Shown here: one piece after another, positions 1 through 35,637 of the stretch
How the letters are laid out: the number at the start of each line of letters is the position of its first letter
How positions within the stretch are numbered: the first letter of the stretch is position 1
From: an uncultured Verrucomicrobiales bacterium
Lineage (GTDB): Bacteria; Verrucomicrobiota; Verrucomicrobiia; Limisphaerales; UBA1100
Length of the DNA stretch: 35,637 bases
Reading direction: 5' to 3'
Assembly: GCA_913041895.1 (NCBI GenBank)
Contig: CAJWKQ010000009.1
Location: 1 to 35,637, forward strand
The notes under the pieces: generated by a model
The model's input: only the letters and a program-made list of their open reading frames with translations
Told to the model about the DNA's origin: nothing
Database searches by the model: none
Position numbers and translations under genes: made by a program

Positions 1-1230
1 TATGATCGCACCGAATCAACGTACAGAATGGTAGATGAGCTACTCCAGAAATATAAACACATTAATAAAAATCTCACAATCAACAGTATCGACCCATTGC
101 AGCATCCGAAGCTGGCTCGTAAGATTCAGGCCAAATTCCGACTCAGCGAAGAACAGAATAACGTGGTCATCTTTTCGGCTAATAAAAGGCACAAAATTAT
201 TTCCCAAGGACAACTTTCACGGGTAAATCTAAAAACGATGGAGCGGTCGGATTTTCTTGGTGAGCGCCTATTTACTTCCGCACTTTTAGCAGTATCCAGT
301 AATGAGCAACCCACCGTCTATTGTCTAACAGGGCATGGGGAGCACAGCATTACTAACTTAAATAGTAGTGGATATGGCGAATTCGGTCAGCTGCTAGGTG
401 AAATGAACACTCGCGTCCGCGATCTATCGCTTCAACAACAAACAACCGTACCCGGAGACTGCAGGCTCCTCATTATTCCAGGCCCTAAAACCGAACTCAA
501 TCTTGAGGAACAGAGAAGTTTAAATCAATATCTTGTTAAAGGTGGTCGACTCTTGGTCTTATTAAATCATCGTTCCAACGGAGGAATAAAAAGCCTACTA
601 AGGTACTGGGGGTTATCCATAGGTGATAACACAGTATTGGATCCAGACAATACATTGGGTGACGGCTCCATAACCCTTAGAAATTACGTTTACCATCCGG
701 TTGTTCAAGCACTTCAAAAAGAGAGCCTCCCAGTACGACTCCTGTTGCCGAGAACCGTAAGCACCCTACCAGAAAGTGACCCTTTGGCAGCAAAGCAAAA
801 AATGCAGCCTCTTATCCAAACCGGTCCAAAAGGCAATGCTTACCGTAATTTTTTGAACAATGAAACTGACTCCAAGCCTGTTCTCGAAGCTGGCCCGGGG
901 TCACTCCCTGTAGCTGCCGTAGTGGAGCGTGATACCTTAGCAGAATTAAAAACAGATGATCTGGCTCGAATTATAGTTATTGGAGATTCACTGTTTCTCA
1001 GTAACCAGATGATTGACAAGGAAGGCAACCGGGAACTGGCATGGCATTCTGTGAATTGGTTATTAGACCGATCAAACCTTTTGAAAACCATAGGGCCACA
1101 ACCTATTAAAACCTATCGCTTTGAATTTAAGGCGAACGAATTCAGCCGTTTGGCCGTGATTCTCATTGGGATCATGCCAGTAGGAACATTAGCAATTGGA
1201 ATTTTAGTTTGGCTTCGTCGACGCACATAG
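1..1230 (+). CDS. GldG-like ABC transporter auxiliary protein (5' end outside window)
   Basis: The reading frame is open from the first base of the window (YDRTESTYRMVDELL...), so the ATG at 28 in the ORF track is probably internal and the gene begins upstream. At least 409 residues are present. The visible part fits the GldG / ABC_transp_aux family: an extracytoplasmic domain, in which the segment around CLTGHGEHS and the GGRLLVLLNH stretch resemble the family core, followed by a single C-terminal membrane helix (LAVILIGIMPVGTLAIGILVW) and a short basic tail. In this family the protein works with a GldA-type ATPase and a GldF-type permease, which are expected just upstream but not seen. The DUF4340 gene begins 1 base after the stop, a common pairing in PVC bacteria. 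The substrate is unknown and gliding motility should not be assumed. Confidence 0.75.
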   Translation, partial: YDRTESTYRMVDELLQKYKHINKNLTINSIDPLQHPKLARKIQAKFRLSEEQNNVVIFSANKRHKIISQGQLSRVNLKTMERSDFLGERLFTSALLAVSSNEQPTVYCLTGHGEHSITNLNSSGYGEFGQLLGEMNTRVRDLSLQQQTTVPGDCRLLIIPGPKTELNLEEQRSLNQYLVKGGRLLVLLNHRSNGGIKSLLRYWGLSIGDNTVLDPDNTLGDGSITLRNYVYHPVVQALQKESLPVRLLLPRTVSTLPESDPLAAKQKMQPLIQTGPKGNAYRNFLNNETDSKPVLEAGPGSLPVAAVVERDTLAELKTDDLARIIVIGDSLFLSNQMIDKEGNRELAWHSVNWLLDRSNLLKTIGPQPIKTYRFEFKANEFSRLAVILIGIMPVGTLAIGILVWLRRRT

Positions 1231-1231
1231 C

Positions 1232-3046
1232 ATGATAAAGAAAGAAACATGGTGGTTAATTTGCATAGCAGCAATTTCTGCTGCTTACCTTTACATATTT
1301 GAATTCGATCGAACTGACCAGCCTGAATCGATTCCCCTCTTTTTTCAGCCTTTTAAGACAGATGAAATAATCTCCATTAAAATTATCTATAACCAAACTA
1401 ATACGGTAAAAGTAGCCCGAACCTCTGAGAGGTGGATGCTAGAAGCGCCAATCCGCTACCCTGCTATAGCCGAAGGACCGAATGCGCTTTTACAGCAGCT
1501 TTCAGAGCTTAAACCCATGAGCTACCATAAACTGGCAAAACCCTCATCTAGGTTTGGTTTTGACCCGATGCGTGTCAGAATCTACTTGGAAAAGAATAAC
1601 GGAAAAATAGAATTACAGCTTGGAGATTTTACTCCGCTAGAGGATAAAATTTACGCTCGAGTCCCGGAAAAACCAGGCGTGTTCACCATCAGCCGCCAGT
1701 TTCTCAATGTTTTACCTTACACTGCTAACCACTGGCGTGATCGTAAACTCTTTCATCTTGAAAAGAACCGATTGGATGTAGATCTAATAAGTATTCGCTC
1801 TGGTCCCAGACAAATGTTACTCCAAAAAAACACAAATAGTTTATGGCAAATCACACAGCCTAAACCCACGAAACGCGCAAACCAAACGCGAATTAAGCAA
1901 ACACTAGTTAAATTATGGAACTGGACTGCAACAGCTTTTGAAAGTGATGATATCAAGGTAGACCTACAACGCTATGGGCTACATTCTCCAGAAGCGGAAC
2001 TTATACTTGGTCAAGGAACTAATCGTCTAGCCGTAATCCAATTTGGAAATAGCCCCACCAATCAGCCTGGGCATGTCTATGCGCGTCGGCTAAACCACAC
2101 AAATATTGTGGTAATTCCAAACCCTTGGCTAAAGGATTTACGAGCACGAGTATGGGAATACTGTGATCACCGTCTAGTAGATTTATTCGACCCTAGCCCA
2201 GATTCTTTGTGGAGAATTGAGGTTGGATCTATAGAGCCATTTATTTTAGAACAAACAACTAACGGAGTTTGGAATATTACCCAACCTTCACCATTACCCG
2301 CTGACAACGAACTGGTTTTTAATTTATTGGATAAATTGATATCTTTGGAAGCTATTGCTCCAGAAAGGGAGGTGGTCGGAGATTACTCAACTTATGGATT
2401 AGATCAACCTTCAGGGCAATATACCCTTAGGGAACGCGGAGGCACTAATGCTATTATTTCGAGGATTTCATTTGGTTCCCCAACGGGTGAGAACGGCAAC
2501 CAGACCTTTATCAAACGTCATGACGAGGGGACAGTATACATTATTTCCCAAGCTGATCGTAGAAACCTACCCGTCTATTCTTACCAATTGCGCAGCCGGA
2601 AATATTGGGATTTTTCAGAGAAAGAGGTGGTTAAAATTATAATAAACCAGGGAGAAGAAATTGTCGAAATTACCCGAAACACCAATGGCACATGGTCATA
2701 TACTGATAGTCCGATTTCAGCCGAAAAGAGAGAAGACATTTCGACTGCATTAAATGCCCTAGGGCGTCTGCAGGTTGCAACTTGGACTGCTCGTGGCGCA
2801 GATAAGTTAGCAACATACGATATATTGAAACGCAAAAAATCAATTACTCTGGAGATAAAACGTGAAGGTAAAACTTTTGTACGTAAGGTACAGTTTGGAA
2901 AGCAAACCCAATCTTTAAACTTTTATGCCTACGCAACCGATCCACTTGAACAGGAACCAGTGGTTTTTGAGTTTCCCCTAAACACCTACAACGCCTGTGA
3001 AATTATTCTCTTTCCTCTATTAAAGAGGGAAAAATCTAACGAATAA
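1232..3046 (+). CDS. DUF4340 domain protein, membrane anchored
   Basis: This 604-residue protein has one N-terminal membrane helix (about residues 5-23, ETWWLICIAAISAAYLYIF) followed by a large periplasmic part. The part is built from at least four repeats of a DUF4340 unit, marked by the recurring pattern W-x-I/L/Y-x-x-P: RWMLEAP, LWQITQPKP, VWNITQPSP and the weaker TWSYTDSP. Each is followed by a helix and a YGL or FGF segment (FGFDPMR, YGLHSPE, YGLDQPS). DUF4340 proteins usually follow GldG-like proteins and are regarded as auxiliary components of an ABC export or envelope system of unknown substrate. The ATG lies 1 base after the gldG-like stop, so the two are co-transcribed. The gene converges on atpC with only 3 bases between the stops. 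Confidence 0.8.
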   Translation: MIKKETWWLICIAAISAAYLYIFEFDRTDQPESIPLFFQPFKTDEIISIKIIYNQTNTVKVARTSERWMLEAPIRYPAIAEGPNALLQQLSELKPMSYHKLAKPSSRFGFDPMRVRIYLEKNNGKIELQLGDFTPLEDKIYARVPEKPGVFTISRQFLNVLPYTANHWRDRKLFHLEKNRLDVDLISIRSGPRQMLLQKNTNSLWQITQPKPTKRANQTRIKQTLVKLWNWTATAFESDDIKVDLQRYGLHSPEAELILGQGTNRLAVIQFGNSPTNQPGHVYARRLNHTNIVVIPNPWLKDLRARVWEYCDHRLVDLFDPSPDSLWRIEVGSIEPFILEQTTNGVWNITQPSPLPADNELVFNLLDKLISLEAIAPEREVVGDYSTYGLDQPSGQYTLRERGGTNAIISRISFGSPTGENGNQTFIKRHDEGTVYIISQADRRNLPVYSYQLRSRKYWDFSEKEVVKIIINQGEEIVEITRNTNGTWSYTDSPISAEKREDISTALNALGRLQVATWTARGADKLATYDILKRKKSITLEIKREGKTFVRKVQFGKQTQSLNFYAYATDPLEQEPVVFEFPLNTYNACEIILFPLLKREKSNE

Positions 3047-3049
3047 GGA

Positions 3050-3463
3050 TTAACGACGATGGCGTTTGGCTTTGAGTTGAGCTTGAGAATAAAGTATGGC
3101 TTGAGCAAGTGCTTTGGCTTCGTCCTCTGATATATCGCCTCCTTCATCGAGTCGCTTTTGAGCTTTGGCTCTCGCCTCTTCGACGACAGCTTCATCAATG
3201 GCATCGCTACCAATAGCGTTGTCGGTAAGAATAGCGACATGATCACCAGTAATTTCAGCAAAGCCCTCACCTACTGCAAGAATCTCTTCAGCCCCATCCT
3301 TCTTGGCAATAAGCTCACCTGCCTTAACCTTAGTCATAAGTGGGGCGTGGTTTGGGTATATTCCTGCCTCCCCTTCGGAACCCGGTAAAGTCACCATATC
3401 TACATCTTCCGAATAGATAACTGCTTCAGGAGTGACAATCTCCAATTTAAGAGTGTCTGACAT
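3050..3463 (-). CDS. atpC: ATP synthase epsilon subunit
   Basis: Epsilon subunit of the F1 central stalk, 137 residues, a normal length. The N-terminal beta-sandwich is clear (LKLEIVTPEAVIYSEDVDMV, then GSEGEAGIYPNHAPL, which matches the family G-x-x-G-x-x-x-x-L-P-x-H-A-P-L signature). The C-terminal helical hairpin is represented by DEAVVEEARAKAQKRLDEG and the Lys/Arg-rich tail. It is the last gene of the operon and starts 4 bases after the atpD stop. No clear Rho-independent terminator follows; transcription must end inside, or run antisense to, the convergent DUF4340 gene, whose stop is 3 bases away. Confidence 0.95.
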   Translation of the reverse strand: MSDTLKLEIVTPEAVIYSEDVDMVTLPGSEGEAGIYPNHAPLMTKVKAGELIAKKDGAEEILAVGEGFAEITGDHVAILTDNAIGSDAIDEAVVEEARAKAQKRLDEGGDISEDEAKALAQAILYSQAQLKAKRHRR

Positions 3464-3467
3464 TAGT

Positions 3468-4955
<1,488 letters not shown>

Positions 4956-4961
4956 TTATAT

Positions 4962-5846
4962 TTAGTTGCCCAACGCCATCTGGGCGGTGGTTATCTCCAA
5001 AAGTTCGTTAGTAATAGCGGCCTGACGCAATTTGTTGTACTCTAGGGTAAGGTCTTTAATCAGTTGGTTTGCGTTATCAGTAGCGTTTTTCATGGCTACC
5101 ATTCGAGCACTGTGCTCACTTGCCCTATTTTCCAATAAAATCTGCAGTACTTGGAAGTTGAGGTAGTGAGGCAACAATTCACCCAAAACCACAGCTGGAG
5201 AAGGCTCAAAAAGAAATTCCGTTGTGCCTCCAGGCAGATCCTCAGAGGTCTCTTCACCTTCAACCCCAGCCGATACGCCCTTAATTTCAGTTATCGGCAA
5301 CAAGGTCTGCACCTCCGGCTTTTGTGTAATGGTATTAATAAAATTAGTGAACGCAATATCCACATGGCCAACTGCCCCACTCTCAAAGAGTTCCACTGCA
5401 ACCTTGGTAATAGCTCTTGCTTCACTTATTGAAGGTGGATCTCCAAAAGAAAATTCAGCGGTCAAATCCCATCCCGCACGTGTAGCGTGCTGGGCACCTT
5501 TTCTACCGGCTGAAATTATTTGGGTGTTGGGCGTCACAAACTCGTCGGAAACTTTACGCAAAAGATTTGTATTTAGAGCGCCGCAAAGGCCTTTGTCGGT
5601 CGTGACCAAAATCAGTGCCCGTTTTTCACTTCCCTGGCTCTCCATATAAGGATGATCAAAGTCTCCAGCATGGGTCACAACTTCACCTAGGACTCTATTC
5701 ATCAGGTCGGCATAAGATCGCCCAGATATAGCCGACTGCTGGGCTTTCGCCATCTTGGCTTGGGCCACCTTTTCCATCGCCTTGGTGATTTGCGATGTAT
5801 TCTTGACGGACTTAATACGCCGCCTGATGTCTCTTGTGCTCGGCAT
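4962..5846 (-). CDS. atpG: ATP synthase gamma subunit
   Basis: Gamma rotor subunit of F1, 294 residues, a normal length. The N-terminal coiled-coil helix (STRDIRRRIKSVKNTSQITKAMEKVAQAKM) and the C-terminal helix (SEHSARMVAMKNATDNANQLIKDLTLEYNKLRQ...ITNELLEI) that form the rotor shaft are both strongly conserved. The middle holds the Rossmann-like part (ALILVTTDKGLCGALNTNL). A run of acidic residues and glycines around GVEGEETSEDLPGG looks like a variable loop. It starts 4 bases after the atpA stop and belongs to the same operon. Confidence 0.96.
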   Translation of the reverse strand: MPSTRDIRRRIKSVKNTSQITKAMEKVAQAKMAKAQQSAISGRSYADLMNRVLGEVVTHAGDFDHPYMESQGSEKRALILVTTDKGLCGALNTNLLRKVSDEFVTPNTQIISAGRKGAQHATRAGWDLTAEFSFGDPPSISEARAITKVAVELFESGAVGHVDIAFTNFINTITQKPEVQTLLPITEIKGVSAGVEGEETSEDLPGGTTEFLFEPSPAVVLGELLPHYLNFQVLQILLENRASEHSARMVAMKNATDNANQLIKDLTLEYNKLRQAAITNELLEITTAQMALGN

Positions 5847-5850
5847 TTAC

Positions 5851-7374
5851 CTAACTCTGTGACTTAAATTCATCCAATGCAGATTTGAGAGCAGATTCAA
5901 CCTCGTCAGTCACGGCACCTTCTGTCTCAATCGTCTTAACTAAATCTCCCTTACTGTCTTTCAGGAAGGTCGTCATATCGTTTTGGGTCTGTTTCAGAGC
6001 CTCTACATCCACATCATCGAAATATCCATTTTGCACAGCCCAGAGAACGGCCACTTGCATAGGGACTGCAACCGGCTGGAATTGTGGTTGTTTGAATACT
6101 TCAACAATCCGCTTTCCTCGCTCAAGCTTTGCCTTAGTAGCATCATCAAGATCACTGCCAAACTGCGCAAAGGCGGCCAACTCACGGAACTGAGCTAAAT
6201 CCAGTTTCACGGTACCGGCTACCTGCTTCATGGCCTTCACCTGAGCAGCGGAACCAACACGACTAACTGATAAGCCCACTGAAATTGCCGGGCGCACACC
6301 TTGGTAAAACAAGTCTGTCTCCAAGAAAATCTGACCATCAGTAATTGAAATAACATTGGTGGGAATATAAGCCGATACGTCACCAGCCTGCGTTTCAATA
6401 ATGGGCAAAGCGGTAAGCGAACCTCCGCCAGCTGCTTTACGCAAGCGAGCAGATCGCTCCAGAAGGCGGCTATGAAGATAAAATACATCACCAGGATAAG
6501 CTTCACGACCAGATGGACGCTTCAAAACCAGAGAAACCTGACGATAAGCTACGGCGTGCTTCGATAAATCATCATAAACAATAAGTGAATCCATATCATT
6601 ATCCATGAACCACTCACCCATGGCTGCGCCAGAAAAAGGAGCCAGATACTGATTAGTAGCAGAATCACTCGCTGTAGCCGCAACCACAATGGTATGCTCC
6701 ATAGCCCCTGCATCAGTCAGATCCTGAATAACCTTGGCGACGTTTGCGCGCTTCTGCCCGACAGCAACGTATATGCTGTAAAGGGGGCGGAAACCTTCGA
6801 CCCCTTCATTTTCTTTGTTGATGCGGGCATTATTAATGATCGTATCAACGGCCACAGCCGTCTTGCCAGTCTGGCGGTCCCCAATGATCAACTCTCGTTG
6901 CCCTCGGCCAATCGGAATCATTGCATCAACAGGCATAATCCCTGTCTGCATCGGCTGACTCACCGACTGCCGGTCAATAATCCCCGCAGCAATTTTTTCA
7001 ACCGGATAAGTCTCTTCATGTGCCACTTCTCCCTTATCGTCAATCGGTTGACCCAGAGAATCCACTACACGCCCCAAGAGCCCTTTACCCACCGGTACCG
7101 AAAGGAGTTCTCCAGTTGTCCGCACCTCAGTTCCCTCATTAATACCAGTATGATCACCAAGGATCACGGCGCCCACCTCAGTCTCCTCCAAATTCAGAGC
7201 CAATCCGCTCACTCCATTACCAAAGTCGAGACGCTCATTCATCATGGCACCGGTCAGGCCTTCAATCTTGGCCACACCATCACCAATCTCACGCACTATC
7301 CCCACGTTTTCACGTGCCACATCTGTCTTGGCTCCAGCTATTTGGGCTTCAATATCCTGTAATAGGTTACTCAT
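5851..7374 (-). CDS. atpA: ATP synthase alpha subunit
   Basis: Non-catalytic alpha subunit of F1, 507 residues. The Walker A loop GDRQTGKT is at about 165-172. The arginine finger that reaches into the catalytic site is in [15 protein letters not shown] (Arg at about 372). The N-terminal helix and beta-barrel ([17 protein letters not shown]) and the C-terminal helical bundle are complete. It lies 24 bases after the atpH stop. No anomaly was seen. The 222-residue antisense ORF listed at 6694-7362 is a shadow of this gene. Confidence 0.97.
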
Positions 7375-7398
7375 GATTCTTTGTTCTGTTGTAAAAGT

Positions 7399-7791
7399 TT
7401 AAAATTTTTCCCCTAGCCGGGTTAAACGCGTCTTAACGCTACCATCAAACACATCATCCCCAATCTTCACACGCATACCACCTATCAGTTCAGCATTTTG
7501 GGTAAATTCAACAGCCACATCACTGCCTTTCATTCGGCCCAAGCTTTCCCTGACACTTTGTTTTTGTCCTTCAGTCAGATCAACCGCACTTTCTACACTC
7601 GCTGAACGACTGTTTACGTCCAGCTTCACCAACCGCTGCAACTCCTGTAGAGTTCCAAAATAGCCGCGTGGCTTCCTCTCGATAAGCAACGTCACGGCCT
7701 GCCTAGCTCGATCTTCGTCAAGCTGGCCATCGACCTGACAGCTCTTAAAAAGCTGCTTTGCATCACGACGAGATTGTTTACCACCTTTCAT
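7399..7791 (-). CDS. atpH: ATP synthase delta subunit, unusually short
   Basis: The operon position between atpF and atpA and the C-terminal signature GGMRVKIGDDVFDGSVKTRLTRL (family: GG-x-R-x-x-x-G-x-x-x-x-D-x-S) identify the delta subunit, which joins the b-subunit stalk to the top of F1. It has only 130 residues; the family is usually about 175-185. A possible first helix (SRRDAKQLFKSC) leads directly into a helix (DRARQAVTLLIERKPRGYFGTLQELQRL) resembling the end of the usual N-terminal bundle, so about 45-50 residues of the bundle appear to be missing. An in-frame TAG two codons before the ATG excludes a longer start. Reading frame and C-terminal domain are intact, so it is more likely a compact form than a pseudogene. 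Confidence 0.85.
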   Translation of the reverse strand: MKGGKQSRRDAKQLFKSCQVDGQLDEDRARQAVTLLIERKPRGYFGTLQELQRLVKLDVNSRSASVESAVDLTEGQKQSVRESLGRMKGSDVAVEFTQNAELIGGMRVKIGDDVFDGSVKTRLTRLGEKF

Positions 7792-7797
7792 AGTCTA

Positions 7798-8331
7798 CTA
7801 AGCAGCCAATTCTTTGTTGGTTTCATCAATCAAACGCTGCTGATCATCCTCACTAAGAACCTTCCCACTGACCTTTATTGTAGTATCAACTACAAGTCTG
7901 CCAATCTCGGCCTTAAGTTCGCTCATCATCTCTTGGCGTGAGGCTTCGGTTGCTTCCTGGGCCTTGGCAATAATATCCTCAGCTTTCTTCAGTGCTTTTT
8001 CAGCTTCTTCTCTTTCTAGTTTTGCAGCAGAAGCTTTTGCTGCGTCTATTATCTCCTGACGCTTCTCACCGGCTTCCTTAAGAATAGCGTCTTTTTGTGC
8101 CTGAGTATCTTCCAGCTCAGCTTTGATCTTGTCTGCGTTTTCGATGCCTTCGGCAATGCGTTGCTTGCGCTCTTCCAACACCTTAAGCACCGGTCCATAC
8201 GCAAACTTCTTAAGCGCAAACGCCAGTACGAGGAACGCTATGCATTGCGAAAGCAATAATTCCCACGTAACGCCAAATTGCTGCGGCAAGCCTTCTCCTT
8301 CTGCTGCGGCAAGTATGATTAGATTTTCCAT
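7798..8331 (-). CDS. atpF: ATP synthase b subunit
   Basis: Peripheral-stalk b subunit of Fo, 177 residues. A short N-terminal segment precedes one membrane helix (about 24-42, WELLLSQCIAFLVLAFALKKF), with the usual FGVTWELL stretch before it. The rest is a long, highly charged amphipathic helix rich in Glu, Lys and Ala (ERKQRIAEGIENADKIKAELEDTQAQKDAILKEAGEKRQEI...) that dimerises and carries delta at its end. It is the only b-type gene in the operon, so the stalk should be a homodimer unless a b' gene lies elsewhere. The stop is 6 bases before the atpH start; a strong hairpin separates it from atpE upstream. Confidence 0.94.
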   Translation of the reverse strand: MENLIILAAAEGEGLPQQFGVTWELLLSQCIAFLVLAFALKKFAYGPVLKVLEERKQRIAEGIENADKIKAELEDTQAQKDAILKEAGEKRQEIIDAAKASAAKLEREEAEKALKKAEDIIAKAQEATEASRQEMMSELKAEIGRLVVDTTIKVSGKVLSEDDQQRLIDETNKELAA

Positions 8332-8345
8332 GTTAAAAATTAGTT

Positions 8346-8371
8346 AATCGGGCAGGATTCCCTGCCCGATT
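8346..8371 (-). promoter_or_regulatory. Strong intercistronic hairpin between atpE and atpF
   Basis: A perfect 11-base-pair inverted repeat (AATCGGGCAGG / CCTGCCCGATT) with a 4-base loop fills the gap between the atpE stop and the atpF start. On the minus strand it is followed by AACTAATTTTTAAC, a loose T-rich stretch rather than a clean T-tract. It could act as a partial terminator or as a 3' stabiliser of an atpE-containing mRNA, either of which would help make more c subunit than b subunit. The hairpin is seen; the role is inferred. Confidence 0.7.
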
Positions 8372-8381
8372 GAGTTGATCT

Positions 8382-8579
8382 TTACGCGCCCATCTTCCCA
8401 AGGAAGATCGCAATAAACACAACACCTTCGGCCAACGCAGCGAAGATGATCGCCTGCGTCCGGATTTCACCGGCGGCTCCAGGGTTTCGGCCAGTGGCCT
8501 CAGCGGCTTTCATGCCCACTAATCCTACACCAATTGCAGAACCCAGGGCTGCCAGTCCAATATGAAGACTTCCAGTCAT
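8382..8579 (-). CDS. atpE: ATP synthase c subunit
   Basis: Proteolipid c subunit of the Fo rotor ring. At 65 residues it is a little shorter than most bacterial homologues. Helix 1 has the glycine-rich packing pattern (GLAALGSAIGVGLVG), the polar loop reads GRNPGA, and helix 2 holds the ion-carrying carboxylate as Glu at about 51 (FAALAEGVVFIAIFL). Glu is followed by Gly, not by Ser or Thr as in typical sodium-binding rings, so proton coupling is the simpler reading. An in-frame TGA four codons upstream fixes the ATG, and AAAGGT just upstream may serve as ribosome binding site. It lies about 70 bases after atpB. Confidence 0.95.
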   Translation of the reverse strand: MTGSLHIGLAALGSAIGVGLVGMKAAEATGRNPGAAGEIRTQAIIFAALAEGVVFIAIFLGKMGA

Positions 8580-8648
8580 TTTTTACCTTTCATTTTAGTT
8601 GTTCCCGATGATCGCCACTGACATGCATGGTCCGATCAACGAAATTAT

Positions 8649-9581
8649 TTAATGCACGTGTTCCTCTCCATGGTGCTCACACATCAGCGCTGTAAACACA
8701 GCTGCAAGCAGCGAAAACACCAGAGCTTGGACCAAGCCCACTAATAATTCTAAAAAATAAAATGGAAGAACCGCCAGCCAACCAAACCACGGACCTCCCA
8801 ACTTCATCACGGTCTCCAATATATTTTCCCCCGCAAATACATTTCCATAGAGACGGAACGTGAGCGCGACCGGCCGCACCCCAATGGAAACGATCTCGAT
8901 AATACCCACAAAAATAAACACCAAAACCAAAAACACTCCGAAGAATCCTGCTCCATGGCCTTTCACGTTGAAAATGTGACCAATAAACCCACCCGGCCCC
9001 AAGGCCTTAAGGCTCCAGTACAGCCACAGCACCATGAACATACCCGACATGGCGAGAGTCATGTTTACGTCCGCATTCACGCCACGCATCAGAGGTGCAT
9101 CCAAGTGATGGTTATGGAACAAACCGTAATCTTGATAAGTGTACCCAATCGTTCCAAGTCCAGGAATAAGCCCGAACCAATTGGCAAATAAAATAAAAAT
9201 GAATGTGGTGCCAAAAAACCAAAATGTACGCTTGACCATATCAGTGCCAATGATGCTTTCGAAAAATCCGTAGAGGCTTTCAACAAGCAGTTCCACGAAG
9301 TTTTGCAGGCCTGATGGAATAAGCTGTATGTTACTCGTGGCCATCTGAGCAATAATGATAATCCCCAAAGCCACAATGAAGGTCACAAACATCGAGTTTG
9401 TGATTTTCATTGGTCCAACCTCGAAAATCACCGGTGCAGCGGGAGGGAGCATGTGAGCCTCTTCATGATGATGGCTGTCTGCTTCAGATTTCTCTGAGCT
9501 GATAGAACCTCCCTCGTCGGCCAAAACGAAGGGACCGGTGATCATCAAAAACAGGGCAATTAAAATTTTGTGCAGTTGCAT
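8649..9581 (-). CDS. atpB: ATP synthase a subunit with cleavable signal peptide
   Basis: Membrane a subunit of Fo, which with the c ring forms the ion path. The core is clear: TFRLYGNVFAGEN carries the essential arginine (about residue 243), with hydrophobic helices before and after it. The N-terminus looks like a signal peptide (MQLHKILIALFLMITGPFVLA) followed by a periplasmic Ser/Glu/His-rich stretch containing SHHHEEAH. The C-terminus is also His-rich (CEHHGEEHVH). The track starts one codon earlier at TTG; ATG at 9581 is preferred. It is the first gene of the atp operon; no atpI is visible upstream. Upstream are a possible promoter and a CRP-like palindrome. Confidence 0.95.
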   Translation of the reverse strand: MQLHKILIALFLMITGPFVLADEGGSISSEKSEADSHHHEEAHMLPPAAPVIFEVGPMKITNSMFVTFIVALGIIIIAQMATSNIQLIPSGLQNFVELLVESLYGFFESIIGTDMVKRTFWFFGTTFIFILFANWFGLIPGLGTIGYTYQDYGLFHNHHLDAPLMRGVNADVNMTLAMSGMFMVLWLYWSLKALGPGGFIGHIFNVKGHGAGFFGVFLVLVFIFVGIIEIVSIGVRPVALTFRLYGNVFAGENILETVMKLGGPWFGWLAVLPFYFLELLVGLVQALVFSLLAAVFTALMCEHHGEEHVH

Positions 9582-9637
9582 CAAATGGCCAATTCGGGCC
9601 TCAAAAACAGGGTTAAATTACTGTCAGGCGGAGGCCC

Positions 9638-9665
9638 AAAATAGGACAAGTGATTTTTTTCACAA
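9638..9665 (-). promoter_or_regulatory. Possible atp operon promoter with CRP-like palindrome
   Basis: Upstream of atpB on the minus strand there is a weak sigma-70-like pair, TTGTGA then TATTTT, with 16 bases between them. Overlapping the -35 element, at 9649-9664, is AGTGA-N6-TCACA, which matches the CRP-family consensus TGTGA-N6-TCACA at 9 of 10 fixed positions. The N6 is a run of T, so chance similarity in AT-rich DNA is possible. No Crp/Fnr regulator is encoded in this window. Confidence 0.3.
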
Positions 9666-9740
9666 GCCTTTTCTTTGGCAAAAAGAAAAATAGTTTAATC
9701 CCAGATTTCGTAGGTGAACTTATTGGCTGCAGCTAGCGAA

Positions 9741-10580
9741 TCAGGAGATTAAGCGGACCAAGTCACGGGCCTTATCATCGGCTCCTTCGAGAATTGAATC
9801 TAGCACCTCTTCGTTGACCTGATGGCATGTCATAACCTGATCCTTGAAATGCTCTCCCCATCCCTCATTGGACTCAGCTGAAAGATCGCTCACGTAATAG
9901 ACCGGGTCAGGTCGAAGTTCACTAATGGGCTCATTCTGTGCGCTAATGGCAGCCCCGATATCCTCGGGCAAATCCCACTCATTACAAACCAAAGCTCCTA
10001 ATTCAGCGTGGTCCCATCCGAATGTTTCCTGTTCTATTTCATGTAGAGGCTTTTGACCTTCAATTGAGGTCTTATATACCTCCACATACTCATTCCCCTT
10101 ACTAGTGGCGATAATCGGCACACTCAAATCTTCCAAAAAACCGGAGGAAAAACAAAGCCCAGCACGTGAAGGATCCACCAAGTTTGCCAAGTCTCGAGCT
10201 ATAACTGCCCTAAGACTGGCATCAAGCCAAAAAGAGCTCAAATTCAGATCGCTAGGGACATCGGTAGGTGTAGCCACTTTTGCCCCTACCATCATAACGA
10301 CACGTTCCAATTCCGACTTACCTAACATGGTGACGGCATGGTCCAGGCCCTTGATTGGGATTTTGGGAGCATAGGCCAAAGAATTGACAGTTCGCATGAC
10401 CTTAGAGGTAAGGTCAGCATCCATACTCATCACTTCAGCAATATCTTTGGAGGTGGCTTTAGGATCACGTAAACGACTTAAGGTTTCAAAAATAGTTTTC
10501 CGAAACCGCGGGAGTTCATAGTCCCCCAAAATCTCATGGAGTCGGGCATGAGGATTTTTTTGTTTTAAGAAGGAGAACAT
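9741..10580 (-). CDS. HDOD domain protein
   Basis: This 279-residue cytoplasmic protein is dominated by an HDOD domain. The typical opening helices are present (LRDPKATSKDIAEVMSMDADLTSKVMRTVNSLAY), followed by the motif IKGLDHAVTMLGKSELERVVMM and the C-terminal part FGWDHAELGALVCNEWDLPEDIGAAI. Where an active HD hydrolase would have His-Asp the sequence reads SGFLEDLSVPII, so it is expected to be a non-catalytic signalling or scaffold domain, as in most HDOD proteins. HDOD proteins are often linked to two-component or cyclic-di-GMP signalling, but no partner domain is fused here. The ATG is 3 bases after the stop of the channel gene, so the two are likely co-transcribed. Confidence 0.8.
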   Translation of the reverse strand: MFSFLKQKNPHARLHEILGDYELPRFRKTIFETLSRLRDPKATSKDIAEVMSMDADLTSKVMRTVNSLAYAPKIPIKGLDHAVTMLGKSELERVVMMVGAKVATPTDVPSDLNLSSFWLDASLRAVIARDLANLVDPSRAGLCFSSGFLEDLSVPIIATSKGNEYVEVYKTSIEGQKPLHEIEQETFGWDHAELGALVCNEWDLPEDIGAAISAQNEPISELRPDPVYYVSDLSAESNEGWGEHFKDQVMTCHQVNEEVLDSILEGADDKARDLVRLIS

Positions 10581-10583
10581 AAC

Positions 10584-11645
10584 TCAGTTTCCACGTGAGG
10601 CGAATTTGGTGGCCAAAATGGATAAAAGTGCACCCAAGCCTAAGTAGCCAATGGTGATATGTGTGATGAGCACAACTTGTCCTGCAACCGTTAGTGGAGA
10701 CACATCTCCAAAACCGAGGGTCGTAAAGGTCACTACACTAAAATAAAGATATGGAATAAAACCACCTGGCAAACCCGAATCACCACCAATTCCTTTCAAA
10801 TGACTGTCTAAGCCCACAGGAGCCATCCATTGATCCATGGCCCAATAGACACAGGAAAAAAACAAAATGTTTAGAGCTAGGAATAGCCCCCAACGCGTCA
10901 TGCTCCGTCCGCATTTTGAAGTAACGTTCCAACCCCAATACAAAAATTGATGTAGTTTGTCCTGATGACGAAATTCATGCAGAAAATTCTCATCAATGAC
11001 ATGCCTACGAACCAAGTATGCCCCGGAAAAATCAATGTCACGAATATCAGTCCCTATCCAATTTGCTTTTATAAAATTGCGCATATTTCGTAACTGAGAT
11101 CGCTGTAAACTGGCGTTGTGAAAACTGACACCCTCAACATTTGTTTCACGCAAATCCGAATCTATCATCTCCGACTGCGAAAAATCGGATTGCATTAGGT
11201 CCGCTCCAAAAAAACGGCTCCGAGCTAGCTTAGTTGCCCGGAAATCAGATCGAATCACTTGTGTTTCCACAAAAGTAGCATCCTCAAGATTTGCATCAAA
11301 AAAATTAGCGGAGGTAATCACACTCATCCCGAATCCAGATTTTTTTGCTGAACAACCCGACAAGTTAGTCCCCTTAAACGTGGCACCAAGGAATTCACCA
11401 TCATCGAGCGTTGCCTTGTACAGGGTTGCCCCGTCAAAATTTGCACTCGGGCATTTAGCTTGAGATAAGTTACAACGACTCATCTCACTATCTGAAAAAT
11501 CAAACCCAGCCAAATCCAGACCTGATAAATCTTGGTCCGTTAGTTTTAAGCCTTTGAGAACCTTACAATCTGCCCCTAAAGGTTCGCCCAATTCTTGAGC
11601 TCTCCTGATTGCTTCTATGATCTCACTGGGCGATTCCTTTTCCAT
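10584..11645 (-). CDS. Pentapeptide-repeat protein fused to a two-TM potassium-channel-like domain
   Basis: The N-terminal half holds tandem pentapeptide repeats of the A(D/N)LxX type (LSGLDLAGFDFSDSEMSRCNLSQAKC, GANLEDA-like units, SRFFGADLMQSDFSQ), forming a right-handed beta-helix. The C-terminal part has a membrane helix (WGLFLALNILFFSCVYWAM), a pore loop FTTLGFGDVSP matching the K+-channel filter T-x-G-Y/F-G-D, and a second helix ending near the C-terminus: an Ion_trans_2 channel. The track begins at a TTG. I prefer the ATG at 11645 (MEKESPSEII), which has GGAGG 12 bases upstream, giving 353 residues. It is transcribed away from mntR across about 100 bases and is followed 3 bases later by the HDOD gene. 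Ion selectivity and the role of the repeats are inferred. Confidence 0.8.
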   Translation of the reverse strand: MEKESPSEIIEAIRRAQELGEPLGADCKVLKGLKLTDQDLSGLDLAGFDFSDSEMSRCNLSQAKCPSANFDGATLYKATLDDGEFLGATFKGTNLSGCSAKKSGFGMSVITSANFFDANLEDATFVETQVIRSDFRATKLARSRFFGADLMQSDFSQSEMIDSDLRETNVEGVSFHNASLQRSQLRNMRNFIKANWIGTDIRDIDFSGAYLVRRHVIDENFLHEFRHQDKLHQFLYWGWNVTSKCGRSMTRWGLFLALNILFFSCVYWAMDQWMAPVGLDSHLKGIGGDSGLPGGFIPYLYFSVVTFTTLGFGDVSPLTVAGQVVLITHITIGYLGLGALLSILATKFASRGN

Positions 11646-11745
11646 TGATTTAGGATGCCTCCTTCTCGCTAATCTAATTAAAAAATGCTTTTTCTCAAGC
11701 AAAATGCGCGTTGCCACAATCAATAGTAATACATAAAATAAAAGT

Positions 11746-12168
11746 GTGACCGGAAACCCAAGCCAGAGTGCAGAAGACTATCTCGAACGCATTCATGAAC
11801 TCATTGAGAGCAAGGGCACTGCTCATGTGGCGGATATTGCCCAGTCTCTGGGAGTCGGAAAGCCCAGCGTTACGAGCATGGTGCAAAAACTGGCCGATGA
11901 AGGGTATCTCAATTACGAGAAATATCGCTCCCTTACGCTGACTGATAGCGGTCGTTCTATCGCCAAGCGCATCCGTGATCGACACAAGGTGCTAGCTGAA
12001 TTCTTCACTCTCCTCGACTTGGATGATAAAACGCAAGCGCGTGATATTGAGGGTATCGAACATCATCTGAGTAGTGAAACCCTTGACACCTTTGCCGATC
12101 TCTCGGAATTTTTCATACAAAACCCAAAGGTACTCGAACAGTTCAAGTCTAAACGCCCTACTCATTAA
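11746..12168 (+). CDS. mntR: DtxR-family metalloregulator, MntR type
   Basis: This 140-residue protein matches Bacillus subtilis MntR nearly end to end. A winged helix-turn-helix (VADIAQSLGVGKPSVTSMVQKLADEGYL) is followed by the dimerisation helices. All MntR metal ligands have counterparts: Asp and Glu in SAEDYLERIH (about 11 and 14), His in DRHKVL (about 80), and Glu, Glu, His in IEGIEHHLS (about 102, 105, 106). It lacks the SH3-like C-terminal domain of DtxR, which also fits MntR. Manganese-dependent repression is the family role. The start is GTG; an in-frame TAA four codons upstream rules out anything longer, and no good ribosome binding site is visible. No manganese transporter gene lies in the window, so its targets must be elsewhere. 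Confidence 0.9.
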   Translation: MTGNPSQSAEDYLERIHELIESKGTAHVADIAQSLGVGKPSVTSMVQKLADEGYLNYEKYRSLTLTDSGRSIAKRIRDRHKVLAEFFTLLDLDDKTQARDIEGIEHHLSSETLDTFADLSEFFIQNPKVLEQFKSKRPTH

Positions 12169-12179
12169 AACTCTTCCAA

Positions 12180-12824
12180 GTGCAGAAAAAATCCTGGATA
12201 GATATCAGCGTCCCCGTCCGGAACGGGATGGTTCATTGGCCCGGAGATCCTGGCTTTGAATCGCGCCTCGAAAAGAAAATAGGCGATGAAAATGGCAGTC
12301 CCTGTAATCTAACTCATCTAAATATGAGTGCCCACACCGGCACACATATGGATGCCCCCCGTCATTTCATTGCCGGAGGAGATACCATGGAGAGCATGCC
12401 GCTAGAGGCCGCCATGGGTCCATGCCGAGTCATTGAAATACATGATTCGACCGCTATCACATCTTCTGAACTGGAGCCTCACCAACTTCAAAGGAACGAA
12501 AGAGTCCTTTTTAAAACACGTAATTCTAGTCGCAGTTGGCAAAATGACGATTTCGATAAGGACTTCATCTATATCTCACAAGACGGAGCCCGCCACATTA
12601 CTGCCAGAGGAGTCCAAACCGTTGGGGTCGACTACCTCAGCGTGGGCGGGTTCAAGAAGGATGGAGTAGAAACACACGTGGAATTGCTTGGGGCTAAAGT
12701 GTGGATTATTGAAGGCCTGCACCTAAATAAAATTGAACCGGGTAAATATGATCTAGCATGTCTGCCCCTAAAAATTGTTGGCAGCGATGGGGCACCCGCC
12801 CGTGCAGCCCTACGTCCCCAATAA
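12180..12824 (+). CDS. Cyclase / kynurenine formamidase-like metal hydrolase
   Basis: This 214-residue protein belongs to the cyclase family (PF04199). The metal-binding signature HTGTHMDAPRHF matches H-x-G-T-H-x-D-x-P-x-H, the N-terminus (WIDISVPVRNGMVHWPGDPGF) is typical of KynB-like enzymes, and VGVDYLSVG is a second family block. KynB hydrolyses N-formylkynurenine, but relatives act on other amides and esters, and no tryptophan-degradation genes are nearby, so the substrate is open. No signal peptide is seen; it should be cytoplasmic. The start is GTG, 11 bases after mntR. The stop overlaps the next start (TAATG), so it is translationally coupled to the SDR gene. Confidence 0.8.
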   Translation: MQKKSWIDISVPVRNGMVHWPGDPGFESRLEKKIGDENGSPCNLTHLNMSAHTGTHMDAPRHFIAGGDTMESMPLEAAMGPCRVIEIHDSTAITSSELEPHQLQRNERVLFKTRNSSRSWQNDDFDKDFIYISQDGARHITARGVQTVGVDYLSVGGFKKDGVETHVELLGAKVWIIEGLHLNKIEPGKYDLACLPLKIVGSDGAPARAALRPQ

Positions 12825-13645
12825 TGCGCATCCTTATTCTTGGTTACGGCTACGTTGGACAACCTCTGGCAAAGGAATTAATAGAATTAGACTACGAGGT
12901 GCACGCCGCTCGTCGTAGCCCTCTGAGTATTGAAGGGGCAAAAACACATCAGGTTGATATAACTCAACGTGACTCTTTCGAATTTCTCCCCCGTAATTTT
13001 GACTGGATTATCTTTTGCGCTTCTTCAGCACGAGGTAATGCGGAAGCACATCGCTCAGTGTTTGTTGATGGGATAAATAATCTCATCGACTGGGTGGGTG
13101 AAACTTCTGCACGGATTCTTTTTACCAGCAGCACCAACGTTTATCCACACACTAACGGTAATTGGGTAGATGAGAATACACCCCAACAACCGGTTGCAGG
13201 AACGGCTCAAAATCTTGTCGATGCTGAAACTGCATTAATGCAGTCTGACATCACTTGCTCCATCCTCCGGGTGGCGGGCATTTATGGTCCTGACCGCGGC
13301 TATTTTTATCGTCAACTGCTCAATAATGAAGCGGTAGTCACAGACAAGGGCAAGAGATGGATGAACATGATTCACCGTGATGATGTTGTTGGTGCCATTC
13401 TAGCTGCGATGAAAATCCAGCTGGGCGTTTATAATACCTGCGATGATAAACCTGTCACTCAAGGGGAGTTTTATGAGTGGCTGACTAACCGGCTCGGGAA
13501 ACCCATGCCGCCGGAGGGTGAAGTAACTAACCAGAAAAGAGCAACCACCAGTAAACGTGTGTCCAACAAGAAACTAAAGGCAGCGGGGTGGACTCTGAAT
13601 TACCCCACTTTTAGGGAAGGTTACGAAACTCTTATTACAGGGTAG
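12824..13645 (+). CDS. Atypical SDR / NAD(P)-dependent epimerase-like protein
   Basis: The N-terminal Rossmann motif is clear (MRILILGYGYVGQPLAKEL, G-x-G-x-x-G), followed by the WIIFCASSARG and ILFTSSTNVYP strands of the extended SDR fold and the RVAGIYGPDRG block. At the place where classical SDRs have Tyr-x-x-x-Lys the sequence reads TAQNLVDAE, so the catalytic Tyr-Lys pair seems absent, as in atypical SDRs of the YeeZ type. It may bind NAD(P) without classical dehydrogenase chemistry. The track start at 12758 lies inside the cyclase gene; ATG at 12824 begins exactly at the Rossmann strand and overlaps the cyclase stop by one base. The product is 273 residues. It converges on the DUF721 gene with 15 bases between. 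Confidence 0.8.
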   Translation: MRILILGYGYVGQPLAKELIELDYEVHAARRSPLSIEGAKTHQVDITQRDSFEFLPRNFDWIIFCASSARGNAEAHRSVFVDGINNLIDWVGETSARILFTSSTNVYPHTNGNWVDENTPQQPVAGTAQNLVDAETALMQSDITCSILRVAGIYGPDRGYFYRQLLNNEAVVTDKGKRWMNMIHRDDVVGAILAAMKIQLGVYNTCDDKPVTQGEFYEWLTNRLGKPMPPEGEVTNQKRATTSKRVSNKKLKAAGWTLNYPTFREGYETLITG

Positions 13646-13660
13646 CGGAAATTCTGGTTT

Positions 13661-14131
13661 TTATCCGACTCGAAACGATATTCGTGCAATCAGATTTGGC
13701 CCAAAAGCATGCTGAAGCCGTTGCAAAATTTCACGACGACGATAACGGACAATTTCGCTTAACCACACGTTACTATCCACATTCACAAACAAGGTGCCCT
13801 TACGAATACCCACTGGCCGAGCATGGGCCGTAATGGCCGGATCTATCAATTCGTACCATACTTTACTGATCTCTGCCTCACTCTGGCGACGTTCCATCCC
13901 AAGCTTTTTCATTACTGCAGGCATAAGATCTGCAGTATGGCGGGCATGATCCGTGCGGGCCTTTTCCTGATTAGTGAGATCCACTCCTCGCCATTGGGCT
14001 AATATACTCCTAGCCGCCCGGGTGGGCGTATGGGCACTAACTGGTTGAACACGCTTACCTGTCATTGGCAAAAGATGAGTCTGCCATAAAACAGCCTCTG
14101 ACAAAGAAGGGGTTATCCCAGTAACAAACAT
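13661..14131 (-). CDS. DUF721 / DciA-like protein
   Basis: The C-terminal half matches the DUF721 (DciA) domain: a helix with RQSEAEISKVWYELIDPAITAHARPVGIRKGTLFVNVDSNVWLSEIVRYRRREILQRLQHAFG, where L-x-V-x-V-x-x-x-x-W-x-x-E-L-like spacing and the final I-x-F-R-V-G are typical. DciA is the loader or partner of the replicative helicase DnaB in most bacteria lacking DnaC. The N-terminal 50 residues (RAARSILAQWRGVDL) are variable and partly basic, as usual for this family. The ATG at 14131 has no evident ribosome binding site; a start at residue 23 (MTGKRVQPV) is possible. No dnaA, gyrase or recF gene lies next to it here. Confidence 0.7.
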   Translation of the reverse strand: MFVTGITPSLSEAVLWQTHLLPMTGKRVQPVSAHTPTRAARSILAQWRGVDLTNQEKARTDHARHTADLMPAVMKKLGMERRQSEAEISKVWYELIDPAITAHARPVGIRKGTLFVNVDSNVWLSEIVRYRRREILQRLQHAFGPNLIARISFRVG

Positions 14132-14184
14132 AAATTAGTTAACGAGGCATAACCTGTTAAATACTCTCCAATTAAAGTAATTAA

Positions 14185-14204
14185 AAACGCTAAATAACGC
14201 GTTT
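14185..14204 (-). terminator. Possible weak Rho-independent terminator
   Basis: AAACGC and GCGTTT form a 6-base-pair stem with an 8-base loop. On the minus strand the stem runs into GCGTTTTTAATTAC, giving a short T-tract. It would end transcription of the small membrane-protein gene before the DUF721 gene. The stem is short and the area AT-rich, so this is a tentative call. The surrounding gap (14132-14316) also contains a GACCAA/TTGGTC inverted repeat at 14263-14279 and a second TTGGTCTG copy at 14285-14292, neither of known meaning. Confidence 0.35.
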
Positions 14205-14316
14205 AATACTAATCACCTTAATAACTCTTAAAATGTGAAAAACAGTTTTCTCCACGGGTTGTGACCAAAAAAGTTGGTCTGGAATTGGTCTGAAGAATAT
14301 CGATTAATTATGATTA

Positions 14317-14637
14317 TCAGGTTTCGGGGTCTTCTTTTTCTTTCAAGTCTTCTGGATATGCCCATTTACCTAAAACCCGTCTACCATAGCGGTTATCTTC
14401 GGTCTCTTTATTTGGTCTTTTCTCCTCTTGTGGATGGACGATATTCTGCCACCATTGCCAATCGCTTATCGAATCTGAATTACAACCGTCTTCTGGATGC
14501 TCTCTTGCAAGTCGTTGGTATTTCCTCAATCGCTCTGAGAATAAGTAACCTCCAATAACATATCCTATAAGTAGCCCAATAGGTATACCTAAAATAAGTC
14601 CACCTAAAATCTCTTTTAAATATTCCACAGCATCCAT
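14317..14637 (-). CDS. Small membrane protein with glycine-rich helix
   Basis: This 106-residue protein is not recognised. After a short amphipathic start (MDAVEYLKEI) there is one long hydrophobic segment with regular glycines (LGGLILGIPIGLLIGYVIGGYLF, about 11-33), resembling a glycine-zipper membrane helix or tight hairpin. It is followed by a basic stretch (RLRKYQRLAREH) and a hydrophilic, Trp- and charge-rich tail. The pattern suggests an inner-membrane anchor with a cytoplasmic tail. It stands alone with about 185 bases after it and 300 before it. The composition pattern favours a real gene over a chance ORF, but there is no clear ribosome binding site and no homologue I can name. Confidence 0.5.
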   Translation of the reverse strand: MDAVEYLKEILGGLILGIPIGLLIGYVIGGYLFSERLRKYQRLAREHPEDGCNSDSISDWQWWQNIVHPQEEKRPNKETEDNRYGRRVLGKWAYPEDLKEKEDPET

Positions 14638-14941
14638 AACAAGACTCTAGTTAAGCTCTTACTTTCCGACCAGAGTATTAATGTAAGAATAATTCTTCAA
14701 CTCAAGCCTATACCTTGTCAGAGTTTATGATAAACAAGCCACGACTTGAACAAACCAGAGCCAAAAACTATAGGTCATCCGCGCTTCCAAACTTCAATCC
14801 GCTTCATTGTTATTCAGGCAATCAACCCTTCGTGTTAACAAGACATACCCTGCGCAACCTTGACCCTGCAACAAGCACTGTGATACATAATGGTCGGCCA
14901 CTGTTATGTGGCTTTCTGCCAGGGAGGTTTGGAACAACAAA
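14638..14941. other. Intergenic region between the small membrane gene and nrdR
   Basis: About 300 bases without a convincing gene. The ORFs listed at 14715-14981 and 14794-14976 look like chance frames: low complexity, no family resemblance, and the first runs into nrdR in another frame. The region should hold divergent promoters. Near the nrdR side TTGACC at 14860 could be a -35 element, with CATAAT at 14886 as -10, but the spacing of 20 bases is long. An imperfect inverted repeat lies at 14885-14909, and AGGGAGG at 14921-14927 is a candidate ribosome binding site for nrdR, 14 bases from the ATG. Confidence 0.5.
14885..14909 (+). promoter_or_regulatory. Inverted repeat / RNA hairpin upstream of nrdR
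   Basis: ACATAATGGT and ACTGTTATGT flank CGGCC. As DNA, 8 of 10 positions are symmetric; as RNA the two remaining positions make G-U pairs, giving a continuous 10-base-pair stem with a 5-base loop. It ends 32 bases before the nrdR ATG. It might be a 5' leader hairpin or an operator. It does not resemble the NrdR box, so autoregulation is not implied. Confidence 0.35.
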
Positions 14942-15427
14942 ATGCGTTGTCCGAAGTGCGGTTGTGTCGAGGACAAGGTGATTGATTCACGCTCTTCAAA
15001 AGAGGGCGCTATTATTCGCCGCCGTCGTGAATGCGACGAATGCCAGAATCGCTTTACTACCTATGAGCAGATAGAACACCAGCGGTTGATGGTGGTAAAA
15101 CGGGACGGCCGCAGGGAGGAATTTTCACGGGAAAAGCTTTTTTCCGGTATCTCCAAAGCCTGCCAAAAACGCCCTATCAGCCAACAGGTCATTGAGGATT
15201 TAACGCAGCGTATTTATGATACCATTTCAGAGGAATACACTGAGGAAATCCCAGGCATTATGATTGGTGAAGCCGTCATGAATGGACTTCGTGAGATCGA
15301 TCAGGTGGCCTACGTACGATACGCAAGCGTGTATCGCCGTTTTGAGGAGGCGGACGATTTTGTCCAAGCAGTAAAGAAACTGGAAACAAAGCATGATTCA
15401 GCTACATACCGATTGCCTGGTTTTTGA
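14942..15427 (+). CDS. nrdR: Transcriptional repressor NrdR
   Basis: NrdR represses ribonucleotide reductase genes in response to ATP/dATP. The N-terminal zinc ribbon has both Cys pairs (MRCPKCGC and CDECQNRFTTYE), with the invariant VIDSRSSKEGAIIRRRREC between. The ATP-cone follows (VVKRDGRREEFSREKLFSGISKAC ... GEAVMNGLREIDQVAYVRYASVYRRFEE). The product is 161 residues, a normal length. The track start at 14906 adds 12 residues; the family begins at the M-R/K-C-P motif, so ATG 14942 is chosen. The 3' end overlaps the next gene by 35 bases in another frame. No nrdAB genes are in the window. Confidence 0.95.
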   Translation: MRCPKCGCVEDKVIDSRSSKEGAIIRRRRECDECQNRFTTYEQIEHQRLMVVKRDGRREEFSREKLFSGISKACQKRPISQQVIEDLTQRIYDTISEEYTEEIPGIMIGEAVMNGLREIDQVAYVRYASVYRRFEEADDFVQAVKKLETKHDSATYRLPGF

Positions 15428-15950
15428 AACCTCAGAAGGCGAGTCCATCCCATGTTCTGCTCACGATGTAACTATCGAGTTATTAGGGGATGCGGTTAAC
15501 GAAATTGAACCCAGTTTGATTACTGAGGCAACCGAAGCGGTTCTCTACCATTTTAAAATAGATCTCGACCGAACCTCCATTAAAGTATCTGAATTTACCG
15601 TAGCACTGGAGCAGATTCTTCGTGGGTTCGGCTACAAGGTCATGGCCGCTGATGAAAAGGAATCAGATTTTAATTCTGCTGAAACTGATCTCCATCATTT
15701 AGCTCATCAAGCCGGTGAAGGCTTAGAGGTGGTTTTCTTTTGCACGTTGCGAAATCAGATTCACGCCGATCTGCATGGCAAACCGGAGATGCTCAAAGTA
15801 AAAGGACTTCGTGAAGCGGTAAACAAACTCACCGGCACCAAAAACTGGGGGCCCCGTTCGCAAAAACTCAATGATCAGATTGTCGATTATCTGCGTGATA
15901 TTGTTTCCAAACATCAGCAGGAAGCCAAACTCACGCTCATGATCGTGTAG
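15393..15950 (+). CDS. Conserved-looking hypothetical protein overlapping nrdR
   Basis: This 185-residue protein is not recognised. It starts at an ATG inside the end of nrdR and overlaps it by 35 bases, and hinT begins 1 base after its stop, so it is almost certainly translated as part of an nrdR-hinT operon. The protein is soluble and acidic, with no signal peptide or membrane helix. The stretch around ITEATEAVLYHFKIDL...KVSEFTVALEQILRGFGYKV looks like a compact helical domain, weakly reminiscent of an ATP-cone, and the C-terminus (GLREAVNKLTGTKNWGPRSQKLNDQIVDYLRDI) is helical and basic. The position beside nrdR suggests, but does not show, a role connected with nucleotide metabolism or its control. 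Confidence 0.7.
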   Translation: MIQLHTDCLVFETSEGESIPCSAHDVTIELLGDAVNEIEPSLITEATEAVLYHFKIDLDRTSIKVSEFTVALEQILRGFGYKVMAADEKESDFNSAETDLHHLAHQAGEGLEVVFFCTLRNQIHADLHGKPEMLKVKGLREAVNKLTGTKNWGPRSQKLNDQIVDYLRDIVSKHQQEAKLTLMIV

Positions 15951-15951
15951 C

Positions 15952-16290
15952 ATGACTTTGTTTGAGAAAATTATCGCTCGCGAAATCCCTGCAGATATTA
16001 TTTATGAGGATGACCTTGTCATAGCCTTTAATGACATAAATCCAAAGGCTCCCACCCACGTCCTCATCATTCCGAAAAAACCTATCCCACGCATTGCCGA
16101 AGCCCAACCGGAGGATCATCAGGTTCTGGGGCATCTGCTATTAAAAGCTAGCGAAGTCGCGGGCGAACTTGGGTTGCACGAAAAGGGATTCCGTTTGGTC
16201 TTTAACAATGGCGCCGATGCCGGCGAAACGGTGCCGCATATGCATTTGCACATCTTGGGTGGTCGTGAGATGACCTGGCCCCCGGGCTAA
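15952..16290 (+). CDS. hinT: HIT-family purine nucleoside phosphoramidase (HinT-like)
   Basis: This 112-residue protein carries the histidine triad HMHLHILGG at the C-terminus and the usual N-terminal core TLFEKIIAREIPADIIYEDDLVIAFNDINPKAPTHVLIIPKKPI, a near-textbook HinT/PKCI sequence. The family hydrolyses adenosine 5'-phosphoramidates and acyl-adenylates in the cytoplasm. The ATG lies 1 base after the preceding stop, so it is the last gene of the nrdR operon. It converges on the cytochrome c gene with only 1 base between the two stop codons. Confidence 0.92.
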   Translation: MTLFEKIIAREIPADIIYEDDLVIAFNDINPKAPTHVLIIPKKPIPRIAEAQPEDHQVLGHLLLKASEVAGELGLHEKGFRLVFNNGADAGETVPHMHLHILGGREMTWPPG

Positions 16291-16291
16291 T

Positions 16292-17398
16292 CTACCTCTT
16301 CTTCAGAGAGGCCAGATATTCGATCAAATCCACCAGTTCACTCTCTTTCATTGTGAGGTGTAAACCCGGCGGCATTAATGAAACTGGCTGTTGCACGCGG
16401 CTTTTCACATTCTCCTTTGCATGCCTAGTAGCCACCCCGGTCGGTCCTTTTACAGAAATCTCCTCAGTTGTTTCACTTTCGATAATACCGTAAGCCACAT
16501 TGCCATCTTTCATAGTCACCAGCCAAGCCTCGTAACCAAAGGAAATCCCCGCGCTGGGATCCAGAATTGCCGTGTACAATTCCTCTTTTGGCAGCTTACT
16601 GCCAATCTCTGTCAGTGCAGGCCCAACATCAATACCCTGATCGCCCACCTTGTGGCAGCGAGCACAAGTCACCGCCTCACGAAAAAACACCTTTGCACCA
16701 TTGGCCACATCCCCCTTGCGGTTAACCAGTTCTGATATTGGTGGAAGTGGTTTGGCATTTTTCCCGAACGGCAAAGGCAAAACCTTGGCTGCCTCTTTCT
16801 TGATACCATCCCAGCGCACCGTGCTCAGCGCCATACTGGCAGTAAATTTTGCGCTCTGAGGCAATTTGCCCGATTTGGCTAATTTGAGAATCTGTTTTGC
16901 TCCCGCCTCAAAATTAACCAACCCTTTAATAGCTTCTTGACGGACATTGTTGTGGACCTTTGTTTCAGTCACCAAAGGTACGAGTAATCCAATAACTTTC
17001 TGGTTATTGCTGCTTCCTAAAGCTTTGGACACCGCCACCGCCTGCCTTGCATCCTTACCGTGTAAAATCGCAGTCAACTCCTTTTGCCCTTCGCCACCAA
17101 GCACCATGCCCAATGCCTCTATACCAGCCGGATCGGACGGATGCTTTATCACCACATCCAACAAATCTGTTTCACGGCCTTTTACCCCAAATTTTTTGAC
17201 CAATTCCACAAAGCGCGTCTCCCCGCGGGTAGCATTCAATATCTGGCCAAGAACCATTTTGAGACGCTCATTGCCATTCACTACGTCAGGATCCAGACGG
17301 CTCAATGCCTCAATCATCGTATTCACTTTTTCTGGTGTCAGTTTATCTGCGGCAAAAGTCGTGAACACCAAAAGCAACATCGCTATAAACCACTTCAC
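16292..17398 (-). CDS. HEAT-repeat cytochrome c protein with PVC-type heme-binding domain
   Basis: A signal peptide (MKWFIAMLLLVFTTFAADK) leads into HEAT-like helical repeats (about 25-215) and then a PVC-type heme-binding domain (TIGR02603-like). The heme motif CARCH is at about 245-249 and a likely distal Met lies in LMPPGL (about 342). The region DVGPALTEIGSKLPKEELYTAILDPSAGISFGYE is highly typical. It should be an exported electron carrier. In many PVC proteins this module is fused to the dehydrogenase-HEAT part encoded by the upstream gene; here it is a separate 368-residue protein with its own signal peptide. It begins at GTG, 21 bases after a terminator, with AGGA nearby as a ribosome binding site. 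Confidence 0.85.
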   Translation of the reverse strand: MKWFIAMLLLVFTTFAADKLTPEKVNTMIEALSRLDPDVVNGNERLKMVLGQILNATRGETRFVELVKKFGVKGRETDLLDVVIKHPSDPAGIEALGMVLGGEGQKELTAILHGKDARQAVAVSKALGSSNNQKVIGLLVPLVTETKVHNNVRQEAIKGLVNFEAGAKQILKLAKSGKLPQSAKFTASMALSTVRWDGIKKEAAKVLPLPFGKNAKPLPPISELVNRKGDVANGAKVFFREAVTCARCHKVGDQGIDVGPALTEIGSKLPKEELYTAILDPSAGISFGYEAWLVTMKDGNVAYGIIESETTEEISVKGPTGVATRHAKENVKSRVQQPVSLMPPGLHLTMKESELVDLIEYLASLKKR

Positions 17399-17419
17399 GG
17401 CTATATCCTAACGCCATAC

Positions 17420-17453
17420 AAAAAAATCGGCCAGCACCGAAGTGTGGCCGATT
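17420..17453 (-). terminator. Rho-independent terminator
   Basis: AATCGGCCA and TGGCCGATT form a perfect 9-base-pair stem; inside it, CAC/GTG extend the stem after one bulged base to a CGAA (UUCG on the transcribed minus strand) tetraloop. On the minus strand it is followed directly by TTTTTTT. It sits between the large dehydrogenase gene and the cytochrome c gene, so it ends or attenuates the sugar operon before the cytochrome gene. Confidence 0.85.
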
Positions 17454-17473
17454 AACAAATCCTTAAGCTAAAT

Positions 17474-20400
17474 CTACAGAGAACCTAACGCAATACGGGC
17501 AAGAGCTTCATCCTTTTCTTTACTCTTGGGTATAAAATCTAATGCCCGGATATAACGAGGCTTTTCAGCTTCGGTGGTTTTCTTATCAAGAATAATATCA
17601 GCGAGTAACTTTGCTCCATGAGTGCCACGGTTACGCCAGATGATGTCACGAGCACCAGCTGTGTTAAGCTTGGCTTCACTCACCCAAGCATCAAAAAACT
17701 TGTTCTCCTGCTTGTCAGCAGCAAGTCCCAGGGCCTCAAGATACCAGCGGTCCTTGCCATCGTGGGCATTAGCCAGCTTCGCCCACAACGCAGGGGCCTC
17801 CTTGCTTTTGTTATGGCGAATGGCTATCAGGCATTCGCGGCGAACCAAAGCACTTTTGTCCTCGGCAAGCTGCTTGATAAGCCCAATGACATCCAGCTCA
17901 TGCTGACGCGCTATGCGTAAAGCCATGCCACGTATATTTTCATCCTTATCCTTTGCGGCCTGATCCACGGTCGTTTTAGAATTACCTGTGATCTTAGCCA
18001 ATAACCAAAGGGCACGCGCACGCATGCGGGGATTAGCATCTTGAGCCATCTTTTGTAGTGCAGGCTCTACAGATTCCTGACGCTTGTTAAGCTCCGTCCA
18101 GGCGACATGTCGCACAGAGTTGTTTGGATTTCCCAAGGCGGTAATTAAACCTTTAGTCGAATGGAAGTCATTTTTTGTCAGCTTATACCCCTTGTGTCCC
18201 TTAGGCGTAACCCGGAAGAGGCGGCCCCGATCTAAATCACGCATGTTGTGGCCTCCCACACCTGGATCATACCAGTCTGCCACAATGAGAGATCCATCTG
18301 GAGCAACCTTCACATCGGAAGGCCGGAACCACTTGTCACGTTTCGCACCATCTAAAATGTTAACGATAGAGGCAGTATAACCTGCTCCACTGCTTTTCAC
18401 CGGGTACGCACGTACAATACTGGGGCCGGCATCACAATGGATCATCTGGCCTTTAAACACCTTTGGAAGAAGATCACCTTCATAGATACAAATACCTGTC
18501 GGCGAACCCGCTCCTGTGTGGAGTAAGTTCGGCATTACCCCCGGATCATTGAGATGCCAATGCCGTTCAGGAATTGTTTTCTCCATATTGGTGCGTTTAG
18601 TTCGCCAACCGGCTCCAGTTACTTCGTTGCGATAGCCGTAGTTGCCGTATTCCATAACATAATTGATACGCACACCCCGATTTCCATCATCATCATTATC
18701 GCTCTGCCAAAGTGAGCCGAAACTATCAACGGCGACCATCCAATTGTTGCGAAAATTCCATCCCAGAGTTTCAAGACGACTGCCATCAAGCTCACAGCGA
18801 AATACCATTCCCTGCTGGTAAGGGTTGCGGCGATCATTCACCTCATTTCCTGCAAGATCGATGACCGGCTTACCGTTCTTATCTTTAAGCTGTTTCCCGG
18901 TATTCCCAAAATTGAAGTATAAACGCCCATCAGGGCCAAACAGGAACTGATGAATTCCATGGTCATGCTGCGAACCACTGATACCGGAAAAAAGTGTTTC
19001 TTTTTTATCGGCCTTATCATCGCCATCGATGTCGGTAAAAACCTGCACTTTGTCCAAAGCACTAACAATAACCCTTGTATTTTTACCATCAGGCGTACCC
19101 AACACACATACCCCATGCGCTGAATCAATATCACGTCCCTGATAAAAAATCTTCTTGGAATCTGCTTTCCCGTCACCATTGGTGTCCTCAAGGATGAGAA
19201 TAGTGTCCCCCTCCGGTCGCTTGCCATTGTGACGGCGATAGTTGATCACTTCACAAACCCACACGCGACCGCGGTGATCAATATCGATATTTGCCGGGCT
19301 AAGCATCATTGGTTCTGCAGCAAACAACTCCGCCTGCAACGCCTCATGCACATCAAGGTTGCCCAACGCTTCCTCAGGCTTACTCCCGTCGGCTGATTGA
19401 CCACCCCCGGAAGCCACCTTGGTGAACTTAGGCTGCTGGGTAAAAACATGGAACTGCACGCTGGATACATTACCACATGCTCCCTGATCGGTGCCGCCAT
19501 TATCGAGTCCCACCGTGGAAACGAATTTCACAAATTTGTGACCTTTAGGAAGTGTGTAGCTAATAAGCGAATTGGCATGCGTTCCGATACCGAACTCCAC
19601 GGACTTACCCGCAATGCGCAAGGCCTTGCCTCCACAATTTTTATCCAATTGAACGGAGCCATAACCACTGGAGGCACTCTTCCATTTTAAAGACGTCAAC
19701 TTTGTCTGTGTCCCTGCCTCATCAATCAGCATGGGTTGGGCCCAATCGGCCCAATCACAACTGTAGCCGTTGCCGCCATCGGTCACCACCAAATGCAACT
19801 CCTTGGCGCCCTTGATCTTTGCCTCCAACTTGGCAGGACCGGTTTTCTTTGTGATCAATTTCGATTCAGCCACCGGCTTGGGGCCGGTCACCTTGCCTGA
19901 GGGTTTGGGCCCAGGGTTACTCCTGGGCTTGGGCTTACGTCCTTTGTTATCGAGATTGGCATATAAATCCTTCTCCACCAACTTACTAGGCACACCGCCC
20001 TTGGGTACTTCAGCCTTGGCTATCCAGACGATTGCATTAAGAACGGTCTTGCGAAGATTATCTTCACCCCAATTGAGGTGGTTGTGTCCGCCGGTGAAAC
20101 CAAACCCGCGACCGCCATTAGGCCGCTCAAAGGCCCAAGCCACATGCTGCAGTTCCCCCTCAGCCACACTCTTACGCACGGCCGGATTACCGCTGTGGGC
20201 ACCGTCCCGGCGCTTCATGGTTTCCTTGGGGGCCACATCCGAAAGAATCGGTGTCACACCCTTCATATCCGGCGCAAAACGCATATGAAAATACCACTCG
20301 TCATTTGCCTTAAAAGGTTTAACACCCTGAGTGATCGGATGCTTTGGCAGCTTTTTAAAATTAGCAACCCAATGTGGATTTACCGACCAGTGTGTTTCGA

Positions 20401-20812
20401 AACAACCGCCCTGCCACTTGATAAATTCCTTGTTACCCTTGTTGGTGGTGGGCTCCACCGCGTAGTGAATGGTTAGAAAGCCAACCCCCTTGTCCATCAA
20501 TTTGCCAAGAATTTCTAGATTGTTACCGGCCAGCGCGGGATGACGCCCGCCCCCATCACTGTATATCACGACGGCATCGGCATCATCAAAGACACCGTTA
20601 TCCTCAGGCCAGCCATTAAGCACCACAGTGGGTGCCACGAGCTTGGACGCGCCTTCCTTTAGGCACTTGGCAAGTAGCATGATGCCCGCCTTATGTTCAT
20701 GTGATAAAGGCCCATGACTTTGCTTGCCAGCGATCATTACGACCTTCTTTGGTTTGGCTAGAACGCCCAACACGAGCGCGAGAGTGAGGGAAAGAGTCAG
20801 GAATTTTTTCAT
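17474..20812 (-). CDS. ThuA-NPCBM-PVC dehydrogenase-HEAT multidomain protein
   Basis: This 1112-residue exported protein starts with a signal peptide (MKKFLTLSLTLALVLGVLA). Domains in order: ThuA-like (about 22-265, with DGGGRHPAL, HYAVEP and the FGFTGGHNHLNWG block); a Pro/Lys-rich linker (about 290-318); an NPCBM-like carbohydrate-binding domain (about 325-458, with FGIGTHANSLISYTLP); a PVC-type membrane-bound dehydrogenase beta-propeller (about 484-860, TIGR02604-like, with DVHEALQAELFAAEPMMLSPANIDID and EVINYRRH); and HEAT repeats to the C-terminus. There is no CxxCH, unlike fused relatives; the heme domain is in the next gene. Likely role: periplasmic sugar or glycoside oxidation. The track start overlaps the upstream gene; ATG 20812 begins the signal peptide. 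A terminator follows the stop. Confidence 0.85.
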   Translation of the reverse strand: MKKFLTLSLTLALVLGVLAKPKKVVMIAGKQSHGPLSHEHKAGIMLLAKCLKEGASKLVAPTVVLNGWPEDNGVFDDADAVVIYSDGGGRHPALAGNNLEILGKLMDKGVGFLTIHYAVEPTTNKGNKEFIKWQGGCFETHWSVNPHWVANFKKLPKHPITQGVKPFKANDEWYFHMRFAPDMKGVTPILSDVAPKETMKRRDGAHSGNPAVRKSVAEGELQHVAWAFERPNGGRGFGFTGGHNHLNWGEDNLRKTVLNAIVWIAKAEVPKGGVPSKLVEKDLYANLDNKGRKPKPRSNPGPKPSGKVTGPKPVAESKLITKKTGPAKLEAKIKGAKELHLVVTDGGNGYSCDWADWAQPMLIDEAGTQTKLTSLKWKSASSGYGSVQLDKNCGGKALRIAGKSVEFGIGTHANSLISYTLPKGHKFVKFVSTVGLDNGGTDQGACGNVSSVQFHVFTQQPKFTKVASGGGQSADGSKPEEALGNLDVHEALQAELFAAEPMMLSPANIDIDHRGRVWVCEVINYRRHNGKRPEGDTILILEDTNGDGKADSKKIFYQGRDIDSAHGVCVLGTPDGKNTRVIVSALDKVQVFTDIDGDDKADKKETLFSGISGSQHDHGIHQFLFGPDGRLYFNFGNTGKQLKDKNGKPVIDLAGNEVNDRRNPYQQGMVFRCELDGSRLETLGWNFRNNWMVAVDSFGSLWQSDNDDDGNRGVRINYVMEYGNYGYRNEVTGAGWRTKRTNMEKTIPERHWHLNDPGVMPNLLHTGAGSPTGICIYEGDLLPKVFKGQMIHCDAGPSIVRAYPVKSSGAGYTASIVNILDGAKRDKWFRPSDVKVAPDGSLIVADWYDPGVGGHNMRDLDRGRLFRVTPKGHKGYKLTKNDFHSTKGLITALGNPNNSVRHVAWTELNKRQESVEPALQKMAQDANPRMRARALWLLAKITGNSKTTVDQAAKDKDENIRGMALRIARQHELDVIGLIKQLAEDKSALVRRECLIAIRHNKSKEAPALWAKLANAHDGKDRWYLEALGLAADKQENKFFDAWVSEAKLNTAGARDIIWRNRGTHGAKLLADIILDKKTTEAEKPRYIRALDFIPKSKEKDEALARIALGSL

Positions 20813-20828
20813 TGATAGTCTGTTTAAA

Positions 20829-21716
20829 TTATTTCTTTTTTTTGTGCCTCTTGGGATCAAGATTTGCTTTTAGTTCCTCCGGTGAAACTCTAGACACAAC
20901 TCCGTTCTTGGGCACCTTGGCCTTGGCCAACCAGAGCAAACCGTTGAGCACCACCTTACGGTAATTTTCATTACCCCAGTTTGTGTGTTTATGGCCGCCG
21001 GTAAAACCAAATCCACGACTGCCATTGGGTCGCTCATAAGCCCACATCATAGTTTCAGCGCGACCTTCTCCCTCAACGATGTGTTTATACGGCCCGCGCG
21101 GATACACATAAGGCCCATCCCGCACATCCTTGCCGGGTTTAGCCGTAAGAATAGGGGTAACTTTCCCCACACCATCATTACGAAATCTCATGTTAAAATA
21201 CCATTCATCCACTACCTTGAAAGGCTTCACCCCATTGGCAATGGGGTGATTGGGAAATTTTTGATAATCTGGAGCCCACATAGGGTTCACGGAAAACTTG
21301 TGTTCGTAATAACCTCCAATCCAATCCTGCATAGTTTTTCCCGTATCACCTGCAGGAACTTCCACACCATAATGAGCGCACCCCACACCCGCCCCTTTAG
21401 CAATAAGCTCATTTATTAGCTGAACTCGTTCAGGGCGCATGGCCGGGTGACGCCCACCGCCATCGGCATATACTAGGATAGCATCCGCTCCCTTGAAAAC
21501 ATCTTCACTTTTAGGCCAGCCCATGTCATGCACTTCGGCTTTTATACCCGGTAATTTATCCAAACATTTCTCGAGTAAGAGGGAGCCAGCGCGGAATTCA
21601 TGATCGCCAGGGCCGTGACTGGGTCGACCCGCAATCAAAATAATTTTTTTGTCAGCTGATTCAGCAGCAAACACGCCTATCAACGATAGGCAAAAAATCT
21701 GGAAGATACTTTTCAT
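20829..21716 (-). CDS. Exported ThuA-like domain protein
   Basis: This 295-residue protein is a signal peptide (MKSIFQIFCLSLIGVFAAESA) plus one ThuA-like domain and a very basic tail (KRHKKKK). It is a paralogue of the N-terminal domain of the following gene: both have IAGxxSHGPxxHEFRAG-like openings, YADGGGRHPAM, HYGVE, NPMWAPDYQKFPNHPIANGVKPF, DEWYFNMRF and RGFGFTGGHKHTNWG. ThuA belongs to the class-I glutamine amidotransferase-like fold; in rhizobia it acts with ThuB in trehalose and sucrose use through 3-keto sugars. The exact chemistry here is unknown. The ATG at 21716 is chosen because it begins the signal peptide; the track start adds 14 residues. The next gene begins 16 bases later. 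Confidence 0.82.
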   Translation of the reverse strand: MKSIFQIFCLSLIGVFAAESADKKIILIAGRPSHGPGDHEFRAGSLLLEKCLDKLPGIKAEVHDMGWPKSEDVFKGADAILVYADGGGRHPAMRPERVQLINELIAKGAGVGCAHYGVEVPAGDTGKTMQDWIGGYYEHKFSVNPMWAPDYQKFPNHPIANGVKPFKVVDEWYFNMRFRNDGVGKVTPILTAKPGKDVRDGPYVYPRGPYKHIVEGEGRAETMMWAYERPNGSRGFGFTGGHKHTNWGNENYRKVVLNGLLWLAKAKVPKNGVVSRVSPEELKANLDPKRHKKKK

Positions 21717-21758
21717 ATCAAACAATAAGGGCGCGTCGTTATTCGGCCCAAATTGCAA

Positions 21759-22460
21759 CTAATTTAAATGCTTTATACGAATGTTTTTAAACTGAACAAC
21801 CATCGGAGGACCGGCGTGTAATTGGAATGCTAGTAGTCCATCAGCTCGGCGTGTTTTCTCGTCATTATCAATAAGTACCGTCATTTTTTTACCGTTAATG
21901 TAATGGGTCAGTTCAAAACCTTTCGCTTCAATACGAAACGTGTTCCAATCTTCTTTTTTGACTAGCTTGCCTAAAGCAGCGGCATCACCAATTTTCTCTA
22001 TATTCTTTTTTAACTTGCCTCCCTCTTTAGTCAGTGTGGTCCTGTCGCCCCTGAGAGAAAGAATACCACGGAATGCTTCCCCATAACAAATGCCTGAGTA
22101 ACGATCCCCTCCAGCTCCCGCTGCAAAATCCGCCTGATACCCACCAATACGCCAGCCATCATTGTTACCTGTTTTTTTGAAACTACGATACTGAATGCCG
22201 CTATTGCCGCCTACTATTTTGAAATCCACTTCCAGGATAAAATCTTTTAATTTCCCCTCTTCCCATATGATAAAGGTGTTGCCTTTGGTCGGGTTTGCCT
22301 TGGTAGTTTGGCCAGTGATGGCACCATCCTTAACACTCCAGAATTTTGGATCTCCGCTCCAGCCTTTCAAAGTTTTCCCATCAAAGATGGATTTAAAACC
22401 TTTTTGCTCTGCTGGCAAAAGGATTGCTAGGGTAAATAATAGAATAATTACTTTTTTCAT
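21759..22460 (-). CDS. DUF1080 protein, 3-keto-glycoside hydrolase-like
   Basis: This 233-residue exported protein (signal peptide MKKVIILLFTLAILLPAE) has a single DUF1080 / 3-keto-disaccharide hydrolase domain with a concanavalin-like fold. Typical blocks are GFKSIFDGKTLKGWSGDPKFWSVKDGAITG, FILEVDFKIVGGNSGIQYRS, and the closing FQLHAGPPMVVQFKNIRIK. Members have been shown to cleave 3-keto-glycosides made by a sugar 3-dehydrogenase. Its place between a sugar isomerase and ThuA/dehydrogenase genes supports such a role. The start is ATG, 19 bases after the isomerase stop. Specificity cannot be read from the sequence. Confidence 0.85.
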   Translation of the reverse strand: MKKVIILLFTLAILLPAEQKGFKSIFDGKTLKGWSGDPKFWSVKDGAITGQTTKANPTKGNTFIIWEEGKLKDFILEVDFKIVGGNSGIQYRSFKKTGNNDGWRIGGYQADFAAGAGGDRYSGICYGEAFRGILSLRGDRTTLTKEGGKLKKNIEKIGDAAALGKLVKKEDWNTFRIEAKGFELTHYINGKKMTVLIDNDEKTRRADGLLAFQLHAGPPMVVQFKNIRIKHLN

Positions 22461-22479
22461 GAATACTTAGTTGGATGGT

Positions 22480-23325
22480 TTACTTAAATGCTTTCTTCAA
22501 AAATTTCAGCCCCTTCACGGCAATTTCTTCACGCGTAGGCTCCATCCGTCTCCAAATTGCTGCTGCACGTGCAATCACCTTTACATCAGTCGTAAAACTC
22601 TCGATCACGATGTCACCCTTATAGCGGATACCTTTGAGCGCCTTAACAATCGGAACCCAATCAATGTGATCGTTTCCGGGGGTGCCACGATCACTACCAC
22701 ACGCATGAAAATGGCCAAGGTGTTTACCAGCCTTGCGAATCGCAGCTGCCTGATTCTTTTCCTCAATATTCATGTGGAAGGTATCCAGATGCAGCTTTAA
22801 TGCTGGACTACCAACGGCCTTTATGAGGCGCAGGCCCTTTTCACAGGTATTGAGAAAATCTGTTTCAAATCGATTGAGAGGTTCGACGCAAATTTGGACT
22901 CCCTTCTTCTCAGCGTAAGCGGCAAGCACTTTTAGATTTTTTACGACAAGGGCAAATTCCCTCTTTTGCTCTTTAGGCTCTACGGCATCTGCCTTACCTA
23001 CTACACTATAAACCGGACCAATTAATGACGGGCAACCCAAATTCACCATGTGGTCAATAAGCGCTTTGCAGTATTTCATAGCTTCCCTCTGATCCTTTGC
23101 ACTACCACGAAAATCACGACCAGGGCCCATGCAGGCACAAACCGAACCGCAAACCAAACCATTGCGGTCCAAAGCTTTCTTAACTTTAACTGAGTCAATA
23201 TGTTCAGGTGCCTCAATTGGGATTTCGATGGTCTGAAATCCCCATTTCTTGAATTTGGGGAAAAGACTCGTGCTTTTGGTGGTGAAGGGTGAAGTGAATA
23301 GAAAGGTGTTAATACCAAATCTCAT
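22480..23325 (-). CDS. Xylose-isomerase-like TIM barrel, D-psicose/tagatose 3-epimerase type
   Basis: This 281-residue cytoplasmic enzyme fits the sugar phosphate isomerase/epimerase superfamily (AP_endonuc_2). The four metal ligands of D-psicose 3-epimerases have clear counterparts: Glu148 in CVEPLNRFE, Asp181 in LHLDTFHMN, His207 in HFHACGSDRG and Glu242 in IVIESF. The N-terminus MRFGINTFLFTSPF and the GNDHIDW substrate loop also match. The track start adds 13 non-conserved residues; ATG at 23325 is at the family start. Similar isomerases sit beside DUF1080 genes in Bacteroides keto-glycoside loci. It is 58 bases downstream of the ABC permease gene, so it may be read from that operon or from its own promoter (a TTGACC lies in the gap). 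Confidence 0.85.
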   Translation of the reverse strand: MRFGINTFLFTSPFTTKSTSLFPKFKKWGFQTIEIPIEAPEHIDSVKVKKALDRNGLVCGSVCACMGPGRDFRGSAKDQREAMKYCKALIDHMVNLGCPSLIGPVYSVVGKADAVEPKEQKREFALVVKNLKVLAAYAEKKGVQICVEPLNRFETDFLNTCEKGLRLIKAVGSPALKLHLDTFHMNIEEKNQAAAIRKAGKHLGHFHACGSDRGTPGNDHIDWVPIVKALKGIRYKGDIVIESFTTDVKVIARAAAIWRRMEPTREEIAVKGLKFLKKAFK

Positions 23326-23383
23326 AGTTATTAATGGGTGAAGACAAGAAGCTACGGGAACCAACTAAGCCGGTCAACGGCAA

Positions 23384-24673
23384 TTAAGTATGACGCAAAG
23401 CCTCAATGGGATCCAAATCTGCCGCCCTCCGAGCGGGGTATACTCCAAACACTACCCCAACTAGTGCAGAGATTAAAAAAGCCAATAATACTGACTGAAA
23501 GGTAACGATCGTTTTCATCTCAGCGAAATGTTCTACAGCAAAGGGAAGTAAAACGCCCAAACTCACTCCCACAATTCCCCCGCCTATTGAGAGGACAACT
23601 GTTTCAATGAGAAATTGAATTACGATCTGTTGTTTACGCGCTCCCAATGCCCGGCGAATTCCAATCTCGCGAGTTCGTTCAGTAACTGTTGCCAGCATAA
23701 TATTCATGATACCAATACCTCCTACAATCAAACTAATACCGGCGATTGAGCCTAACACGATATTAAATATTCTTTTGGTCTGCTCAGCCTGACGTAAAAG
23801 CTCCAATGGAACGATGATCTCGTAGTCCTTTTTTTTGTGCGAGGCTTGTAAAGCTGCAGCAATGGACGCTTTTGAAATCTCTACATTTTCAATGTCGTCA
23901 ATCTCCACGACCAACTCATGCAGCTCAACACGTTCTCGGTTGTATCCGCCTGCACTCCTTTCCAAAAACTTTATGCCCAAACGAGAATGTGCTGACTGTA
24001 ACGGAATATAAATGTTAGCATCTAGCGCCTCTCCAGCTACATCCCCACCGGGAGCACGAGCACTTACTGTTCCTGTTTCCTGCAAGACACCAACCACCTC
24101 AAAAACATCTCGATTATTTAATTCTATTGTTCCGCCGATCGGATTTTCTGCCGGGAACAAAGCCCTTGCCACCGAATCAGTCAGCACGCAAACGTTATCG
24201 CTGTATTTCCCATCTGATACAGTCAAGAATCGCCCCTGTTTCATTTCTGCCTGACTCATCTTTAGATGGTGAGGCTCTGTGCCCCACACAGTACATACTG
24301 GCACCTCGGCTCTACCGTTCCGTGCTTTCATGCGGTATCTTTTTTTGGCAAGTGTAGCCACGATCGTCGGCACGGTTTCAACAAGATGCGTTACGTCATT
24401 GGTCTTCAAGCCGTAGTTTGCTGTCCAGGTGCGCCTGCCTTCAGCAGATCCCTGACCTTGCCCAGGTTGAACACTGCGAATGATAATATTGCGGCTACCT
24501 AGTTTGCGTATCACCTCTTGAGCTTCAAAACTGGCTCCTTCCCCTATGGCGAGCATGGCAATCACCGAACATACACCGAAAATTATACCTAGCATCGTTA
24601 GAGCAGACCGCATCCTGTGTAACATCAAACTTTTGATGCCGGTTTGAATTATGCGTATGAATGAAATGCCCAT
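23384..24673 (-). CDS. MacB/FtsX-type ABC permease (third copy)
   Basis: This 429-residue inner-membrane permease has the MacB layout: an N-terminal cytoplasmic helix (GIKSLMLHRMRSALTMLG), TM1 (IIFGVCSVIAMLAIGEGAS), a periplasmic MacB_PCD core domain of about 220 residues, then three TMs with the signature LIVGGIGIMNIMLATVTERTREIGIRRALGAR and the end YPARRAADLDPIEALRHT. There is no fused ATPase; the only one in the locus is at 30817-31548. In MacB-type systems this protein passes force to an adaptor and outer-membrane channel rather than carrying substrate across the inner membrane. It follows the second adaptor after a 51-base gap containing two hairpins. The ATG at 24673 is preferred to the TTG used in the track. 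Confidence 0.88.
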   Translation of the reverse strand: MGISFIRIIQTGIKSLMLHRMRSALTMLGIIFGVCSVIAMLAIGEGASFEAQEVIRKLGSRNIIIRSVQPGQGQGSAEGRRTWTANYGLKTNDVTHLVETVPTIVATLAKKRYRMKARNGRAEVPVCTVWGTEPHHLKMSQAEMKQGRFLTVSDGKYSDNVCVLTDSVARALFPAENPIGGTIELNNRDVFEVVGVLQETGTVSARAPGGDVAGEALDANIYIPLQSAHSRLGIKFLERSAGGYNRERVELHELVVEIDDIENVEISKASIAAALQASHKKKDYEIIVPLELLRQAEQTKRIFNIVLGSIAGISLIVGGIGIMNIMLATVTERTREIGIRRALGARKQQIVIQFLIETVVLSIGGGIVGVSLGVLLPFAVEHFAEMKTIVTFQSVLLAFLISALVGVVFGVYPARRAADLDPIEALRHT

Positions 24674-24685
24674 GAAAAATCTCAA

Positions 24686-24733
24686 GCCCTACTGAAACAG
24701 GGCGAAAACATTTAAGGCTCCTTTTCAGGAGCC
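24686..24733 (-). promoter_or_regulatory. Two hairpins between adaptor 2 and permease 3
   Basis: GGCTCCT/AGGAGCC (24716-24733) forms a 7-base-pair stem that spans the stop codon of adaptor 2 and is followed on the minus strand by TTAAATGTTTT. A second stem, GCCCT/AGGGC (24686-24703), is followed by TTGAGATTTTTC just before the permease ATG. Neither has a clean T-tract; they may tune expression of permease 3 by partial termination or RNA stability. Confidence 0.4.
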
Positions 24734-26449
24734 GACTGACTTAAGCACATTATTATCGGTCCTCGGACCTTTCTTGGGCTGAGCATTATTGTCAATATCA
24801 GGTGACAGTGAAACTCGGTCTCCTTCTTTGAGCCCTTCCTTAATCTCGATAAACCGATTATTGAACTGGCCGGTTTTGACAGGAACCATTTTGATTAACT
24901 CTCCTTGTTTCACCTGCACAACTTTTTTACCCTGATAAGTAGTAACTGACTGCACCGGAACCATCAGAACGCCCTTCAGATCGGCCACAATAATTTCTGC
25001 TTTCGCCGAAACCCCAGGCTTCAAATCCTCAGGGAGTTGGTTATCAATATCATCGATCCACACATGCGTATTGTATACCGAAATATTTTCATAATAATTT
25101 CGAAACGCATCTGGTGTGGGGGCGACATACTTAACTATTCCTGTAAAAGTCTTATCCGGAAGGGAATCAATTCGAACCACAGCAGGTTGGTCAGTACGCA
25201 ACTGCCTTACATAAGATTCATGCACCTGAACAACGGCCATGAGCTCACTAACATCCGGCAATTCGAGCACGCGGTTTCCCTTCTTTACTAAAACCCCATC
25301 CTTGATATAGGAATCATTGGAACGATCAGAACTACGTGGATATATCACCAATCCATCCTGTGAAGCCCTGATTTCAGTTTTGGTTAGCTGGTCTTGATAT
25401 AATGCCAAGCGTTCCTTCTGTGATTTTAACCCTTCCTCTCTTCGTTTAACCAAAGATTCCATTGATTCGACAAGAGTGCGGGATTTTTCTTGAGTCCTCT
25501 TTTCTTCAATTTGTGTCTGTTCATATTTTGACACCAACCGCTTACGCGTTTGTGGCTGTTCAAACTTTAGGTACAGTTCCTTCTGGGTTTTGTATTTGGT
25601 GATGAGGTTCTGCTGCTTCTTTATGGTCAACTCATCGGCCTGCACCTGCAACGAAGTAGCATATCCTTTCTCAAGTAATTTCTTCGTATTGGCCAATCTT
25701 TCCTGAGCACGTTTAATTTCCTCCTGAGCCAAATCTATATCTCCTTCTAAAGCCAAAAGCCTAAGAGGAGCATCTCCTTCAATAAATCTGTCCACATCCT
25801 GTTTGGCAAATTCTGTATCCAAGGCCGCTTGTTTGTTGGCTGAGGCGGTTTCAAGTTTCCTGAGTTCTCTATCCTTCATTGCATTTCCCAACTGTTGCTG
25901 GGCATCAATAACCCCTTTTTGCTGCGCCAACATTTTTTCCCGCAAAATTCCGTCTTCAAATTTTATCAGCAAATCACCGGGGATTTGAATCGTCTGGCCA
26001 ACTGTCAAATTTTCCCAGTCCGCATCAGGATTTTCGCGCCTAATAGATTCAATAAAAGAATTGTGTTCAGTCAGGTTGGCCGAAATCCCAGAAGTGGGAA
26101 CCACGGCACGTAGTCCATGTGTCTTGGCAATTACCTCCAGTGTGTCCCCTTTCTCAACATAATGCTGAACTGGACCTTTTACATAAGTCCCTTCATCCAC
26201 CAGAGATACGATTGTTCCGCCGCTATCCAGTTCACATCTAAACGTAATCTTACTGGTAGAATCTAATGTGCCTCCTTCAGCTACTGTAATGCGCAGATCA
26301 CCTCTGACAGCTGGAGCAAATTGCATTAATCGGCTCTCTTCCTTACTAGGGTGCAGCCATTTGGCTCCCATGAAAACGCCTGACAAAACCACTATTAAAA
26401 AAGTGGTCCATGCCGGATGCCTCCTGATAAATGCCTTTGCTTTAGCCAT
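24725..26449 (-). CDS. Periplasmic adaptor (HlyD/MacA-like) with LysM-like insertion (adaptor 2)
   Basis: This 574-residue adaptor has an N-terminal membrane anchor (about 13-30) and the first lipoyl half (about 50-95, SKITFRCELDSGGTIVSLVDEGTYVKGPV). A LysM-like segment interrupts it (about 96-157, HYVEKGDTLEVIAKTHGL ... VGQTIQIP). Then come GDLLIKFE, a long coiled-coil hairpin (about 170-365), the second lipoyl half (TEIRASQDGLVIYPRSS), a beta-barrel, and a membrane-proximal domain (KMVPVKTGQFNNRFIEIKEGLKEGDRVSLSP). Such adaptors bridge a MacB-type permease and a TolC-like channel. LysM domains usually bind peptidoglycan, so this adaptor may touch the cell wall. It begins 4 bases after OMF 2, and its ATPase must be supplied by the gene at 30817. 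Confidence 0.88.
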   Translation of the reverse strand: MAKAKAFIRRHPAWTTFLIVVLSGVFMGAKWLHPSKEESRLMQFAPAVRGDLRITVAEGGTLDSTSKITFRCELDSGGTIVSLVDEGTYVKGPVQHYVEKGDTLEVIAKTHGLRAVVPTSGISANLTEHNSFIESIRRENPDADWENLTVGQTIQIPGDLLIKFEDGILREKMLAQQKGVIDAQQQLGNAMKDRELRKLETASANKQAALDTEFAKQDVDRFIEGDAPLRLLALEGDIDLAQEEIKRAQERLANTKKLLEKGYATSLQVQADELTIKKQQNLITKYKTQKELYLKFEQPQTRKRLVSKYEQTQIEEKRTQEKSRTLVESMESLVKRREEGLKSQKERLALYQDQLTKTEIRASQDGLVIYPRSSDRSNDSYIKDGVLVKKGNRVLELPDVSELMAVVQVHESYVRQLRTDQPAVVRIDSLPDKTFTGIVKYVAPTPDAFRNYYENISVYNTHVWIDDIDNQLPEDLKPGVSAKAEIIVADLKGVLMVPVQSVTTYQGKKVVQVKQGELIKMVPVKTGQFNNRFIEIKEGLKEGDRVSLSPDIDNNAQPKKGPRTDNNVLKSVGS

Positions 26450-26453
26450 CTAA

Positions 26454-28145
26454 TTAATCATCTGTCTTCGGTTCACCAAACACCTGACTAGGTGTGACCA
26501 CCTGCGGGAGACCTTCGGGCTCCTCGCCCCCCTGAGTTGGATTCTCGCCCGAAACCTCCTGCTTTTTCAACCAAAACTGTTCGCCTTCGACGCTCATTAC
26601 GCCCAAATTCTTCAACAAATTCCAGCGTGCCACATGATAGTTCACAATAGCACTTGTAACATCGTTCTGCGCTTCAACCAAATCAGCTTGTGCCTCAAGC
26701 TGATCTCGAATATCTGCGGCCCCATTCTGCAGCAGCAAAGGCATCACTTCCACCTGTTGTTTCGCCAGCTCCAATGCCGCAGATTGAATAAAGTAGTTTT
26801 CCTTCTGTCGCTCCAAGGCACGAACTCCTTCGCGAATATTCTCTCTAAGACCATCTAATTCATTGGCTAATGCCCTCATCTGTTTTTCGAAATTAATCAA
26901 ACTGGTCCTATAAGCGTTACGCTCACTCAGTTGATTTAATGGAAGTTTAAGCTTTAAACCGGATGTGCTAGCAAATTCTTCGGGTGAAAAGGAACCGTAA
27001 AATTGTTTTGTAAGTGAAGCATCTATCACAAGATCCAATCCGGGCTTAAGATTATTAGCAGCCACACGCACCTTACGCTGAGCATCTTCAAACTTATCTA
27101 CCTCATTAAGAACATCCAGCCTATTGGTAATGGCAACCAAATACCCACTGCGTGCATTTATTGTTAAAGGAGTTAACCCCGCCTTTACGAGATCGGTTAG
27201 AGCTGTGTCATCCAAGCTTAAAGCCTCTCCCAGTGGCAAACTCAATCGTTGTTTTAATTCATCCAAACCCTCCCGATAGGATTCGACCGCACTCAAATAC
27301 TTCACCCTAGCGCTCAACTCAGTTTGGCGTGCCTGATCCACTTGATACTTCGGAAGGCGCTCCGCTTCAGCCATGGCTTCAGCACGATCACGGGCCTTTT
27401 GCAGATTTAGATAGTTACTATAGCTATTGCGAACCGCGTCCTTTGATTGCAGCACCCGGAAATATTCAGTAATCGTCTCAATCGCAAAGGTCTTCTGATA
27501 ATAACTGTATTCACGAACTGCATATACTACGTCGCGTTCTGCCTGTGTTAAAATTTCTGAAGCCATCTCGGCTCCTGCTCCTCTTAATAATGGCTGCGTT
27601 AATTTCAGAGCAAAATCGGGTACTTTTGGTTTTCCGTTGAAATAAAGGACCAAATCGTTGGCAACAGTTGCCGTGATTGCAGTGCCTGTCTCAAACATCT
27701 TTTGAGCACTCAGGCTGATCTGTGAGTCTCCACTTAGTCCTCCATCGGTTCCTCGGTCGATACCCGCGTCAACCGAGCTGGTTGTAATCCATGAAAATTG
27801 ATGGCGAACTCCGGTCAGCGATAAAGCAGAAAGATATAATGTTTCACGTTGTAATTGGTAAGCACGGTTATTCTTCTCAGCCATCTCCAGTGCCTGAGGT
27901 AGATTAATTGTTCGCCCACTATCTGCAAAACGTTCCTTTATAATCTCAGATGGGGTAACTGATCCTGGATTATTACCAGTCCGCGAACTCACCAAATTGG
28001 TGCTGGCGTTGGATCCCAGCACCTGCTTACTACGTTGATTCAAAATCTCGAACACCTCCTTATCAGCAGCTCGCCGGTATTTGTCTGACTCACAAGCTGC
28101 GAAACCCACAAGGACAAAAATCAAAATAGCATTAAGTGGTTTCAT
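26454..28145 (-). CDS. TolC-like outer-membrane channel lipoprotein (OMF 2)
   Basis: This 563-residue outer membrane efflux protein begins with a lipoprotein-like signal (MKPLNAILIFVLVGFAAC; Cys18 as acylation site, though the lipobox has Phe at -3). The mature part has two OEP repeats rich in long helices; PDFALKLTQPLLRGAGAEMASEILTQAERDVVYAVREYSYYQKTFAIETITEYF and DLVEAQNDVTSAIVNYHVARWNLLKNLGVM are typical. An N-terminal extension, YRRAADKEVFEILNQRSKQVLG, is shared with OMF 1. The C-terminus is Pro/Glu-rich. The track start is 9 codons too far upstream; ATG 28145 begins the signal peptide. It is 51 bases after permease 2 and 4 bases before adaptor 2, and probably opens the duplicated half of the locus. 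Confidence 0.88.
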   Translation of the reverse strand: MKPLNAILIFVLVGFAACESDKYRRAADKEVFEILNQRSKQVLGSNASTNLVSSRTGNNPGSVTPSEIIKERFADSGRTINLPQALEMAEKNNRAYQLQRETLYLSALSLTGVRHQFSWITTSSVDAGIDRGTDGGLSGDSQISLSAQKMFETGTAITATVANDLVLYFNGKPKVPDFALKLTQPLLRGAGAEMASEILTQAERDVVYAVREYSYYQKTFAIETITEYFRVLQSKDAVRNSYSNYLNLQKARDRAEAMAEAERLPKYQVDQARQTELSARVKYLSAVESYREGLDELKQRLSLPLGEALSLDDTALTDLVKAGLTPLTINARSGYLVAITNRLDVLNEVDKFEDAQRKVRVAANNLKPGLDLVIDASLTKQFYGSFSPEEFASTSGLKLKLPLNQLSERNAYRTSLINFEKQMRALANELDGLRENIREGVRALERQKENYFIQSAALELAKQQVEVMPLLLQNGAADIRDQLEAQADLVEAQNDVTSAIVNYHVARWNLLKNLGVMSVEGEQFWLKKQEVSGENPTQGGEEPEGLPQVVTPSQVFGEPKTDD

Positions 28146-28196
28146 AGAATGAATATCACAGCTTAGACGCAAAGATGATTTATATCATCAATAAAA

Positions 28197-29510
28197 TTAA
28201 GCGTGCCTCAGCGCTTCAATGGGATCCAAATGGGCTGCCCTGCGTGCCGGATACAGGCCAAAAACTAATCCGATCAAAACCGACAACCCGAAAGCCATTA
28301 TCACCGACCATGCTTTTACGATGGTTGAATCACCCGTTAAAAATTCGCGAAACTCTGCAAAAGCCCACCCTCCAGAAACTCCGATTGCCCCACCAACAAG
28401 ACAAAGCAATAAGGTCTCTACGAGAAATTGTACGGTAATATTTAAGCGTGTAGCCCCCAAGGCACGACGCACCCCGATTTCCTGAGTACGCTCGGTAACA
28501 GTCGCCAGCATAATATTCATGATACCGATTCCTCCAACCAATAGTGAGATACATGCAATATACAAAAGCATTCTAGTGTCACGTGCCTTTTGGTTTCGAA
28601 GCGCTACCATTTCCTGTATGGGTACTACGATTTCAAAATCACGTTCGTCTCTGCCTGCCTTTAATGCCTCATCAATTAATGGTAGAGCCGGCAGTACATC
28701 TTCAACCGTATCAAATTCGACTCGTATCTCCGACAATTCTACTGCTTCAAGTACGAGATTACCCACACTACGGTCCACATTTCTTTCTCCGTATAACGAC
28801 TTAAAGGTGGACAAAGGAATATATACATTTGCCGCAATCGTTTGGCCCATAGAACCGGGCAATTGAGGTAGTTTCTCAATGTCCGCCCTTTCCCGTAAGA
28901 TACCCTTCACTTGAAACACCTGCTCGGATTCATAACCACGTACCACAATTTCTTCTGCCAATGGATTATGTCCGGCGAACAAACGCTCTGCTAAGGATAA
29001 AGATATCACGCAGGCTGAAGCCTTGGTGTTTTCTTCCGCAGTATTAAGAAAGTGTCCGGCCACCATTTCGGCCTGTGTAAACTCTGGATAGTAGGGGAAT
29101 GTTCCAATCAGTTGACAACCCACTTCCCGCCGGTCATGCACCGCATTCATCCGCTTGGTCAGCATTGGAAGCACACGGCTAACCCCTGGCACTGTGTCCT
29201 TGATACGTGTCGCGTCAGTTCGTTTTAGTCCGTAGAATGCCATCCAACGGCGAAAAAAACTTTCCCAATCTCCATGCATCTGTTCACGCATAGAAGGCGG
29301 CTTGATACTGCGAATGATCACATTCTTGGCCCCAAGAGCACGAATCTCTTCTTGAGCATCGTGACTGGCCCCTTCCCCGATAGCCACCAACGCAATAACT
29401 GCCCCCACCCCAATAATCATACCCAACATCGTGAGACCACTACGCAGCTTGTGTAGTCGCAGACTCTTTAAACCAGCTTGAAAAGTTCGGATGAGAGCTA
29501 ATGCATACAT
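28197..29510 (-). CDS. MacB/FtsX-type ABC permease (second copy)
   Basis: This 437-residue permease has the same layout as its two paralogues: LKSLRLHKLRSGLTMLGMIIGVGAVIALVAIGEGAS at the N-terminus, a periplasmic MacB_PCD domain, and C-terminal LLVGGIGIMNIMLATVTERTQEIGVRRALGAT with YPARRAAHLDPIEALRHA. It is clearly closest to the preceding permease (29512-30813): both share VIIRSIKPxS, CQLIGTFPxYPxFTQ and NVYIPLSTFKxLYG, so the two look like a tandem duplication. The ATG at 29510 is 1 base after the preceding stop and fits the family N-terminus; the track start lies 15 codons upstream inside the neighbour. It may form a heterodimer with that neighbour, since MacB works as a dimer; this is inference. 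Confidence 0.88.
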   Translation of the reverse strand: MYALALIRTFQAGLKSLRLHKLRSGLTMLGMIIGVGAVIALVAIGEGASHDAQEEIRALGAKNVIIRSIKPPSMREQMHGDWESFFRRWMAFYGLKRTDATRIKDTVPGVSRVLPMLTKRMNAVHDRREVGCQLIGTFPYYPEFTQAEMVAGHFLNTAEENTKASACVISLSLAERLFAGHNPLAEEIVVRGYESEQVFQVKGILRERADIEKLPQLPGSMGQTIAANVYIPLSTFKSLYGERNVDRSVGNLVLEAVELSEIRVEFDTVEDVLPALPLIDEALKAGRDERDFEIVVPIQEMVALRNQKARDTRMLLYIACISLLVGGIGIMNIMLATVTERTQEIGVRRALGATRLNITVQFLVETLLLCLVGGAIGVSGGWAFAEFREFLTGDSTIVKAWSVIMAFGLSVLIGLVFGLYPARRAAHLDPIEALRHA

Positions 29511-29511
29511 T

Positions 29512-30813
29512 TCAGGCGTGTCGTAAAGCCTCAATCGGGTCCAAGCGTGCCGCACTCCATGCAGGATAAAGACCGAAAGTCAAACCGACTCCGACTGACA
29601 ACCCAAAAGCCGCGATTACAGACCACTCGGTGACGATCGTGGTATGATGAAGAATGTAATGGAAGAAGGCTGCATTCCCACAACCTCCCAGCACTCCGAT
29701 GGTGCCACCAATCAAGCAGAGTATGAGCGTTTCAACCAAAAACTGGACTGAGATATCAATCTGGGTAGCTCCCAAAGCCCGACGCACTCCGATTTCCTGG
29801 GTACGCTCAGTCACCGTGGCAAGCATGATGTTCATGATCCCAATACCTCCTACGAGTAACGATATGCAGGCAATCAACATTAATAGCCAAGTGTCTCGCG
29901 CTTTTTGGGCCTTCAGAGCATTAAGTTCATTAATGGGCACTTGGATTTCATAATCGACCTTATCCTTACGAACTTTATCCAATGCCTCTCGAATCAATGG
30001 CAAAGCTGGAACCACCTCATCCACCGAACCAAATTCAACCCGGATTTCGCTCAATTCAACCGTGTTGACCGATATACTCCCCACACTTAAATCAATATCC
30101 TTGATGCCATACAAAGCTTTGAAAGTGGATAATGGAATATAAACGTTGGCCAAAATCGTGTGACCAGTTGCATCAGCCTGCTGAGGCAACTTCTCTGAAT
30201 CAGCACGTTCCTCTAAAATACCCTTTACTCGAAATATTTGGTGAGATTCACGACCACGAACAATTACTTCCTGCCCCAAAGGATTTTTCCCGGGAAAAAG
30301 AAAACCAGCCAAACTCATCGTTAGCACACACGCATTTTCTTTCCTTGCCTCCTCCATTTCATTCAGAAACTGCCCTGCTACAAGACGTGATTGGGTAAAC
30401 TGAGGATAATGAGGGAATGTTCCGATCAACTGACAATCCTTGTCTCGTTGCTCATGTGTAACATTTTTTCTGTGCCTTAAGATTGGAAGAACTCGTTTTA
30501 CTCCGGGAACCGTTTTTTCAATCCGCACAGCATCAGAGTTCTTAAGTCCGTAAATAGACTCCCACTGCATTTCGCCCTGCAATTGGACTTTATCCGATAT
30601 CGGCTTGATGCTTCGGATGATGACATTTTGAGCGCCCAGTGCCTTGATCGCCTCCTGTGCTTCTCGACTTGCCCCTTCCCCAATGGCGACCAATAGAATA
30701 ACTGCCCAGACACCAATAATCATTCCCAACATTGTAAGGGCACTTCGCAACTTATGGAGACGAAGACTCCTGAACCCAACCTGAATCAGGCGGAGGATAG
30801 AAAAACCGGGCAT
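29512..30813 (-). CDS. MacB/FtsX-type ABC permease (first copy)
   Basis: This 433-residue permease starts 3 bases after the ATPase stop, the classic layout of a split MacB-like pair. TM1 is about LTMLGMIIGVWAVILLVAIGEGAS; a periplasmic core of about 220 residues follows; then three TMs, with LLVGGIGIMNIMLATVTERTQEIGVRRALGAT and the closing YPAWSAARLDPIEALRHA. It is the nearest paralogue of the next gene. In the MacB mechanism, ATP-driven motion of this protein opens and closes the adaptor and outer-membrane conduit. The start codon is ATG, with no rival start nearby. Substrate unknown; candidates for the family include lipoproteins, peptides and amphiphilic compounds. Confidence 0.9.
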   Translation of the reverse strand: MPGFSILRLIQVGFRSLRLHKLRSALTMLGMIIGVWAVILLVAIGEGASREAQEAIKALGAQNVIIRSIKPISDKVQLQGEMQWESIYGLKNSDAVRIEKTVPGVKRVLPILRHRKNVTHEQRDKDCQLIGTFPHYPQFTQSRLVAGQFLNEMEEARKENACVLTMSLAGFLFPGKNPLGQEVIVRGRESHQIFRVKGILEERADSEKLPQQADATGHTILANVYIPLSTFKALYGIKDIDLSVGSISVNTVELSEIRVEFGSVDEVVPALPLIREALDKVRKDKVDYEIQVPINELNALKAQKARDTWLLMLIACISLLVGGIGIMNIMLATVTERTQEIGVRRALGATQIDISVQFLVETLILCLIGGTIGVLGGCGNAAFFHYILHHTTIVTEWSVIAAFGLSVGVGLTFGLYPAWSAARLDPIEALRHA

Positions 30814-30816
30814 GAT

Positions 30817-31548
30817 TTAGGCTTCCTGAAACTGGTTCTCGGATTTCCGATCTGAATCTTGTTTTCGGATATCCTTATCCACTTGCCCATCCTTGAGGTG
30901 AATGACGCGACTTGCCCGCTCAGCAACCGCGTCATCATGTGTTACTACCAACAACGTACGACCTTCTGCGTGAAGTTCATCGAGTATATCCAGAATCTCC
31001 TGCTCTGTAGTGGAGTCGAGGTTGCCAGTGGGTTCATCAGCCAAAAGCATCAAAGGCTCATTTACCAACGACCGCGCCACCGCCACTCTCTGCTGCTGTC
31101 CTCCAGAAAGTTCCATGGGCCGATGATCCAATCGATCACCCAAACCAACTTTTTGAGCCAACTTTTCGCAGTGGTCATAGTAGTCACTAATGTCCTTACC
31201 CTGATAAAAAAGAGGAACGTGAATATTCTCAATCACGTTTAACTGCTGAATAAGATTATAGGATTGAAAAATGAACCCAATGCGTGCGCCCCTCACACCT
31301 GAAAGTTCCTTGTCACTCATATGGGCCACATCATCATTACCCAAAATATAAGCACCGGCGGTAGGCCGATCCAAGCATCCGAGAATATTTAGTAGAGTCG
31401 ATTTTCCTGAACCTGAAGGCCCCATGATGGCAGTGTAGGATCCTTCCTCAATTTCGAAATTGAGGCCCTTCAGTGCCGGCACTTGAATGGCCCCCAGATC
31501 ATAAATCTTGGTAAGATTCCGAATCTCAATGATGTTCCGGTCAGCCAT
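30817..31548 (-). CDS. MacB/LolD-type ABC transporter ATPase
   Basis: This 243-residue nucleotide-binding protein is complete: Walker A GPSGSGKS (about 43-50), Q-loop FQSYNLI (Gln95), signature LSGGQQQ (147-153), Walker [12 protein letters not shown] (Glu172), and the switch His204 in VVTHDDA. The match to MacB/LolD/FtsE-type ATPases is strong. It is the only ATPase in a locus with three permeases, so it probably drives all of them, unless a second one is encoded beyond the window. It lies 21 bases after adaptor 1 and 3 bases before permease 1. The C-terminal tail after about residue 225 ([18 protein letters not shown]) is charged and unconserved. Confidence 0.94.
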
Positions 31549-31569
31549 GCTAAAAAATACAACGTTTGC

Positions 31570-33969
31570 TTACTGCTTCGGAAAGAGAACTTTATAATCC
31601 TTCTTCATTTGCTGATCGAACTTCTGCATTTGTTCCTCGTTAAGGAACTTCTGCACTTCTTCTCGAAAGTCATTTCGAAATTTTTCCCTAGCACTTGGGA
31701 GTTGTTCCCTCGTAATTTCTTTGGACATTAGGCCCGCCATTAACTTGGCCCTTGCACTTTTCGCCTTAGCTTGTGCAGTTGCCCAATCCTGCTTTTGATC
31801 CTCTGTAATCCCAAGTAAACTGACAGGATCATTGAGGTCCGCTTTCTTAGGAGCTTGAGTCTCCAGATCAATGTAACCCTTACCCATAATAGCTTCATCG
31901 AGGTTTAGATTGTCCGCCTCAGTCAGAGGTGAAAGATGGACACGTTCCCCTTCCCTTAGTCCATCGAAATAGACCATAATTCCCTCTGTTTTGTTTCCCT
32001 CTTTTTTGAGCTGACTAGGGGCCTCATCAAACTTCACCAGTTGCTTTTCCGACAGGAATCCCTCGACCGATTTGCGAAACGCATCAATAATTTCTGCTGC
32101 GCCATCCTCCTGTTTTTTTCGTATATCCTTATCGGTTTTTTTCTTGGCATTTTTTATTGCTTCCTGCCGCTCCACTCTTGAGAAATCCTTTACTTCCTCA
32201 CGGGCCTTTACCATCAGAGCTTCTTTTTCTGACGCTAATTCTTCAGCCAACTGATCTAGGGCTTTTTTTGCCTTATTGCGCTGCTGCCACCATTTATCCT
32301 TTTGCTTATCGGTAATATCCAAGATGGAAGCCCAATCGCGTATGGCAATATGAGTTTCATCACTATATTCTATAGTCACAGGTCGCCACTCATGTTTTTC
32401 AGTCTTTTCATTAAGCACCCAGCATCCGGTTTCTGGAGTATCTTCACTAATCATACGAGTGGTCACACACTGGTTTGGCAACTTAATCAAACGCTCTTCC
32501 TCAACAAGATTCATGACCACAACTTCCACTTTAACCTTCATCCCTTCAGAAACTGAGTCAGGGAAACTACTGCTATCAATAGCAACCTCGGCTTTAAAAT
32601 AGGATTTATCAGTGTGCCCTCGGCGATTGGAATCCACCGTTGTGCTAATCATAGATAAAGTTCCCGGAAGCTTTATATCTTCAACTTCAACATAGGCCTT
32701 CTGCCCAACTTTCAACTGAGGACGTTTAAGTTGAGGCACACTAATATCAACCTTGAGTGATTTACTCTTGGGTAGCTTAATTAAATTTCTGCCCTTGTAG
32801 ACTTTCGCTCCATCCATAATCGGCTCCCCTCGATCATAACGGTGAGTCCAATACAAAACGGTTCCATCCTGAGGCGCGTAGATTTTAGTATTTGCCATCT
32901 GCTCGAAAAGATCCTCCAATTTTTCCCGCTCTAGCTCCAAGGTCTTCTCAGCAGTCAAAACGTCGGAGTCTGCATCTGCAGAGTTGGCCTTATTCATAAC
33001 TTCCTGTTTCTTTATCTGCACCGCGCATTCATCTACCGTCAGCTCTTTCGCGCTCAGCATGGATTTTTGATCATACTTTTTATAGGTCTCCAAATCGTCT
33101 CTTAATACCTTGATCTGATGTAAGGCCTTATCTCTTCTGGATTTCTCCTTGAGCACCTCTAAATCAGATACAAACCCCAATTCCTTTAGTCTGTTATAGG
33201 CGGTCAGATTTTTCTCCGCCAGCTCTACGTCAGTCTCTAAATTCTTAATGGAAATTCCTGTATTCGTTATATATGTCTCAATAGTGTTATTCTTTAACTT
33301 ATCCAGATCCATTAAAGCATTTGTATAATTATTTTGAGCCACCTTGAGAGCGAGTTCCGAAGCAAGCACGAGCGTCTCCTTATTGCCCTTAGCACGCATC
33401 AAATTGTTTTCTGCACGCTGTACCGCAATCTCCTGGGAATTAATGCGTTCTTTCAAAGTTAAAGGGTCCAGCTCAACAAGTAAGTCGCCAGGGATTTGAA
33501 TCTCCGTACCTGCCTCCAATTTTTCCCAGTCCAGCTTAAGGTCCTTATTCAGCTGCTTGATGCAAAGTAAATCCTTATCATGATATTTTGATATAGACTC
33601 TATTGAGTCCTCCAATTTAACAGTATAGGTGACGGGGCCTTTTACCTTAGTCCCTTCTTCCACAATCGTTTCAATGGTAGTCGAACCTTCCAATTCACAC
33701 TTGAGCTCTTCTACATCAGTAGATTTCAACTGGCCGGTCAACGGAACTGTAACTAAAAAATCAGATTTTTTGGCAACATGATAAACTTCCTTGCGAACCT
33801 TTTCCTTCTCTTTGTTGAGATAATATTTAGCACCCCAGACCCCGCCACCCACAACGCCGAACAGAATCAAAACGCCGAGCAGTTTCGCAATCGCGAAGCC
33901 TCCTCTGCCTCTTTGATTAGTAACTGATGCCGCAGAATTAGCCTTTTTGGATCTGTTTCTTTTTCTCAT
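31570..33969 (-). CDS. Large periplasmic adaptor with LysM-like insertion and Spy/LTXXQ-like segments (adaptor 1)
   Basis: This 799-residue adaptor is a paralogue of adaptor 2 but much larger. It has a basic N-terminus, a membrane anchor (about 26-48), the first lipoyl half ending EEGTKVKGPV, a weak LysM-like segment (about 112-160, TYTVKLEDSIESISKYHDK ... AGTEIQIP), GDLLVEL, a long coiled-coil (about 170-360), the second lipoyl half (IYAPQDGTVLYWTH), and a beta-barrel. The membrane-proximal domain is interrupted at about 546-652 by a charged helical segment (ILDITDKQKDKWW ... FLSEKQLVKFDEA) before resuming at VYFDGLREGERVHLSP. A similar segment (716-792, LLGITEDQKQDWA ... FLNEEQMQKFDQQM) ends the protein. 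Both resemble Spy/CpxP LTXXQ units. The gene starts 1 base after OMF 1. Confidence 0.85.
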   Translation of the reverse strand: MRKRNRSKKANSAASVTNQRGRGGFAIAKLLGVLILFGVVGGGVWGAKYYLNKEKEKVRKEVYHVAKKSDFLVTVPLTGQLKSTDVEELKCELEGSTTIETIVEEGTKVKGPVTYTVKLEDSIESISKYHDKDLLCIKQLNKDLKLDWEKLEAGTEIQIPGDLLVELDPLTLKERINSQEIAVQRAENNLMRAKGNKETLVLASELALKVAQNNYTNALMDLDKLKNNTIETYITNTGISIKNLETDVELAEKNLTAYNRLKELGFVSDLEVLKEKSRRDKALHQIKVLRDDLETYKKYDQKSMLSAKELTVDECAVQIKKQEVMNKANSADADSDVLTAEKTLELEREKLEDLFEQMANTKIYAPQDGTVLYWTHRYDRGEPIMDGAKVYKGRNLIKLPKSKSLKVDISVPQLKRPQLKVGQKAYVEVEDIKLPGTLSMISTTVDSNRRGHTDKSYFKAEVAIDSSSFPDSVSEGMKVKVEVVVMNLVEEERLIKLPNQCVTTRMISEDTPETGCWVLNEKTEKHEWRPVTIEYSDETHIAIRDWASILDITDKQKDKWWQQRNKAKKALDQLAEELASEKEALMVKAREEVKDFSRVERQEAIKNAKKKTDKDIRKKQEDGAAEIIDAFRKSVEGFLSEKQLVKFDEAPSQLKKEGNKTEGIMVYFDGLREGERVHLSPLTEADNLNLDEAIMGKGYIDLETQAPKKADLNDPVSLLGITEDQKQDWATAQAKAKSARAKLMAGLMSKEITREQLPSAREKFRNDFREEVQKFLNEEQMQKFDQQMKKDYKVLFPKQ

Positions 33970-33970
33970 A

Positions 33971-35637
33971 TTAATCTCCTAAAATTTGATTTGGCGGTAT
34001 TACCTCTTGGTCCTGTTGATCTGGGGCTGGGTCAGGTTGTCCACCTGAAGTTGCATCGGTCTTGAGCCAAAATTCTTCCTGTGTCGTGTCTAAAATACCC
34101 ACGTCTTTGCGAAGCTTCAAGCGGGTTTTATGATAGTCCACAATCGCCCGAGAAACCGCCTGCTGGGCAGAAGTAAGGCTATTTCGAGCTCTAATAATAT
34201 CTTGAGTACGTACTCCCGGAAACCCCAGCCGTAAACGTTCTCTGGTAGCCAGCAAGTTCTCCTCAGCGTTTTTCTGTTTCGCGAGTTGGGTGTAATAATA
34301 AGCCCTTTGACGAGCAAGATTGCGGACATCTGCTCGGACACCCTTCCTTAAAGTGTCGAGCTGAGTTGCTAGAGCACGCAATTGCTTCTCAAAAGTGATG
34401 ATACTTTTGCGATATGCATTGCGCTCACTAACTTTGGATATTGGAAGATCAAGCTTCAGTTTTATAGTAGAGTCGTATTCGTTTGGATCAAAAGAATCAT
34501 AAAGTTGATCCTTTAGTTTGGCCTCAGCTTCGAAATTTAAACCGGGTAGTAAACTGTTTCGAGCAACCTTGACCGAGCGCTTGGCATCCTCAAACCGATC
34601 AATATGATTTAGATAATCAAGCCGGTTAGTGATAGCCATGCTATATCCGGTTAAATCGTCAATAGGAACCTGAGGCAGCCCTAGCTTATTTATTTCCTCC
34701 AAAACCTTAAAATCAAGCTGGATCGATGTTCCTTGTGGCAGCGAAAGTTCTTGTTTGAAATTATCCAGTGAATTTTGGAAAGAATTGGTGGATCCAATGT
34801 AGCTCAATTTAGCGTCGTATTCATCTTTCTTAGCCTGTTTGACGTCAAACTCCGCTAACAATCCAGCATCCGCACGGGCCTCTATTTCAGTACGGAAAAA
34901 TATTGAGTTCGTATAACTATTATAGGAAATACGCATACTGTCTGCTTGCTGTAAAAGATCGAGGTAATCATTGACCACATTAAGGGCAAAAGTCTTCTGG
35001 TAATGGCTAAAGTCGCGCACTTGATATACCACTTGACGCTCGGCCAGCTTAAGAACCTCTGCAGCAACATCTGCCCCTGCACCGCGCAACAATGGCTGGG
35101 TAAGTTTTAAGGTCAAATCAGGCACTTTAGGTTTACCGTTAATGTAAAGCACTAGATCATTAGCTAATGAAGCTGTGATTTGGCCTCCGGTTTTCCAGAT
35201 TTTTTTGGTTAACCCAATATTGGCTGAAGATGTAGCCGGATCCTGGGTTCCATCCGAATTTCGCTTTATCCCTATATCGGCACTTGCGCTGGTAAATTGG
35301 AAAGAAAAATTGTGGCGGGTTTCTGTTAGGCTCAAAGCTTTCTTGTACAGTTCCTCACGATTATCCTGATAAGACCGATTCGATTTGACTGCTATTTCCA
35401 ACGCCTCAGGAAGCGTGATTAGCCGCACCTTGCTTCCCCGAGCACGGTCGAGGATCAGCTCACTGCCATTCACATCTGTTGGTTTGCGTTTTGAATATTC
35501 AGTATCTATGGAATAATTGTGAGGCTGGCCGAAGACATGTTCATGACGTTCGGACAAAATTTGATATACCTCCTTATCAGCAGCCTCCCGATACTTGGCG
35601 GCAGCGCAGCCCAATGCAAACAAGGCGGCAATACCCG
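33971..35637 (-). CDS. TolC-like outer-membrane channel lipoprotein (OMF 1, 5' end outside window)
   Basis: The frame stays open to the window edge (IAALFALGCAAAKYREAADKEVYQIL), so the TTG start in the track is not real and the first signal-peptide residues lie outside. The visible part has a lipobox-like ALGC, the N-terminal motif YREAADKEVYQILSERHEHVFG shared with OMF 2, and two OEP helical repeats: PDLTLKLTQPLLRGAGADVAAEVLKLAERQVVYQVRDFSHYQKTFALNVVNDYL, and TQDIIRARNSLTSAQQAVSRAIVDYHKTRLKLRKDVGI. About 555 residues are present. It is the first gene of the tripartite cluster seen here and is followed by adaptor 1 after 1 base. The tail is Pro/Asp/Gln-rich, as in OMF 2. The operon promoter is not in the window. 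Confidence 0.88.
   Translation of the reverse strand, partial: GIAALFALGCAAAKYREAADKEVYQILSERHEHVFGQPHNYSIDTEYSKRKPTDVNGSELILDRARGSKVRLITLPEALEIAVKSNRSYQDNREELYKKALSLTETRHNFSFQFTSASADIGIKRNSDGTQDPATSSANIGLTKKIWKTGGQITASLANDLVLYINGKPKVPDLTLKLTQPLLRGAGADVAAEVLKLAERQVVYQVRDFSHYQKTFALNVVNDYLDLLQQADSMRISYNSYTNSIFFRTEIEARADAGLLAEFDVKQAKKDEYDAKLSYIGSTNSFQNSLDNFKQELSLPQGTSIQLDFKVLEEINKLGLPQVPIDDLTGYSMAITNRLDYLNHIDRFEDAKRSVKVARNSLLPGLNFEAEAKLKDQLYDSFDPNEYDSTIKLKLDLPISKVSERNAYRKSIITFEKQLRALATQLDTLRKGVRADVRNLARQRAYYYTQLAKQKNAEENLLATRERLRLGFPGVRTQDIIRARNSLTSAQQAVSRAIVDYHKTRLKLRKDVGILDTTQEEFWLKTDATSGGQPDPAPDQQDQEVIPPNQILGD

Follow-up and report, generated by a model that had tools for sequence, protein, structure and literature searches.

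Each ATP synthase complex needs about ten copies of the c subunit and two of the b subunit, and how one operon yields them in this ratio is an old question, which in E. coli is usually answered by translation. At the RNA level, the c gene of the Clostridium cellulolyticum F-ATPase is bordered by processing sites on both flanks and its transcript reaches 3-5 times the level of its neighbours; the same work relates transcript ratios to 3'-terminal stem-loops of highly transcribed genes (PMC4423207). Stem-loop energy has already served as a predictor of subunit ratios in operons of this sort, those of ATP synthases included (PMC8219983). In E. coli, malE-malF and 26 gene pairs with protective hairpins that lack a U-tract have been described (PMC5927463), and the intercistronic stem-loop of the puf operon (Chen et al. 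1988, a reference listed in PMC5927463) reportedly acts as an mRNA decay terminator.

The locus described here lies in an ATP synthase operon on the minus strand of the window, i.e., the whole stretch of 35,637 nt that was analysed, in which atpB-E-F-H-A-G were identified. L032 and L033, whose AtpE is 100% identical, are the closest named relatives and belong to the Verrucomicrobia. The atpE-atpF spacer, bounded on the minus strand by the atpE stop codon (8382-8384) and the atpF start (8331), is 50 nt long and holds a hairpin that is probably an intercistronic mRNA-stabilising element, a 3' decay barrier or "decay terminator" placed right after atpE and raising atpE over atpF mRNA. The features concerned are the following:

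8649 to 9584, minus strand: atpB, a subunit (PF00119), exact start uncertain; upstream in the same operon
8382 to 8579, minus strand: atpE, c subunit (PF00137); the upstream gene, putatively protected
8346 to 8371, minus strand: perfect 11-bp stem with a 4-nt loop, AAUCGGGCAGG GAAU CCUGCCCGAUU; the proposed 3' decay barrier
8332 to 8345, minus strand: A/U-rich linker AACUAAUUUUUAAC that connects the stem with the atpF start; a possible single-stranded cleavage region
8335 to 8339, minus strand: U5 run, 6 nt away from the stem and not touching it
7798 to 8331, minus strand: atpF, b subunit (PF00430); the downstream gene
7399 to 7791, minus strand: atpH
5851 to 7374, minus strand: atpA
4962 to 5846, minus strand: atpG

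The perfect 11-bp hairpin that an earlier note had seen between atpE and atpF was borne out, the arms (8346-8356 and 8361-8371) being complementary over all 11 nt around the 4-nt loop and the stem by itself folding at -19.7 kcal/mol. It sits on the transcribed strand, 10 nt past the atpE stop codon and 14 nt ahead of the atpF AUG. Its 91-nt minus-strand context folds at -26.6 kcal/mol, against -15.8 (sd 2.9) for shuffled sequences (z -3.7), none of 200 shuffles being equally stable. The claim that this is the strongest hairpin of the atp operon stands for compact perfect hairpins and for intergenic spacers, but fails on total energy, since four 50-nt coding windows reach -22.8 to -21.8 kcal/mol, against -20.9, by composite folds. 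The hairpin is a single site in the genome even when 3 mismatches are allowed, and a repetitive palindromic element was rejected on this count. A search with the Rfam covariance models gave no match over the hairpin and one chance-level match elsewhere. Of note, atpB contains an inverted repeat of its own (9374-9412, minus strand; 17-nt, 88% complementary, -16.3 kcal/mol).

The boundary concerned is the same as in C. cellulolyticum, with the same need for excess c; however, processing and transcript excess were measured there (PMC4423207), whereas the present case, in a different phylum, is drawn from sequence and conservation alone. With the E. coli protective hairpins, such as malE-malF, the locus shares a stable hairpin after a gene whose product is needed in excess, devoid of a terminator U-tract. 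It differs in being intergenic, while 17 of the 26 E. coli hairpins lie inside the downstream gene, and in being kept across a class, conservation of the E. coli cases having been checked in Salmonella and Enterobacter (PMC5927463). The puf stem-loop belongs to another operon; the likeness to it is that of an intercistronic stem-loop described as a decay terminator.

Conservation was surveyed in collected atpE loci of relatives, a hairpin being counted at -15 kcal/mol or stronger. In a first set of 82 distinct loci with both atpE and atpF, 83% have such a hairpin in the atpE-F spacer; at the same threshold, the neighbouring junctions give 0% (atpB-E), 1.4% (atpF-H) and 0% (atpH-A). The atpF-H and atpH-A spacers are short, but the atpB-E spacer is longer (median 78 nt) and yet has no hairpin of this strength. 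On visual inspection, three of the atpE-F exceptions (L059, L094, L100) can be seen to have a long hairpin, its loop larger or asymmetric, which escaped the simple finder; most of the others are Opitutales-type loci whose spacers measure 27-34 nt. A second set, broader and partly overlapping the first, used a fixed 90 nt past the atpE stop codon, which sidesteps the spacer-length artefacts that come from taking the first possible start codon. There, the threshold is passed by 30/30 loci of the same order (the window's own locus among them), by at least 33/45 in the rest of the class and by 3/24 in other classes of the phylum, with dinucleotide-shuffled controls passing in 37/600, 35/900 and 22/480 cases, respectively. 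Among the 12 in-class misses, L140, L141, L142, L145 and L155 form longer or branched stems on whole-spacer folding, and the hairpin is apparently absent from the class members L162, L163, L137, L167 and L168. Since some members of the class do without it, the hairpin is, judging from these genomes, dispensable for making ATP synthase. The E. coli K-12 atpE-atpF spacer, taken as an outgroup, forms at most a hairpin that is weak and imperfect (-14.0 kcal/mol for the whole spacer, z -2.0).

The stem is kept as a structure. Across 14 near relatives, 99.3% of alignment cells pair despite a changing stem sequence, and two-sided compensatory changes are found in 7/10 pairs, these counts being non-independent events as the aligned rows share descent. 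The covariation score is 0.418, while shuffles give 0.198 (0/500), and slid registers, used as a control, gave zero two-sided changes; outside the helix, rows 2-14 of the alignment are padded with a filler C ahead of the stop codon and with A or GA behind the start. For instance, L002 and L003, whose flanks are near-identical, have AAUCGGGCAGG/CCUGCCCGAUU and ACCCGGGUAGG/CCUGCCCGGGU, respectively, a difference of two double changes and one to G-U. The earlier note had proposed looking for the stem in related genomes, and it is indeed kept class-wide, with strong covariation and at this junction only among those tested; a function linked to the c/b boundary is accordingly a well-supported prediction.

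To place the hairpin among the terminators of its genome, 1.2 Mb was sampled, with genes called by a simple script and the hairpins after them catalogued. Of 59 post-gene hairpins that fold at -12 kcal/mol or below, 36 carry 5 or more U in an 8-nt window past the stem; in these 36, the U frequency is ~0.94 across the first six positions beyond the last G-C pair, a figure that describes terminator-like sites and is no independent test, as the sites were selected for U content. The atpE stem-loop is G+C-rich, as an intrinsic terminator would be, but its tail is AACUAAUUUUU, with no U-tract directly after the stem, and past the last G-C pair it has AUUAACUAAUUUUUA, with at most 3 U per 8-nt window. 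Only three hairpins in 299 short co-directional spacers are stronger, all three leading straight into a U-tract, and of those at -15 kcal/mol or stronger the atpE hairpin alone has fewer than 5 U. Clear terminators in three sampled relatives likewise have U touching the stem. At the atpE locus of 69 relatives, by comparison, the U frequency past the stem is 0.25-0.28 at first and reaches 0.61 at position 10; across 46 less redundant loci, the longest U-run begins a median of 6 nt past the stem, a set-back position that is non-random (0/2000 within-linker permutations). Because a stem-adjacent U-tract is lacking, the U-run is set back and terminators have U touching the stem, a standard terminator appears unlikely in this genome and was rejected on the position of the U-tract relative to the stem. 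A weak intrinsic terminator, at which polymerase would pause and a fraction would stop at the displaced U-run, with atpF onward transcribed less than atpB-E, is the main rival reading, albeit one that we consider rather unlikely. The strong G+C-rich stem, followed in relatives by a non-randomly placed U-run within ~10 nt, argues for it, most strongly in those relatives, 39% of the total, where an 8-nt window near the stem contains 5 or more U, and there is a precedent in cellulolytic Clostridia, where internal terminators with poor U-tracts fix subunit ratios of ABC importers (PMC9045158). These too are stem-loops between operon genes of unequal need; termination was measured in that case, with an efficiency that tracks poly(U) length, whereas here the stem is followed by AACUAA, as read from the DNA. 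The ~94% U at positions 1-6 of the genome's terminator-like hairpins, against at most 3/8 U here, and the stem-touching U of the three sampled relatives speak against weak termination. As a separate observation, another gene of the same genome is followed by a -33.8 kcal/mol hairpin that has no U-tract (L118, near 16029-16187); the co-directional spacer there is 158 nt long.

The hairpin could instead act on atpF translation, by limiting or positioning ribosomes at the atpF start or by looping out the spacer for re-initiation after atpE. The end of the stem 14 nt ahead of the AUG would suit such a role, as would the length of the spacer minus the hairpin, which averages 32 nt and is close to what relatives lacking the hairpin have, mostly 27-34 nt (p 0.28 for a difference). 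This similarity fits gain of a hairpin in, or its loss from, a like spacer and is by itself no proof of re-initiation. The stem-to-AUG distance is highly variable, up to ~60 nt in relatives, and the stem contains neither the start codon nor a Shine-Dalgarno sequence, so that translation control is improbable; its simplest form, sequestration of the start site, was rejected on geometry, the stem stopping 14 nt before the AUG with no Shine-Dalgarno sequence upstream of atpF. The missing Shine-Dalgarno sequence was not accepted as a peculiarity of atpF, since across the 1.2 Mb sample such matches ahead of called genes scarcely exceed the shuffled level, which suggests that the organism mostly starts translation without them. 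As for a chance hairpin or a functionless repeat, a looser promoter/terminator scan of the region, which accepts the atpE hairpin on both strands, finds terminator-like sites no commoner than in shuffles (8 vs 8.8, this hairpin being counted on both strands). Against this stand the covariation, the class-wide positional conservation, the contrast with the neighbouring junctions and the single genomic copy even at 3 mismatches, and the probability left to chance is close to negligible. There is a slight chance that some explanation outside those listed here applies.

A stabilising hairpin at the 3' end of atpE would work as follows. The atp message would be made as one RNA and cut downstream of the stem, either in the adjoining A/U-rich linker or beyond it, with RNase E/G as a plausible enzyme; 3'-5' exonucleases such as PNPase would then trim back to the hairpin and stall, and the protected, atpE-bearing RNA would outlast the segment from atpF onward, allowing more c subunit (about ten per complex) than b (two) to be made. 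Genes for RNase E/G and PNPase are present in this genome and in most of the relatives tested; RNase Y was looked for in this genome and was not found. In relatives, the stem keeps a steadier distance to the atpE stop codon (sd 5.0 nt) than to the atpF start (sd 8.6 nt), which is what a structure working for the upstream gene should show. In the linker, 33/46 loci have an RNase E-like RNWUU site, vs 18.8 (sd 2.8) expected, an excess that may partly reflect the U-run itself; the consensus is that of another organism, Salmonella, as PMC5222698 gives it. Like described stabilising hairpins, the structure is stable, lies between operon genes of unequal need and is kept in relatives; the lack of a terminator U-tract holds in this genome, whereas relatives differ among themselves, 39% having 5 or more U in 8 nt. 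The earlier note's phrase "partial terminator or RNA stabiliser" thus divides: its terminator half fares poorly for this genome, where the hairpin lacks the stem-adjacent U-tract of terminator-like ones, and its stabiliser half agrees with anatomy and precedent (PMC4423207, PMC5927463).

The type of element is already known, and the c-gene boundary also has a precedent; what is new, as far as literature searches reached, is its class-wide retention in Verrucomicrobiia, accompanied by strong covariation, in a survey that covered this phylum and E. coli K-12. The same searches found no literature on atp transcripts of Verrucomicrobia. Most of a class apparently retains an RNA structure at the c/b boundary through near-complete sequence turnover, and this retention points to an RNA-level solution resembling that of C. 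cellulolyticum, in another phylum. We tentatively go further and propose, as a possibility, an undescribed cis-acting RNA element across Verrucomicrobiia, composed of stem-loop, short linker and U-run, which would form the atpE 3' end by processing and set the c:b ratio, and which would be kept by structure, not by sequence, and lost in a few sub-lineages. Members of the class that carry the hairpin and those that lack it offer a natural comparison.

Other features of the operon and its surroundings are worth recording. AtpH (delta/OSCP; 7399-7791, minus strand) is just 130 aa long; its match to the Pfam OSCP profile starts at position 51, so that some of the N-terminal domain normally present seems to be absent; at the corresponding start, AtpH of relatives is 129-133 aa, a range in which the choice of start was steered by the window's protein. 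Upstream of the atp operon sits a pair of genes, at 10584-11723 and 9741-10580 (both minus strand), in which a predicted fusion of pentapeptide repeats and a two-helix ion channel domain (PF00805, PF07885) adjoins the gene of an HDOD protein.

Follow-up and report, generated by a model that had tools for sequence, protein, structure and literature searches.

The LTXXQ family is familiar chiefly from free chaperones; CpxP-type proteins report to a kinase, and CnrX and ZraP are metal-binding cousins of the Spy-type fold. The periplasmic domain of MacB is where the cargo of MacB-type pumps is handled, and in E. coli the membrane-proximal domain reportedly switches the MacB ATPase, to go by the title of a 2011 work of Modali and Zgurskaya. 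Peptides and a protein toxin are among the periplasmic cargo that MacB-type pumps export (PMC5985334). The concave face on which Spy binds its partly unfolded clients is basic and partly hydrophobic (PMC8144458, PMC3910116), and SilB offers the precedent of an adaptor with its own chaperone-type, CusF-like domain (PMC4446572). Here we describe, in a window of 35,637 nucleotides (the whole stretch of DNA analysed) from an uncultured Verrucomicrobiales bacterium, a MacB-type exporter cluster whose adaptor A1 carries two segments, S1 and S2, which sequence comparison through intermediates identifies as homologous to the LTXXQ/Spy superfamily. Based on the cargo range of MacB-type pumps, client binding by Spy and the SilB precedent, we favor a cargo-holding role for these putative modules, with a probability of roughly 0.4.

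The A1 adaptor and its exporter cluster

A1 is a 799-residue MacA-like periplasmic adaptor (31570–33969, minus strand) with matches to HlyD_D23, RND_mfp and type_I_hlyD. In its full AlphaFold model, the hairpin, lipoyl, barrel and membrane-proximal domains follow one another in the MacA order, and the top Foldseek match is MacA in MacAB-TolC (E = 3.8e-17). No match of A1 to the NCBIfam MacA equivalog (PRK11578) was obtained and, the cut-off of that model not being reached, we term A1 MacA-like only. Its gene belongs to a contiguous cluster in which genes for a TolC-type protein, A1, an ABC ATPase and a pair of MacB-type permeases are followed by genes for another TolC-type protein, a second adaptor (A2) and one more permease, the third. 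Upstream of A1 lies the first TolC-type outer-membrane efflux protein (33971–35623, minus strand; Pfam OEP, 2.2e-17), in a frame that is open at the window end; the gene after A1 (30817–31548, minus strand) encodes an ATPase of the MacB/LolD type, whose NCBIfam matches to MacB (1.6e-68) and LolD (1.3e-67) are both under the equivalog cut-offs. The first two permeases, also on the minus strand, occupy positions 29512–30813 (Pfam MacB_PCD 3e-29, FtsX 9.9e-21) and 28197–29555 (1.8e-29 and 2.4e-21, respectively); the true start of the latter is probably later than the start of its open reading frame, which would reduce the overlap between the two. A2 (24725–26449, minus strand; HlyD_D23 2.5e-9) reaches 32.6 bits with the MacA equivalog, whose cut-off is 342, and gave no match to the module profile described below, in keeping with the earlier claim that it lacks both segments. 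In relatives, too, the A1 gene is linked to those for an ATPase, a MacB-type permease and a TolC-type protein. Relatives of A1 were found in 19 of the 20 genomes examined from the bacterial family of this genome, and a 99% identical copy is present in G004, the single-cell genome AG-365-D08 of an uncultured Verrucomicrobia bacterium.

A further insert, LysM-like, is found in the first half of the lipoyl/barrel region of A1 (residues 115–160; 33490–33627, minus strand; Pfam LysM, E = 0.0014). It adopts a strand–helix–helix–strand arrangement in the AlphaFold model, and in two A1 orthologues the LysM match is over the Pfam cut-off (4.5e-8 and 6.6e-5). A LysM-like insert is also present in the corresponding half of A2 (residues 96–157). 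These putative anchors could attach the pump to peptidoglycan; we found no published description of such an insert in adaptors of this kind. Elsewhere in the window, a minus-strand gene (10584–11723) encodes an Ion_trans_2 channel domain fused with pentapeptide repeats.

Position and motifs of segments S1 and S2

The preliminary description, which placed two Spy-like segments at positions 31594–32334, was right on this point: the interval corresponds to residues 546–792 of the A1 reading frame. S1 (residues 546–652; 32014–32334, minus strand) lies within a loop of the membrane-proximal domain, and S2 (residues 716–792; 31594–31824, minus strand) comes after a linker and forms the C-terminus. 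The opening and closing motifs read from the translation are exactly those announced, namely LDITDKQKDKW (residues 550–560; 32290–32322) and FLSEKQLVKFD (residues 638–648; 32026–32058) in S1, and LGITEDQKQDW (residues 719–729; 31783–31815) and FLNEEQMQKFD (residues 775–785; 31615–31647) in S2, all four on the minus strand. Across 1,616 open reading frames (330,086 residues), the patterns L-x-I-T-x-x-Q-K-x-x-W and F-L-x-E-x-Q-x-x-K-F-D each occur twice in A1, twice in its 99% identical copy and nowhere else, loci L063 and L064 of the scanned set being repeat entries of the same two genes.

In an alignment of 14 A1 orthologues, S1 appears as a clean insertion between FIAIK and GL-x-x-GE-x-V/I-HLSP, a place where the other orthologues have about 1–8 residues, and it is present only in this genome and in AG-365-D08; the membrane-proximal domain is thus indeed split by S1. 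That S1 might be an assembly artefact was dropped as an explanation because the second genome carries it with silent differences. S1 aligns poorly in its middle, which exceeds that of other modules by about 30 residues, and its score with the module profile comes mostly from the C-terminal half; S1 may correspond to one module with an extended middle part or to one and a half of them. The net charge is +2 for S1 and +4 for S2.

Relationship to the LTXXQ superfamily

Taken alone, both segments are sub-threshold in direct Pfam and NCBIfam assignment. With Pfam LTXXQ (PF07813), S2 scores 14.1 bits (E = 0.08) and S1 12.3 bits (E = 0.29), both below the curated cut-off of 24.3 bits; LTXXQ is the top match of S2 and one among several weak matches of S1. 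For this reason we call S1 and S2 relatives of the LTXXQ superfamily and do not file them as Spy or CpxP. The best PF07813 E-value among 17 adaptor modules is 6.4e-5.

Since Pfam alone was only suggestive, we took 13 C-terminal modules from adaptors of other genomes, this genome being left out, and turned them into a profile. This module profile gives 55–60 bits with S2 and 19–23 bits with S1, and also detects the module three times in another protein of this genome (Pfam LTXXQ, 5.8e-13). By comparison, the highest scores obtained with shuffled versions of S1 (5,000 per design, 15,000 in total) are 14.7 bits for plain shuffling, 16.3 bits when heptads are preserved and 17.6 bits when the N-terminal motif is kept. 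Profile–profile comparison with hhalign relates the adaptor modules to the LTXXQ proteins of this genome (98.8%, 6.6e-17) and to S1 (95.2%, 2.5e-8).

These results bear on the possibility that S1 and S2 are K/E-rich coiled-coil helices that resemble LTXXQ by chance, a view with which their helical, charged composition and their Pfam scores under the cut-off would agree. The profile–profile and shuffle tests speak against it, as does the fact that the long coiled-coil hairpins of the same adaptors do not exceed about 7 bits with the module profile; we regard this explanation as scarcely credible overall, and for S2 sequence comparison effectively refutes it. The preliminary description had named plain coiled coils, similar neither to each other nor to LTXXQ, as the finding that would overturn it; this is excluded for S2 and unlikely for S1.

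When stand-alone proteins were added to give an alignment of 63 modules, the consensus read LxLTxEQK...LTxEQxxK, and the four best matches of the resulting profile among PDB sequences were E. coli Spy (2e-5 to 8e-5). Individually, 52 of the 63 modules match Pfam LTXXQ and 39 match the NCBIfam CpxP-family model at E-values up to 1. Searched against PDB sequences, the 17 adaptor modules yielded chance-level matches only, and this genome's own LTXXQ protein did not find Spy; the link from S1 and S2 to Spy emerged only once the stand-alone modules were added and is therefore transitive. An LTxxQ-type motif stands at each end of the hairpin (LDIT..Q and FLSEKQ in S1, LGIT..Q and FLNEEQ in S2), the second beginning with LS or LN in A1 versus LT in most relatives. 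Altogether, S2 is very probably, and S1 probably, a module of the LTXXQ (Spy/CpxP) superfamily. The LTXXQ pattern claimed at the outset thus stands insofar as the module profile and hhalign relate the segments to each other and to LTXXQ, although Pfam alone leaves them sub-threshold; the claim of two like segments, borne out by the motifs and the profile, was overstated for S1, whose long middle aligns poorly.

Predicted structure of the segments

Both segments are modeled as helical hairpins whose LTxxQ motifs fall at helix breaks. The S2 model (pLDDT 79) contains helices 9–13, 17–42, 48–67 and 72–84 of the 93-residue piece and a short terminal turn; the S1 model, obtained with an alignment depth of almost nil, has the same order with longer helices (residues 546–550, 554–592, 598–638 and 641–649). 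Four helices are hence predicted in the order expected for a Spy monomer, but the Foldseek matches to Spy (E-values of 3.3 and above, TM about 0.4) are not significant. The fold search with S2 lists Spy and CnrX among 54 matches, both of them at E-values above 1, so that a Spy fold of S2 is consistent with the model but not proven. Confidence in the full A1 model is low for the linker leading to S2 and for the residues that follow S1. The amphipathicity of the helices is weak (p about 0.03 for helix 3 of S1, none for helix 2 of S2).

The recurrence of CnrX entries in this weak list, like the match of 22 of the 63 modules to Pfam Metal_resist (PF13801) at E-values up to 1, could point to metal binding or sensing as in CnrX or ZraP. 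Neither S1 nor S2 contains a single His or Cys, and both have few Met; the absence of these ligands argues against a metal sensor, a reading that we discarded on this ground, and makes metal binding very improbable as the role of the modules.

Evolution of S1 and S2

In a tree of the adaptor core, the module is present in most A1 orthologues, in the whole branch of a third adaptor, A3, and in the adaptors of G009, G013 and G010; it is absent from A1 of G001, G003, G008, G012 and G016 and from the entire A2 branch. On the simplest reading of these sequences, S2 is an old C-terminal module that was lost twice in A1 and once in A2, and S1, from its distribution, a lineage-specific insert later than S2. 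A remnant of S2 was sought past the stop codons of G008, G003 and G001 and was not found. Among the 63 modules, the closest to S1 are S2 of A1 itself and the near-identical S2 of G004; as its closest relative lies in the same protein, the likeliest origin of S1 is an internal duplication of S2, the copy probably having moved into the membrane-proximal domain. The adaptor of G006 has two tandem modules at its C-terminus. The idea that a second A1 module was gained where A3 is absent fits G000, G004 and G006 and is contradicted by G001, G003 and G008, for which reason we abandoned it.

Between this genome and G004, S2 has changed more in amino-acid sequence than the adaptor core (5 changed and 3 silent codons versus 1 and 22; p = 0.002), and S1 shows 0 changed and 3 silent codons. 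A Trp position is shared by 14 of 15 adaptor modules versus 5 of 48 others, and a Phe position by 15 of 15 versus 4 of 48. Such positions, common to adaptor modules and atypical of stand-alone ones, are what a docking surface would show, and together with helical hairpins devoid of a strong amphipathic face they would suit a structural role, in which the hairpins act as spacers or oligomerization elements that stabilize the adaptor hexamer or the contact with the permease, without client binding. Against this, the superfamily of origin has studied members that bind clients, and the close orthologues without the module presumably still assemble; we hold a purely structural role to be less likely than cargo holding, but a serious rival to it.

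The module elsewhere in Verrucomicrobiota

The module profile finds matches in 152 of the 293 genomes of the order, mostly, among the matches listed, in small stand-alone proteins. Neither among the matches listed for these 293 genomes nor among those listed for 388 genomes of the phylum is there an adaptor–module fusion outside the family of this genome; rarer fusions could still occur. This genome also encodes a protein of three tandem LTXXQ modules (L051:1217-2257, plus strand) and, on a different contig, three neighboring genes that each hold two LTXXQ modules (L052:6820-9915, plus strand). The third adaptor of related clusters, A3, ends with an LTXXQ-like module followed by an EF-hand pair (L044:3514-5826, plus strand), and equivalents with the same arrangement occur in G002, G012 and G014-G016. 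In yet another protein, a thioredoxin-like domain, one or more LTXXQ-like modules and a dienelactone-hydrolase-type domain are joined (L088:1296-3167, plus strand).

Two kinds of kinases carry the module as well. Sensor histidine kinases of the HAMP/HisKA type have an LTXXQ-like module and an EF-hand in their extracytoplasmic region (L087:2096-4054 and L116:5935-7881, both plus strand) and adjoin an OmpR-type regulator; these natural kinase fusions occur in about half of the genomes of this genome's family and were not found in this genome itself. In other, more distant families of the phylum, Ser/Thr kinases bear an LTXXQ-like module after a membrane helix, at the C-terminal end (L118:169-1851 and L119:613-2154, plus strand; L122:2231-3886, minus strand). 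LTXXQ in Verrucomicrobiota is thus a mobile periplasmic domain of pump adaptors, histidine kinases, Ser/Thr kinases and a hydrolase; these fusions extend the family past free chaperones, and the kinase fusions are offered for study.

Because the same module is the extracytoplasmic portion of kinases from related bacteria, sensing has to be weighed on a par with chaperoning. The A1 modules would then bind unfolded or amphipathic ligands not for export but to report the state of the envelope, in the manner of CpxP-type proteins, and switch the pump via the membrane-proximal domain, with which the splitting of that domain by S1 is in line. Signal transmission would be poor from S2, the conserved copy, which sits on a low-confidence and probably flexible linker, and S1 is limited to one lineage; on balance, a sensor role is less likely than cargo holding, but a serious rival to it.

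Possible mechanism of the A1 modules

The cargo-holding role that we favor is supported by the LTXXQ homology, by the hairpin topology with breaks at the LTxxQ motifs, by the insertion site of S1 in the membrane-proximal domain and the C-terminal tether of S2, by the persistence of the module on several adaptor branches and by the positive net charge of both segments. It is weakened by the amino-acid change of S2 in excess of the core, the weak amphipathicity and the non-significant fold match to Spy; furthermore, orthologues of the same exporter without the module (the five genomes listed above) show that it is dispensable. The role suggested in the preliminary description, cargo holding or stress sensing at the base of the export channel, agrees with these data as a candidate function.

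S1 and S2 would be periplasmic and sit alongside the membrane-proximal domain, adjacent to the periplasmic domain of MacB. There they might bind, weakly and in the manner of Spy, peptides or proteins that are amphipathic or partly unfolded, hold this cargo in solution and enrich it locally at the entrance of the pump. S2 would act from its flexible linker, and S1, fixed in the membrane-proximal domain, could relay cargo occupancy to that domain. A fuller version, in which the modules form a built-in holdase that passes periplasmic cargo to the MacB-type permease and in which the spliced copy couples capture to ATPase activation, is put forward as a tentative possibility. More broadly, a natural Spy-type module on an adaptor suggests how MacB-type pumps gather peptide or protein cargo from the periplasm, this pump perhaps holding or sensing its cargo with a built-in putative chaperone.

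Comparison with known systems

A1 shares with MacA its domain order and fold as well as the clustering with MacB-type permeases, an ATPase and TolC-type proteins. Unlike in the MacA system, ATPase and permease are separate genes in the A1 cluster, and A1 differs from MacA by S1, S2 and the LysM-like insert and by the lack of an NCBIfam MacA match. With Spy and CpxP, the segments have in common two LTxxQ-type motifs around a helical hairpin and a periplasmic location, predicted in the case of S1 and S2; however, Spy and CpxP are free proteins whereas S1 and S2 are part of an exporter adaptor, and S2, which alone remains under the Pfam cut-off, is some 20–25 residues shorter than Spy between the motifs. 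CnrX and ZraP (PF13801) have a related helical-hairpin fold, with CnrX among the weak fold matches, but differ by the His and Cys residues that S1 and S2 lack.

The open-access literature yielded no published report of an LTXXQ- or Spy-type adaptor fusion. An adaptor with a C-terminal metallochaperone domain is known in SilB of Cupriavidus metallidurans, and a Spy-type one is apparently new. The principle is the same in both, since the C-terminal domain of SilB also exists as a stand-alone chaperone (PMC4446572); SilB, however, works with an RND metal pump and the domain it carries is a β-barrel that binds metal, whereas the module of A1 is helical, of the LTXXQ type and without metal ligands.
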